54,085 bases of DNA from Pseudanabaena sp. FACHB-1998 (GTDB lineage: Bacteria > Cyanobacteriota > Cyanobacteriia > Pseudanabaenales > Pseudanabaenaceae), in assembly GCF_014696355.1 (NCBI RefSeq), contig NZ_JACJQA010000029.1:1-54085 (forward strand), read 5' to 3'. Made by a program: the position numbers and the translations under genes. A model generated the notes under the pieces. That model saw nothing but the letters and a program-made list of their open reading frames with translations. It did not search any database and was not told where the DNA came from. Below, in pieces: positions 1 to 54,085 of the stretch. Position 1 is the first letter of the stretch; every line of letters starts with the position of its first letter.

Positions 1-1
1 G

Positions 2-178
2 GGGATTACCATTGGCTCAGGCTCGGTTGAATCGACAATTAAGCAGATTGGTCGTCGGGTCAATATTTCAGGCGCTCAGTGGAACCAAAAAAATGTCTCT
101 CAAGTTTTGAAACATCGTTGCGCTTATCTCAATGGCTATTTCTATTCTCCTAAGTATATTTTCTCACTGCCTAATTGA
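2..178 (+). mobile_element. 3' end of IS transposase (ISKra4-like), cut by window edge
   Basis: The frame is open from base 2 to a TGA at 176-178 and encodes 58 residues, including IGSGSVEST, RRVNISGAQWN and HRCAYLNG. These resemble the C-terminus of cyanobacterial transposases I associate with the ISKra4 family; the family name is from memory. The inverted copy at 53908-54084 has the same length and differs at six residues. The match between the copies continues nine bases past the stop, to base 187 (GATGCTCCC), which is probably the element's outer end. The 5' part lies outside the window. Confidence 0.75.
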
Positions 179-187
179 GATGCTCCC

Positions 188-326
188 TTGAGAGATTCAC
201 TATTATAGGCAATACGGATAGTAGCAATCTAGTTTTTTTGTGCAACATAAAACTAAACGCAAACATTAAATTTTGAGATTACAATAAATTTTTGAGATAC
301 AAATACTAGTAAGCCCTAAAAGTATT
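188..326. promoter_or_regulatory. Upstream region of toxin-antitoxin pair with tandem repeat
   Basis: This short AT-rich spacer lies between the IS end and the antitoxin start. Bases 267-284 and 285-304 form a head-to-tail imperfect repeat around TTTTGAGAT-ACAA. Two adjacent direct repeats just upstream of an antitoxin gene would suit an autoregulatory operator. That role is an inference; no footprint or clear -35/-10 pair is seen. Confidence 0.35.
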
Positions 327-662
327 ATGACATTAATAATTACTGATGAACCAGTTCCACTCAAAACCGACACCGATGGCGTAGTGCGCGTTGGCAAAAC
401 CCGCGTCACCCTTGATATAGTCATCAAAACCTTTCAGAATGGCGCAACGGCTGAAGAAATTGTTTATCGTTATCCATCCCTAAAACTAGCCGATGTCTAT
501 ACCATAATTAGCTTTTACCTCAATCATCAGCAAGAAGTCGAAACATATTTACAGCAAAGGCAAAATCAAGCGCAAACCATCCGCAAAATGAACGAAACAA
601 GGTTTGATCCTCAAGGATTGCGCGATCGATTAATTGCGCGTCAGGTAGACCAAGCTTCATGA
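327..662 (+). CDS. DUF433 antitoxin-like protein
   Basis: This 111-residue protein has the DUF433 pattern: VRVGKTRVTLDIVI near residues 21-34, followed by a predicted helix-turn-helix-like stretch (NGATAEEIVYRYPSLKLADVYTII). DUF433 proteins usually pair with a PIN-like DUF5615 protein and act as the DNA-binding antitoxin that neutralises it and represses the operon. The downstream gene is exactly such a partner. It begins inside this gene's stop codon (four-base ATGA overlap), which indicates translational coupling. The C-terminal third is basic and glutamine-rich and probably binds the toxin. Family call is firm; antitoxin activity is inferred. Confidence 0.85.
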   Translation: MTLIITDEPVPLKTDTDGVVRVGKTRVTLDIVIKTFQNGATAEEIVYRYPSLKLADVYTIISFYLNHQQEVETYLQQRQNQAQTIRKMNETRFDPQGLRDRLIARQVDQAS

Positions 663-1006
663 AGTTCCTAGCTGATGAAAACTTCGATAACACAATTATC
701 AGAGGGTTGCTCCGCCGTAAGCCAGATGTTGACGTAGTTAGTGTTCGAGATATTGGCTTAGCAGGAGAGGATGATCCGACCGTACTAGAGTGGGCAGCCC
801 AAGAAAATCGTATACTTTTAAGTCATGATGTTGCGACGATAACCCGCTATGCCTATGAGCGCATTGCCGCAGGTCAACCCATGACGGGAGTTATTGAAGT
901 TACGTTTGATGCTCCTATTGGACGAGTAATTGAAGATCTTTTAGTCATTTTGGATTGTAGTCTCGAAGGGGAATTGGAAGGACAAATCTACTATCTTCCT
1001 TTATGA
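659..1006 (+). CDS. DUF5615 PIN-like toxin
   Basis: This 115-residue protein starts MKFLADENFD, the usual N-terminus of the DUF5615 PIN-like family. The two acidic residues of DEN, the D at DIG, and the later LLSHD motif (around residues 53-57) match the acidic metal site of PIN ribonucleases. PIN toxins cleave RNA with a divalent metal. It overlaps the upstream DUF433 gene by four bases, so the two are made together as a type II toxin-antitoxin unit. Length is normal and no key acidic residue is obviously missing. The RNA target cannot be told from sequence. Confidence 0.85.
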   Translation: MKFLADENFDNTIIRGLLRRKPDVDVVSVRDIGLAGEDDPTVLEWAAQENRILLSHDVATITRYAYERIAAGQPMTGVIEVTFDAPIGRVIEDLLVILDCSLEGELEGQIYYLPL

Positions 1007-1052
1007 TTAGCGAAATTTACGCAAAATACATTTAAGCAATCAGGAGTTTTAT

Positions 1053-1637
1053 ATGTCCCCGATCGCACTTTCAACTCCAACAACAACTAAAAAAATCTGG
1101 ACAGATGCTGAACTAATGGCATTAACAGATGGGAAATGTTATGAGCTTGTTAATGGAGAACTAATTGACATGGGAAATTCAGGAGCCTTACATGGATATA
1201 CTTGTAGTCTTCTCGTTATGGCTCTGATGAATTACATCTTACCTAGAGAACTGGGAATTATTCTCGACTCTAGCACAGCCTTCACGATGAAAAATGGTAA
1301 CAAGCGATCGCCTGATATTTCCTTTGTATCTAGAGACAAGTTAAAAGGCTTAACTGAATTGCCTGATGGCTTTCTAGATGGCTCACCTGACTTAGCGATT
1401 GAGGTTCTCTCACCCAACAACACGATCGCTGAAATCGATCAAAAAATTGTGGAATATTTCGAGAATGGCTCACGCTTAGTTTGGGTGATCAATCTGAAAT
1501 TGCGTTATGTTTTAGTCTATCGCTCAGCCCAAGAACCCGATCGCCTACTCAAGCAATCCGATTCTTTAGATGGTGAAGATGTTATTGCTGGTTTTGCAAT
1601 GCCATTGTCGGAACTATTTCAAAAGCTATCATTTTGA
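1053..1637 (+). CDS. Uma2 family (DUF820) endonuclease-like protein
   Basis: This 194-residue protein is a member of the Uma2/DUF820 family, greatly expanded in cyanobacteria and carrying a PD-(D/E)XK-like nuclease fold. Visible signature residues are ELVNGELIDM (about 32-41), the SPDISFV strand and DLAIEVLSPNNT (about 111-122), which supply the acidic D-(E)VxSP site, followed by EYFENGSRLVWVIN. The start is supported by an AGGAG at 1042-1046. Biological role is unknown; it is often found scattered among toxin-antitoxin genes, as here. Family call is firm, function is not. Confidence 0.85.
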   Translation: MSPIALSTPTTTKKIWTDAELMALTDGKCYELVNGELIDMGNSGALHGYTCSLLVMALMNYILPRELGIILDSSTAFTMKNGNKRSPDISFVSRDKLKGLTELPDGFLDGSPDLAIEVLSPNNTIAEIDQKIVEYFENGSRLVWVINLKLRYVLVYRSAQEPDRLLKQSDSLDGEDVIAGFAMPLSELFQKLSF

Positions 1638-1767
1638 ATATGATGCAATCCTAGATCGGTAAGAGTGGAGTGTTGTTTAGAAAGCGATCGCTGGTACGTC
1701 ATGGGTTGGAGACGACCAATAAGCTATGACAGGCGATCTTCCAACGCTTTACGCTCAATCTCAAGCT

Positions 1768-1816
1768 AAGAAATCTTTTGAAAAACTTGCAAAGCAAGTT
1801 TTTCAAAAGATTTCTT
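1768..1816. repeat. Perfect palindrome, 23-bp stem, AAA loop
   Basis: Arms 1768-1790 and 1794-1816 pair perfectly, with tip GCAAAGC. It belongs to the AT-rich subfamily with a CTTGC-AAA-GCAAG core also seen at 34676-34750. It lies between the Uma2 gene and a convergent small gene. The following bases 1817-1847 may hold a degenerate copy of the tail motif described in the findings. Confidence 0.95.
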
Positions 1817-1891
1817 GTAGTTCGTCTGATCGGTAATTGCTGTAAGAAGGCTAAGCTCACAGTATTTCCTAAAAAGAAGCATTCTCTAAAC

Positions 1892-2080
1892 TTAATTACG
1901 AGTTACCACTGCTTCTACATGGGCAGTTTTGATAGATCGATCATCACCCTTATTCTCTACCGAGGCGATCGCCCAACGTAATGGTTCTCCCTGTTTAGCT
2001 AGTTCTTGTTCGACAGTTTTAGCGATCGCTTCTTGATTCTCGTTAATCTCAATTTCCGCAGTAATAAAGTGGGTGGTCAT
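1892..2080 (-). CDS. Small conserved hypothetical protein (62 aa)
   Basis: This minus-strand frame encodes an acidic 62-residue protein beginning MTTHFITAEIEINEN. It has EQELAKQGEPLRWAI in the middle and a predicted beta strand VEAVVTR at the end. I recall similar small unannotated cyanobacterial proteins with the KQGEPLRWAI stretch, but no function is known to me. No signal peptide or membrane segment is seen. It is downstream of the P450 gene on the same strand, separated by a 35-bp palindrome. Coding-like composition and a clean stop support it; function is unknown. Confidence 0.6.
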   Translation of the reverse strand: MTTHFITAEIEINENQEAIAKTVEQELAKQGEPLRWAIASVENKGDDRSIKTAHVEAVVTRN

Positions 2081-2110
2081 AGTATTTAGGTTGTAATTTT
2101 CTGTAATTGT

Positions 2111-2183
2111 ATAGCAAAAGTTTACCTAGAAGAGAATAGCGGTGCTTCGCACCGCTATTCTCTTCTAGGTAAACTTTTGCTAT
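2111..2183. repeat. Perfect palindrome, 35-bp stem, TTC loop
   Basis: Arms 2111-2145 and 2149-2183 are perfect complements, tip GCTTCGC. It lies between the P450 stop (2260) and the start of the next minus-strand gene (2080), ending about 30 bp upstream of that start. It is the third longest perfect stem in the window. Confidence 0.97.
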
Positions 2184-2259
2184 CGATCCTTGCAATCGCT
2201 TTGCCAAACGACGATTACACTTTGGAGTTTGTTTAGAAGTGCCACGGTCACATCCGCCC

Positions 2260-3609
2260 TTAAGCAAAAGACATTTTGATGCCTCCCGCAGGGGCTAGGG
2301 TTACACCTCGACGCTTGGGTTTGACAGGCTTTGTCTCCGATAGTTCCAGATTATAGTGGGAAAGAATGGTAGCGAGAATTATTTTCATTTCAAATTGGGC
2401 GAGGGCTTCGCCAACACAGCGCCTCACACCGCCGCCAAAGGGCATAAACTCATAGGGAGAAAATTGTCGTTCTAAAAATCGTTCGGGTCGAAATTGGTGC
2501 GGATTAGGATATAAATCTTCCCGTTGATGTAAGAGATAAATACAACCAATTACAATTGTTTTAGGATCGATGGGATATCCCAATATTTCTACAGGCTCCT
2601 CAACCATTCGCGGAAAAGTCAACATCGCCACAGGATGAATGCGTAGACTCTCATTACAAACTGCGGTCAGATAAGGTAATCGGAAAATGCTCATCCAATC
2701 CGTAGAATCACTTACAGATTTTAATTCTTGTAATAACTTCTCTTTGACTTCAGGGGAGCGATAAATCCAGTATAAAGCCCAAGTAACTGCTGTAGCTGTA
2801 GTTTCATGCCCTGCAATCAATAAAGCCATTAATTCATCATGAAGTTCTTGGTCAGACATGCCTTTTCCTTCTTCATCAACCGATGAGAGCAGCATTGACA
2901 GAATATCCGTTTGCTCAGGATTGTGATTAGCGCGGCGTTCGGCAATTTCGGTATAGATGATCTCATCAATCTGATTTCTCAACCTCACAAATTTTCCCCA
3001 AGGACTCCAAGAGCCGAGATCTTTTTGTAATGCAGGAAAAAATAGAGCAATAGAAGTTAATGGCGAGGTGAACAGCTCGGTCATTTCAGATAAAAGGCTA
3101 CTCAATTTAGAAAAGCGAGCGCCTTCATGTAAGCCGAATACCGTCTGTAAAATAACCTGCAAAGATACATTCTGCATCACAGAGCGAACGATAAAATCTC
3201 CATTGCTACTACTTGCCTTGAGATTATCTAAAGCTTTGATCGTGAGGTCAAATATTAGCTGTCCATAGTTCTGCATTCGCGAGCCATGAAAGGCGGGCAT
3301 TACCATCTGTCTCCGTTTTTTGTGGCGATCGCCTTCGATGGTAAATATCGATGAATTGCCGACAAATGGTCTTAATATTCCATTTAGTTCCCCGGGGGCG
3401 CTAAATTGTTTGCGATCGCTGGTTAAAATCTGTTGAATTGATTGGGAATCATTCACAAATATGAGTGAAGTCCCAAAACCAACAATGCTAGCCGTAAAAA
3501 TATCTGGATATTGCCGAGCCGCACTTTGCATATAACCTACAGGGTCAAATACCCATCTAACTTGCTGCAAAAGGGAATAGGAATTGATGGGGTTGATTGC
3601 TTGATGCAT
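2260..3609 (-). CDS. Cytochrome P450, CYP110-like
   Basis: This 449-residue soluble P450 has all key motifs: the I-helix oxygen-activation motif AGHETT at 266-271, the K-helix ExxR (E320-R323), and the heme-binding loop FGGGVRRCVG with the axial cysteine at about 398. Overall sequence resembles the cyanobacterial CYP110 family, whose members hydroxylate fatty acids, alkanes or terpenoids. The substrate here is unknown. No N-terminal membrane anchor is seen, typical of bacterial P450s. It stands alone, divergent from the EcfT-like gene, so it must use electron donors encoded elsewhere. Its start is 70 bp from a palindrome cluster at 3680-3816. Confidence 0.93.
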   Translation of the reverse strand: MHQAINPINSYSLLQQVRWVFDPVGYMQSAARQYPDIFTASIVGFGTSLIFVNDSQSIQQILTSDRKQFSAPGELNGILRPFVGNSSIFTIEGDRHKKRRQMVMPAFHGSRMQNYGQLIFDLTIKALDNLKASSSNGDFIVRSVMQNVSLQVILQTVFGLHEGARFSKLSSLLSEMTELFTSPLTSIALFFPALQKDLGSWSPWGKFVRLRNQIDEIIYTEIAERRANHNPEQTDILSMLLSSVDEEGKGMSDQELHDELMALLIAGHETTATAVTWALYWIYRSPEVKEKLLQELKSVSDSTDWMSIFRLPYLTAVCNESLRIHPVAMLTFPRMVEEPVEILGYPIDPKTIVIGCIYLLHQREDLYPNPHQFRPERFLERQFSPYEFMPFGGGVRRCVGEALAQFEMKIILATILSHYNLELSETKPVKPKRRGVTLAPAGGIKMSFA

Positions 3610-3679
3610 ATTGTCTGGCTAACGGCTATACAAATATTGTAATTGCTCAATCTCGGAAAATTGATAAAAAGGGAAAGCA

Positions 3680-3726
3680 GCACTATAAAAAAGGGCTGCC
3701 CTTCGCGGTGCCCTTTTTTATAGTGC
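3680..3726. repeat. Inverted repeat, 17-bp stem
   Basis: Arms 3680-3696 and 3710-3726 pair perfectly around a 13-base interior. It sits in the divergent spacer between the P450 start and the EcfT-like gene. Confidence 0.85.
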
Positions 3727-3727
3727 A

Positions 3728-3760
3728 AGATGTGGCGTGGGCTTTGCCCGCGCCACATCT
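3728..3760. repeat. Palindrome, 15-bp stem, TTT loop
   Basis: Arms 3728-3742 and 3746-3760 pair with one G-T; the tip is GCTTTGC. It is directly next to the 3680-3726 repeat in the same divergent promoter region. Confidence 0.9.
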
Positions 3761-3778
3761 ACCCAATTAACTAAACTT

Positions 3779-3816
3779 ACTAAGAATGAAAAATCAACTA
3801 ATTCTTCATTCTTAGT
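3779..3816. repeat. Inverted repeat, 12-bp stem
   Basis: Arms 3779-3790 and 3805-3816 pair perfectly across a 14-base loop. It is the third inverted repeat within 140 bp, about 80 bp upstream of the chosen EcfT start. Confidence 0.75.
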
Positions 3817-3895
3817 TGCCCATCGAGTGTGTTTTCTTTGTATATTGGAAACTGCGTTAACCAAATTCTCAAAAACATTAAAATATCAGAATATA

Positions 3896-4819
3896 GTGGA
3901 TATACTGCGATCGCTGCCTATCGGACTTTATCTCGAACAGCCAATTACTTGGTTGCATCGCCTTGATCCACGCATCAAATTGTTTGGATTACTCACGTTT
4001 TTATTAACGCCAATCCAAGCTAACTATATCTGGCGGATCGCGATCGCTGTTTTTCTGATAGTGTTGACCCTTATTTCTAAAATCCCGATGCGGGTCTGGA
4101 AGCAACAAATGGGGATTTTGTTGTTACTCGCTTTTATGACCCTCGCGATCGCTACGATCTCTCCCGACGGATTTAATGCGACTGTGCAGCCACGTCGCCC
4201 CATTCCTGAAATAAATGTTGCCCCAGATAAAGTGCAGGTGACCCCACCGCTTACAATCAAGCTGCCCCAGCCAACTACCTATAGCTATGTAATTTGGAAA
4301 GCAGGAAGCATTACCGTTACCCGCCGTTCCGTTGATCTAGGAATACGAGTCTGCACCTTAATTTTCACCTATCTCTATGCGCCCACTCTATTTCTATTAG
4401 TAACGGCTCCTGAAGAAATTACCGCCGCGATCGCCTCCGTATTTTCGCCTTTAAAACTCCTCAAAGTTCCTGTTGTGGAAATTGTCTTAACTCTGACTTT
4501 AGCGTTGCGCTTTGTCCCGCTAGTTCTCGAAGAAGTGCAAAATCTGGTTAGAGCCATGCGTACCCGTTCTATTAATTGGAAGAAATTAGGCTTTAAACGC
4601 ACTACCCAAATTTGGCTAATTCTAGCAGAGCGATTAATCGACAATCTATTTATTCGTGCCGAACAAACTGCTAGCGCGATGCAAGTACGTGGTTTCACTA
4701 CTCCCAATACCCATCTTGTGATTTGGAACCCCCTTAAATTATTTCCTCGCGATATTATTTTTTTAATTCTCTTAGTGGGGCTATGGGGTGTAAGAATTTG
4801 GCTCGGCAATGAAGTGTAA
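3896..4819 (+). CDS. EcfT/CbiQ-family transporter transmembrane protein
   Basis: This hydrophobic protein of 307 residues matches the T component of energy-coupling-factor vitamin/metal transporters (CbiQ/EcfT). The two conserved cytoplasmic ARG-type coupling motifs appear as AMRTRS and AMQVRGF in the C-terminal half. Several membrane segments precede and follow them, and a periplasmic-like insert rich in Pro lies near residues 95-130. The frame is open upstream to 3737, but those 53 residues are unlike the family and run through palindromes. I chose the GTG at 3896, giving MDILRSLPIG, the start typical of cyanobacterial homologues. ATPase and substrate-binding partners are not in the window. 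No clear Shine-Dalgarno. Confidence 0.8.
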   Translation: MDILRSLPIGLYLEQPITWLHRLDPRIKLFGLLTFLLTPIQANYIWRIAIAVFLIVLTLISKIPMRVWKQQMGILLLLAFMTLAIATISPDGFNATVQPRRPIPEINVAPDKVQVTPPLTIKLPQPTTYSYVIWKAGSITVTRRSVDLGIRVCTLIFTYLYAPTLFLLVTAPEEITAAIASVFSPLKLLKVPVVEIVLTLTLALRFVPLVLEEVQNLVRAMRTRSINWKKLGFKRTTQIWLILAERLIDNLFIRAEQTASAMQVRGFTTPNTHLVIWNPLKLFPRDIIFLILLVGLWGVRIWLGNEV

Positions 4820-4861
4820 TATCAAAACAGAAAATGGCTACGACATTTTCTGTTTTGATAT
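4819..4861. repeat. Inverted repeat, 18-bp stem, between convergent genes
   Basis: Arms 4819-4836 and 4844-4861 pair perfectly around a seven-base loop. The left arm begins at the last base of the EcfT stop codon and the right arm ends seven bases before the era stop, so it could be a bidirectional terminator. Confidence 0.9.
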
Positions 4862-4867
4862 AAATTC

Positions 4868-5776
4868 TTATTCCACGCGATAGCCAAGATCGGATAGTTG
4901 AAAACGGGACGATCGCCATTTAGGTTGTACTTTTACAAAGATTTCTAAATGGACAGAACCCATAATTAATTTCTGCATTTGCTGCCTTGCTTGAGTGCCA
5001 ATCTCTTTGAGCATTTGCCCCTTCTTGCCAATCAAAATCCCCTTTTGCGAATCTCTTTCTACATGGACAGTTGCCATGACTCTAGTGATTTTCGGCTGCT
5101 CATCCACTTGATCAATACTGACTGCAACCGAGTGGGGGATTTCTTCACGGGTCAGTAAGAGAATCTGCTCACGAATTAATTCGCCCATAATAAATCGCTC
5201 AGGCTGATCGGTAACCAGATCGGGAGGGTAATAGTAGGGGCCAAGAGGCAGGCGATCGCACATCATTGCTTGTAAAGCTTCTAAGCCTTCGCTCGTGACA
5301 GAGGAAAATTGAGCCGCTTGCCATCCATGTTCTGTGGCAAAGCTTTCGTAGCTGGCGATGATATTTTCGGCATTTTCGCCCAGCATATCAATTTTATTGA
5401 TACCCAGAATTGTCGGAACCTTGCTCTGTAAAATGGTTTCCGCCACAAAGCGATCGCCTGTCCCCATCGGTACACTACCATCGACTACTAAAACTGTGGC
5501 ATCGACGGAAGAAATTGCGCCAATCGCATTTCTGACAATGGTTTGCCCCAGTAAATGATGAGGCTTATGAATACCAGGAGTATCTACTAAGACGATTTGG
5601 GCTTCGGGTAAAGTCAAAATACCCCGTAATCGGTTGCGGGTAGTCTGCGCGACGGGCGAGGTAATCGCTATTTTTTGACCAATGAGAGCATTGAGCAAAG
5701 TTGACTTACCCACATTAGGTCGTCCGACTAGAGCCACAAAGCCCGATTTAAAACCTTCGCCCGATGCTGGAATCAT
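4868..5776 (-). CDS. era: GTPase Era
   Basis: This 302-residue protein is the essential GTPase that binds the 3' end of 16S rRNA and assists 30S subunit maturation. Visible motifs are G1 GRPNVGKS (18-25), the switch region with TTRNRLRG, G3 DTPG (65-68) and G4 NKID (about 127). A C-terminal KH RNA-binding domain contains IGKKGQMLKEIG. Length is normal. A few residues precede the usual start region (MIPASGEGFKSGF). The gene converges with the EcfT-like gene and diverges from ndhD, with no sign of an operon. Confidence 0.97.
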   Translation of the reverse strand: MIPASGEGFKSGFVALVGRPNVGKSTLLNALIGQKIAITSPVAQTTRNRLRGILTLPEAQIVLVDTPGIHKPHHLLGQTIVRNAIGAISSVDATVLVVDGSVPMGTGDRFVAETILQSKVPTILGINKIDMLGENAENIIASYESFATEHGWQAAQFSSVTSEGLEALQAMMCDRLPLGPYYYPPDLVTDQPERFIMGELIREQILLLTREEIPHSVAVSIDQVDEQPKITRVMATVHVERDSQKGILIGKKGQMLKEIGTQARQQMQKLIMGSVHLEIFVKVQPKWRSSRFQLSDLGYRVE

Positions 5777-5890
5777 GATTATTGGAGAGCATTTTATTGA
5801 GATAGGAAATAATTATACCCTGCAATAAATTGAGACACTCCAACGCTTATTTTGGATGGTTTCGCTTATCTATAGCGGTTGTCATTTTTG

Positions 5891-5951
5891 TTAGAGCCCA
5901 AAACCAGAAGACGAGTTGCGCCGCAACTCGTCTTCTGGTTTTGGGCTCTAA
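5891..5951. repeat. Perfect palindrome, 29-bp stem, GCC loop
   Basis: Arms 5891-5919 and 5923-5951, tip GCGCCGC. The inner arm contains GAGTTGCG, shared with the palindromes at 32183, 45047 and 46188. It lies between two divergent genes, so it does not follow a transcript end. Confidence 0.97.
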
Positions 5952-5952
5952 T

Positions 5953-6002
5953 CTCCCTAAGGATTTGTGCGCCGCTTCGCACCGCACAAATCCTTGGAGG
6001 GA
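5953..6002. repeat. Imperfect palindrome with GCTTCGC centre
   Basis: A 13-bp perfect core pairs 5959-5971 with 5983-5995. Outer bases pair less perfectly. GCTTCGC lies in the loop region. It abuts the preceding 29-bp palindrome. Confidence 0.8.
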
Positions 6003-6136
6003 AGTGAGTAAACGGTATAACGCCTACTTTTGGTCAGAGGCGTTATGCTATGCATAAGAAAGAATCTTGCTTAAAACTTTATAAAGTTTAGTACAATACT
6101 TAACATTCTCCTTGGTAAGTATTTAGACTCATTGAC

Positions 6137-7849
6137 ATGACATTAGACCAATTTCCTTGGCTTACCGCGATTGTCCTGCTCCCACTCATAGCTTCCTTAC
6201 TAATCCCCATATTGCCAGACAAAGAAGGCAAAACTGTGCGTTGGTATGCATTAGGTGTAGGCATCGCTGATTTTATTTTGATGTGCTACGCCTTCTGGAA
6301 AAACTATGATCCGAGCAGTGCAACCTTCCAACTCGCGGAAAAGTACACATGGATACCCCAGTTAGGTCTCAGTTGGGCGGTCTCGGTCGATGGCATCTCT
6401 GCACCCTTAGTACTACTTGCAGGACTTGTTACAACGCTCTCCATCTTCGCTGCGTGGCAGGTTAATATCAAACCCCGCTTGTTCTACTTCCTCATGTTGG
6501 TGCTGTACTCTGCACAGATCGGCGTATTTGTTTCCCAAGATCTCCTGATGTTTTTCATCATGTGGGAGGTAGAACTGATTCCTGTATATCTGCTCGTCTC
6601 AATTTGGGGTGGACAAAAACGCCAGTACGCAGCCACAAAATTCTTACTTTATACTGCCGCCGCTTCGATTTTTATCTTGGTTGCAGGCTTAGCCATGGCG
6701 CTCTATGGCGGCGATAGCCCTACCTTTGATATTGCGGAGCTAGCCCTTAAGGAATTTCCTCTTGCCCTAGAGCTTCCGCTTTATGCAGGTTTGTTAATTG
6801 CTTTTGGTGTTAAGTTGGCAATTTTTCCGTTGCATACTTGGCTGCCCGATGCCCACGGTGAAGCATCTTCACCTGTTTCGATGATTTTAGCTGGGGTGCT
6901 ACTTAAAATGGGCGGATATGGATTAATCCGCTTGAATATGGGATTGCTGGAACATGCTCATGTTTACTTCGCACCCGTATTAGCAATGTTAGGTGTAGTC
7001 AATATTGTTTACGGGGCTGTGAATTCCTTTGCCCAAACCAATATGAAACGCCGCCTTGCATTCTCGTCGGTTTCCCATATGGGCTTTGTCCTGATTGGGA
7101 TTGCATCCTTCACGGACTTGGGAATCAGTGGGGCAATGCTACAAATGATTTCGCACGGCTTGATTGCCTCCGTTTTGTTCTTCCTCGCGGGTGTTACCTA
7201 CGATCGCACCCATACAATGTTGTTGAACGAGATGGGCTATATCGGTAAGGTCATGCCTAAGGTATTCGCCCTATTTACGGTGGGAGCTTTAGCATCCCTT
7301 GCTCTTCCCGGAATGAGTGGTTTTGCTAGTGAAATCGCTGTCTTTGTGGGGCTTACCTCTAGCGATGTCTATAGCTCTACCTTCCGCACGGTAACTGTAT
7401 TTCTTGCCGCCGTGGGTGTAATTCTTACGCCGATTTATTTGCTCTCGATGTTGCGTCAGATTTTCTACGCCTGTGAGGGCAATCCTACCTGTGATATCAA
7501 TCCTTCCTGCGATATTTCCGATATCAGCCTCAAGTCTCAAGGCAATCAAGATGTAGTTTGTTTCGGTACAAGTTGCGTTTTGCCTAGTGAAGCTGATTTT
7601 AGTGATGCGCGACCTCGCGAAGTATTTATTGCCGTTTGCTTTTTAGTACCAATCATTGCGATCGGTGCTTATCCGAAGATGGCGACCAATATTTATGATG
7701 CGACGACTGTGGCGATTAATACGCAGATGCGGCTTGCCCATAATCAATTTGCCGAATCTAAAAATTCGCCACTTCTTGCAAAGAAGGCTCAAAAATCCCC
7801 TTTGCTATCTGAAGTAAAGGGAAATATGGTTTTAGCAAATAAGCTCTAA
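6137..7849 (+). CDS. ndhD: NAD(P)H dehydrogenase-1 subunit 4 (NdhD1 type)
   Basis: This 570-residue, very hydrophobic protein is an antiporter-like proton-pumping subunit of the thylakoid NDH-1 complex, which serves respiration and cyclic electron flow. About 14 membrane segments are visible. Signature stretches include [41 protein letters not shown] and [15 protein letters not shown]. The late loop (about residues 450-490) is cysteine-rich ([20 protein letters not shown]) and ends DARPREVF. I recall this loop from NdhD1 proteins, as opposed to the NdhD3/D4 CO2-uptake forms. The soluble tail is Lys-rich. It diverges from era and is followed by a palindrome and then a short terminator. Confidence 0.95.
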
Positions 7850-7873
7850 AAATTTAAGCTTTGCTGAGTGCAT

Positions 7874-7928
7874 AAACTCTAAAAAATAAGTGGCGGCGCT
7901 TCGCGCCGCCACTTATTTTTTAGAGTTT
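7874..7928. repeat. Perfect palindrome, 26-bp stem, TTC loop
   Basis: Arms 7874-7899 and 7903-7928, tip GCTTCGC with a GGCGGCGC core. It starts 25 bp after the ndhD stop. A separate canonical terminator follows at once at 7931, so this palindrome is not needed for termination. Confidence 0.97.
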
Positions 7929-7930
7929 GG

Positions 7931-7955
7931 AAGCGCACTAAGGTGCGCTTTTTTT
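7931..7955 (+). terminator. Rho-independent terminator of ndhD
   Basis: An 8-bp stem (7931-7938 with 7943-7950) with a four-base loop is followed by a run of T. Size and layout are those of an ordinary intrinsic terminator on the plus strand. Confidence 0.8.
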
Positions 7956-7958
7956 GTC

Positions 7959-8870
7959 TTAATTGCGGCGAACTCTCGGTACTTGGCGCGTTGATAGATC
8001 GCTCTCATCGAGGATTTGTTTGACTTGAGGCAGGGCTAAAACTACCTGCACATCCGCAACTAAGCGATCGCCCCAGAGATTTTCTACTAGGTAGGAAATT
8101 TTGCCATAACGAGGATCGATTTTCATGGCTTTAACGGCTAGTTCCAGACCCTTTTCGCGATCGCCTTTACGATAAAAAGCAGTTGCTAAGGCGAGGGTCG
8201 GCTCGGCGGCAAGGAACTCAATTTTTTCAGCTTGCTTAAGAGAATTTTGCCACTTAGCGATCGCCTGATCGACATTGCCCCGTTCATACTCCACCAGCCC
8301 AATGTTATTTGTAGCTGCCCAAAACTTGTTGTCTAGAGTCAGCACATCATTAAAAATATTCACAGCCTCCTCGTAACGCTTTGTCAAAAAGTAGGCATTG
8401 CCTAAATCAAACAGTGCAGTTGCCGCCTTCGGCTCGATGCTTAACCCCTTTTTGAGATTGTTAATCGCTTCAGGATAGTTTTTGTTACGAAGATAAGCCG
8501 CCCCGAGGCTAAATAAAATCGTCGGCTCATCTTTTTTTAGATTGAGCGCAAGTTGGAGAGAAGCGATCGCTTCAGGATATTTTTCTTTGCGGAGGTAAAT
8601 ACTGCCGAGAATGCCCTGAGTTTGAAATGCTCTGGGTGCTAGCTGGGCAGCTAGTCGCGCACGCGGCAAGGCTAAATCATACTGCTCAAATTGAGCAAGC
8701 TGGGCTGCTTCTCTAGCCAAGTTGAGCGCTTGCTCTTCTAAATTGCCAAAATTAATTCTTGTGGTGTGGGGTAGAAGAGCTTGAGCGCGTAATGGAGAGG
8801 CTCCAACGCTGACAGAAGCGAGAATTGCAAGCAACCAAATTCGATGACGCACAGGTCTAACTCTTACCAA
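7959..8870 (-). CDS. Exported TPR-repeat protein
   Basis: This 303-residue protein begins with a basic stretch and a hydrophobic core ending near SPLRAQA, a likely Sec signal peptide cleaved around residue 30. The rest consists of about six to seven tetratricopeptide repeats (for example YDLALPRARLAAQLAP, YPEAIASLQLALNLKKDEP, YPEAINNLKKGLSIEPKAA, YEEAVNIFNDVLTLD). TPR arrays form protein-binding surfaces; such exported TPR proteins in cyanobacteria are often linked to envelope or photosystem assembly, but the partner here is unknown. It is a single gene converging on ndhD and divergent from psb30. Confidence 0.85.
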   Translation of the reverse strand: MVRVRPVRHRIWLLAILASVSVGASPLRAQALLPHTTRINFGNLEEQALNLAREAAQLAQFEQYDLALPRARLAAQLAPRAFQTQGILGSIYLRKEKYPEAIASLQLALNLKKDEPTILFSLGAAYLRNKNYPEAINNLKKGLSIEPKAATALFDLGNAYFLTKRYEEAVNIFNDVLTLDNKFWAATNNIGLVEYERGNVDQAIAKWQNSLKQAEKIEFLAAEPTLALATAFYRKGDREKGLELAVKAMKIDPRYGKISYLVENLWGDRLVADVQVVLALPQVKQILDESDLSTRQVPRVRRN

Positions 8871-8934
8871 TTGTGAATGTAGTGTGATTGTATTTCAAAT
8901 GATAGCGCTTCTTTATCAAATCCGACTTACTCCC

Positions 8935-8967
8935 AAAACTAAAAATAGCGTAGCTATTTTTAGTTTT
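8935..8967. repeat. Perfect palindrome, 15-bp stem, GTA loop
   Basis: Arms 8935-8949 and 8953-8967, tip GCGTAGC, AT-rich stem. In a divergent promoter region. Confidence 0.92.
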
Positions 8968-8993
8968 AAAAAACCTTACTGGGTTTAATTTTT

Positions 8994-9117
8994 AATTCAC
9001 GAAAGTGTGATACTCCTTTCCCAGCCTAAAAATAGACCTTAAAACCCAAGGCTGAGCTGTGCGGCGCAAAGCACCGCACAGCTCAGCCTTGGGAAGGGAG
9101 TATCACTTTCGTGAATT
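8994..9117. repeat. Nested palindrome: 20-bp inner stem inside interrupted outer arms
   Basis: The inner stem pairs 9045-9064 with 9074-9093 perfectly, closing (after one mismatch) on GCAAAGC. Outer arms pair 8994-9007 with 9104-9117, and 9007-9016 with 9097-9106, with a two-base slip (GTGTG against GTG). Bases around 9023-9044 on the left have no partner and separate the inner from the outer arm. The left arm looks like an older palindrome interrupted by a small insertion. Confidence 0.9.
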
Positions 9118-9125
9118 GGTATTAG

Positions 9126-9174
9126 AAGCCCAAAAAGTTGAATGGGGCTTAGTCCCATTCAACTTTTTGGGCTT
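9126..9174. repeat. Perfect palindrome, 21-bp stem
   Basis: Arms 9126-9146 and 9154-9174 with a seven-base loop. It begins nine bases after the nested palindrome. Confidence 0.93.
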
Positions 9175-9256
9175 TTCAGCGTTTTTGAGTAGCGATGATT
9201 GCTAGAATAACGCTAGAATTTTGTTTGATTAATTAATCATATTTAAGAAAACAGCT

Positions 9257-9388
9257 ATGGACTTTGTAACTTCTGCTTTTTCGAGCATTAACTTTCAGTT
9301 AATTTTTCAATTGACCTGCTTAGCTTTGATCGTTATTTCTGGCCCCGTTATCATCTTTTTACTATCGGCTGGTGGCGGAGATATGTAA
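9257..9388 (+). CDS. psb30: Photosystem II protein Psb30 (Ycf12)
   Basis: This 43-residue protein is a single membrane helix: FQLIFQLTCLALIVISGPVIIFLL, then GGGDM. The pattern (I/F)QLT-(A)LI-(I)-(A/S)GP-(V/F)IIFLL followed by GG(D/N) is that of Psb30/Ycf12, a small subunit at the edge of the photosystem II core that stabilises the complex. It is short and easily missed. ATG and TAA frame it cleanly, and the hydrophobic stretch lacks charged residues as expected. Its TAA is partly built into the 34-bp palindrome that follows. PsbX and PsaM do not fit as well. Confidence 0.88.
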   Translation: MDFVTSAFSSINFQLIFQLTCLALIVISGPVIIFLLSAGGGDM

Positions 9389-9457
9389 TCTCTCAAGTCC
9401 AAAAAACAAAAAGAGAGCGCATTGCGCTCTCTTTTTGTTTTTTGGACTTGAGAGATT
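9387..9457. repeat. Perfect palindrome, 34-bp stem, ATT loop
   Basis: Arms 9387-9420 and 9424-9457 match at all 34 positions, tip GCATTGC. The left arm starts with the last two bases of the psb30 stop codon. A folded transcript would place a 34-bp duplex directly at the translation stop. Confidence 0.97.
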
Positions 9458-9474
9458 TATTGCTGTGGTCACTT

Positions 9475-9506
9475 ACCCAAGAAGCGCCGCCACTCGCTTC
9501 TTGGGT
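9475..9506. repeat. Inverted repeat, 12-bp stem
   Basis: Arms 9475-9486 and 9495-9506. The right arm ends seven bases before the stop of the minus-strand GTPase gene and could act as its terminator. Confidence 0.8.
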
Positions 9507-9513
9507 TTTGGGA

Positions 9514-11103
9514 TTAAGCAGTGGCGATGCGGTTGTATATGTTGCTAACGAAATCTAAAAAGAAGCGATCGCCTTGGAGCGCCTTGAAGGTTTTTTGACA
9601 AAGATTTTGGATGGCGTTGACTGTGGCAGGATTATTACTGATTGCGCCTTGAGGTTGCTGTTCTAGGTATTCCACAAAGCTAGTGCCGCCAATATGGGTG
9701 AGGTAGGCAGCCGTGATGGCTTGCATGGAACCACCGATCGCGTAGGTGAGGGCATTGACCTTAAAGAAAGAGGCGATCGCCGAGGTGGCAATTTCGATGC
9801 AACCTAGTTGTAGTAATTGTTGAGCAATGATCAGGGCTAATTGTTGCGCTTGCTTAAAATTGAGGGGGCGATCATAGACCTTGGCAAGATCGATCAACAT
9901 TTGCGTATTAATGGCGGCTCCCGCTAGCACATCAAGGGCAGGAATCGGATTGGCAAACACCGTAGAAGCGGCTAGTAATTGGTAACGATTAATAATTGTG
10001 GCAGCATCTTGGCGGCGTTCTTGATTAATCGTGCCATTAATTTCCTGTAATAGTCTCTCAATCTGAAGCTGGGTATTGCGAATCAGCAGATCCTCCCACT
10101 CGTTCGATAGGATATTTTCGATGCGCTCTTTTAAAGCAGAAATATCAGACGGTAGTTCTTCCCACCATTCTTGAACTGCGGCTTTATTGTCAGTGCTATC
10201 GGCATTGGCATATTGACGGACTTTGATCGGACTAGGCTGGGCGGCGATCGCCACAATATCGGCTTCAGCGAGAAATGTCTCGGTACGCTCTTTGAGCTTT
10301 TGCAATACCTGTGCGTGATCGCTTGGCAAATACAAATCCGTCTTATTAAAGGCTAAAATTACGCGCTTACCCAATCCCGCAAGGCGATCGAGTTCGCGAT
10401 ATTCCGTATTAGTCAAATCTCCTGCCGTTACAAAGATCATCAGGTCAGAGTTTTGGGCTAACGCGATCGCCTCTAGTTCCCGTTGCTGACCGAGCGCTCC
10501 CATTTCTTGGGTTCCAGAGCTATCTAATAGCGAGATCTGTCGCTTGATTTTTAGGGCTTGATTTTTATCTAAATTTTCACCTCCCTGAATGGGATTAATT
10601 CCCACGGGCGAAAAATCAATACCTTGGAAATCATATTCCTGCTGAGATGTAGTTGTGCCGATGGTCGCCGCAGTTTTCCCCACCCTGCGCCCCAATAAAG
10701 CGTTAACTACGGATGTCTTGCCTGCGGAGCCAGTGCCGAAAATGACAATCCGAAAATGATTTTTTTGTAAATTGCTGGTAATTTGTTCGGCTTGAGTGCT
10801 TAAGGATTGACGTTTGCTTGGCTCGGCAATTTTGGCGATCGCTTTTTGAGCTTTTTGTAATTCTTTAAAGAGGTAGCTGCGATCAATTACTTCAGGTTGA
10901 TCGATTACTGTGGCAAAACTCTGACGCACGTTGCTAAATAGCAAAGTCCCCCCAACCATTAGCGTTGTTAAGCTCAGCACATGCCAATCATGTTCTAAGG
11001 AAAACAGCGCATTAGCGATCGCCGCAACCCCGACAACCCCTAAGCCTAAAAATAAATTTTTGGGCAAATGTTTGCTAGATAAGACTGAGCGCGAGTTAAG
11101 CAT
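9514..11103 (-). CDS. Membrane-associated dynamin-like GTPase with DUF697 tail
   Basis: This 529-residue protein has two hydrophobic segments near the N-terminus (about 19-33 and 42-58). A GTPase domain follows with P-loop FGTGSAGKTS, a G3 DSSG and a G4 NKTD. The C-terminal part (about 370-460) has the hydrophobic, glycine-containing helices of DUF697/YcjF-like proteins (PIPALDVLAGAAINTQMLIDLAKVY). Such proteins are common in cyanobacteria and are thought to act at membranes; no specific role is established that I know. It converges on psb30 and diverges from aroK. DNA of the gene is rich in HIP1 sites. Confidence 0.82.
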   Translation of the reverse strand: MLNSRSVLSSKHLPKNLFLGLGVVGVAAIANALFSLEHDWHVLSLTTLMVGGTLLFSNVRQSFATVIDQPEVIDRSYLFKELQKAQKAIAKIAEPSKRQSLSTQAEQITSNLQKNHFRIVIFGTGSAGKTSVVNALLGRRVGKTAATIGTTTSQQEYDFQGIDFSPVGINPIQGGENLDKNQALKIKRQISLLDSSGTQEMGALGQQRELEAIALAQNSDLMIFVTAGDLTNTEYRELDRLAGLGKRVILAFNKTDLYLPSDHAQVLQKLKERTETFLAEADIVAIAAQPSPIKVRQYANADSTDNKAAVQEWWEELPSDISALKERIENILSNEWEDLLIRNTQLQIERLLQEINGTINQERRQDAATIINRYQLLAASTVFANPIPALDVLAGAAINTQMLIDLAKVYDRPLNFKQAQQLALIIAQQLLQLGCIEIATSAIASFFKVNALTYAIGGSMQAITAAYLTHIGGTSFVEYLEQQPQGAISNNPATVNAIQNLCQKTFKALQGDRFFLDFVSNIYNRIATA

Positions 11104-11176
11104 TCACAAGGTACTCTTAAAAATTTAATATCGAACATTTTAAACTGTCAGCATTCACTATAGCCATATAGCCATG

Positions 11177-11233
11177 CTAAATGGTGTGAAGAATCCCCAC
11201 CTATTTTGGGTGGGGATTCTTCACACCATTTAG
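11177..11233. repeat. Perfect palindrome, 25-bp stem
   Basis: Arms 11177-11201 and 11209-11233 match fully; the remaining seven bases can add one or two weak pairs. It sits between divergent genes. Confidence 0.95.
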
Positions 11234-11253
11234 AGGAAAGCCTATAAATAGTT

Positions 11254-11302
11254 CAAATAAATTAAAAAAAGCTGGCTTCGCAAGCTTTTTTTAATTTATT
11301 TG
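11254..11302. repeat. Perfect palindrome, 20-bp stem
   Basis: Arms 11254-11273 and 11283-11302, AT-rich with a seven-A/seven-T block; the loop includes GGCTTCGCA. The tail motif follows directly. Confidence 0.93.
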
Positions 11303-11417
11303 GGTTTTAAGAATGTGCAAAGTGCTGGATGCCATGCTGAAAACCTCAAATTCACCTTCATAATGAGATCTGTAGATTCTCAATGCTAGTTTTATATCTA
11401 GTTTCATATCAAGGCAA

Positions 11418-11966
11418 ATGCTAAACGGAACGAATATTTTTTTGATAGGGATGATGGGGGCTGGCAAAAGTACTGTCGGCAAAACGATCGCTCAAAAAAT
11501 TAGCTACAACTTTGTGGATACCGATCCCTTGATTGAGAAATGTGCAGGCAAATCAATTTCTGATATTTTTGCCGACGATGGTGAAGAATCCTTTCGTAAT
11601 CTTGAACAGCAAGTACTTTCTCAGGTTTCGGCATATACCCGTTTAGTGGTAGCCACTGGCGGCGGGATCGTGTTGCGATCGCTAAATTGGTCGCATTTAC
11701 ACGATGGCATTGTGGTGTGGATCGATGTTCCTGTCGAGATTTTATACGATCGCCTCAAAACTGAATCCGACCATCGCCCCCTTCTCCAAACCGAAAATCC
11801 TTTACAGCGCGTCCGCGATCTCTACGACCAAAGGCGCGATCGCTATGCCCAAGCTGACCTGTCGATCGTAGTTAATGCTAACGAAACTCCTACGCAAGTA
11901 AGCGATCGGCTGCTAGAGATGCTCCAGACCCGTATTGAGCTTGATCGCCTTAAAAAAGAACCCTAA
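11418..11966 (+). CDS. aroK: Shikimate kinase
   Basis: This 182-residue enzyme phosphorylates shikimate with ATP, step five of the pathway to aromatic amino acids. It shows the P-loop GMMGAGKST (11-19), the shikimate-binding DTD motif in NFVDTDPL, the Arg in SFRNLE, the GGGI loop in VVATGGGIVL, and the lid/Arg region DHRPLL. Length is normal for the family. The start ATG is preceded by no strong Shine-Dalgarno. The stop codon's last two bases form the start of the next palindrome. Confidence 0.96.
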   Translation: MLNGTNIFLIGMMGAGKSTVGKTIAQKISYNFVDTDPLIEKCAGKSISDIFADDGEESFRNLEQQVLSQVSAYTRLVVATGGGIVLRSLNWSHLHDGIVVWIDVPVEILYDRLKTESDHRPLLQTENPLQRVRDLYDQRRDRYAQADLSIVVNANETPTQVSDRLLEMLQTRIELDRLKKEP

Positions 11967-12013
11967 GAGATTTTTAGAAAATGTTGGTTTGCAACACTTT
12001 CTAAAAATCTCTT
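11965..12013. repeat. Palindrome, 22-bp stem, one mismatch
   Basis: Arms 11965-11986 and 11992-12013 with a single A-C mismatch and a five-base loop. It follows aroK. The tail motif GTTTAAGTGCAAAGCTTTGT occurs at 12021-12040. Confidence 0.92.
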
Positions 12014-12075
12014 GTTATAGGTTTAAGTGCAAAGCTTTGTAAGTTTGCGATCGGAAACTTAGGAATGCTAAGATA

Positions 12076-12100
12076 CCACTTTCAGATTGACTGAAAGTGG
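12076..12100. repeat. Short palindrome, 10-bp stem
   Basis: Arms 12076-12085 and 12091-12100, about 100 bp upstream of the cyclase gene; CTTCGC follows at once. Confidence 0.8.
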
Positions 12101-12202
12101 CTTCGCATAAGCTTATTAAAAACTGTGCAAGTGGAACAAGAGTGCTTTGATCGACATCAAGACTCCTAAAAGTTGGGACTAACCGAAAATCTTAGTGCTG
12201 AT

Positions 12203-14845
12203 ATGACACAATCACCCCCTTCTCGCATACCATCCATAGACACCCACGCTACGATTGATGTGATTGCAGAGAGTGAATTTCCATCTGCCAAGCACAGCAA
12301 CCCAGCTCCCGCTTCGTCTTTTTCGGCTAAATCTGAGGTTAGTTCTAGCGCCCTAGCCGTAACTTCAGGCGGAAACTTTGCCTCCGTGCTAGCCCCATTA
12401 ACACCTGAAAAATTTAGCCAAGTTGTTAATGATGTTGAGCAAAGACTGCGGATCGTCAATCAAACCCTCGGTATGCTCAACACCGATTTTGATGTCATCC
12501 TCGATGAAATGCTCCAAGCAATTCGGGGCAAGATTGGCGAACTCCTATCGGCTGATCGCACCACGATTTTTTTATTAGATGCCGATAAAAATCAACTCTG
12601 GACAAATGTACCCAGCGAAGACGGCAAAAACATTGAAATTCGGATTTCTACTGAGCCGACCAGCATTGCAGGTGAAGTCGCCACCTACGGGCGCACCGTC
12701 AATATTCCCTACGATTTTTTTGATGATCCGCGATCGTCACAGGCAAAAAAGCAATTTGAGCGCACAGGCTATCGCACCTACACCATGCTCGCTATGCCCC
12801 TATTGAACGACAACGATCAACTAGTGGCGGTAGTTCAACTGATTAATAAATTACGGATTAACGATAATTCCTTACCTCTCGAAGATCGGGTTGACAATAT
12901 CGGCTTTACCGAAGAAGACCAAGCCCTATTTGCTCAGTTTGCCCCTTCGATGCGGCTAATTTTAGAAAGCTCACAGGCTTTTTATTCGGCAGCCCAAAAG
13001 CAACGCGCTGCCGATGCCTTGATGAAAGCTGCCATGTCCCTCGGACAAAGTTTGGATCTCGAAACTACCTTAAAGAAGGTAATGGAAGAAGCCAAACTAT
13101 TAATGAATGCCGATCGCAGTACGTTGTGGTTAATTGATCGCGATCGCAATGATCTCTGGACACAAATTGTTAATCACGATGGCACAACTAAAGAATTGCG
13201 CGTACCAATGGGCGTGGGCTTTGCGGGGCGTGTAGCCATCACAGGCGAAGTCTTGAATATTCCCTTTGACCTGTACGATCATCCCGATGCCGATAACTCC
13301 AAAAAATTCGATCAGGCGAATGGCTATCGCACCTGTAGCCTTCTCTGTATGCCCATTTACAACTCCAACAAAGAACTAATTGGCGTAACCCAACTAGTCA
13401 ACAAAGTTCAGCGTGGGGAGTTTCCTGAATACGATCCGATGACTTGGCCGACCGCCCCTAATCGCTTCAAAGCAAGCTTTAATAGCAATGATGAAGAATT
13501 CATGAAAGTCTTCAACGTGCAAGCAGGGGTGGCTCTAGAAAATGCCAAACTGTTCGCCAAGGTGAAGCAAGAACAGCAGATGCAGAAGGATATCTTGCGA
13601 AGCCTATCCGATGGCGTAATCTCCACCGATAAGCATGGCAAGATTATCGCCGCTAATGAACGCGCCTATGACCTGCTAGGAGTTGGTGAATCACTCTTAG
13701 AAGGGCAATCGGTCTATGAACTGATTAATATAGAAACTGCAAATTTCTCCAAATGGTTTGACACGAGTTTGGATGGAAATGATGATAAAAGTCGCAAGCA
13801 ATATTATCCCGACCAAACTTTGCGTTCTACCGATGGAGCGCAACATAGTATCAATATTTCCATTAACACCATGTCCGAAGGCGATGAGGGTGAGGGTGTG
13901 CGGGGTGCACTGGTAGTAATGGAAGATATCAGCCAAGAGAAACGCCTCAAGAGTACGATGTATCGCTACATGACCCAAGAGCTTGCAGAGCAGCTTTTAG
14001 CGGGCGGTGATGCCAAAATGGGTGGCGATCGCAAAGAAGTTTCGGTTCTCTTTTCCGATATTCGGAGCTACACCACACTGACCGAATCCCTTGCGGCGGA
14101 AGATGTGGTAATGATGCTCAACGAATACTTTGAAACGATGGTAGAGGCAGTTTTTAATTATAAAGGTACTCTCGATAAGTATATCGGTGATGCCATTATG
14201 GCGGTGTTCGGCTCACCCTTACCCATTCCCGATCATGCATGGATGGCAGTACAAACTGCTCTGGATATGCGTCATCGTCTCAGGGAATTTAATGTCAAGC
14301 GACTCGAAAAGCTTAAGCCCGTTACCCAAAAAGAGATTGATATGGCAACAATCAAAATTGGAATTGGGATTAATTCGGATACGGTGATTAGTGGCAATAT
14401 TGGTTCTACTCGGCGCATGGAATTTACGGCGATCGGTGATGGAGTAAACCTTGGCTCCCGCCTCGAGGGTGCGAGTAAGCAATATGGGACGGACGCGATT
14501 ATTAGCGAAACGACCTACAAACTTTGTGGCGATCGCCTTTGGGTGAGGGAGCTTGATCGGATTCAAGTTAAGGGCAAAAATCAACCCGTCAGTGTCTATG
14601 AGCTGATCGGCTTGCAGTCTGAAAAACTAGATAGCACCCAAGCCAAAATCATTGAGCATTACCATACTGGACGGGAGCATTATCTCACTCGCCGCTTTAG
14701 TAAAGCCGTCGCCGAGTTTGCGGAAGTCCTAGAAATCGATAGCCATAACAAGGCTGCCAATATTCATATCACCCGTTGTCAGCACTTCCTTCTCAATCCT
14801 CCCGAAGATGATTGGGATGGTGTCTGGAGAATGACCGAAAAATAA
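12203..14845 (+). CDS. Class III adenylate cyclase with two GAF domains and PAS
   Basis: This 880-residue protein makes cAMP from ATP in response to bound ligands. After a low-complexity N-terminus come two GAF domains (about 85-255 and 275-455), both with the NIP(Y/F)D-x-GYRT-M-P-x-L-VVQLINK pattern. A PAS domain follows (about 465-595), then a class III cyclase domain (about 605-790). Metal-site aspartates lie in FSDIR (about 616) and GDAIMAVFG (about 662). The Lys in LDKYIGD and the polar residues of FTAIGD suit adenine rather than guanine. Layout is like Anabaena CyaB1/CyaB2. A TPR-like tail follows. The frame is open to a TTG at 12173, but I prefer the ATG at 12203. Confidence 0.9.
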   Translation: MTQSPPSRIPSIDTHATIDVIAESEFPSAKHSNPAPASSFSAKSEVSSSALAVTSGGNFASVLAPLTPEKFSQVVNDVEQRLRIVNQTLGMLNTDFDVILDEMLQAIRGKIGELLSADRTTIFLLDADKNQLWTNVPSEDGKNIEIRISTEPTSIAGEVATYGRTVNIPYDFFDDPRSSQAKKQFERTGYRTYTMLAMPLLNDNDQLVAVVQLINKLRINDNSLPLEDRVDNIGFTEEDQALFAQFAPSMRLILESSQAFYSAAQKQRAADALMKAAMSLGQSLDLETTLKKVMEEAKLLMNADRSTLWLIDRDRNDLWTQIVNHDGTTKELRVPMGVGFAGRVAITGEVLNIPFDLYDHPDADNSKKFDQANGYRTCSLLCMPIYNSNKELIGVTQLVNKVQRGEFPEYDPMTWPTAPNRFKASFNSNDEEFMKVFNVQAGVALENAKLFAKVKQEQQMQKDILRSLSDGVISTDKHGKIIAANERAYDLLGVGESLLEGQSVYELINIETANFSKWFDTSLDGNDDKSRKQYYPDQTLRSTDGAQHSINISINTMSEGDEGEGVRGALVVMEDISQEKRLKSTMYRYMTQELAEQLLAGGDAKMGGDRKEVSVLFSDIRSYTTLTESLAAEDVVMMLNEYFETMVEAVFNYKGTLDKYIGDAIMAVFGSPLPIPDHAWMAVQTALDMRHRLREFNVKRLEKLKPVTQKEIDMATIKIGIGINSDTVISGNIGSTRRMEFTAIGDGVNLGSRLEGASKQYGTDAIISETTYKLCGDRLWVRELDRIQVKGKNQPVSVYELIGLQSEKLDSTQAKIIEHYHTGREHYLTRRFSKAVAEFAEVLEIDSHNKAANIHITRCQHFLLNPPEDDWDGVWRMTEK

Positions 14846-14850
14846 AGTAA

Positions 14851-14873
14851 TGGGCGGCGCTTCGCGCCGCCCA
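14851..14873. repeat. Perfect palindrome, 10-bp GC-only core, TTC loop
   Basis: Arms 14851-14860 and 14864-14873, tip GCTTCGC, six bases after the cyclase stop. It has the same GGCGGCGC core as the palindrome after ndhD but lacks outer arms. No T-run follows on the plus strand. Confidence 0.92.
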
Positions 14874-14985
14874 GCCTAACCATATAATAAATACTTTCTA
14901 GGACTACCTCGCTAACTGAGTGATAACTTTAAGGTAAAGTAGTCAATACTTAAATTTAACGTCAGTTTGACGAGGGTGTCAGGTA

Positions 14986-16050
14986 ATGACAGGTGTGATC
15001 GATCTGAAGGCAAAATCTTCCCTTAATGTCGGTTTGTTATTTGGTGGACAGTCGGGCGAGCATGATGTCTCCATTACATCGGCAAAAGCGATCGCCTCAG
15101 CGCTCTATCAAAACCCTCGTTATCAAGTCCAACCCTTTTACATTCAGCGAGATGGTACATGGCGGAGTCCCGATGTATCGAAGCAGGTTTTAGACTCTGG
15201 CAAAGCTTTGCCAGATGCAGAGTTACTAAATAAGGCTGCCTTTTTCCTGCCAACAGAAGTACAGCAAATAGATTTATGGTTTCCCGTTCTGCACGGCCCC
15301 AACGGTGAAGATGGCACTGTGCAAGGACTATTGCAACTCATGCATAAACCCTATGTGGGAAATGGGGTACTTGCCTCATCGGTGGGTATGGATAAGATCG
15401 CCATGAAAGCGATTTTTGCTAATGCTGGGCTGCCGCAGGTTAAATATGTGGCGCTCAATCGCTGGCAATGGCAACAGGATGAACTGGAGTGGAGTGAGCA
15501 TATTGAAGCCACCCTTGGTTACCCTTGCTTTGTCAAGCCGTCTAATCTCGGTTCATCGGTGGGGATTTCTAAGGTTCGCGATCGCCAACAGTTAAAAGAG
15601 GCGATCGCTAGCGCTACTAGCTACGATCCACGCATCATCATCGAGCAAGGCGTAACTGCTCGCGAAATTGAATGTGCGGTTCTCGGTAACGAGCAGCCCC
15701 AAGCCTCAGCGATCGGTGAAATTACTTTCACTAGCGATTTCTACGATTATGAAACTAAGTACACAGCAGGTAAGGCGGATCTGATTATTCCCAGCCTGTT
15801 ACCTGATCATGTAACCCAAGCCGTGAAATCAATGGCGGTAAAAGCTTTTCAAACTGTAGCGGGTTCTGGTTTAGCAAGAGTCGATTTCTTCTATGTCGAA
15901 GCAACAGGAACAGTATTAATCAATGAGATTAATACTTTCCCCGGATTTACCGCGTTGAGTATGTATCCCAAGCTCTGGGAATATTCAGGAATTCCTTTCA
16001 CAGAACTCTGCGATCAACTGGTGGAGTTAGCGTTAGAACGATATAGCTGA
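14986..16050 (+). CDS. ddl: D-alanine--D-alanine ligase
   Basis: This 354-residue ATP-grasp enzyme joins two D-alanines for peptidoglycan precursor synthesis. The N-terminal LLFGGQSGEHDVS, HGPNGEDGTVQGLL, the ATP-grasp lysines in FVKPSNLGSSVGISK, the Y in DFYDYETKYT and the metal-binding NEINTFPGFT near the C-terminus are all present. The Tyr in DYETKY marks the D-Ala-D-Ala form and not the D-lactate form. Length is normal. It converges on raf1, 36 bp apart with no palindrome between them, which is unusual in this window. Confidence 0.96.
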   Translation: MTGVIDLKAKSSLNVGLLFGGQSGEHDVSITSAKAIASALYQNPRYQVQPFYIQRDGTWRSPDVSKQVLDSGKALPDAELLNKAAFFLPTEVQQIDLWFPVLHGPNGEDGTVQGLLQLMHKPYVGNGVLASSVGMDKIAMKAIFANAGLPQVKYVALNRWQWQQDELEWSEHIEATLGYPCFVKPSNLGSSVGISKVRDRQQLKEAIASATSYDPRIIIEQGVTAREIECAVLGNEQPQASAIGEITFTSDFYDYETKYTAGKADLIIPSLLPDHVTQAVKSMAVKAFQTVAGSGLARVDFFYVEATGTVLINEINTFPGFTALSMYPKLWEYSGIPFTELCDQLVELALERYS

Positions 16051-16086
16051 ATATTATAGAGAGACTGCAATTCTATTACGGTTTTT

Positions 16087-17178
16087 CTATTCCTCAAATT
16101 GCCAGCGATCTTTAGATGCATCTTCGTCGAAGAAACGCTTAGGGCGTAGAGTTAACGTCACTTTGCCGAGAATTTGGACATTGGGTTGCGCTTCAAACCA
16201 CGCAAACTGGAGATTACCATCTTCCCCAGCGATCGCATAGTAGCTATTTTCATCCCAATCACGTTCGGCGCGATCGACTAATACTAAAACATCCTCAGCG
16301 CGATCGCGAAGGGAGCTAAGTACCTCTTGATTGATGGTCTGCTGCAAAGTATCGGTAGTGCAAGCCACAATCACGCCATCTTCGGCTTGATGCACAACAA
16401 ACCACCCCGGCAGAGTTGCCCAAGTAGCCTCACTAGTGGAATGAACTATCCCAAAAGGAGCAAGTTCCGCTAATTGGGGAACTGCTAGAAACTGCTCAAC
16501 CGATAAGGGCAAATTCCCTGCTACAGGCAAAATGCGCGGAATATTATCTTCACCGTCATAGCGGAAATTAGGAAGACTCGGCGCTTTTTTCTTAGCTGGG
16601 GATGCCATATTCATCAGCAGTTGCTCGATCGCTATTCTGGCTTTTTCGCTATGGGCAAAACGCAAACCTCTCGCAATCAATCTCGTGCGTTCTTGGGGTT
16701 CCAATTTACCTTGAGAGGCTTTGAGAATTTGCAACACCACTGCGTCTCCCGGATGGCGAGTAAATCCTTCGGGCAAATTTGCTGCCAACGAAGCTTCTTT
16801 AAGCGCTTTAACGACATCCTTTGTTTCTAATACATCAAGATTCTTTTCAAGGGCAAAGGTTGCCATAGTCACTCGTTCGGATTGATTAAGTACGCGCAAC
16901 TCATTGAGAATATCACTACCCTTTTGCTCAAAGTGAGCTAACACAATATCTGTAGCTTTTCCTGCTTGGAGACTGGCATAGACTTGAGAGGCAACCACAA
17001 TCTGATTTTGTTGAATTGGTTCAAAGCCAGTATTTTCAAAAATTGCAAGGGAATTCTCTCCCATTTTTTGCAGCATTTGACAAGCAATTCCCCATTGAAC
17101 CCAAGTTCCTTCCTTATGGCGTAAGAGTCTCAATAATCCTTCAGAGTCAGTGGGAAGTGTTTCTACAGGGATTGGCAT
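16087..17178 (-). CDS. raf1: RuBisCO accumulation factor 1 (Raf1)
   Basis: This 363-residue protein matches Raf1, a dimeric chaperone that brings RbcL dimers together into the RuBisCO core. The N-terminal alpha domain shows LLRLLRHKEGTWVQWG and QNQIVVASQVY. The middle has LPEGFTRHPGDA and LIARGLRFAHSEKARIAIE. The C-terminal beta (dimerisation) domain starts near RILPVAGNLPLS and ends in a short acidic tail. The family is limited to cyanobacteria and plastids. It lies downstream of carA on the same strand, separated by a palindrome, and may share its transcript. Confidence 0.9.
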   Translation of the reverse strand: MPIPVETLPTDSEGLLRLLRHKEGTWVQWGIACQMLQKMGENSLAIFENTGFEPIQQNQIVVASQVYASLQAGKATDIVLAHFEQKGSDILNELRVLNQSERVTMATFALEKNLDVLETKDVVKALKEASLAANLPEGFTRHPGDAVVLQILKASQGKLEPQERTRLIARGLRFAHSEKARIAIEQLLMNMASPAKKKAPSLPNFRYDGEDNIPRILPVAGNLPLSVEQFLAVPQLAELAPFGIVHSTSEATWATLPGWFVVHQAEDGVIVACTTDTLQQTINQEVLSSLRDRAEDVLVLVDRAERDWDENSYYAIAGEDGNLQFAWFEAQPNVQILGKVTLTLRPKRFFDEDASKDRWQFEE

Positions 17179-17206
17179 AGTTGTTATAAATTTAATTAAA
17201 ATAAAA

Positions 17207-17243
17207 AGTTAAATAGAGAGTGCTCAGCACTCTCTATTTAACT
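17207..17243. repeat. Perfect palindrome, 17-bp stem, TCA loop, between carA and raf1
   Basis: Arms 17207-17223 and 17227-17243, tip GCTCAGC. One arm includes two bases of the carA stop codon. It lies between two genes read in the same direction. Confidence 0.93.
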
Positions 17244-18402
17244 AAGCAGCGACTTTTTTATGTTCGCGCATGGAGTTTACAAAACGTTCAAATAGATAAT
17301 CAGCATCGTGAGGTCCAGGGCTAGCTTCGGGGTGATATTGCACCGAGAAGATTGGTAGAGTTTTATGCTCCAAGCCTGCAACAGTACGATCATTAAGATT
17401 AATGTGAGTCAACATGGCGGGAGAAGTTTCAAAGGATTCGCCTGTGAGGGCAAAGCCATGATTTTGACTGGTGATTTCCACACGGCGATCGGCATTCTCA
17501 GCTTGGTTTTGGGCGGGTTGATTAAGTCCACGATGACCAAACTTAAGTTTGAAGGTATCACCACCCATTGATAAGCCCAGAATCTGATGCCCTAAGCAAA
17601 TACCAAACATGGGCTTATCAGAAGCTAACAAAGCCTTAGCAGTGTCGATACCTTGAGTAACAGCCGCAGGATCTCCCGGCCCGTTAGAAAGGAAGATGCC
17701 ATCGGGGTTGTAGGAAAGGATTTTTTCGGCAGGAGTGTCGGCAGGTACAACGATGACGCGGCAGCCATAGCTGGCAAGACGACGTAAAATATTCCGCTTT
17801 ACGCCAAAGTCGATCGCTACAACGGTCAGTGCTTCACCTGTTAATTGGGCTGGTTCCACAAATTCCCATTCTGAAATGGTTTTTTCCGTCCATTCATAGA
17901 TGCGATCGGTGGATGCTTCTTGTGCTAGGTTTTGACCTTGCATCGAGGGAGCCGCCTTAACCTTCGCAAGCAGGACTTCAGGATCGAGAATTTCCGTAGA
18001 AATGCCACCATTCATGGCTCCAAGCGATCGCAATTTGCGAGTCAAAGCGCGAGTATCAATCCCTGCAATGCCCACGACATTATGTGCCTTGAGATAGTCG
18101 GGTAAGGACTGACGCGATCGCCAGTTGCTAGGTAAAGCCGTAATGTTACGGGCAATTACGCCGCGCACCTGTGGGCGATCAGACTCATCATCTTCAGGAG
18201 TTACGCCTGTATTACCAAGTTCGGGACAGGTGAAAGTAACAATTTGACCTCGGTAGCTGGGATCGGTCATTACCTCTTGGTAGCCAGTCATACCCGTATT
18301 AAATACCACTTCGCCGATCGCGGTTCCAGACGCGCCAAAGGCATAGCCTCGGTAACAAGTACCATCCGCCAAGACCAAAATCGCTGCTTGCTTTGTTGCC
18401 AT
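17242..18402 (-). CDS. carA: Carbamoyl-phosphate synthase small subunit
   Basis: This 386-residue protein is the glutaminase subunit that supplies ammonia to CarB for arginine and pyrimidine synthesis. The N-terminal CPSase small-chain domain has [12 protein letters not shown] and [15 protein letters not shown]. The C-terminal class I amidotransferase domain carries the nucleophile cysteine in GICLGHQ and the His-x-Glu of [11 protein letters not shown]. Length is normal. carB is not in the window, as is common in cyanobacteria. The ATG start fits the family ([15 protein letters not shown]). Confidence 0.96.
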
Positions 18403-18468
18403 ATCTTCAAATATTCGTGCGTTAGATATCCATTGTGGACACTAGCGATCATTCTAAACGTTATCTAG

Positions 18469-18523
18469 GTAACAAGATCAAAAAGAAGGCTCGCGTTGCG
18501 AGCCTTCTTTTTGATCTTGTTAC
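18469..18523. repeat. Perfect palindrome, 26-bp stem, GTT loop
   Basis: Arms 18469-18494 and 18498-18523, tip GCGTTGC. It is downstream of the VOC gene and upstream of carA, both on the minus strand. Confidence 0.97.
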
Positions 18524-18540
18524 TTGCATGATTGTGGAGA

Positions 18541-19059
18541 TTAACTGACTACTTCAGCAATTTCAATTACTTGACCATCGGGATCTTTAACTAAAAAGTT
18601 AAGGGGCTTTTCACTACGAACTTTGTGCTTGATGCCCTTGATCTGAATCTGTAGGAGCAGTTGTTCCACACAATCACGGTTAAAGCAAATATGTCGCCCT
18701 CGGTTACTATCGGTGGCGTTTGCCCCGGGAACTATGTGTAGTTGTACATTTTTCTTTAGCTGATACCATGCACCTTCCATGTCTGCGGAATATTTGGATT
18801 TAGCAGTTCGTGCCGTAGCAGGAATATAAATCGGATCAGCAGGTGCGCCCATGCCGTATTCATAGCCATAGTAGTAATGTAGCGGCACATCGGCGATCGG
18901 CAGTTTTAATTCGCCTTCATAAAAATATCGCGCTTGATCGAGGTTAGAAACCATGATCGTATGTACTTTTGGTGCGCTGGTGAGGAACATCCACATCGCA
19001 ACAGCATATGCACCAAGCAACATAACCATGATGCCTTGAGTAGAAAACAGTGACTCCAT
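18541..19059 (-). CDS. VOC-superfamily (glyoxalase-like) protein with N-terminal membrane helix
   Basis: This 172-residue protein has one hydrophobic helix at residues 9-28, then a vicinal-oxygen-chelate domain. That domain shows HTIMVSNLDQARYFYEGELKLPI at its start and the closing strand FLVKDPDGQVIEIAE with a typical metal-binding Glu. The HICFN strand may supply a further ligand. It resembles glyoxalase/dioxygenase/bleomycin-resistance folds, but the reaction is unknown. A membrane-tethered VOC protein is a pattern I associate with cyanobacteria. It diverges from rpoB. Confidence 0.8.
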   Translation of the reverse strand: MESLFSTQGIMVMLLGAYAVAMWMFLTSAPKVHTIMVSNLDQARYFYEGELKLPIADVPLHYYYGYEYGMGAPADPIYIPATARTAKSKYSADMEGAWYQLKKNVQLHIVPGANATDSNRGRHICFNRDCVEQLLLQIQIKGIKHKVRSEKPLNFLVKDPDGQVIEIAEVVS

Positions 19060-19155
19060 CGTAAAGCAACTACATATTTAAGAGACTTAGCTTTTTAGTT
19101 TAACGCAAGTGTCATAGCTTTAAGTGACAAACTACACGATCTCCGAGATTCTCGT

Positions 19156-19214
19156 TACGCAAATAGTTTTTTAAAAGTTCGCCTACGGCGAACTTTTAAA
19201 AAACTATTTGCGTA
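19156..19214. repeat. Perfect palindrome, 28-bp stem, TAC loop
   Basis: Arms 19156-19183 and 19187-19214. The tip is CCTACGG, one of two exceptions to the GC-NNN-GC rule. It lies between divergent genes, about 80 bp upstream of the rpoB -35 box. Confidence 0.97.
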
Positions 19215-19295
19215 GTTTCTAGAATAAGGGTGCTGGAAGCACCAAAATTGTTTTCATAGTGAGAATTGTGGATTCAGACAATTATTAACTACCCC

Positions 19296-19325
19296 TTGAC
19301 ATTTAAAGCTCATATACGTTAGAGT
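19296..19325 (+). promoter_or_regulatory. Likely rpoB operon promoter
   Basis: A consensus -35 TTGACA at 19296-19301 is followed after 18 bases by TAGAGT at 19320-19325, a fair -10. It lies 68 bp upstream of the rpoB ATG. The match is by eye only. Confidence 0.55.
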
Positions 19326-19392
19326 TATGTGCTTATGTCTAGAATTAAAGATAGACATATACTCCGCCCACTAAAACTGCAGTCATTAGTGC

Positions 19393-22300
19393 ATGAATAA
19401 GCCTACTCTTGTTACTCCTGCCTTCGTTCTACCAGATCTTGTAGAAATCCAGCGGGAGAGTTTTCGATGGTTCCTAGAAGAAGGACTTATTGAAGAGCTT
19501 GAGAGTTTCTCACCGATTACAGATTATACGGGCAAAATGGAACTCCATTTCATTGCCAAAGATTATAAGCTCAAGCGTCCAAAATATAGTGTTGATGAGT
19601 CCAAACGTCGGGATGCCACCTATGCCGTACAGATGTACGTTCCCACAAGGCTCATTAATAAAGAAACAGGAGAAATAAAAGAACAAGAAGTTTTCATTGG
19701 CGATCTGCCTCTGATGACAGATCGTGGAACCTTTATTATCAACGGCGCTGAGCGAGTCATCGTCAATCAGATTGTCCGTAGTCCTGGGGTTTATTATAAA
19801 CAAGAAATCGATAAGAATGGTCGTCGTACCTACAACGCCAGCCTCATTCCTAACCGAGGCGCGTGGCTGAAGTTTGAAACTGACAAGAATGATCTTGTAT
19901 GGGTACGCATTGACAAAACTCGTAAACTTTCCGCACAGGTACTGCTCAAAGCGATCGGCTTAAGTGATGCCGAAATTCTGGATGCGCTCACTCACCGTGA
20001 GTACTTCCAAAAAACCATTGATAAAGAAGGTCAATTTGACGAAGATGAAGCACTCAAAGAGCTTTATCGTAAGCTGCGTCCAGGCGAGCCACCCACAGAG
20101 TCGGGTGGGCGTGAACTATTGCGATCGCGCTTTTTTGATCCCAAACGTTATGACCTCGGTAAAGTAGGACGTTACAAGCTCAACAAAAAGTTGCGTTTGA
20201 ACACACCTGATACCACCAGAGTATTAACCGAAAAAGATATTCTCACTGCGATTAACTACTTGATCAACCTCAAGTTTGACATAGGTGAAATCGATGATAT
20301 TGACCACTTAGGCAACCGTCGCGTGCGTTCCGTCGGCGAATTGCTGCAAAACCAAGTCCGTGTTGGGCTGAACCGTCTGGAAAGAATCATTCGTGAACGG
20401 ATGACAGTTTCGGATGTAGATGCTCTCACTCCTGCCTCTTTGGTCAACCCTAAGCCGTTAGTTGCCGCAATCAAGGAATTCTTTGGTTCCAGCCAACTGT
20501 CGCAGTTTATGGATCAAACCAATCCTCTGGCTGAGTTAACTCACAAACGTCGTCTTAGCGCCCTTGGTCCAGGGGGGCTGACTCGTGAACGCGCAGGCTT
20601 CGCAGTGCGTGATATTCACCCTAGTCACTACGGTCGCATCTGCCCCATCGAAACACCTGAAGGACCTAACGCTGGTCTGATTGGTTCTTTGGCAACCCAC
20701 GCTCGTGTAAATCAATACGGCTTCATCGAAACTCCTTATTACGCCGTCGAAAATGGCAAGGTTCTTAAGAACGAAGAACCTGTCTACATGACCGCCGATG
20801 AAGAAGATGAATTCCGCGTAGCTCCTGGTGACGTAGCCACTAACGATGAAGGCTATATTTTTAGCGAAATTGTCCCAATTCGTTATCGTCAAGAATGGGG
20901 TACGGCTTCTCCTGAAGAAATCGATTATGTCGCGGTTTCACCCGTACAGATCATCTCCGTAGCAACATCGCTGATTCCTTTCCTTGAGCATGATGATGCT
21001 AACCGCGCCCTGATGGGATCGAACATGCAACGTCAAGCCGTTCCTCTCTTGCGTCCTGAGCGGCCTCTCGTTGGTACTGGACTGGAAGCTCAAGCTGCAC
21101 GGGACTCAGGGATGGTAATCGTCTCGCGAGTTACAGGCGAAGTTTCCTATGTATCCGCCGATGAAATTCGCGTCAAGGCTGATGATACAGGTCTAGAAAG
21201 CATCTACCGTCTGCAAAAGTATCAGCGTTCCAACCAAGACACCTGCTTAAATCAGCGTCCTCTGGTATGGGTTGGCGATACTGTCGTAGCGGGACAAGTG
21301 CTTGCTGATGGTTCAGCGACTGAAGGTGGTGAAATTGCCCTTGGTCAGAACATTCTGGTCGCTTATATGCCTTGGGAAGGCTACAACTATGAAGACGCAA
21401 TTCTGATTAATGAGCGTCTGGTAATTGATGATGTTTACACTTCGATTCACGTTGAGAAATACGAAATTGAAGCTAGACAAACCAAACTTGGTCCCGAAGA
21501 AATCACTCGCGAAATTCCTAACGTTGGTGAAGATTCTCTGCGGAACCTTGATGAACAAGGCATTATCCGCATTGGTGCTTGGGTAAGTTCTGGAGAAATT
21601 CTTGTTGGAAAGGTTACTCCTAAGGGTGAATCCGATCAACCTCCTGAAGAAAAACTCCTCAGAGCAATCTTTGGTGAAAAGGCGCGTGATGTACGAGATA
21701 ACTCTTTGCGCGTACCTAACGGTGAAAAAGGTCGAGTCGTTGATGTGCGCGTATTTACTCGCGAACAAGGCGATGAGTTACCTCCTGGGGCAAACATGGT
21801 CGTCCGTGTCTATGTTGCTCAAAAGCGCAAGATTCAAGTCGGCGACAAGATGGCAGGTCGTCACGGAAATAAGGGCATTATTTCGCGAATTTTGCCGAAG
21901 GAAGATATGCCTTTCTTGCCCGACGGCACTCCCCTTGACATCGTCTTGAATCCTCTAGGTGTACCTTCTCGGATGAATGTCGGACAGGTATTTGAATGCT
22001 TGCTCGGTTGGGCTGCCGAAAACTTGAATGCTCGCTTTAAGATTGTACCTTTCGATGAAATGTACGGTGAAGAAGCGTCTCGAGAATTGGTACATGGTCA
22101 GCTAGAACACGCTCGCAAACATACTGGCAAGGATTGGATCTTCAACGATGGATTCCCCGGTAAATTGACCGTCTATGACGGACGCACTGGTGAACCCTTT
22201 GATCAACCTGTAACCGTTGGTAAGGCATACATGCTGAAACTAGTTCACCTTGTTGATGACAAAATCCATGCGCGATCAACGGGTCCTTACTCTCTGGTTA

Positions 22301-22695
22301 CGCAGCAGCCCCTCGGTGGTAAAGCCCAGCAAGGTGGTCAGCGATTCGGAGAAATGGAAGTATGGGCTTTAGAAGCCTTCGGTGCTGCCTATATTCTCCA
22401 AGAACTTCTCACAGTCAAGTCTGATGATATGACAGGACGTAATGAGGCTCTGAATGCGATCGTTAAAGGTCATGCCATTCCTCGCCCTGGTACGCCTGAA
22501 TCCTTTAAGGTATTGGTACGCGAACTACAATCTCTCTGCTTGGATGTGTCAGTACACAAGCTCTCTGAGGATGGTAGCAACCAAGATACCGAAGTTGATC
22601 TAATGGTGGATGTTGGCTCTCGCCGCACCCCTAGTCGTCCAACCTACGAGTCTATTTATAGAGGCGACATTAACTTTGATGAGGATGATGACTAA
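19393..22695 (+). CDS. rpoB: RNA polymerase subunit beta
   Basis: This 1100-residue protein is the beta subunit of RNA polymerase. The N-terminus ([20 protein letters not shown]) is typical of cyanobacteria and plastids. The fork and rifampicin region appear at [30 protein letters not shown], written here in two parts. The C-terminal clamp region has [10 protein letters not shown] and [13 protein letters not shown]. It heads the rpoB-rpoC1-rpoC2 operon. A consensus promoter lies 68 bp upstream, and no palindrome lies between promoter and start. Codon use is regular, as expected for a highly expressed gene. Confidence 0.98.
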
Positions 22696-22700
22696 TCCCT

Positions 22701-22731
22701 AAGATGAGCGTCGCTAAGCGACGCTCATCTT
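22701..22731. repeat. Perfect palindrome, 14-bp stem, TAA loop, inside the rpo operon
   Basis: Arms 22701-22714 and 22718-22731, tip GCTAAGC, five bases after the rpoB stop. No T-run follows, so read-through to rpoC1 is expected. Confidence 0.95.
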
Positions 22732-22803
22732 CATCTCTGAAATTTTTATCGATTAAGTAAGCAATCAATTAGCACGCATTCAAAATTAAGGACGTTGTAA
22801 CGT

Positions 22804-24840
22804 ATGGCGAAAGTGGAACAGCGATTTGACTATGTCAAGATTGGCTTGGCATCACCCGATCGCATTCGTAAATGGGGCGAACGTGTTCTACCAAATGGCA
22901 GTTTGGTTGGTGAAGTCACAAAACCTGAAACAATTAATTACCGCACACTCAAGCCAGAAATGGATGGCTTATTTTGTGAGCGGATTTTTGGTCCTGCAAA
23001 GGATTGGGAATGCCATTGTGGTAAATATAAGCGTGTGCGTCATCGTGGTATTGTTTGCGAACGCTGCGGTGTAGAAGTTACGGAGTCGCGAGTACGCCGT
23101 CATCGCATGGGCTTTATTAAGCTCGCCGCTTCAGTTACCCATGTGTGGTATCTCAAGGGTATTCCTAGCTATATGGCGACCCTCCTTGATATGCCTTTAC
23201 GTGATGTGGAGCAAATTGTCTACTTTAATGCCTACGTTGTCCTCAATCCTGGAATTGAAACTGAGGTAGATGGGGTTGTTGTATCCGTCAATAGCCGTGA
23301 AATTCGGATTCGGGGCATTGATGGCGTAGAACGCGCTCACTTGCTGCATCCAAAGCATTTACCATCGGTTCAGGAGAATCAAGTGGTTGAAGCTGGGGAG
23401 GCGATCGCTACGGCTTACAATCTCTCTTACAAACAGCTATTGACTGAAGATCAATGGATTGATCTTGAAGATCAAATCTATGCTGAAGATCCTGTCTTAG
23501 ATGGTATTGAAGTTGGTATTGGCGCTGAAGCGATTAAGCAGTTATTACAAAATATTAATCTTGAGAAAGAAGCTGAGCGTCTTCGTACCGATATTGAGAA
23601 TTCCAAGGGTCAAAAACGCGCCAAATTAATCAAGCGTTTACGCGTGGTTGATAATTTTGTGGCGACTGGTTCTAAGCCGGACTGGATGGTACTAGATGTC
23701 ATTCCTGTGATTCCGCCTGACTTGCGCCCAATGGTGCAGTTAGATGGTGGTCGTTTTGCCACCAGCGACTTGAATGATCTTTATCGTCGCGTGATCAATC
23801 GTAATAACCGTCTGGCACGTTTACAAGAAATTCTCGCTCCTGAAATTATCGTCCGTAATGAAAAACGGATGTTGCAAGAGGCTGTTGATGCGTTGATCGA
23901 TAACGGTCGCCGTGGTCGGACAGTGGTGGGCGCAAATAATCGTCCCCTCAAGTCTCTCTCCGATATTATCGAAGGTAAGCAAGGTCGTTTCCGTCAAAAC
24001 TTGCTCGGTAAACGGGTTGACTATTCGGGACGTTCGGTTATCGTCGTTGGTCCCAATCTCAAGATTCACCAATGTGGTTTGCCTAAGGAAATGGCGATCG
24101 AGCTATTCCAGCCCTTTGTAATTCATCGCCTGATCAAAACAGGTTTGGTGAATAACATCAAAGCTGCCAAGAAGCTGATTCAGCGTAATGATCCAGCCGT
24201 TTGGGACGTACTAGAGGATGTGATCCGCGAACACCCCGTCATGCTGAACCGCGCTCCGACGCTTCACCGTTTAGGTATTCAAGCCTTTGAACCCTTGCTA
24301 GTTAGTGGTCGTGCCATTCAATTACATCCCCTTGTTTGTCCTGCCTTTAACGCCGACTTTGACGGTGACCAAATGGCGGTTCACGTTCCGCTATCCATTG
24401 AGGCTCAGGCGGAGGCACGTCTGTTGATGTTGGCTTCTAACAACATCCTTTCCCCTGCCACAGGTCGTCCGATTGTCACACCTAGCCAAGATATGGTTTT
24501 AGGCTGTTACTATCTCACTACCGAAAATCCCTATACCCAAAGGGGTGAAGGACGTTACTTCGCCAATTTCAATGATGTGGTGATGGCTTACGAACAGAAG
24601 GAAATTGATATCCATTCCAGTGTATGGGTTCGTTTTGAGGGTCTCATTGAAGGTCAGGGCGAAGAGAAGGACAGCGAAGAACCTAAGGTTACGGTTTTAG
24701 AGGATGGTACTAAAGTTAAAGAATTTCCATTCCGCCGTATTCGCGAAGATGCTGAAGGTGGCTTGATTTCGCAGTATGTCAAAACTACTCCTGGGCGCGT
24801 AATTTTCAATCAGGCAATTTACGCATCACTGGCTAGCTAA
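22804..24840 (+). CDS. rpoC1: RNA polymerase subunit gamma (RpoC1)
   Basis: This 678-residue protein is the N-terminal half of the split beta-prime subunit, a cyanobacterial and plastid trait. The zinc-ribbon cysteines lie in [10 protein letters not shown] and CERCGVEV (about 69-92). The catalytic magnesium loop NADFDGDQM is near residue 516. The rudder and bridge-adjacent region [15 protein letters not shown] is present. It is 108 bp after rpoB with a 14-bp palindrome in between, and 86 bp before rpoC2 with another. It is a little longer than most RpoC1 proteins I recall, with an acidic insert near residues 615-635. Confidence 0.98.
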
Positions 24841-24844
24841 ATGT

Positions 24845-24877
24845 TATGAAAAACAGTGCTTGGCACTGTTTTTCATA
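24845..24877. repeat. Perfect palindrome, 15-bp stem, TTG loop, inside the rpo operon
   Basis: Arms 24845-24859 and 24863-24877, tip GCTTGGC, five bases after the rpoC1 stop. It is the second intra-operon palindrome, at the same distance from the stop as the first. Confidence 0.95.
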
Positions 24878-24926
24878 CAGCATAAAAATTTGAACTAATT
24901 ACAAGATTATTTAATAGCTTAATACC

Positions 24927-27900
24927 ATGGCAGATTTCACGATTAGCAACACGGATTCGCCTGAAGAAAAGAAGCCTCAACGCTTTATTAATCGCACCAT
25001 TGACAAAGGACAATTAAAAAAGCTGATTGCTTGGGCTTTTACTCATTATGGAACTACTAGCGCTGCCAATGTTGCTGACCAACTGAAGGCGCTAGGTTTT
25101 CGCTATGCAACTCAGGCTGGGATATCAATTAGTATTGATGACTTGCAAGTACCTGCTAGTAAGAAAGCATTGCTAGCGGCGGCGGAACAAGAGATTGAAG
25201 AAACCGCTAACCGTTATGTCCGAGGCGAGATTACAGAAGTAGAACGGTTCCAAAAGGTAATTGATACATGGAACGTGGCTAACGAAAATCTCAAGGATGA
25301 GGTGGTGAAAAACTTTAAGAGTAATAACCCTCTTAACTCCGTCTACATGATGGCGTTCTCGGGAGCGCGGGGTAACATTTCGCAGGTGCGTCAGCTAGTC
25401 GGTATGCGTGGTTTGATGGCAGATCCTCAAGGGGAAATCATCGATTTACCTATTAAAACTAACTTCCGTGAAGGTCTGACTGTTACCGAGTACATCATTT
25501 CCTCTTACGGTGCGCGGAAAGGACTAGTAGATACGGCGCTCAGAACGGCTGACTCTGGATACCTCACCCGTCGTCTGGTAGACGTATCGCAGGATGTGAT
25601 CGTTCGGGAAAATGATTGCGGTACTACTCGCGGCATTAGACTCAAGGCGATGCGTGATGGCGAAAAGACTTTAATTAAGCTGTCCGATCGCCTATTTGGT
25701 CGTGTCGCTGCTGAAGATATTGTCGATCCGAAAACGGGCGAAGTGATCGTCATGCGTAACCAAGAGATTTCGGAAGATCTTTCCTTGGCGGCGCAAAAAG
25801 CTGGCGTTGAAGAAGTCTGTGTTCGTTCCGCCTTTACCTGTGAATCGACGCGATCAGTTTGTCAGATGTGCTATGGCTGGAGCTTGGCTCATGCTGAATT
25901 AGTAGACATTGGTGAAGCCGTCGGAATTATTGCCGCGCAGTCCATTGGTGAACCTGGTACACAGCTAACCATGCGTACCTTCCACACGGGTGGTGTATTT
26001 ACAGGAGAAGTTGCTGAACAACAACGCGCCCCCCATGATGGTGTGGTTAAGTACAGCAAGAAGCTGAAAGTTCGCCCTATGCGTACTCGTCATGGTGAAG
26101 ATGCGTTCATCGTCGAATCTAATGGTGATTTCACCCTTGAAAGTTCTGAAGGTAAGCGCGTTTATGCCGTTACCCAAGGTTCGACTTTATTGGTAAGTGA
26201 TGGACAGAAGGTCACTCCAAATCAATTAATGGCTGAGGTGTCGGTCACAGGTAAGACTTCCCGTAAGACTACGGAGAAAGCAACCAAGGCGCTCAATACT
26301 GGGTTGGCTGGTGAAGTTCTTTTCTCGGATCTAGCGATCGAAGAGAAGAAAGACCGTCAAGGAAACACTAGTTATGTCGCTCGTGGTGAAAAAGGTCGGG
26401 TTTGGGTCTTAGCGGGTGAAGTGTATAACTTGCCCCCTGGTGCTGAGCCAACTGTGAAGAATGAATCTCAAGTCCATGAAGGTGATGTTTTAGCGGAAAC
26501 CCGTTTGATCACTGAGCATGGTGGTGTGGTGCGTCTGAGTGAAGAAGATAGTCGCCATAACCGTGAAGTGGAAATTATTACCGCTTCTGTGGTTCTTGAT
26601 CAGGCGATCGTTAAGGAAGAGAGCTATCAAGGACGCGAGCATTATGTTCTCGAAACCCAAGGTGGTCAAAGCTTCTCCCTCAAGGCTTCCCCCGGAACTA
26701 AGCTGACGAATAATCAGGTGGTTGCGGAACTAATTGACGATACTTATCACACGAAGAGTGGCGGTATCATCAAGTTTGCGGGTGTGGAAGTTGCTAAGCG
26801 CAGTAAAGGCAAACAGGGCTATGAGGTCGTCAAGGGCGGTACTTTGCTCTGGGTTCCTGAAGAAACCCATGAAGTCAACAAGGATGCTTCGTTGTTAATG
26901 GTGGAAGAAAACCAGTTCATCGAAGCTGGTACTGAAGTTGTTAAGGATATCTTCAGCCAAACGGCAGGCGTTGTGGAAGTATTCCAAAAGAACGATATTT
27001 TGCGCGAAATCGTGATCAAACCAGGGGATTTACACTTGGTGGATGATCCTCAAACGGCGATGCAAAAGAATGGTTCTTTGGCTTACCCTGGCACAGAAAT
27101 CATGCCCGGTTTGACCTCGCCTGAGTTGCGTTATGTGGAATATCTAGACTCGACTGAAGGTCCCGCGTTGCTGTTGCGTCCTGTGGAAGAGTACCAAGTC
27201 CCTGATGTGCCTACGGTTCCTAGCCAAGAGTCGGTTAACCAAGAAGGTCGTTCCATTGGTTTACGCGCTGTGCAACGGATTCCTTATAAGGATGGCGATC
27301 GCGTTAAAGCGATTGATAGCGTTGAGCTACTCAAAACCCAATTGTTGTTAGAAGTTGATACCGACGCGCCCCAATTGGCCGCCGATATCGAGTTTATTCC
27401 CAACGACAAAGACCCCGGTAGCTTGCGTTTACAACTGGTAATTCTGGAATCCCTTGTGATTCGTCAAGACACCTCTGGCGATCCTGCCCATAGCAACTCG
27501 CGGACTCGTCTGCTGGTAAACGATGGCGATCGCATTGACCCTGGTGCAGTTGTGGCTCGTACCGAAATCCTGTGTAAACGTGCAGGACAAATTCGTGGTA
27601 TTCGCCAAGGCTCGGAAGTAGTCCGCCGCTTACTCGTAGTCACTGAAGCCGATTGCATCACTACCGATTGTCCAAATCCTAGTGTGAAATCTGGCGATCT
27701 TTTAAGAGCAGGTGACGAAATTGGGGCAGGCGTAATTACGGAAGAATCAGGTCAAGTCCTCAAAGTGGAAGATGGCAAGGTCGTTTTCCGTATTGGTCGT
27801 CCTTACCTCGTCTCTCCTGGAGCCTTGCTGCAAATCCATGATGCTGACCTTGTACAACGGGGTGACAACATCGCGCTACTAGTATTTGAGCGTGCAAAAA

Positions 27901-28907
27901 CAGGAGACATTATCCAAGGGCTACCTCGGATTGAAGAACTTCTTGAAGCCCGTAAGCCCAAGGAAATGTGCGTCCTTGCCCGTACCTCAGGTACTGCCCA
28001 AGTTACCTATGACTCTGACGATAATCCTGAAGTTAAGATTCTTGGTGATGATGGCACATTGGATGATGACTATTCCTTCAATGCTGGTCAGAGTGTGATC
28101 ATCTCCGATGGTCAAAAGGTCTTGGCAGGTGAAGCGATTACCGATGGACCCGCGAATCCCCACGACATTCTCGACATTTACTTCCATGCTTATAAGGAAT
28201 CCCTTGGCGTTCGTCAAGCGGCGCTCATCGGCTTGCAGAAGGTACAAGAGTTCTTGATGAACGAAGTCCAATCGGTATACCAATCTCAAGGGGTTGATAT
28301 TTCCGATAAGCACATTGAAGTAATCGTCAAGCAGATGACCTCCAAGGTACGCATTGAGGATGGTGGCGACACCACTCGTTTACCTGGTGAACTGGTGGAA
28401 CTCCATCAAGTTGAGCAAATCAACGAAGCGATGGATATTACAGGCGGAGCACCTGCGGACTATACGCCTGTGTTGATGGGTATTACCAAGGCTAGTTTGA
28501 ATACCGATAGCTTTATCTCGGCGGCGAGTTTCCAAGAAACCACTCGTGTTCTTACAGAAGCAGCGATCGAAGGTAAATCTGACTGGTTGCGTGGTCTGAA
28601 GGAAAACGTAATTATCGGTCGTCTGATTCCTGCGGGTACTGGCTTCAATGCTTACGATACGCCAATCGTCGATGTGGAGACTGGCTATGAGCCAGACCTT
28701 GGCTATGACGAAGAGGCGGATGATGTGATCATTGATGACAATACTGCTCGTAATTATCAAATCATTGAACCTCGAGTTGAGCCAATCCGTGTCATTGATA
28801 AGCCTCGCAGTCGTCGCAGCTTTGACGATGAGCTAGTGGATGATGATGTGGAATTTGATGATGATGACGAAGAAGAAGATGACGATGATTTCGAGGATGA
28901 GGATTAA
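24927..28907 (+). CDS. rpoC2: RNA polymerase subunit beta-prime (RpoC2)
   Basis: This 1326-residue protein is the C-terminal part of the split beta-prime subunit. It holds the trigger loop ([23 protein letters not shown], residues about 138-160, given in pieces: [16 protein letters not shown]). A zinc site is at [14 protein letters not shown]. The long cyanobacterial insertion of sandwich-barrel hybrid motifs occupies roughly residues 370-1000. A region near [11 protein letters not shown] links back to the core. The last 25 residues are nearly all Asp and Glu. Total length is typical for cyanobacteria. Confidence 0.98.
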
Positions 28908-28912
28908 TTGAC

Positions 28913-28946
28913 TAAAAGAGGGTTCGCCGACGCGAACCCTCTTTTA
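28913..28946. terminator. Hairpin at end of rpo operon
   Basis: Arms 28913-28927 and 28932-28946 form a 15-bp stem closing on GC-CGAC-GC, with the T-run inside the right arm. It begins six bases after the rpoC2 stop. It is the most probable terminator of the operon. Confidence 0.75.
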
Positions 28947-28950
28947 TGAG

Positions 28951-28993
28951 GAAAAATTTGAAAGTGTTGCAAAGCAACACTTTCAAATTTTTC
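28951..28993. repeat. Perfect palindrome, 20-bp stem, AAA loop
   Basis: Arms 28951-28970 and 28974-28993, tip GCAAAGC. The tail motif follows at 28997-29027 (TTTGAGCGCAGAGCGCTGTA), ending about 27 bases before the purS start. Confidence 0.96.
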
Positions 28994-29053
28994 TTAGTTC
29001 GCCTTTGAGCGCAGAGCGCTGTAAAATTAGACCTAATTACGATCGCAGCAAGC

Positions 29054-29305
29054 ATGAAGTACCAAGCCCGTATATTTGTTACCCTCCGTCCATCAGTACT
29101 CGATCCCGCAGGCACGGCTGTTCAGTCCGCCCTCAAGCAAATGGACTATCACGTTGACTCAGTTCGTATCGGTAAGTATGTAGAAATCATTCTTGATGCA
29201 GATAACGAAACCGAAGCATCTCAGAAACTGGATGAAGCTGCGGATAAGCTATTGGCAAATCCTGTCATCGAAAATTACCGCGTTGAATTAACCCCGATCG
29301 CCTAG
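29054..29305 (+). CDS. purS: Phosphoribosylformylglycinamidine synthase subunit PurS
   Basis: This 83-residue protein is the small subunit that links PurL and PurQ in the three-part enzyme forming formylglycinamidine ribonucleotide in purine synthesis. It shows the family pattern: YQARIFVTLRPSVLDPAGTAVQSALKQM in pieces, the VRIGKYVEI strand, and LLANPVIENYRVE at the end. It starts the purS-purQ-sixA run, with purQ beginning 24 bp after its stop. purL is not in the window. Confidence 0.96.
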   Translation: MKYQARIFVTLRPSVLDPAGTAVQSALKQMDYHVDSVRIGKYVEIILDADNETEASQKLDEAADKLLANPVIENYRVELTPIA

Positions 29306-29329
29306 GAATTAAACATAGGAATTGACAAT

Positions 29330-30028
29330 ATGAAATTTGGTATTCTCGTATTCCCCGGTTCCAACTGCGATCGCGATGTTGCCACGGTTACTAGTGGAAT
29401 TCTGCAACAACCCACTAGATTGATCTGGCATAGTGACACCGATATTAGCGATTGCGATGTAATTGTTGTACCAGGGGGATTTAGCTACGGTGATTATCTA
29501 CGCTGTGGGGCGATCGCCAGATTTGCACCTGTAATGAAATCTTTGCAAGAACACGCCGCCAAAGGTAAATATGTACTGGGCATTTGTAATGGATTCCAGA
29601 TTTTAACTGAATCAGGCTTATTACAAGGCGCATTAGTTAGAAATCGCGATTTACACTTTATTTGCGATCGCGCACCGTTGCGAGTTGAGCGCAATGATTT
29701 AGCTTTTACCAAGAAATATCAAAAGCAACAGGTAATTTCTCTACCAATCGCTCATGGAGAAGGTTGCTATTTTGCGGATCCGGATACTCTTAAAGAACTT
29801 GAAGACAATCATCAAGTTGTATTCCGTTATAGCGATGCGATCGGCAATATCAACGATGCCGCTAATCCTAATGGCTCAATATCCAACATTGCAGGGATTT
29901 GCAATAAACAGGGTAACGTTCTGGGAATGATGCCCCATCCTGAACGTGCTGCTGAAGGGATTTTGGGCGGTACTGATGGTAAGGCTTTATTTGAAGGACT
30001 GCTGGAAGGGTTGTTAGTCAATGCCTAG
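29330..30028 (+). CDS. purQ: Phosphoribosylformylglycinamidine synthase glutaminase subunit PurQ
   Basis: This 232-residue class I amidotransferase supplies ammonia to PurL in purine synthesis. Visible are FPGSNCDRD at the N-terminus, VVPGGFSYGDYLRCGAIA, the nucleophile cysteine in LGICNGFQ, and the catalytic MMPHPERA near the C-terminus. It lies between purS and sixA and overlaps sixA by eight bases, so the three genes are probably co-translated. Confidence 0.97.
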   Translation: MKFGILVFPGSNCDRDVATVTSGILQQPTRLIWHSDTDISDCDVIVVPGGFSYGDYLRCGAIARFAPVMKSLQEHAAKGKYVLGICNGFQILTESGLLQGALVRNRDLHFICDRAPLRVERNDLAFTKKYQKQQVISLPIAHGEGCYFADPDTLKELEDNHQVVFRYSDAIGNINDAANPNGSISNIAGICNKQGNVLGMMPHPERAAEGILGGTDGKALFEGLLEGLLVNA

Positions 30029-30524
30029 CCTTTATTTGATCCGTCATGGCATTGCTGAAGATCGGGAGAATTATGAGGATGATACTCTGCGTCCTTTAAC
30101 CGATGAGGGGCGAAAAAAAACCAAACAAGTTGCCAAGCGTCTTTATGATTTAGGCTTGCGCTTTGACCTATTGCAAACTAGCCCCTTAGTTCGCGCTCAA
30201 CAGACCGCCGAGATATTTACGAATGTCTTTAGTAGTCCTGTGCAGCAATCCTCGGAACTTGCGCCCGAAGGTAACTTTGAAACATGGCTCCAGTGGGCTA
30301 CAGAATGGATTTCTCAGCATCCCCAACCTGCTAGAGCATCTTTAGGGATAATCGGTCATGAACCCGACCTAACTACTTGGGCGGAAATACTGATATGGGG
30401 AGAGTCTAAGGGAGCCTTAGTACTAAAGAAAGCTGGCATTATTGGTTTAGTCTTGCCTGAAACTCAACCTTGGAAAAGCAATGGAATTTTGTTTCTATCG
30501 ATTCCACCCAAGCTACTTATTTGA
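30021..30524 (+). CDS. sixA: Phosphohistidine phosphatase SixA-like
   Basis: This 167-residue protein belongs to the histidine phosphatase (RHG) superfamily. The phosphate-accepting His is in LYLIRHGIAE (residue 9), with SPLVRAQQTAEI and the second catalytic His in IGHEPD. SixA removes phosphate from histidine residues of phosphorelay and phosphotransferase proteins in other bacteria; the target here is unknown. It overlaps purQ by eight bases. The ending lacks other domains. Confidence 0.88.
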   Translation: MPSLYLIRHGIAEDRENYEDDTLRPLTDEGRKKTKQVAKRLYDLGLRFDLLQTSPLVRAQQTAEIFTNVFSSPVQQSSELAPEGNFETWLQWATEWISQHPQPARASLGIIGHEPDLTTWAEILIWGESKGALVLKKAGIIGLVLPETQPWKSNGILFLSIPPKLLI

Positions 30525-30531
30525 GGCAAGA

Positions 30532-30580
30532 AACCCCACAGAGAGAAACAGAGCTTCGCTCTGTTTCTCTCTGTGGGGTT
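30532..30580. repeat. Perfect palindrome, 23-bp stem, TTC loop
   Basis: Arms 30532-30554 and 30558-30580, tip GCTTCGC. It lies between the convergent sixA and CPXCG genes; its right arm covers two bases of the latter's stop codon. It could terminate both transcripts. Confidence 0.97.
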
Positions 30581-30803
30581 AGCTTTCTGGTTCACTATTA
30601 ATTTCAATATCTAGAGTATCTTCGTCAATCTGGACATACAGCACGTTAGGCTGACAGCAAACTTGACAATCCTCGACATAGGACTGCTGTGATCCTGCAC
30701 TTATATCAATAAATGTTGTGTTGGTCTCTCCACAGAAAGCACAGGTATAGTCGGCAGTATCTTGCATATTTTCAGAAATCAGGAGCCTTGATAGTATAGC
30801 CAT
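30579..30803 (-). CDS. CPXCG-motif cysteine-rich protein
   Basis: This small acidic protein of 74 residues has a probable zinc ribbon made of CAFC (about 22-25) and CQVC (about 47-50), with a further Cys after it. The pattern CxxCG...C..CC with VEDCQVCC matches the CPXCG family of uncharacterised bacterial proteins. The first residues (MAILSRLLISENMQD) may not be real; a second ATG at residue 13 would give a product closer to family length. It lies 15 bp downstream of ruvC on the same strand. Confidence 0.8.
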   Translation of the reverse strand: MAILSRLLISENMQDTADYTCAFCGETNTTFIDISAGSQQSYVEDCQVCCQPNVLYVQIDEDTLDIEINSEPES

Positions 30804-30818
30804 ATTTGCTTTTTCTAA

Positions 30819-31286
30819 TCAGGCAATTAACCAACAAGTTAGCGCCGCCGCGATCGCATCTGCCGCATCATCGGGACGAGGAACCGCATCAAGTCCAAGT
30901 TCCCGCTTAACGGCTTCCTGCACATCACTTTTATCCGCATTCCCATGCCCCGTTAAAGCTTGCTTAATCTGCGGTGGTGAGAATTCAATTGGTTCGATTT
31001 TGTGCTGATTTAAGACTAAGACAATTACCCCCCTTGCCTGCGCCACATTCACCAAATTTCCCATCCGATAAAAAAACAGTTTTTCCATTCCTACCACTTG
31101 GGGCTGAAACTGCTCGATTAAGGTATGCATATCTTCGTAAATAGTTTTGAGGCGATCGCCAATGGGTGTTTGTTTTGGGGTGACGATTGTGCCGAATTCC
31201 AATAACTTGGGCGAAGCAGGCTTTTCAACTTCGATTAATCCAAATCCGACAATTGCTAAGCCTGGATCTATTCCTAAAATTTTCAT
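30819..31286 (-). CDS. ruvC: Holliday junction resolvase RuvC
   Basis: This 155-residue enzyme cuts Holliday junctions with the RuvAB complex. The catalytic acids appear in [11 protein letters not shown] (D7), GMEKLFF, and the ending [17 protein letters not shown]. The frame is open upstream to 31370, but the extra 28 residues run into a 41-bp palindrome and do not match the family, so I took the ATG at 31286 (MKILGIDPG). The nearness of a cruciform-cutting enzyme to the longest palindrome is noted but may be chance. Confidence 0.95.
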
Positions 31287-31652
31287 GTAAATAATCTTAT
31301 CAGAATTTGCTGCGTAGTAATTAAGTCTTTGCCGTAAAAAATTTAGATAGTGCGCGGCGATGCCGCGCACTATCTAAATTTTTTACGGCAAAGACTTAAT
31401 TATTAGGAGGATGCTTTATGACAACGTAACGCATCAATTATTAATTACTTAAAAATGGTGGTTTACGCGCTCACTAACCCATTTATCAACATTAAGTTAA
31501 GAGTTTTATTATTAAGTAAAAAAATTTATAAAAAATATTAGGATTTAGACTCAAGGAAGATAAATGAAACATCGCGCACAAACCTCAAGACAGAAAATGT
31601 CTAATCTCAATTGACGAAAAATGTATACCGAAAAGCGTAATTAGGAGAACCT
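31287..31652. other. Divergent ruvC-DUF4189 spacer
   Basis: This spacer contains the 41-bp-stem palindrome (31318-31402). After it come an AGGAGG with a three-codon open frame (ATG at 31418) and an AT-rich stretch. A 16-codon open frame at 31564-31614 is preceded by AAGGAAG. None of these small frames is clearly a gene. Confidence 0.55.
31318..31402. repeat. Perfect palindrome, 41-bp stem, GAT loop (longest in window)
   Basis: Arms 31318-31358 and 31362-31402 are perfect complements over 41 bp, with three more near-matches outside. The tip is GCGATGC. It lies between the divergent ruvC and DUF4189 genes, where no transcript should end. Confidence 0.98.
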
Positions 31653-32009
31653 ATGAAAAAGTATTTAGGATTTGTTGTTGCCACTTTTCTTTTAGTTGAA
31701 GGCTTTGGGGTTGGCTCCGCGATCGCGGGAGACAAGTATGGCGCAGTCGCAACTGGTCCAGATGGAGCCTATGGCTATGCTTACAATTACAATAGTCAAG
31801 ACGAAGCGGAGGCAAGAGCGCTTTATGAGTGCGGTAGTACCTGCTCTGTAAAAGTTTGGTTTGCCAATGCTTGCGGTGCTGTGGCTAAAGGCGGCGGTTA
31901 TTTGGGATGGGCTTGGAATGCTGATGAAACAGCCGCAAAAGCGAATGCTCTAGCTCAATGTGGTAATTCTAGTTGTGAAATTGCAGTTTGGGCATGTACC
32001 GATCGCTAA
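31653..32009 (+). CDS. Secreted DUF4189-type cysteine-rich protein
   Basis: This 118-residue protein starts with a clear Sec signal peptide (MKKYLGFVVATFLLVEGFGVGSAIAG, given here only as its N-terminal MKKYLGFVVATFLLVEG) ending near residue 25. The mature part is two related halves, each with AxAxAxxxC..xC (EAEARALYECGSTCSVKVWF and AAKANALAQCGNSSCEIAVW). Six cysteines suggest disulphides. This matches the DUF4189 domain; function unknown. A strong AGGAG lies just upstream. Confidence 0.82.
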   Translation: MKKYLGFVVATFLLVEGFGVGSAIAGDKYGAVATGPDGAYGYAYNYNSQDEAEARALYECGSTCSVKVWFANACGAVAKGGGYLGWAWNADETAAKANALAQCGNSSCEIAVWACTDR

Positions 32010-32057
32010 TCCGCCTAATAATCACTAAAACATTACCTGTTTAGTCTTTGGTTGGTA

Positions 32058-32108
32058 CAGAAAAATTTTGAAAAAGCTGGTTTAGCCAGCTTTTTCAAAA
32101 TTTTTCTG
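32058..32108. repeat. Perfect palindrome, 23-bp stem
   Basis: Arms 32058-32080 and 32086-32108 with a five-base loop, AT-rich with an AAAAAGCTGG core. It lies downstream of the DUF4189 gene. Confidence 0.95.
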
Positions 32109-32155
32109 GGTTTGAAAGAAATCGCAAAACTTTACATCTTCTCGAAAAATGACAA

Positions 32156-32271
32156 TTATAGCTGTTGCCATTCTTGTGAGGACACAAACCCAGAAGGGAG
32201 TTGCGGCGCGAAGCGCCGCAACTCCCTTCTGGGTTTGTGATTTGTCTTAATACAAGTGACCCCAGCTATAA
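32156..32271. mobile_element. MITE-like element with terminal inverted repeats
   Basis: The ends TTATAGCTG (32156-32164) and CAGCTATAA (32263-32271) are perfect inverted repeats. The following 25-30 bases on each side also pair imperfectly, and the centre is a perfect 27-bp-stem palindrome (32183-32239). The left end resembles CTATAGCGGTTGTCATTTTT at 5870 and the sequence at 41091. It encodes nothing. A non-autonomous element is the likely reading. Confidence 0.6.
32183..32239. repeat. Perfect palindrome, 27-bp stem, GAA loop
   Basis: Arms 32183-32209 and 32213-32239, tip GCGAAGC. It shares GAGTTGCGGCGC (or GGAGTTGCGGCGC) with the palindromes at 45047 and 46188. Confidence 0.97.
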
Positions 32272-32321
32272 AACTATAAAAAGGGAGTAGGCAGTTTGTG
32301 TCCGCTCCCTTTTTATGGTTT
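32271..32321. repeat. Inverted repeat, 17-bp stem
   Basis: Arms 32271-32287 and 32305-32321 pair with one G-T and a 17-base loop. Confidence 0.8.
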
Positions 32322-32391
32322 TATACGATTGCATCAGGCATATAAAAACTTAGTCTGAGATGCTTTTGGGATATCTGTAAGGCTTTTAAGC

Positions 32392-32397
32392 TATAAT
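32392..32397 (+). promoter_or_regulatory. Probable gyrB -10 box
   Basis: A perfect TATAAT lies 136 bp upstream of the gyrB ATG. No good -35 at 16-18 bp spacing is visible. Confidence 0.4.
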
Positions 32398-32457
32398 GGC
32401 AAAGTGTTTTTAGATATTTAATCAAAACACATCCTAAAGCATCATCAAGAGCGCTAT

Positions 32458-32490
32458 CAACAAATCAAAATGACTTTCTTTGATTTGTTG
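32458..32490 (+). repeat. 12-bp stem in gyrB leader
   Basis: Arms 32458-32469 and 32479-32490, nine-base loop, 43 bp before the gyrB ATG. It lies downstream of the proposed -10, so it would be in the mRNA leader. Confidence 0.75.
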
Positions 32491-32502
32491 CCGCAATCTT
32501 AA

Positions 32503-34473
<1,971 letters not shown>

Positions 34474-34476
34474 AAT

Positions 34477-34515
34477 AAAAAAGAGTTGTGAAGCTTTGCT
34501 TCACAACTCTTTTTT
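34477..34515. repeat. Perfect palindrome, 18-bp stem, TTT loop
   Basis: Arms 34477-34494 and 34498-34515, tip GCTTTGC, with a six-T end. Four bases after the gyrB stop; plausible gyrB terminator. Confidence 0.95.
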
Positions 34516-34564
34516 GAATATATAGCAATCTTAAATGAGTCATGGGAAACAAAAGCTTAAAACT

Positions 34565-34580
34565 AGGGGCTTAAGCCCCT
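34565..34580. repeat. 16-bp loopless palindrome
   Basis: AGGGGCTTAAGCCCCT is a perfect palindrome with no loop. It could be a protein-binding site; nothing else is known. Confidence 0.8.
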
Positions 34581-34614
34581 TACCTTTCTCTCAAATGAAA
34601 TAGTATATCCTTGG

Positions 34615-34664
34615 TGTAATCCCAAATGAAGAAATGGCGTACCATTTTTTCATTTGGGATTACA
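34615..34664. repeat. Palindrome, 23-bp stem, one G-T
   Basis: Arms 34615-34637 and 34642-34664 with a four-base loop CGTA. Confidence 0.93.
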
Positions 34665-34675
34665 GTTTATTAAAA

Positions 34676-34750
34676 CTTTTTAAAACTCCAGAAATTTTTC
34701 AAAAGGCTTGCAAAGCAAGCCTTTTGAAAAATTTCTGGAGTTTTAAAAAG
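34676..34750. repeat. Perfect palindrome, 36-bp stem, AAA loop
   Basis: Arms 34676-34711 and 34715-34750 match at all 36 positions, tip GCAAAGC. Second longest stem in the window. It lies between two genes on the same strand, 105 bp upstream of the methyltransferase start. Confidence 0.98.
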
Positions 34751-34854
34751 CCCAAAACGCTCGATCTTCCATAAATCTAAAAATCATAAATGATTTAGGG
34801 ATGTTATATAAATGTAAGTCTTAATGTAAGTCAATTAACAAGAGCTATAAAACT

Positions 34855-35376
34855 ATGCCAAAACTAGACTTTGGGTGCGGACAAAAGAAAACGGCTGGAT
34901 TTATTGGACTAGATGTATTTGAAGGAAAAGATATAGATGTAGTCCATAATTTCAATATATTTCCCTACCCATTTTCAGACAACTATTTTGATGAAATTGT
35001 TTGCAACTCTTCCCTTGAACATGTCGATGATTTTATGCAAACGGTAGTAGAATTACATCGCATTGCTAAGCCAAATGCCTCGATCAAGATTTTTTGTCCG
35101 CATTATTCCAGTGCAGATGCCTATCGAGATCCCACCCATAAAACTTTTTTTGCCTACACAACTTTTAATACATTTGCGGGAGGAGGCTCTTACATTTCTC
35201 CCTATAATGGCATGTTTAAAATTGCCCAACGTAGCTTTGGGCTACCAGAAAACACGGGATTCATAAAAACTTTATTTAAAAAATTCTTTAACTCGATTCC
35301 CGACTTATATGAACATCGTCTTTGTTGGATTTTTCCCGCCCAGACCATCTATTACGAGTTAGTAGTTTTAAAGTAA
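34855..35376 (+). CDS. SAM-dependent methyltransferase (Methyltransf_11 type)
   Basis: This 173-residue protein looks like a class I methyltransferase. The SAM-binding start is LDFGCGQKKTAGFIGLDV, and the later YFDEIVCNSSLEHVDDF plus LHRIAKPNASIKIFCPHY match the motif order of the family. The substrate is unknown. Its neighbour is an O-antigen polymerase-like gene whose ATG shares one base with its stop (TAATG), so the pair is translationally coupled. This suggests work on a surface polysaccharide. Confidence 0.8.
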   Translation: MPKLDFGCGQKKTAGFIGLDVFEGKDIDVVHNFNIFPYPFSDNYFDEIVCNSSLEHVDDFMQTVVELHRIAKPNASIKIFCPHYSSADAYRDPTHKTFFAYTTFNTFAGGGSYISPYNGMFKIAQRSFGLPENTGFIKTLFKKFFNSIPDLYEHRLCWIFPAQTIYYELVVLK

Positions 35377-36833
35377 TGAATCACCATAACGTAACTGTAG
35401 TAAGTGATATTGAGCCGAAAGAGCAAGAATTGCCTTTTTTTAAGCCTGCTGAGGCGTGGGGGCTCATTTTATTGTTCTGCGTCATCACAGCAATATTGCT
35501 ACTAATCGGCGGAGCTGGCTCTAGAGTGCTGAACGTTTCGTTTCCGCTGGGAGCTTTTTTAATTGGATGGCGATTGTATTTTCGCTATCCAATACTTTAT
35601 ACAGGCTTTGTATGGTGGCTATTTTTTCTGACACCCTTAGTTCGTCGGATTGCGGATTGGAAGGCAGGTTCTTTAATCGATCCTAGTCCTATTTTACTAA
35701 CCCCATATTTACCCACGATCATTTCCGCCCATACACTTTATTTCAATATATCGAAAACCAGAGAACAAGGATCGGCTCCTTTTATCCTAGCGATCGCTGG
35801 CGTTATGTATGGATTTTTGATAGGGCTAATTAATAACTCCGATAGAATCCCTTCTGTAACTGTTGCTTTCCTAGAATGGATGAGTCCGATTATATTTGCC
35901 TATCACATATACGTTAATTGGAAACGCTACCCCGAATACGCCCGTAATATCCAACGGGTATTTTTATGGGGAGTAATAGTTATGGGGGTATATGGCATAT
36001 TTCAATTTCTAACTGCTCCCGAATGGGATCGCTTTTGGCTAATCAATTCGCCAATTAAATCTAGTGCAGGTCAGCCAGTTCCTCTAGGAATTAGGGTTTG
36101 GAGTACGATGAATGCCCCCGGTCCATTTGCTTACTATATGGCTGCTGGATTGACTATTTTACTCAATACCAAAAATGCTTTAGTGGTTCCTGCTGCGGGT
36201 TCGGGAGCCTTAGCTTTTTTACTGAGTATAGTGAGAACTAGCTGGATAGGATGGTTTTTGGGAATAATGACTATGATTGGTAGCATAAAGCCTAAACAAA
36301 GAAAAAAACTTTTTCTTTCCTTAATTTGCTTGCTTATATTAATAATTCCGTTAGCAACTATAGAGCCATTCTCTAACACAATTACTGCAAGGATGTCTAC
36401 GCTATCAAATATCAACGAGGATGGTAGCTTTCAGGCTCGCCAATATCTCTATAATGCCTTAATTGACGAGGCTATTGTGAGCTTTGTGGGTAGTGGTATT
36501 GGCACGGCTGAAGGCTATGATAGTGCGGTTTTAGCGATGTTATTTAATCTAGGATGGATAGGCTGTATTCCTTATATTGGTAGCTTAATATTGCTGACGA
36601 TCGCCCTTTTTAATAGCCCTTCAAATTCTAAAGAAATGTTCCCCTCTATAGTTAAGGCGATCGTCTTTCAATCCATATTCTATCTATTTGCAGGAGCTTC
36701 TATGAAAGCAGCAACAGGGATGTTGCTGTGGTCATTTTTATCCTTTGGATTTGCTCAGAGTAAATATCAGTATTACGATCTTCAATTAAAAGCAATGAGT
36801 GCGATCGCCAAAAAAACTGCTAATACTATTTAG
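35376..36833 (+). CDS. O-antigen ligase/polymerase-like membrane protein
   Basis: This hydrophobic protein of 485 residues has about ten to twelve membrane segments. A large hydrophilic loop between about residues 230 and 350 holds WSTMNAPGPFAYYMA and RTSWIGWFLG, in the style of Wzy/WaaL O-antigen ligase proteins. It probably polymerises or transfers a surface glycan. The frame is open to 35322, but the ATG at 35376 overlaps the methyltransferase stop and is the better start. It ends eight bases inside the convergent O-antigen ligase gene. Confidence 0.8.
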   Translation: MNHHNVTVVSDIEPKEQELPFFKPAEAWGLILLFCVITAILLLIGGAGSRVLNVSFPLGAFLIGWRLYFRYPILYTGFVWWLFFLTPLVRRIADWKAGSLIDPSPILLTPYLPTIISAHTLYFNISKTREQGSAPFILAIAGVMYGFLIGLINNSDRIPSVTVAFLEWMSPIIFAYHIYVNWKRYPEYARNIQRVFLWGVIVMGVYGIFQFLTAPEWDRFWLINSPIKSSAGQPVPLGIRVWSTMNAPGPFAYYMAAGLTILLNTKNALVVPAAGSGALAFLLSIVRTSWIGWFLGIMTMIGSIKPKQRKKLFLSLICLLILIIPLATIEPFSNTITARMSTLSNINEDGSFQARQYLYNALIDEAIVSFVGSGIGTAEGYDSAVLAMLFNLGWIGCIPYIGSLILLTIALFNSPSNSKEMFPSIVKAIVFQSIFYLFAGASMKAATGMLLWSFLSFGFAQSKYQYYDLQLKAMSAIAKKTANTI

Positions 36834-39396
36834 TAAATCCAGAAAATAGAGAGTTTAGAAAGAGAGAGATTTCCAGGCGATCGCTAACGTTGAAGAAATC
36901 AAGAGGAACCACTCCATCGGTATGCCGACTAACTACGCCAAAACCTAGACGGGCGCGGCGATAGTTGAGAACTAAAGGACTATTTGCTGTTAAGGGCTGT
37001 CGTAACCAGTTATCAAAATTGCTTGCACTTGCCATACGATCGCTCATGGATTTGACGATAGCCGCAGTGCGCTCGTCGGGTAAACTGCGCGACGCAAAGA
37101 CATAGGCTCTTTCTAATAACTTATCGCGCAAATTTGGGGTTAGCCAAGCTGCTACTACCATTTCTAAAGGAGTTTGAGGATTTTGTTTAACCGATTGCAA
37201 AGCATTGCTGTCATTGCCGATCGCCTTAGCGAGTAGTAGGGCTGTGGGATTGCCTGTTTCCTTAAGTTCTTTTACCGCATTAGGATTACCATTCCACCAT
37301 CGGAGGGCGGCGAGATTTAGCTTGTTGCGGGGATCTTGAACGTAGGCAGCTTCTAGATTTGCAACGATCTGTGGATAGAGCGATTGAAAAGGAGCTTCTG
37401 TCCAGATTGGGCTGGTGATAAAGATGGGATCGTTGATTACTTCTGTAGTCATAGCGGCGATCGCTTCTGAAGTTTTACCCTGTCGCCATAGACTTACGCC
37501 TAAGCCAAAGGAGAGCGATCGCTTATTGGGTATAAGTTCTAAACCACGTCGAAAATAGGTTTCGGCTTCTTGGACAGAATCGGGCGTATTTTGTTGGAGA
37601 CTGAGCCATGCGGCGGCGTTATAACCAGCTTCGTTATGGGGATTAATCGCGATCGCCCGTTTAATGGAGGCTAGTCCTTCTTTTTGCCATGTTTGCGCCT
37701 GTGGCAAACTGGCATAATTAGCCGCTAAATCTGCTAAATTCCAACCGAGTTGATAGGGATAGTAAGGTTCCCAAGGCGCGAGTTGTTGAGCTAACTTGAG
37801 CCGATCTTGGAACTTATCAAGGTTGGCGATCGCCTCAGACAGATATTCCTGATTGCCTGATTTCAGGGAAACAACTAGGTCAGATTTGCCCCTAGAGAGA
37901 TAAATAAAACCAACATTAGAGGCTTGCCAAGCGGTATTTACAGGGGCTAGCCAAGCGATCGCCAGTCCTAAATAAACAGTAGCGATTATTGATAGCCATA
38001 CACGCGGTTGTCTGTGATAGCCAAGGGTAACTAATTGTCCTGTATGAATTTGTCCTAAATATGCTAAGGTTGCCAAGATCACCACCAAACTACCGCTAAT
38101 GGCAGGCACATCTAATTGATAGTCCGTCAGTGCTAGGGTTCCATAGCCGATCAAACTGCCAAATAGTCCGTAGGCGATCGCCTGTTCCTGTGGATTTTTT
38201 TGCCAACTGGCAGAGCGATGTAATTTGATAAACAGACTCGTGATTGCCAAGATCAAAAAGACACTCGTTATAATCGCGCCAATCCCTAATTCTGCCCAAA
38301 GTTGCATCGGTGTACTATGCAATTGAAAGAGAAGTTCGGCTTCTCGCTCAGCCCATTGGGGGCGATATTGCTGATAGAGCATAATGGTCGAACCTGCGCC
38401 TGCCCCAAATAGCCAATGCTCTAAACCAATGCGTAAACCAACATCGGCGGCGATCGTTCTAAACAGCAATTCCCCAGAGCCTTGAGTAGGATTGCTCGAA
38501 TTTGCAATTAATCCCCCAATTAGCGATCGCAAACGATTATTTGCCACAATTAAGCCACTTAATAGGGCAAGTGCGCCCCCACTAAGGAGCAAGGCTCCGC
38601 CTTTGTGACGACTACGCAATAGAGCCACAACAATTCCATAGAGTGCGATCGCGCCTAATCCTAAAAATCCTCCCCGTGAACTGGTGGTATATAAATCTAA
38701 AATTCCTAAGCCAATCCCCGTTAGCCATAGCGATCGCCAAATCCCCTTCTGGGCGATCGCCAAACTCATCAATATGGGTAAAACCAGCATGAGATAACCA
38801 GCCACATAATTTTGATGCCCCATCGGAGCCCAATTACGAGATTCCAAATCTGTAAAATCGTAAGTGAGGTTCAGCCCCCATTGATTTAGCTTGGCTAATT
38901 TGCCTAGCTGTGGCAGCCAAGTCTGGGTTGTCCAGAGGAATAGACTTTCTATAATTACTGCTATTCCTAAGAGTCCTTGAAATTTCAAAATGGGCAAGAC
39001 CTGAGAATTTTCCTCTTTGTCCTCTTTACGAATCTCTAAGCGTGACTTTGGCGGCGCTACATGCAAAAAATTATTAGTGGTATATAAGGCGATGAAATAG
39101 CCAAATGCTGTCAAGCTATACCACATAGCCTGATTGGGAAATTGCGAAAACATTGTCGATAGACACAAGGTCACTAAGCCAGCGCCGATCGCCCAGTCCA
39201 AGCCATTACCTAATAGATAAAAGGGTTTACCGATGCGCCATAAATTTAGCAAAGCGGCGATCGCCAAGCAGAGCAGACCTACTTGCCAAAGCAGCACCCA
39301 AGGAAAGGCAACCATTTGGGTACTACTGTCAGGTAGCAAGGTAAACAAAATATAGGCGGCTATACCCAACTGGATGATTAATCGACCTGTACTCAT
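36826..39396 (-). CDS. O-antigen ligase-family protein with TPR tail (IctB-like)
   Basis: This 856-residue protein has about ten to twelve membrane segments in its first half, with the Wzy_C signature WAPMGHQNYVAGYL and TTSSRGGFLGLG. Soluble tetratricopeptide-like repeats follow (for example AIANLDKFQDRLKLAQQLAPWEPYYP and PNKRSLSFGLGVSLWRQGK, each read in parts). Cyanobacterial members include IctB, once linked to bicarbonate uptake, but the fold is that of glycan polymerases and ligases. I favour a role in surface polysaccharide. It converges on the smaller polymerase gene with an eight-base overlap. Confidence 0.83.
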   Translation of the reverse strand: MSTGRLIIQLGIAAYILFTLLPDSSTQMVAFPWVLLWQVGLLCLAIAALLNLWRIGKPFYLLGNGLDWAIGAGLVTLCLSTMFSQFPNQAMWYSLTAFGYFIALYTTNNFLHVAPPKSRLEIRKEDKEENSQVLPILKFQGLLGIAVIIESLFLWTTQTWLPQLGKLAKLNQWGLNLTYDFTDLESRNWAPMGHQNYVAGYLMLVLPILMSLAIAQKGIWRSLWLTGIGLGILDLYTTSSRGGFLGLGAIALYGIVVALLRSRHKGGALLLSGGALALLSGLIVANNRLRSLIGGLIANSSNPTQGSGELLFRTIAADVGLRIGLEHWLFGAGAGSTIMLYQQYRPQWAEREAELLFQLHSTPMQLWAELGIGAIITSVFLILAITSLFIKLHRSASWQKNPQEQAIAYGLFGSLIGYGTLALTDYQLDVPAISGSLVVILATLAYLGQIHTGQLVTLGYHRQPRVWLSIIATVYLGLAIAWLAPVNTAWQASNVGFIYLSRGKSDLVVSLKSGNQEYLSEAIANLDKFQDRLKLAQQLAPWEPYYPYQLGWNLADLAANYASLPQAQTWQKEGLASIKRAIAINPHNEAGYNAAAWLSLQQNTPDSVQEAETYFRRGLELIPNKRSLSFGLGVSLWRQGKTSEAIAAMTTEVINDPIFITSPIWTEAPFQSLYPQIVANLEAAYVQDPRNKLNLAALRWWNGNPNAVKELKETGNPTALLLAKAIGNDSNALQSVKQNPQTPLEMVVAAWLTPNLRDKLLERAYVFASRSLPDERTAAIVKSMSDRMASASNFDNWLRQPLTANSPLVLNYRRARLGFGVVSRHTDGVVPLDFFNVSDRLEISLFLNSLFSGFTK

Positions 39397-39587
39397 AGAA
39401 AATTCAATTAGGGGTTAATTACGGGTTAATTATGTGTTTGTTGTATGTTGATTGTGCGAATACAGCTATTACCTGTCCTTTACAGAATGGCGTAGGCATT
39501 TTGTGTTTTGGTATTAGTTGCTAAAAATGGGAAAATATTCTCATCGCTAAAGAAAAAATATTAGGCGATCGCTAATATTTGTTAACT
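39397..39587. other. Divergent spacer without long palindrome
   Basis: This is one of the few divergent regions lacking a long stem. It has a tandem GGGTTAATTA-type repeat (39412-39432) near the left gene. Just before the right gene, AATATTA and TAATATT flank a HIP1 octamer (about 39558-39580). Confidence 0.5.
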
Positions 39588-40751
39588 ATGAATGAGGCTT
39601 TACCATCTGTCCAGCATTCGGCTCAGCCCAGCAATCAGTCACTAGTTGATTTAATTGCTAAGGCGATGCTCTCAAGCAATAGCCTTGAAGATGTATTAAA
39701 AGTGTTTTTAAGCAGTCTAGGTGAACATCTAGAAGCTAATCGTGTAGCTATTTATCATCTCACAGAGCCACAGCAGGGAGAGATTTTAGTAGAAGCTATT
39801 TCAGCAAATATTCAGAGCATTAAAAATCAGCAATATCCTTTGGCATATTTTGGAATCGATCAAATCCACGATTTTCCAAGCGATCGCGTGACCATTTTGA
39901 CCGATCTTGCTCAAATCACGGAAAGAATGGTTGTGCATCAAGCTTGGCAAGATACCCACACAAAATCGATGATGTCTGCGCCAATTGTGTTAAGCACCTT
40001 AACGAGCAGAACCAAGATTTGGGGATTAGCATTTGTCCAACAATGCGATCGCATTAGGCAGTGGCAACCACAGGAAGCTAAGTTTTTATTAGAAATATCT
40101 CAAGTTTTAGGGCAATGTCTAGAAATATGGGATTGCCGTTTGCGATCGTCTCCAGACTCGCCCATAGATCCCTATATGCCTAAACAGGTCGTCAGGAAAA
40201 GTGAACAAGAAGAATTTATCGCGAAAAGAATAGACTTATCCGAGCAGTCCCCAGAACTATCTTCCGATCTGTGCCTTGAAGAAATTTCGGTGTCCAGCGA
40301 GTTTACGCTTTCAGATGATGATGAAAATGACTTGTTTAGCAATCTTGGCGATCGCCATGAAGAAGAAGCGATTAATTTAGCAATTAATCAAGCGATGCAA
40401 CGTTTAGATCAGAAATTCATGAATAAAGCGGATAGTTATTCTCTATCCTTTGTACCTAATGATAGATATCAAGATAATGATGATGTAGATGTAGATTCAA
40501 TTACCTTGGAAGATGTATTAGAAGACTTCAACAAAGAAAAGGTACAGTTTTTACAGGAAAAAGTTAATGAGCTAATTGAATCTTTGCAGTACAAGTATGA
40601 TGAAATTGCTCTGTTACAAAATCAGGTTCAAGAGTTAATAAAATCACAACAGGAATTTAAAAAAATATTACTGGAACTCCAATCTGAAGATTTAACCCAA
40701 ACTATCAAAGATGCATTTCAGAAAATGCATCAATTTCTATATCCCAATTGA
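39588..40751 (+). CDS. GAF-domain protein with C-terminal coiled coil
   Basis: This acidic protein has 387 residues. The N-terminal part (about 15-195) looks like a GAF sensor domain, with LEDVLKVFLSSLGEHLEANRVAIYHL and WGLAFVQQCDRIRQWQPQEAKFLLEISQVLGQ read in pieces. An Asp/Glu-rich linker follows. The last 85 residues are a coiled coil (FLQEKVNELIESLQ, ALLQNQVQELIKSQQEFKKILLELQ). No kinase or cyclase output is present, so it may act as a scaffold or signalling adaptor. I do not recognise it. A TTG at 39579 is an alternative start. Confidence 0.75.
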   Translation: MNEALPSVQHSAQPSNQSLVDLIAKAMLSSNSLEDVLKVFLSSLGEHLEANRVAIYHLTEPQQGEILVEAISANIQSIKNQQYPLAYFGIDQIHDFPSDRVTILTDLAQITERMVVHQAWQDTHTKSMMSAPIVLSTLTSRTKIWGLAFVQQCDRIRQWQPQEAKFLLEISQVLGQCLEIWDCRLRSSPDSPIDPYMPKQVVRKSEQEEFIAKRIDLSEQSPELSSDLCLEEISVSSEFTLSDDDENDLFSNLGDRHEEEAINLAINQAMQRLDQKFMNKADSYSLSFVPNDRYQDNDDVDVDSITLEDVLEDFNKEKVQFLQEKVNELIESLQYKYDEIALLQNQVQELIKSQQEFKKILLELQSEDLTQTIKDAFQKMHQFLYPN

Positions 40752-40779
40752 TATATCGCCCGCTACGCGGGCGATATAT
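40751..40779. repeat. Perfect palindrome, 13-bp stem, TAC loop
   Basis: Arms 40751-40763 and 40767-40779, tip GCTACGC. It begins at the last base of the GAF gene's stop codon, between convergent genes. Confidence 0.93.
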
Positions 40780-40789
40780 TTTAAGTTTT

Positions 40790-41050
40790 TTAAATAGCTA
40801 ACACTGAATCTAGCTGACCTTGGCGTTCTAATGCATGAATGGCATCACAACCGCCAATATGTGTATCATCTATAAAAATTTGAGGTACAGAACGTTTCCC
40901 ATCCGATCCTCTGGCAGCCATTTTTGTACGAGCTTCTTCATCCCCATCAATCACATATTCAATATATTTAACTCCCTTAGTATCAAGCAAATGCTTGGCT
41001 CTGATACAAAAAGGACACATACGCCATGTATAAATTTCTACTTTCGCCAT
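40790..41050 (-). CDS. grxC: Glutaredoxin 3
   Basis: This 86-residue dithiol glutaredoxin uses glutathione to reduce disulphides. The active site is CPFC (about 11-14; the more common form is CPYC). The cis-proline is in SVPQIFI and the GSH-binding HIGGCDA follows. The ATG at 41050 gives MAKVEIYTW, the common family start; a TTG two codons upstream is less likely. It is followed by a 13-bp palindrome and preceded by the 41091-41180 element. Confidence 0.93.
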   Translation of the reverse strand: MAKVEIYTWRMCPFCIRAKHLLDTKGVKYIEYVIDGDEEARTKMAARGSDGKRSVPQIFIDDTHIGGCDAIHALERQGQLDSVLAI

Positions 41051-41185
41051 AATCAATCTTTGAATGTGTTAAATGAATGAACTAAACCCACTATAGCGGT
41101 TTTCATTTGGACTTTACAGCGCTTTGCGCTTAAACAAACCCCAGAGTAAGGTTGCGCCGCACCTTTACTCTGGGGTTTTAAGGCG
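41051..41185. other. Spacer with truncated MITE-like element
   Basis: From 41091 the sequence has the element end CTATAGCGGTTTTCATTTGG. A reverse-oriented tail motif (TTTACAGCGCTTTGCGCTTA, 41113-41132) follows, then a palindrome (41136-41178). A matching right end is missing before the next gene's stop at 41186. Confidence 0.55.
41136..41178. repeat. Palindrome, about 16-bp stem plus bulge
   Basis: Arms 41136-41151 and 41163-41178 pair with one G-T; a one-base bulge then allows TGC-GCA to pair further in. The core GTTGCGCCGCA is close to that at 5891-5951. Confidence 0.85.
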
Positions 41186-42403
41186 TTAGAGACTGAATAA
41201 CTCCTTCGCGATCGCATCAGCTAATCCTTCAGAACCACCCTTAGCACCAACTCGCTCTAATCCATTAAGTCGGCATTGGTCTAGATACGGGCGATCGCCT
41301 AAAGTTCTCTTGACGCATTTTGCGGCCTCTCTCAAGGTTTCGGGCGTAGCCGCTTCTTTGCCTATGGTTTGGACTGATAAGCCCAGTAACCGCTCTTGTG
41401 CTTCCGCAAAACGATAGGAAAATTGGGGACCATTTCCCATAATCTGCACTACAGGTTTACCCAAGCCAACCGCTTGTTCCACAGCAGTTCCCGCCATGCC
41501 GATCGCCAAATTACATTGATGTAAAATATCAGAAAAAGCATCACTAAAACAGAGAATACTGATCCCTAAATTCTCTTGATAGAGCTTGCCATCGGCATAT
41601 TGCCAACCCGCTTGGGGCGCGAGTTCAGATAATTGGGGCATGAGGCTAGGCACAAGCGCCGCCCGAAATTGGATCGGTTCAGGGGCAAATTCTTGGGCGA
41701 TCGCCTCACACAAACGCATCTGCAAGACGAGATTTTCGGCAGCTTCGGGTAACCGACTGCCAGCTAAGAGCGCAATCATGGCGACTTCAGGACTCAAGCA
41801 CAAATTTTTCTCCGTTGGTTCTAATACATCCATAATCGGATAACCAACAAAACTTGTATTTCTATAACCCCTTTGCCTAATGAGTTCCGCACTATAGGCA
41901 TCACGGGTTAAAATTTGCTTACAGCGAGGCGATCGCATCATCAGAGCTTGTTCCCACCGTGGCACATAGCGATTTTCGTAAAATCCCGAAGATGACACCA
42001 AAAACATGGCATAGGGTAAGCCCGTCACATAGGCAAAAATAGCTGGTAATACATCTCCTGTCGCAAAGACAAAATCACAAGTTTTGCCACAGGCCCTCGC
42101 CGCCTTGATTTGTTGCCAAGTTAAAGCAATCAATCCCGATTGAAAATCTTCAATTTGCTTCCATAAACTCATATAGGCAAAACCGCCTGATGGCAGAGAC
42201 TTAGTAGGGGTGGCGATTTCTACACCTGCCCGACGATAGGCACTACCATCACCCACTAGGGGCAAGGCGATCGCTTCTACCTGAGGATATTTACGCAGTA
42301 AAGCTTTAAGAACTTCAGAACCATTGAGATCTTCTCCATGTCCATTACTAATAAAGAGAACTCGCTTCTTTTGATTTGATTTGGAAATGGAGATCCTGTG
42401 CAT
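41186..42403 (-). CDS. Lipid-A-disaccharide synthase-related protein
   Basis: This 405-residue protein begins MHRISISKSNQKKRVLFISNG with HGEDLNGSEVL next, typical of a cyanobacterial family related to LpxB glycosyltransferases (I recall TIGR03492). The C-terminal part has the donor-binding GMAGTAVEQAVGLGKPVVQ with a later FRFAEAQERLLG-like region (here YRFAEAQERLLG). True LpxB makes lipid A disaccharide; this branch has an unknown acceptor. The frame is open to 42532, but those 43 residues come from palindrome sequence, so I used the ATG at 42403. Confidence 0.82.
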   Translation of the reverse strand: MHRISISKSNQKKRVLFISNGHGEDLNGSEVLKALLRKYPQVEAIALPLVGDGSAYRRAGVEIATPTKSLPSGGFAYMSLWKQIEDFQSGLIALTWQQIKAARACGKTCDFVFATGDVLPAIFAYVTGLPYAMFLVSSSGFYENRYVPRWEQALMMRSPRCKQILTRDAYSAELIRQRGYRNTSFVGYPIMDVLEPTEKNLCLSPEVAMIALLAGSRLPEAAENLVLQMRLCEAIAQEFAPEPIQFRAALVPSLMPQLSELAPQAGWQYADGKLYQENLGISILCFSDAFSDILHQCNLAIGMAGTAVEQAVGLGKPVVQIMGNGPQFSYRFAEAQERLLGLSVQTIGKEAATPETLREAAKCVKRTLGDRPYLDQCRLNGLERVGAKGGSEGLADAIAKELFSL

Positions 42404-42488
42404 AAAGTTTAGGTTAGGTCGATGCTGGGGGCATATCACGAAGAAGCTATACATAAAATATAATAAAACAGTACTTAATAGAGCAATC

Positions 42489-42540
42489 CTAAAAATTTGA
42501 GAGAGTGCGCCCCGTGGGGCGCACTCTCTCAAATTTTTAG
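42489..42540. repeat. Perfect palindrome, 25-bp stem, two-base loop
   Basis: Arms 42489-42513 and 42516-42540 with a GC-rich GCGCCCC centre. It sits between the divergent LpxB-related and SulP genes. Confidence 0.96.
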
Positions 42541-42626
42541 ATGCGTTAAGTTTAGATTTAGCTTCGTATTCGCTGCTATTTGATTTTGAGCGAAAATAAC
42601 TTTAAATAAATTCTTGAGGTGTATTT

Positions 42627-44384
42627 TTGACAAAATTCTCGCCAGATTGCCCATATCCGCTTACTTCTTGCCCGCAGGGATTAGCAAAGTGGATTCCTCT
42701 TTATTCAGTATTAACTACCTATAAACTTACCTACCTTATCCAAGATATAAGTGCAGGAATTGCCTTAACAGCCATTTTAATTCCCGCAGGAATGGGATAT
42801 GCCTCCGCCGCAGGATTACCGCCAATTTATGGACTTTATGCAACGATCGCCCCTTTAATTGCCTATGCCATTTTTGGTCCCAGCCGCATTTTGATATTAG
42901 GACCCGATTCTGCTTTAATTCCGCTTATTTCCGCAACCATCTTGCCCCTATCTCAAGGCGATCCCTTAAAAGCGATCGCGATCGCGGGAATACTTGCTAT
43001 CATCTCAGGATTTTTATGCATTGTTGCAGGGCTTGCTAAATTTGGTTTTATTACCGAACTCATCTCTAAACCAATTCGCTATGGCTATCTCAATGGAATT
43101 GCAATTACGGTGTTAATTGCCCAATTGCCCAAAATTTTTGGCTTTTCTGTCAAAGGACAAACTATTTGGGAAGAGTTGTGGGAATTTTTTCTGGGGGTAA
43201 AGAATGGAAGAACAAACTTCACCGCTTTAACAATCGGTATAGCTTGTCTGGCCATAATTCTCGTTTTAAAAAAGTTCGCTCCAAAAGTCTCTGGGGTTTT
43301 AATTGCCATGGTTGGAGCGACGGTGATTAGTTCCATTTTCGGTCTCTCCGATAGCGCAGGGATTGATGTAATTGGAGTGCTACCACAGGGATTGCCAAGT
43401 TTACAAATACCTAGTTTTAATCCTTCAGAATTTAAAATCTTATTTTCTAGCGCTCTGGCGATCGCCCTAGTTTCCTTCACTGACATGAGCCTATTATCCA
43501 GAACTTTTGCTATTCGTGGCGGCTATCGCGTTGACCGCAATCAAGAACTCATCGCCCTTGGCATAGCCAATATTGCAGCTGGTCTATTTCAAGGCTTTTC
43601 TGTGAGCAGTAGCGCTTCACGTACTCCCGTTGCTGAAGCCGCAGGAGCGAAAACCCAAATCACGGGTCTAGTAGGAACCTTATGTATCGCGTTCGTCTTG
43701 CTATTTACCCCAATGCTATTGCAGAGCTTACCTCTATCCGCTTTAAGTGCAGTCGTAATTTCTGCGGGTATCGCTATTTTTGAAATCTCAGGGACTTTAC
43801 GCCTCTATCAATTACGCCCCTTTGAATTTCTGCTATCCATCGTCTGTTTCGCTGGGGTTGCCTTTCTAGGCGTTATTCAAGGAATTTTTATTGCCATAGG
43901 ATTAGCATTATTTGCCTTTATCTGGAGTGCTTGGCGACCGCATTATGCAGTTCTGGGGAGAGTGGATGGCATTAAAGGCTATCACGATGTATTTCGCCAC
44001 CCCGAAGCTAGACGCATCCCCGGCTTAGTAATTTTTCGTTGGGATGCACCTTTGTTTTTTGCGAATGCGGAAATTTTCTGCGAAAGGGTGATGCAAGCGA
44101 TCGCCACGGCTCCCACAATCACTAAATGGGTATTAGTTGCCGCCGAACCTGTCACTGACATTGACTTGACTGCCGCCGATGCGATCGCTGAGTTAGATAG
44201 AACGCTCTGTCAGTTAGGCATAGAAATTTGTTTTGCCGAAATGAAGGGACCCACTAAAGATCGTCTCAAAAGATATGGTCTATTTAGCAAATTTGGCATT
44301 GAAAGCTTCTTTCCGACTATCGGACAAGCGGTTGATGTATATCTTGAGAGCAATCAAGTGGAATGGCATGATTGGGACGAATAA
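42627..44384 (+). CDS. SulP-family anion transporter with STAS domain
   Basis: This 585-residue protein is a sulfate/bicarbonate-type permease. It has about 12-14 membrane segments beginning at DISAGIALTAILIPAGMGYASAAGLPP (read in pieces), with FGPSRILILGPDSAL and the later VSSSASRTPVAEAAGAKTQ. A C-terminal STAS domain spans about 460-575 (GLVIFRWDAPLFFANAEIF, AAEPVTDIDLTAADAIAEL). Substrate could be sulfate or bicarbonate (BicA is a relative), which sequence alone does not decide. It starts with TTG, supported by GAGG seven bases upstream. Confidence 0.9.
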   Translation: MTKFSPDCPYPLTSCPQGLAKWIPLYSVLTTYKLTYLIQDISAGIALTAILIPAGMGYASAAGLPPIYGLYATIAPLIAYAIFGPSRILILGPDSALIPLISATILPLSQGDPLKAIAIAGILAIISGFLCIVAGLAKFGFITELISKPIRYGYLNGIAITVLIAQLPKIFGFSVKGQTIWEELWEFFLGVKNGRTNFTALTIGIACLAIILVLKKFAPKVSGVLIAMVGATVISSIFGLSDSAGIDVIGVLPQGLPSLQIPSFNPSEFKILFSSALAIALVSFTDMSLLSRTFAIRGGYRVDRNQELIALGIANIAAGLFQGFSVSSSASRTPVAEAAGAKTQITGLVGTLCIAFVLLFTPMLLQSLPLSALSAVVISAGIAIFEISGTLRLYQLRPFEFLLSIVCFAGVAFLGVIQGIFIAIGLALFAFIWSAWRPHYAVLGRVDGIKGYHDVFRHPEARRIPGLVIFRWDAPLFFANAEIFCERVMQAIATAPTITKWVLVAAEPVTDIDLTAADAIAELDRTLCQLGIEICFAEMKGPTKDRLKRYGLFSKFGIESFFPTIGQAVDVYLESNQVEWHDWDE

Positions 44385-44390
44385 AAAAGG

Positions 44391-44438
44391 CCCAGTAAGC
44401 AATAAGAGTCGCACAGGGCGCGACTCTTATTGCTGGGA
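44391..44438. repeat. Inverted repeat, 15-bp stem with outer CCCA/TGGG
   Basis: Arms 44398-44412 and 44420-44434 pair perfectly; CCCA and TGGG outside pair after a four-base slip. It lies between convergent genes. Confidence 0.88.
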
Positions 44439-44645
44439 TTAGGACTTAATAGCCGTCCAATCCTTTTTTAATAAATTAACGAATGTAGTGATGCCCTTAG
44501 AAAATCCGACAGGGTCTTCCATCGCATATTCAGGAAATTCTTCATAGTGTCGCCATTGCTCGGTGACATTGTGGCGTAAATGCAAGACACGCTCGCCATC
44601 TTCTAGCTTCCAAAGCATCTGTCCGCCTGTAGGGATATGAGACAT
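44439..44645 (-). CDS. Small conserved hypothetical protein (68 aa)
   Basis: This 68-residue soluble protein begins MSHIPTGGQMLWKLEDGE and contains RHNVTEQWRHYEEFPEYAMEDP. A strong AGGAGGAG precedes the ATG at good spacing, which supports a real, well-translated gene. I do not recognise a domain. No membrane segment or signal peptide is present. Trp, Tyr and His are unusually frequent. It lies alone between the SulP gene and the coaD spacer. Confidence 0.72.
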   Translation of the reverse strand: MSHIPTGGQMLWKLEDGERVLHLRHNVTEQWRHYEEFPEYAMEDPVGFSKGITTFVNLLKKDWTAIKS

Positions 44646-44830
44646 AGACTCCTCCTGTTACTCAAACGTAAACATTTAGCAGTGGTCTGAGCAACCATTT
44701 GCTGCTTTAAATTGTGACGATCCCAATATTAAATTCTGTAAATATTGCTACTTTAGATCTAGCTAAAAATACCAATTTGATATACAGAAAATAGTTTTCA
44801 ACTCCTCTATCTATCTTAATGAATATTTTT

Positions 44831-44925
44831 TAGATAAGTACCTTGGCATAATTAAAATCCAGACCCGAAAACCTGCGACGCAGGTTTTCGGGTTTTATAT
44901 TTAATTTCGCCTAGCTACTTATCTA
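44831..44925. mobile_element. MITE-like element with long terminal inverted repeats
   Basis: The outer ten bases (TAGATAAGTA and TACTTATCTA) are perfect inverted repeats. The next 25 on each side pair at roughly two thirds of positions. The centre is a perfect 14-bp stem (44863-44876 with 44880-44893, tip GCGACGC). The right arm read inward, GTAGCTAGGCGAAATTAAAT, is almost repeated at the left end of the element at 47726. Confidence 0.65.
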
Positions 44926-44946
44926 TTTCCTGTGAATGATTATACC

Positions 44947-44979
44947 AAAGCACTAAATGGCAAAGCCATTTAGTGCTTT
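44947..44979. repeat. Perfect palindrome, 15-bp stem, AAA loop
   Basis: Arms 44947-44961 and 44965-44979, tip GCAAAGC. Begins 21 bases after the preceding element. Confidence 0.93.
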
Positions 44980-45046
44980 TAAAATCTTTAGGTGGGTTGT
45001 TTTGGGCTTTGATGTACAGCAAAGCCATAGTTAGCCAGTACAAACC

Positions 45047-45101
45047 AAAACCCAAAAAGCGAGTTGCGGCGCTTCGCGCCGCAACTCGCTTTTTGGGTTT
45101 T
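45047..45101. repeat. Perfect palindrome, 26-bp stem, TTC loop; copy 1 of identical pair
   Basis: Arms 45047-45072 and 45076-45101, tip GCTTCGC. All 55 bases recur unchanged at 46192-46246. Confidence 0.98.
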
Positions 45102-45180
45102 ATGTCCTAAGCAAAACTTACATTGCTATAGGGGGAAAGCCAAGCGCTCATGGGTGACAGCGATATTCACAACGTCACTG

Positions 45181-45186
45181 TATAAT
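45181..45186 (+). promoter_or_regulatory. Probable coaD -10 box
   Basis: A perfect TATAAT lies 20 bp before the proposed coaD start, which would give a leader of only about a dozen bases. No good -35 is seen. Confidence 0.4.
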
Positions 45187-45205
45187 CGCTTTCTGTAGCA
45201 AGTTG

Positions 45206-45694
45206 GTGACTGTATTGATTGCCATTTATCCTGGGAGTTTTGATCCAATTACCTTTGGGCATCTCGATATTATTAAGCGCGGTAGTCATCTATTTGATCA
45301 AGTTATTGTCGCAGTCTTACGCAATCCCAATAAAAACCCTCTATTTACGATGGAGGAGCGCATTGTCCAAATTCGTGAAGCGACTTCACACCTAAATAAT
45401 GTGGATGTAGATGCTTTTACGGGATTAACGGTGACTTATGCTCATCTTAAGCAAGCTAAAGTCTTAATTCGAGGTTTAAGAGCCGTTTCGGACTTTGAAT
45501 TAGAATTACAGATGGCGCATACCAATAAAACTTTGGCGAATGATATTGAGACAGTTTTTCTTTCTACTTCTAACGAATATAGCTTTTTGAGTAGTAGCGT
45601 AGTTCGGGAAATTGCTAGATTTGGGGGTGCGATTGATCATCTCGTCACACCACAGGTAGCGATCGCTTTGAGACAAAAGTTTCAGAACATTTAA
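45206..45694 (+). CDS. coaD: Phosphopantetheine adenylyltransferase
   Basis: This enzyme of about 162 residues adds AMP to 4'-phosphopantetheine in coenzyme A synthesis. It shows [17 protein letters not shown], with the nucleotidyl-transferase HxGH-type motif as [26 protein letters not shown] and the C-terminal SSSVVREIA are also present. No ATG exists near the start. Choices are TTG 45203, GTG 45206 or TTG 45215; the last gives the family-like [11 protein letters not shown] list the GTG, with low confidence in the exact codon. The short leader lacks a Shine-Dalgarno. Confidence 0.92.
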
Positions 45695-45753
45695 GCTAAA
45701 GTAAGGATAAACGGCTCTATGTTGTGTTTATCCGTTCTCCAGAGTATAAACCT

Positions 45754-46128
45754 ATGAAAACACTCCTAGCATCGATCGCCGCGATTGGCACGATGAGCGC
45801 CTTTGCTGGTTCTGCGATCGCCGAAGTCTCGTTCAATATTAGATTTGGTTCTAGTCCTGAAGTTAAGACCTATCGAACCTATCGTTCCTACCGCTCTAAT
45901 GTTTTTAACTCACCTGCAATTCCCTATTACCAACAGCGTAGTTATCGTAATTATGACAATAACTATGGCAACTCTAGGGTAATTGTGCGTGAAGTATATC
46001 CACAAGTTAACTACGGAAATTCTTGGAATTATTCCACAATTCCTGGCCCTAACTATTACTATCGCTCGCCCCGAAATAACGGTGGCGAACGCTATATAGT
46101 GGAAAAAAGGATCATTCGCGTCAGATAA
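45754..46128 (+). CDS. Exported Tyr/Arg/Asn-rich protein of unknown function
   Basis: This 124-residue protein has a clean Sec signal peptide (MKTLLASIAAIGTMSAFAGSAIA, about residues 1-23; only its start MKTLLASIAAIG need be noted). The mature part is rich in Tyr, Arg, Asn and Ser (KTYRTYRSYRSNVF, SYRNYDNNYGNS) and basic at the end. No known domain is recognised. The frame is open upstream to a GTG at 45724, but the ATG gives a proper signal peptide. Its last codons and stop lie inside the 21-bp palindrome. Confidence 0.72.
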   Translation: MKTLLASIAAIGTMSAFAGSAIAEVSFNIRFGSSPEVKTYRTYRSYRSNVFNSPAIPYYQQRSYRNYDNNYGNSRVIVREVYPQVNYGNSWNYSTIPGPNYYYRSPRNNGGERYIVEKRIIRVR

Positions 46129-46167
46129 ACAAAAAAGCTTGCATTAGCAAGCTTTTTTGTTTATCTG
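46122..46167. repeat. Perfect palindrome, 21-bp stem, overlapping a stop codon
   Basis: Arms 46122-46142 and 46147-46167 with loop ATTA, GC-closed. The left arm contains the last coding triplets and TAA of the preceding gene. Confidence 0.96.
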
Positions 46168-46187
46168 TAGTCAATTTCATTAGGACG

Positions 46188-46250
46188 ACCCAAAACCCAA
46201 AAAGCGAGTTGCGGCGCTTCGCGCCGCAACTCGCTTTTTGGGTTTTGGGT
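46188..46250. repeat. Perfect palindrome, 30-bp stem, TTC loop; copy 2 of identical pair
   Basis: Arms 46188-46217 and 46221-46250, tip GCTTCGC. The inner 55 bases equal 45047-45101. It has four more paired bases on each side than copy 1. Confidence 0.98.
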
Positions 46251-46260
46251 TCTAACAAGA

Positions 46261-46317
46261 CTGCTTAATTTATCTAGACAAAATGACATAGTCATTTTGT
46301 CTAGATAAATTAAGCAG
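46261..46317. repeat. Perfect palindrome, 27-bp stem, ATA loop, overlapping a stop codon
   Basis: Arms 46261-46287 and 46291-46317. The tip is ACATAGT, the second exception to the GC rule. The right arm includes the stop and last codons of the peptidyl-prolyl isomerase gene. Confidence 0.97.
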
Positions 46318-47059
46318 GTTGCTTAATATTTTCTGCGCCTTTAGTGATGGTAATCGACTCAATGCGATCGCCTACTTGGATTTTCTCAATTAATTCCATG
46401 CCCTCGGTTACATAACCGAAAACAGCATAGGAACCATCAAGGAAATAAATATCATCGAGGGCGAAGTAAAACTGACAGGAAGCCGAATTGGGAAATTGAG
46501 ATCTTGCCATCGCGATCGCGCCTTTGTTATGGCGCAACTTTGGCTTTTGCGTAGGAGGTAAAATCTCGCCGTAGGTCGCTTGCTTAGCACCATCGGACAG
46601 AATTTCAAGGGGAATATATCTTGTCTGAGAGGTTGCGGGATCGACAAAGTTTCCAGTGCCATTACCTAAGGGATCACCACCTTGAACGACGAAAGGTGTA
46701 GGTTCTTTAACGACACGATGAAATGTCAACCCGTTATAAAAACCTTTTTTAACGAGATCAGCAAAATTACCTGCGGTGACAGGAGCATTATTGCCATCAA
46801 GTTCTATCTTGACGACTCCAGATTTAAGCTTTAACTCCACTGTAGCTGACCCTTTTAACTGCACAAATTTAGCTAAAGCAGCTTCGAGGGGATTATCGCT
46901 AGGTTTTGCCTCAGGAGCTTTAGTAGAGTTCGGGGAAGGCTTCGCACTGGCAGTGGCGGATGAACTAGGTGAAGCGCTAGCCGAAACACTACTACTATTA
47001 CTGCAACTAGTAAGCAATAGACTAATTGCTAAAAAACAACTAAAAATCCAACGAAACAT
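46310..47059 (-). CDS. Lipoprotein peptidyl-prolyl isomerase (cyclophilin type)
   Basis: This 249-residue exported lipoprotein has the lipobox LLTSC (Cys at about 19). A Ser/Ala/Pro-rich linker follows to about residue 55, then a cyclophilin domain (about 70-245). The domain shows GNFADLVKKGFYNGLTFHRVV, FVVQGGDP and IAMARSQFPNSASCQFYF, matching bacterial cyclophilins that speed proline isomerisation during protein folding outside the cytoplasm. It ends three bases upstream of ycf4 in map order, and ycf4 is transcribed first with only three bases between them, so they form an operon. Confidence 0.92.
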   Translation of the reverse strand: MFRWIFSCFLAISLLLTSCSNSSSVSASASPSSSATASAKPSPNSTKAPEAKPSDNPLEAALAKFVQLKGSATVELKLKSGVVKIELDGNNAPVTAGNFADLVKKGFYNGLTFHRVVKEPTPFVVQGGDPLGNGTGNFVDPATSQTRYIPLEILSDGAKQATYGEILPPTQKPKLRHNKGAIAMARSQFPNSASCQFYFALDDIYFLDGSYAVFGYVTEGMELIEKIQVGDRIESITITKGAENIKQPA

Positions 47060-47062
47060 TAT

Positions 47063-47620
47063 TTATAAACCTTCTAGTGGCACGGATAAAAACTTAGCAA
47101 TTGCGGCGGCTCGATCTTCAAGCACAGTTAAAGAAATTGGCTGACCAACTTCGGATAGGGGCAGATCTCCTTTACCTTTGACGCGCAAGTATAGCGCCCG
47201 TTTAGGACTTAGTCCATTCCGAATCTCTACGCGCACGGCTTGCACATCCGCAATCTTGTAAGTAAATTCCAGATTTTTGCTTTGATTGCGCCCACGACGG
47301 AAGATTGTCACTTTGCCTGTATTGCGATCGAACTCGTTGTAGCCACTGCCATAATCGATCGCAATCACGTATAGCAAATATGCTTCGAGCAAAGAACCTG
47401 CGATCCCATAAAAAGAGAGCGCTAAACCCTGTGGGACAAACTCTAGTTGTAGAGGGTCAGAAAATGGAAGCAAGTTGGTATGTAAATAGCTGGACAAACC
47501 TGCTAGCAAGAATCCCGACGCACCTATGGCAACAATAACCGCAAAGCAATAGTTACTAAAGCGTCGTGACCCGACAATGTCATATCGCAGAACATTGGAT
47601 TGAGATTTTATGGCTACCAT
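47063..47620 (-). CDS. ycf4: Photosystem I assembly protein Ycf4
   Basis: This 185-residue thylakoid protein assists photosystem I assembly. It has two membrane helices (about 23-43 and 62-85), with SRRFSNYCFAVIVAIGASGFLLAGLSSY read in parts, FVPQGLALSFYGIAG between them, and a soluble C-terminal part (YGSGYNEFDRNTGKVTIFRRG). This is the standard Ycf4 layout and length. It is followed three bases later by the cyclophilin-type lipoprotein gene on the same strand, an operon whose logic may be membrane-protein folding. Confidence 0.95.
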   Translation of the reverse strand: MVAIKSQSNVLRYDIVGSRRFSNYCFAVIVAIGASGFLLAGLSSYLHTNLLPFSDPLQLEFVPQGLALSFYGIAGSLLEAYLLYVIAIDYGSGYNEFDRNTGKVTIFRRGRNQSKNLEFTYKIADVQAVRVEIRNGLSPKRALYLRVKGKGDLPLSEVGQPISLTVLEDRAAAIAKFLSVPLEGL

Positions 47621-47970
47621 CGGTTGAAGTTAATGTAGAAACTATTATCTAGAAAACAATAGTATATAGCTGCTTGCAAACTCTAGCCAAAGTATTGCTA
47701 CAACAATTCTCATAACAGATTTGTTGTAAGTGGCTAGGCGCAATTAAATATAAAATCCCCAAAGCTGTGGCGCACACTGCCCGTGCGCTATAGCTTTGGC
47801 TTAGCTACTTACCAATACTTTAGAGCTTAATATATCTATACTAACTGGTTCTAAGTTATGATCCAGAGGATTTGCGAAGAGATAATTCGTAGGATATCTT
47901 GCATAGACCAAGTATCTCAAGGCTTACATCAGACCTGTCACTTACTGTCACCTATATTTCCAAATTAATC
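47621..47970. other. Divergent spacer with MITE-like element
   Basis: The 350-bp region between ycf4 and the next lipoprotein gene contains the element at 47726-47812 and AT-rich flanks. An upstream extension of the lipoprotein frame (to 47899) is open but unlikely to be coding. Confidence 0.6.
47726..47812. mobile_element. MITE-like element related to 44831-44925
   Basis: The ends GTAAGTGGCTAG (47726-47737) and TTAGCTACTTAC (47801-47812) are inverted repeats with two differences. The left arm continues GCGCAATTAAATATAAAA, nearly the same as the arm of the element at 44831. The centre is a 17-bp stem (47759-47775 with 47783-47799) with two G-T pairs and a different sequence. Confidence 0.65.
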
Positions 47971-48543
47971 GTGAAAAAATCACTCCATTACTCCTTAAAG
48001 CAAAGTATCCTTTCCGCGATCGCCCTTGGTTTGGTCTCCGTTGTTGCGGCATGTCAGCCACCTGCTACTCCTACTGAGACTGCATCCACGCCCGCTTCCA
48101 CTGCAAAACCTACAACTTCAGCATCCCCCACTGCATCGGCATCCCCTTCTGCTTCTGCTAGCCCCTCCACAAAGACTACTGAAGCTGCTGGTACTACTAC
48201 TGCTAGCCTTGATAAAATTGCTGGCGAATACAAGGTTGTTTTAGATCCTAAAGTTTTAGCTGATGCTGAAAAAGAAGGCGTTAAGTCTGTAACTGGTAAA
48301 TGGACTATTAAGCCCGAAGGTACTTTTGAAGCTACGCTCAAAGCTGTATCCACCAAGGGAGAAGAACAAGAAATTAAAACTGCTGGCAAAATTACGATTA
48401 AAGATGGCAAGGTCGTATCTCAAGTGGAAACTGTGAACGGAGAAAAGCCACCTCAAGCTCCTCCTGAACAGCCCTACACATTATCTGCTGATGGCAAAGA
48501 GTTACAAGCTGATGGTCAACCTGTGAAGTTGGTCAAACAATAA
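47971..48543 (+). CDS. Lipoprotein with Thr/Ser/Ala/Pro-rich linker
   Basis: This 190-residue protein starts with GTG and a lipoprotein signal peptide: MKKSLHYSLKQSIL, a hydrophobic core, then the lipobox VVAAC. A low-complexity stretch of Ala, Ser, Thr and Pro (about 32-75) follows. A soluble domain then begins at KIAGEYKVVLDPKVL and contains GKWTIKPEGTFEATLKAVS. It has the style of small beta-rich lipocalin-like domains, but I do not recognise a family. The Ser/Ala-rich linker is much like that of the nearby cyclophilin lipoprotein. Confidence 0.75.
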   Translation: MKKSLHYSLKQSILSAIALGLVSVVAACQPPATPTETASTPASTAKPTTSASPTASASPSASASPSTKTTEAAGTTTASLDKIAGEYKVVLDPKVLADAEKEGVKSVTGKWTIKPEGTFEATLKAVSTKGEEQEIKTAGKITIKDGKVVSQVETVNGEKPPQAPPEQPYTLSADGKELQADGQPVKLVKQ

Positions 48544-48552
48544 TTTTGAGAG

Positions 48553-48577
48553 CAAAGTGGCTTAGCCACTTTGTTTT
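48553..48577 (+). terminator. Short hairpin terminator
   Basis: A 9-bp stem (48553-48561 with 48565-48573), tip GCTTAGC, is followed by TTTT. It lies ten bases after the lipoprotein stop and looks like an ordinary intrinsic terminator. It also fits the GC-NNN-GC rule. Confidence 0.7.
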
Positions 48578-48597
48578 AGGGAACAGTCCTAATAAAT

Positions 48598-48656
48598 GAT
48601 AAAACCCGAAAGATAGTTGCAGCATGAATTGCTGCAACTATCTTTCGGGTTTTATC
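48598..48656. repeat. Perfect palindrome, 27-bp stem
   Basis: Arms 48598-48624 and 48630-48656 with a five-base loop. Core AGTTGCAGC is a variant of AGTTGCGGC found at 45047 and 46188. It follows the terminator at 48553. Confidence 0.96.
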
Positions 48657-48706
48657 GCAAAAATTATTTCACAAAAACTATTTCATAAAAATTATGCAAG
48701 GGCGTT

Positions 48707-49489
48707 ATGTATAACGGCTACACATCCCACGATCGCATTTATAGTTTTGAAGAGTTGGATTTTCCCCTTGATGGGGTGGAATTTCAGCACGAAGGACAGA
48801 ACTGTAAACGCCCTTATATTATTTTTAATATGGTTTCTAGCCTTGATGGTAAAGCCACAACCTATGCAGGAAAACTTACGGGTTTAGGCTCACGCCCCGA
48901 TCGCAATTTAATGAAAAGGCTGCGATCGCAAGTGGATGCTGTCCTCGCAGGTAGTGGGACATTGCGCCATGATGCCTTTATCCCGACCATTCCTCCCGAA
49001 CTATTTGGGGAACGCCAAAAAAACTTTTCGCAACCACAACCCCTTGGCATGGTGATCAGTAATTCAGGAAATTTGCCTAGTGATCATCGTTTTTGGAATG
49101 CGGGTAAGGATTTGCGAATTGTGTTATTGGCGGAAAACTCTAATCCTGGGGCATGGTTATATGAAAAGGCACAAGTTTTTAAATTTCCTGTGCAAGCCCA
49201 AAACCAGCAAATCAGCTTGCAGCAAGTTCTGAAATTTCTGTTTGAGCAGCTTGGGGTTAAGCGCCTTTTAGTGGAAGGTGGGACAATTTTGAATTATGAG
49301 TTGATATCTCAAGGTTTGGCGGATGAAATCTTTCTTACCCTATCGCCGCGTTTGGTGGGCGGAGTTCAAAATATGTCAATTCTCGGTGGCGAGGGCTACG
49401 GCATGGGTGGTGGCGATTTGCCTAAGCTGAAGTTGCGATCGCTGTACCATCATGATTCAGAATTATTTTTGCGATATCAATTTGTCTAG
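48707..49489 (+). CDS. RibD C-terminal-domain reductase
   Basis: This 260-residue protein has a dihydrofolate-reductase-like fold as in the reductase half of RibD. NMVSSLDGKATTYAGKLTGLGSRPDRNLM is visible in parts, with AGSGTLRHDAF and the NADPH-site VKRLLVEGGTILNYELI. In riboflavin synthesis this domain reduces the ribosyl side chain of a pyrimidine intermediate. No deaminase half is attached, so it may be a stand-alone reductase with another substrate. Its stop codon forms the first bases of the next palindrome. Confidence 0.87.
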   Translation: MYNGYTSHDRIYSFEELDFPLDGVEFQHEGQNCKRPYIIFNMVSSLDGKATTYAGKLTGLGSRPDRNLMKRLRSQVDAVLAGSGTLRHDAFIPTIPPELFGERQKNFSQPQPLGMVISNSGNLPSDHRFWNAGKDLRIVLLAENSNPGAWLYEKAQVFKFPVQAQNQQISLQQVLKFLFEQLGVKRLLVEGGTILNYELISQGLADEIFLTLSPRLVGGVQNMSILGGEGYGMGGGDLPKLKLRSLYHHDSELFLRYQFV

Positions 49490-49533
49490 CAATTAAAGTA
49501 ATCCACGCTTCGCGTGGATTACTTTAATTGCTA
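49487..49533. repeat. Perfect palindrome, 22-bp stem, TTC loop, starting at a stop codon
   Basis: Arms 49487-49508 and 49512-49533, tip GCTTCGC. The first three bases are the TAG of the RibD-like gene. Confidence 0.96.
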
Positions 49534-49587
49534 CTTTCTTCCAATCCAAGGATAGTGTTAACACTATCCTTAGGTTGGAAGAAAGTA
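49532..49587. repeat. Loopless palindrome, 28-bp arms, two internal mismatches
   Basis: Arms 49532-49559 and 49560-49587 meet at GTTAAC. It shares two bases with the preceding palindrome and ends six bases before the glycosyltransferase start. Confidence 0.93.
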
Positions 49588-49593
49588 TGAAAT

Positions 49594-51105
49594 ATGCCTA
49601 TTACATTAGTTTTGTTTATGCTGTTGCGAGTTGGGTTTTGGCTATTTGCGCCGCCGAATCCCGATGAGGCATACTATTGGCTCTGGGGACAACATTTAGA
49701 CTTTTCCTATTACGATCATCCGCCTTTACAGTCGTGGCTACAGGGATTAATGACCGCTTTATTCGGTCAATCTCTTTTCACTTTGCGATCGCTAAATGTC
49801 CTTACCAATGGCATCTTTTTCTATACCTATTACTGCATTCTGCAATATCTCTATGGCGATCGCGCCAAGCACTATATCTGGTGGGTAGTTCTGGCAATTT
49901 TTGGATCACCTTTGTACAGCATTATGCTGTCTTTAGCTTGGCATGACCATTTGGCGATCGCCCTGAGTCTGGTCGGCGCATATCTTTGCATCAGGTTCCT
50001 TGATGAATATTTAGCGAATGGCAAAGGTGAAAATGGCAAAAGTTCGAGCTGGCGATTATATGGCAGTGCGATCGCCTTATCTTTAGCGCACATTACCAAA
50101 TACAACTCTTTATTTATGACCTTGGGCTTATTAGTAGCGATCGCCACCCATGAGCAATTACGGAAGTTATTTAGAGATATCCGATTGTGGTTATGTGCAG
50201 TAATTGGAATAATCACTTTTACGCCTGTTTTCTATTGGAACTATATCAATAATTTCCAATCCTTCCGCTTCTATGCTAGCCGTAGCGTTGACAGTGGCTT
50301 ACCAATCATGCGCTTGCTAGAACCCTTAGGATTTATCGGGATTTCGCTCTTAATGCTCTCTCCCTTTGTAGCATGGTTACTATGGCAGGGATTTAGATAT
50401 CCAGAATTCAAAGCGAATTTGTCTCTTCAGAATATAGTTTATAAGCACGTTGCATTTTGGACATTTTTAGTTCCCACAGTGCTATTAATGGCAATTTCGC
50501 TGATTTCTACAGCCCTCTATTACTGGAATATTCATGCTTATTTATTATTGTTCCCATTGCTGCCATCAGCGACCTGCCCTCACCTTCCAGCCTCTTCTCT
50601 CATTGGGAGAAAGAAAGGGATTAGGTTTTCTGTCTATGGATTACAAATCTTTGGTTTATTATTTACGGCTCTATTTGTTTGGAATTCGGCAATATTTCCT
50701 GTGAGTGCTTTGTTTGGCAAGGATGGCGATCCAGATGGACGGATGTTGTTTGGATGGAGTGAAGTTAGTGGCGAAATCCAAAAAATTGCGAATAGCTTAC
50801 CAGAAAAGCCTTTAATCATCACTTCTGACTATCGCTCAGCCGCTATGCTTGCCTATGCAATGCCTGATCCGAATGTTACAGCTCTATCTAAGAGAATTAG
50901 TCAATTTACCCTTTGGAATTTGCAGAATGTGGCTCAACAAAAGGGTAAAACTGCAATCTTAATTTCCGATCAATGGTATCCCTTAACTACCGAAGCGATC
51001 GCTAAGTTTGAACAAGTAAATCCCCTTAACCAAGTCCCAATTTCTCGATTTGGTGTGTATTTAAAGACCTATGAAATTGCGATCGCAAAAAATTATCAGC
51101 CATAG
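49594..51105 (+). CDS. GT39/ArnT-like membrane glycosyltransferase
   Basis: This 503-residue protein has about ten to eleven membrane segments. Near the N-terminus it has PPNPDEAYYWLWGQHLDFSYYDHPPL, matching the first periplasmic loop of PMT/ArnT (GT39/GT83) enzymes, with the catalytic Asp in PDEAYY. Such enzymes move a sugar from a polyprenyl-phosphate donor to lipid or protein outside the membrane. Substrate unknown. The start ATG lies just after the 49532-49587 palindrome, whose right arm contains the purine-rich GGAAGAAAG that may serve as ribosome site. Confidence 0.85.
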   Translation: MPITLVLFMLLRVGFWLFAPPNPDEAYYWLWGQHLDFSYYDHPPLQSWLQGLMTALFGQSLFTLRSLNVLTNGIFFYTYYCILQYLYGDRAKHYIWWVVLAIFGSPLYSIMLSLAWHDHLAIALSLVGAYLCIRFLDEYLANGKGENGKSSSWRLYGSAIALSLAHITKYNSLFMTLGLLVAIATHEQLRKLFRDIRLWLCAVIGIITFTPVFYWNYINNFQSFRFYASRSVDSGLPIMRLLEPLGFIGISLLMLSPFVAWLLWQGFRYPEFKANLSLQNIVYKHVAFWTFLVPTVLLMAISLISTALYYWNIHAYLLLFPLLPSATCPHLPASSLIGRKKGIRFSVYGLQIFGLLFTALFVWNSAIFPVSALFGKDGDPDGRMLFGWSEVSGEIQKIANSLPEKPLIITSDYRSAAMLAYAMPDPNVTALSKRISQFTLWNLQNVAQQKGKTAILISDQWYPLTTEAIAKFEQVNPLNQVPISRFGVYLKTYEIAIAKNYQP

Positions 51106-51227
51106 ATATAGAACCTAATAGGGGATTACCATCGCTAATTTTCTATGCAGTTTTATAAATTTCAATTATTGCAATAAATTCAAGAAATCGTTTAAACTGA
51201 GTATGCTCATTTAAAGCTAATAAACTC

Positions 51228-52499
51228 ATGGCTCACGTTGGTATTATTTGCGTACCTGCTACAGGGCATCTCAACACAATATTACCCCTTGGTTGTGAAC
51301 TCAAACAGAGAGGACATCAAGTAACTCTCATAGGCGTATTAGATGCCAAGGAAAAAACCGAAGTTGCGGGCTTAAATTTCAAGTCTTTTGCTGAACTTGA
51401 ACGTCCTTTGGGTTTTACTCCCGCAAGTCTTGTGAAGATGGGTTCGTTAAGTGGAGTAGAGGCTTTTCGCTATTCGATTGAGCTATTTGAAAAAAGTGCA
51501 AAGATCATGATGGAGGACGGACTTGCAGCAGTTCGCGAAGCTCAAGTCGATTTGTTGTTAATTGATCAGGCTTCTTTTGGCGCTTCTAGTGTTGCTGAGT
51601 ATCTGGGTATTCCTTTTATCAGTTTTACCAGTGCGATCGTTCTGAATCGTGATAATTCTGTTCCTCCTTTTAACTTTAGTTGGAACTACTCCCCCAGTTA
51701 TATTGCGAGATTGAGAAACAAATTGGGCTATAAACTGCTTGATCGACTAGTGAAACCTATTGCAACCACAATTTCTCAATATAGGCGATCGTGGAATCTA
51801 GCACCCTTTAAACATCCTAACGATGCCTATTCTCCCATCGCCCAGATTTGTCGCCAGCCTAAAGAATTTGAATTTCCGCGTCAGACATTACCACCCCATT
51901 TCTATTTTACGGGACCATTACATAGTTCTGAGAGTCGCGTTAAGATCGATTTCCCCTACGAGAAATTAAATGGGAAACCCTTGATCTATGCATCAATGGG
52001 AACTATTCAAAATCGGTTGCTAGAGGTATTCAATCAAATCGCCGAAGCCTGTCAAGATTTGGATGCTCAATTAGTAATTTCTTTGGGAGGATCAGCCGAT
52101 CCTGCATCGCTACCACCCTTTGCTGGCAATCCGATTGTGGTTAAGTACGCTCCGCAGCTAGAGCTTTTGCAGAAAGCTCAACTCACGATTACCCATGCAG
52201 GATTAAACACGACTTTAGAATCCCTCAGTTCAGGAGTACCAATGGTTGCTATTCCGATCGCGAATGATCAACCGGGCGTAGCGGCTCGCATTGCTTGGAC
52301 GGAGACAGGTTTAGTAGTTCCGATCAAGAAGTTAACCGTTCCCAAATTGCAAAAGGCAATCCAAACGGTTTTATCTGATGCCAAGTACAGAAACAATGCG
52401 AAAAAGATGCAAGTAGCAATCCAAAATTCAGGTGGATTAAAACAAGCTGCCGATATTGTCGAACAGGCGATCGCTAAATTTGTTCAACAAACAAATTAA
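51228..52499 (+). CDS. GT1-family glycosyltransferase (UGT/MGT type)
   Basis: This 423-residue protein has two Rossmann-like halves. The N-terminal half starts VGIICVPATGHLNTILPLGCELKQRGHQV. The C-terminal half carries the nucleotide-sugar signature ITHAGLNTTLESLSSGVPMVAIPIANDQPGVAARI (only key parts: THAGLNTTLES, NDQPGVAAR). It resembles macrolide and zeaxanthin glucosyltransferases (CrtX-like), so a lipid or carotenoid acceptor is possible. It stands alone between two other glycosyltransferase genes. No membrane segment. Confidence 0.88.
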   Translation: MAHVGIICVPATGHLNTILPLGCELKQRGHQVTLIGVLDAKEKTEVAGLNFKSFAELERPLGFTPASLVKMGSLSGVEAFRYSIELFEKSAKIMMEDGLAAVREAQVDLLLIDQASFGASSVAEYLGIPFISFTSAIVLNRDNSVPPFNFSWNYSPSYIARLRNKLGYKLLDRLVKPIATTISQYRRSWNLAPFKHPNDAYSPIAQICRQPKEFEFPRQTLPPHFYFTGPLHSSESRVKIDFPYEKLNGKPLIYASMGTIQNRLLEVFNQIAEACQDLDAQLVISLGGSADPASLPPFAGNPIVVKYAPQLELLQKAQLTITHAGLNTTLESLSSGVPMVAIPIANDQPGVAARIAWTETGLVVPIKKLTVPKLQKAIQTVLSDAKYRNNAKKMQVAIQNSGGLKQAADIVEQAIAKFVQQTN

Positions 52500-52531
52500 T
52501 TGTTACAGTCTATTTAGGGTTTGTGTAATAC

Positions 52532-52580
52532 AGATAAATGTTGAAAAAGCTTGCCTCACAAGCTTTTTCAACATTTATCT
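52532..52580. repeat. Perfect palindrome, 22-bp stem
   Basis: Arms 52532-52553 and 52559-52580 with a five-base loop; core AAAAAGCTTG as at 46122. The tail motif (AAAGCGCCAAGCGCTGTAAT) follows at 52591-52610. Confidence 0.95.
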
Positions 52581-52640
52581 AAGTTTTGACAAAGCGCCAA
52601 GCGCTGTAATTTTACAAAGAATCAAAAAACAAGCAAAACT

Positions 52641-53915
52641 ATGCAAGAAAATAATAATTTGAGAGAAGATAATTCTAATTCAACTAAATACACTACAGAA
52701 AGTGAAATTGATAGAGTATTTAGTGTTTTTCAATCATTTAATAAAAATCCTGAAATACAAAAACATCCTTCAGATAATCAAGATGAAAAAGTTTTAACAA
52801 TGTCCTCACTTGGACAATTAGGACGATTTGGTAATCAATTATTTCAGTATGCATTTTTGAAGATTTCTGCGGAAAATCGCAAGGCAAAAGTTGAATGTCC
52901 TAGTTGGATTGGTCAAAGTCTTTTTGGTCATGATGATCAGCCTATAACCAGACGTTTACCTCCTGCGATCGAATGTGCAGAGAATGAGAACACTCTATTC
53001 GACATCATTCCTGAATTTATTCCTTATCTGGAAAAATCAGCAAAAGCTAAAAGTTGTCGAATTGATTATGATTTTTTGACCTCTGAATCTATTGGTGTGG
53101 ATTTATGGGGCTTTTTTCAATTTCATAGTCACATATTTAAACCTTATCAAGAATATTTTCGATCACTATTTAAACCTGTTGACGAGTTACAAATACCATT
53201 AAGACACAGTTTAAATATTTTGCAATCTAAAGGTAAGACTGTCGTTGGAATCCATATTCGGCGAGGTGATTACATTACTGAGCCAAGAGCTGGATTCACC
53301 TTAGTATTTCCTACCAGATGGTATTGTCAATGGCTAGAAAGTATATGGAAGGAATTAGAAGAACCTGTTTTATTTATTTGTAGTGACGATCTAGATAATG
53401 TTTTACCTGAGTTTGCAAAGTTTTCACCTGTAACTACAAAAGATTTACAAGTCCAATTGCCAAGTTCTTTTAAAGAATTAAATATAGAATTCTATAGTGA
53501 CTTTTTTTTACTGAGTCATTGTGATGTTGTTTGCATAAGCAATAGTATTTTTAGTTTTGCTGCTAGTATGCTAAATGAAAAATGTAAAAGCTTTGTTCGA
53601 CCCACTTGGGACTTTGACAAAAAATTTACCAGCTTCGATCCTTGGGACAGTAAACCTATTTTATGGTTAGGAGATGAAAATCCAAAATTCTTTAAAAATT
53701 TTATTGATATTTTGACTATTACCTATACTACCCAAGGACTTTTGACGATGATTAAATCTTTAATTGTGTATATACCTTTAAGTATTATTAAAGGATGGGT
53801 AATCAGATTCTATCTTGGATATAAAGTGCATGGCTATCTAGGATTATGCAGAAGTCTGTTATACACATTGGGATTTAAATTTGCTTGGAGAAATTTTGGG
53901 GAGCATCTCAATTAG
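52641..53915 (+). CDS. GT11-type (alpha-1,2-fucosyltransferase-like) glycosyltransferase, 3' end fused to IS
   Basis: This 424-residue protein has a charged N-terminal extension (about 50 residues), then a GT11-like domain. GRFGNQLFQYAFL (about 60-72) and the donor-binding VGIHIRRGDYI (about 205-215) are clear. The C-terminal 50 residues are hydrophobic and basic and could touch the membrane. The last five codons and stop come from the end of the inverted IS copy (from 53899), so the native C-terminus may be lost. GC content is lower than in the housekeeping genes nearby. Sugar specificity is unproven. Confidence 0.78.
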   Translation: MQENNNLREDNSNSTKYTTESEIDRVFSVFQSFNKNPEIQKHPSDNQDEKVLTMSSLGQLGRFGNQLFQYAFLKISAENRKAKVECPSWIGQSLFGHDDQPITRRLPPAIECAENENTLFDIIPEFIPYLEKSAKAKSCRIDYDFLTSESIGVDLWGFFQFHSHIFKPYQEYFRSLFKPVDELQIPLRHSLNILQSKGKTVVGIHIRRGDYITEPRAGFTLVFPTRWYCQWLESIWKELEEPVLFICSDDLDNVLPEFAKFSPVTTKDLQVQLPSSFKELNIEFYSDFFLLSHCDVVCISNSIFSFAASMLNEKCKSFVRPTWDFDKKFTSFDPWDSKPILWLGDENPKFFKNFIDILTITYTTQGLLTMIKSLIVYIPLSIIKGWVIRFYLGYKVHGYLGLCRSLLYTLGFKFAWRNFGEHLN

Positions 53916-54085
53916 GCAGTGAGAAAATATACTTAGAAGAATAGAAGTAGCCATTGAGATAAGCGCAACGATGTCTCAAAACTTGAGCAACATTGTCTTT
54001 ATTCCATTGAGCGCCAGAAATCTTGACCCGACGACCAATCTGCTTAATTGTCGATTCAACCGAACCTGAGCCAATGGTAATCCCT
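53899..54085 (-). mobile_element. End of inverted IS copy with transposase C-terminus
   Basis: The minus-strand frame 53908-54084 encodes 58 residues ending in TGA and matches the partial transposase at the left window edge at 52 of 58 positions. The outer end GGGAGCATC lies at 53899-53907. Both copies are cut at the same internal base, and they point inward from the two edges with their 3' ends. The rest of the element is outside the window. Confidence 0.78.

Follow-up and report, generated by a model that had tools for sequence, protein, structure and literature searches.

How does a short stretch of DNA come to carry a perfect palindrome, and what keeps the two arms of such a palindrome alike while their sequence changes? 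This question is raised by a block at positions 32156–32271 of the window, which is the whole 54,085-nucleotide stretch of the Pseudanabaena sp. FACHB-1998 genome that was analyzed here. The block, which reads TTATAGCTG ... CAGCTATAA directly in the window sequence, is located between a DUF4189 gene (31653–32009) and gyrB (32521–34473). It had been proposed to be a MITE-like element with inverted-repeat ends and a palindromic core. The explanation favored below, which we consider very probable, is that the block is a MITE moved in trans by a transposase of the IS630/Tc1-mariner type and that its palindrome is kept symmetrical by template switching from arm to arm.

Structure, copy number, and mobility of the element

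The 116-bp block and its inverted-repeat ends are present as described, with one adjustment: the 9-bp repeat includes, as its outermost pair, a T/A that belongs to the flanking DNA, and the element proper, including both TAs, spans 32157–32270 (114 bp) and has no coding capacity. The imperfect pairing reported inside the ends corresponds, on the family consensus, to agreement between the left end and the inverted right end at 20 of 27 bases. The central stem of 27 bp is 100% complementary and closes on the loop GAA (Table 1). The folded DNA strand of the block has a z value of -11.7, and none of 200 shuffled sequences folded equally well. The core scores as terminator-like on both strands.

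Table 1. Positions of the element, its parts, and related sites in the window
Feature	Positions	Strand	Basis
Left TA of the target-site duplication	32157..32158	.	Presumed at this copy; four other family insertions have empty sites with one TA
Left terminal inverted repeat (with the TA, TATAGCTGTTGCCATTCTTGTGAGGAC)	32159..32183	+	Alignment of 29 own-genome copies; bipartite motif also in IS630 elements
Left arm of the perfect 27-bp stem	32183..32209	+	
3-base loop GAA; TTC (inverted) in about half of related copies	32210..32212	+	
Right arm of the perfect 27-bp stem	32213..32239	+	
Right terminal inverted repeat	32244..32268	-	Alignment of own-genome copies; counterpart in the parent-type IS
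Right TA of the target-site duplication	32269..32270	.	Presumed, as for the left TA
Half copy with left end and core retained and right end gone	5871..5965	+	Family covariance model, E = 2.6e-9
Solitary end TATAGCGGTTTTCATTT of a different IS630-type family, beside another palindrome	41091..41110	+	Sequence; not a family member by the model
Member of a related subfamily, with TATAGCAATGTAAGTTTTGCTTAGGACATAAAACC as left end	45020..45130	-	Family covariance model, E = 2.2e-13
Degraded further copy of the family	46160..46274	-	Family covariance model, E = 2.2e-16

The window block is one copy of a high-copy Pseudanabaena MITE. A relaxed 16-base form of the left end, TATAGCNGTTNNCATT, has 52 matches in the 4.78-Mb genome of the strain, against 2 for the reversed control pattern, and in 33 of the 52 a right end follows within 60–170 bp. 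Further copies with paired ends, for which a search had been suggested, are thus abundant. The unit is mostly 113–116 bp long, and the mean column identity is 90% over 29 aligned own-genome copies (four of the 33, L007, L023, L027, and L040, were left out on account of their odd length); the copies were picked by the left-end pattern, so the conservation of the left end is partly built in. The exact 20-base end occurs 27 times in the own genome and once or twice in each of 5 of the 22 congeners sampled. Left ends of a young subfamily, counted with a 31-base pattern and at most 1 mismatch, number 88, 45, and 24 in three close congeners, with 0 for the controls. Matches to a covariance model of the family are present in every one of the 26 genomes analyzed from the genus; with scoring limited to approximately 143 candidates per genome, these matches include bare hairpins and both strands and are not element counts.

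Target sites were studied with eight congener insertions, whose flanks were joined and searched for in nine relatives. Clean empty sites were found for four of them (L329, L331, L333, and L334), and in each of them one TA takes the place of the two present at the filled site. A fifth insertion (L325) was spanned, but raggedly, and the remaining three had no readable empty site. Because the four clean sites hold a single TA, it follows that insertion of the MITE duplicates TA. This is the target-site duplication that had been sought; it is seen in the congener insertions and presumed for the window copy. In the DUF4189–gyrB intergene of four congeners (G014, G007, G002, and G013), no clean empty site for the window copy is visible, because divergence of the orthologous intergene has gone too far. 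Two congeners compared over 200 kb, with approximately 37 kb in aligned blocks, likewise showed no clean MITE empty site.

Two observations concern the occupancy of such sites. The hairpin found in the intergene that corresponds to window positions 32010–32520 differs among the four readable congeners (L134, L139, L140, and L148), and in L134 the hairpin bears only the right MITE end and directly follows a stop codon. At the site of the L333 insertion, two other congeners (L360 and L361) carry a different IS630-type MITE with TAGCAAAGCAAG ends and a similar core, which reads as repeated insertion or replacement at one site.

The origin of the mobility is indicated by the ends. The bipartite ends of the MITE, TATAGCTGT...CA...TTAGGAC, match those of an insertion sequence of approximately 0.95 kb from the IS630/Tc1-mariner group. 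The own genome contains a transposase fragment of this kind (C36; PF13358, E 1.5e-39) and one diverged full-length copy, whose gene is split in two reading frames (C47; PF01710, E 1.2e-14, and PF13358, E 1.5e-24). Both the DDE_3 catalytic domain and the IS630 HTH domain are therefore detected in the parent-type element. The 3' end of the own-genome insertion sequence, TATAGCTGTCGCCAAGTGTATTAGGAC, has 21 of 27 bases in common with the left end of the MITE and 22 of 27 with the right end. In the parent-type element, the stretch that corresponds to the right terminal inverted repeat contains the transposase stop codon (GTCCTAATA). Six contigs of the assembly end just inside the 5' part of the insertion sequence and four inside its 3' part, and longer 3' parts are present on another three, as is expected of a repeated element that breaks assembly; several near-identical copies are likely. 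The location of the copies at contig ends prevents a complete and intact transposase of this insertion sequence from being read.

Relatives of this transposase are encoded at 79 loci in a scan of named genomes, all of them cyanobacterial. Elements that can be read at both ends are mostly 960–967 bp long and have TATAGC...TTAGGAC-like ends. Cylindrospermum NIES-4074 has nine loci with elements that carry the same bipartite ends, and at eight of these loci the ends are identical. In the phylum, 20 of 292 genomes contain the bipartite end motif, including the own genome and two congeners, and none contain the reversed control. The unit is thus an IS630-type MITE, and the claim that it is a non-autonomous transposon is borne out by its many paired-end copies, by the TA duplication, and by ends that match a transposase-encoding element in the same genome. 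The transposase of the own-genome insertion sequence would mobilize it in trans, as judged from the ends. Since only 21–22 of 27 end bases match, this insertion sequence may be a cousin of the MITE and not its actual source.

The opposite view, that the block is not mobile at all and represents a REP-like repeat or a conserved promoter or terminator motif, agrees with the great abundance of hairpins in those three genomes of the genus in which they were counted. It is nevertheless close to untenable. The conserved ends with their TA duplication, which are common to a transposase element, argue against it, and no Rfam family reaches the gathering threshold anywhere in the window. The empty sites refute it.

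Concerted change of the two palindrome arms

Copies whose ends are nearly identical carry different stems, and the stems also vary in sequence among the own-genome copies. The best stem is perfect over 18–27 bp in 15 of the 33 full copies; in 13 it reaches at most 14 bp, the outer arms being of two types, which speaks against an arm-to-arm copying process. Covariation analysis of the 29 aligned copies identified nine pairs that had changed on both sides, and the observed values were reached in 0 of 500 shuffles. The same behavior was seen in a larger set of 121 copies. Mismatches with the own arm totaled 155, compared with a mean of 755 (minimum 623) in 10,000 permutations in which the copies were treated as unrelated. 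Put differently, of 24 positions, 1.3 are mismatched between the two arms of one copy, compared with 6.3 when an arm is set against the partners of other copies.

The set of 121 was drawn partly from a structure-aware model that favors paired stems, and for this reason, a second set was collected by the exact left end alone. It comprises 88 copies; three close congeners (G011, G022, and G004) supplied nearly all of them, a few came from others, and the own genome contributed none. The 24-bp arms are fully paired in 69 of these copies and not in the other 19. Rates were counted on 67 canonical copies, after 21 had been dropped for having more than 8 differences in the 34 bases of the right end or more than 5 in the 24 bases of the left arm; the dropped copies include L431, L446, and L470, which have strongly mismatched arms. 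The canonical copies show 31 double-sided changes, in 26 copies, and 25 unpaired cells, in 10 copies, with 13 of the unpaired cells in L453 and L454. If the arms changed independently at the rate of the right end, approximately 0.9 double-sided and approximately 130 one-sided changes would be expected. Counted as distinct variants, 16 changes are double-sided and 19 one-sided, and therefore the inheritance of some variants inflates the counts of occurrences; the excess of double-sided changes over independence remains. As to the loops, TTC occurs in 31 copies, GAA in 30, TTT in 3, and AAA in 3, and among copies with identical arms and an identical right end, the loop orientation is split 6 to 5. 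Concerted evolution of the two arms lies beyond what the original prediction could see.

The pairing of the stems could also reflect selection on the hairpin in transcribed form, as a terminator or mRNA stabilizer, together with ordinary compensatory mutations that follow one another. This would suit the terminator-like core and the position of the copies, since 30 of the 33 full own-genome copies are intergenic by a crude ORF call (the other 3 lie inside ORFs of 73–90 aa). Several other hairpins of the window also start 10 bases or fewer from a stop codon, for example at 22701, 24845, 28913, 30532, and 34477. We regard this explanation as unlikely. Successive mutation should leave more one-sided intermediates, whereas in copies whose ends are nearly identical, double-sided changes are more numerous than unpaired cells and lie more than 30-fold above the number expected for independent arms. 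A 1:1 inversion of the loop is not predicted by selection on pairing. In addition, 6 of the 30 intergenic copies are flanked by divergent genes, a position in which termination would serve no obvious purpose, and this weakens the case that the stem exists mainly as a terminator. Template switching between the arms has its own points of difficulty in these counts, namely that one-sided changes do exist and that double-sided changes do not exceed them when distinct variants are counted.

The set also contains hybrid copies. L453 and L454 combine the left arm of one subfamily with a right arm that resembles that of another, and recombination within the core is the probable cause.

Changes at fixed sites and the proposed mechanism

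Insertions that are orthologous between species make it possible to follow a palindrome in place. Five such insertions together contain three double-sided changes, one one-sided change, and two loop inversions. At the first, two species have different double-sided changes relative to a third. The second (L337/L468) combines a double-sided change of a single pair with an inverted loop, the element being otherwise unchanged. The third has an inverted loop and one change near the end. The fourth has a one-sided change in the stem, and the fifth has no change.

Hairpins that do not belong to the MITE can be followed in the same way. Eight orthologous sites were compared in two congeners, and at two of them a double-sided change is accompanied by an inverted loop (positions 154915 and 159323 of the joined L192–L201 against L202–L211, with loops TCT/AGA and A/T). 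One further site has an altered loop that can be read as an inversion plus a one-sided change. The remaining sites comprise one with mixed double- and one-sided changes, one with a one-sided change, one that is identical, and two with unrelated sequence in the two species. Three of the eight non-MITE sites thus show one-sided or mixed changes, which counts against template switching. Concerted two-arm changes and loop inversions are observed facts of this system, at fixed orthologous insertions as well as among copies. The homogenization of inverted-repeat arms together with inversion of the spacer is the signature of polymerase template switching in the part of the source drawn on here (PMC8604942), and both changes at a fixed site were found in the orthologous insertions and in the two non-MITE hairpins. 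The power of template switching to create and maintain perfect hairpins has been argued elsewhere, again as far as the excerpted text goes (PMC8794818).

These fixed sites also bear on two other explanations. Ectopic recombination between family members whose stems already match would yield paired changes, and it would account for the hybrid copies L453 and L454 and for the many own-genome copies that join two arm types. It is very unlikely as the source of the symmetry. Exchange within the core unites arms of different copies and breaks the symmetry; the change at L337/L468 affects a single pair and leaves the rest of the element as it was, apart from the loop; and two non-MITE hairpins behave alike, which would count against recombination if they have no donor copies. 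Alternatively, the hairpin might be rewritten during transposition, for example via a hairpin intermediate, and not during replication, which would fit the random loop orientation among recently spread copies. This explanation is likewise very unlikely. Transposition is ruled out as the sole occasion of rewriting because double-sided changes and loop inversions occur at fixed orthologous insertions and in non-MITE hairpins.

Template switching is the most likely cause of the concerted arms, and the following sequence of events is proposed. The transposase would recognize the bipartite ends of approximately 27 bp and excise the element, which would then insert at a TA and duplicate it; a near-perfect palindrome takes the place of a gene between the ends. 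When one arm mutates and the replication fork stalls at the hairpin, one arm could be copied from the other by an intramolecular template switch. In this way, the mutation would be removed or else transferred so that both arms carry it, and the small loop would be inverted whenever the switch occurs between strands. The polymerase step itself is what we infer from these products. Selection on pairing may add to template switching, but it leaves the scarcity of one-sided intermediates and the random loops unexplained. Any function for the host is secondary in this scheme; where an element lands downstream of genes, its hairpin would be expected, from its sequence, to be a two-way transcription terminator.

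Comparison with known systems and the hairpins of the genus

The nearest parallel in build is RUP of Streptococcus pneumoniae, described in part of PMC3049150 as a 107-bp repeat with ends like those of IS630-Spn1, 110 copies in one genome, and a proposed mobilization in trans. The two elements are alike in size, high copy number, ends similar to an IS630 element, and proposed movement in trans; unlike the Pseudanabaena MITE, RUP has another host and another end sequence. A concerted palindromic core is unmentioned for RUP in the portion of PMC3049150 that was drawn on. The same portion presents Nezha, a cyanobacterial MITE whose proposed movers are ISNpu3-like elements. Nezha, taken here from its description, is like the present element cyanobacterial and assigned to an insertion sequence by its ends. 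The MITEs of Anabaena sp. 90 number 147 complete or partial copies of 77–541 bp, with predicted folds and mostly intergenic positions; according to the excerpted text, they were classed as type II because the genome yielded no insertion sequence with similar inverted repeats (PMC3542288), whereas the Pseudanabaena genome has one. ISY100 belongs to the Tc1/mariner/IS630 family and prefers TA targets in the excerpts of its two sources (PMC2170065, PMC6400869). This element and other cyanobacterial IS630/Tc1-mariner elements are autonomous, whereas the Pseudanabaena block has no gene.

Palindromes are also the mark of the REP/RAYT system, in which a GTAG-tagged palindrome of 20–40 bp is tied to a tyrosine (HUH) transposase, as summarized in part of PMC3733652. 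The present element does not belong there: its ends are flanked by TA and match those of an element with a DDE transposase. For template switching, a GAA to TTC spacer inversion is known in a quasipalindrome of a yeast gene from the excerpted source (PMC8604942). The published cases in the parts of these papers used here concern yeast genes and RNA genes (PMC8604942, PMC8794818), whereas the Pseudanabaena substrate is a multi-copy transposable element. In the open-licence literature, a Pseudanabaena MITE with a concerted palindrome was not found described, which is thin evidence, and among open-licence papers on MITEs and template switching at palindromes, judged by title, nothing concerned bacteria. 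The mobile element is a new IS630-derived MITE that is RUP-like in build and is distinct through its concerted, fast-changing palindrome.

As a rule, template switching at palindromes has to be deduced from single events, which are rare. The MITE offers many sites in related genomes, each of which acts as a trial next to an end sequence that has barely changed, so that the rates of double-sided changes, one-sided changes, and loop inversions become countable in a bacterium. Such a process would give a mutational instead of a selective reason for bacterial intergenic hairpins that are perfect and yet unrelated between species. It also bears on the reading of covariation as proof of RNA function.

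The hairpins of the genus are numerous. The window contains 37 long perfect or near-perfect hairpins (1768 to 52580), or one per 1.5 kb and 68 per 100 kb, with 0 in the shuffled window; the loop has 3 bases in 20 of the 37, and several lie close to stop codons. Two congeners, analyzed over 200 kb each, have 52 long hairpins per 100 kb. At 103 loci of other cyanobacteria there are 2 per 100 kb, a density 34 times below that of the window, although these loci were taken around copies of the insertion sequence and end motifs and are a biased, rough yardstick only. Orthologous intergenes of congeners often carry unrelated hairpins. Simple loss of SbcD, a subunit of the SbcCD hairpin nuclease, was rejected as the reason for the many hairpins, since SbcD is present in the own genome and in all 5 sampled congeners (108 of 116 genomes overall). 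A tentative reading, which we hold to be somewhat short of an even chance, is that the palindromes of Pseudanabaena are rewritten from arm to arm so often that their sequence is nearly free and their symmetry is enforced, with the MITEs both supplying hairpins and reporting the process. If this were true, replication or repair in the lineage would have to be unusual in some respect other than simple loss of SbcD.

Other members of the family were located by running the covariance model over the window, and weaker matches fall on other hairpins. Two further sites had been put forward as cut copies of the same transposon on the basis of the left-end string CTATAGCGGTTGTCATTTTT. The string is exact at 5870–5889; at 41091–41110 the sequence is CTATAGCGGTTTTCATTTGG, which differs in three letters. 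A palindrome does stand beside each site (30 bp and perfect at 5870; 21 bp and 90% paired at 41091), and a matching right end was found at neither. The site at 5870 is indeed a truncated family copy. Its palindrome stretches outward and takes in subterminal bases of the left end (TTAGAGCCC...GGGCTCTAA). In our own reading of the bases, it looks as though the left side had been copied over the right. The two degraded relatives at 45020–45130 and 46160–46274 had gone unmentioned in the original prediction. The site at 41091 belongs to another IS630-type family, the nearest model match being at 41115–41211 with E = 0.31. The first 14 bases of its end are common with TATAGCGGTTTTCAAATGAG, which in a congener bounds another IS630-type element of 1,022 bp (L082, L113, L119, L124, and L128); this element is a likely relative of the end at 41091.
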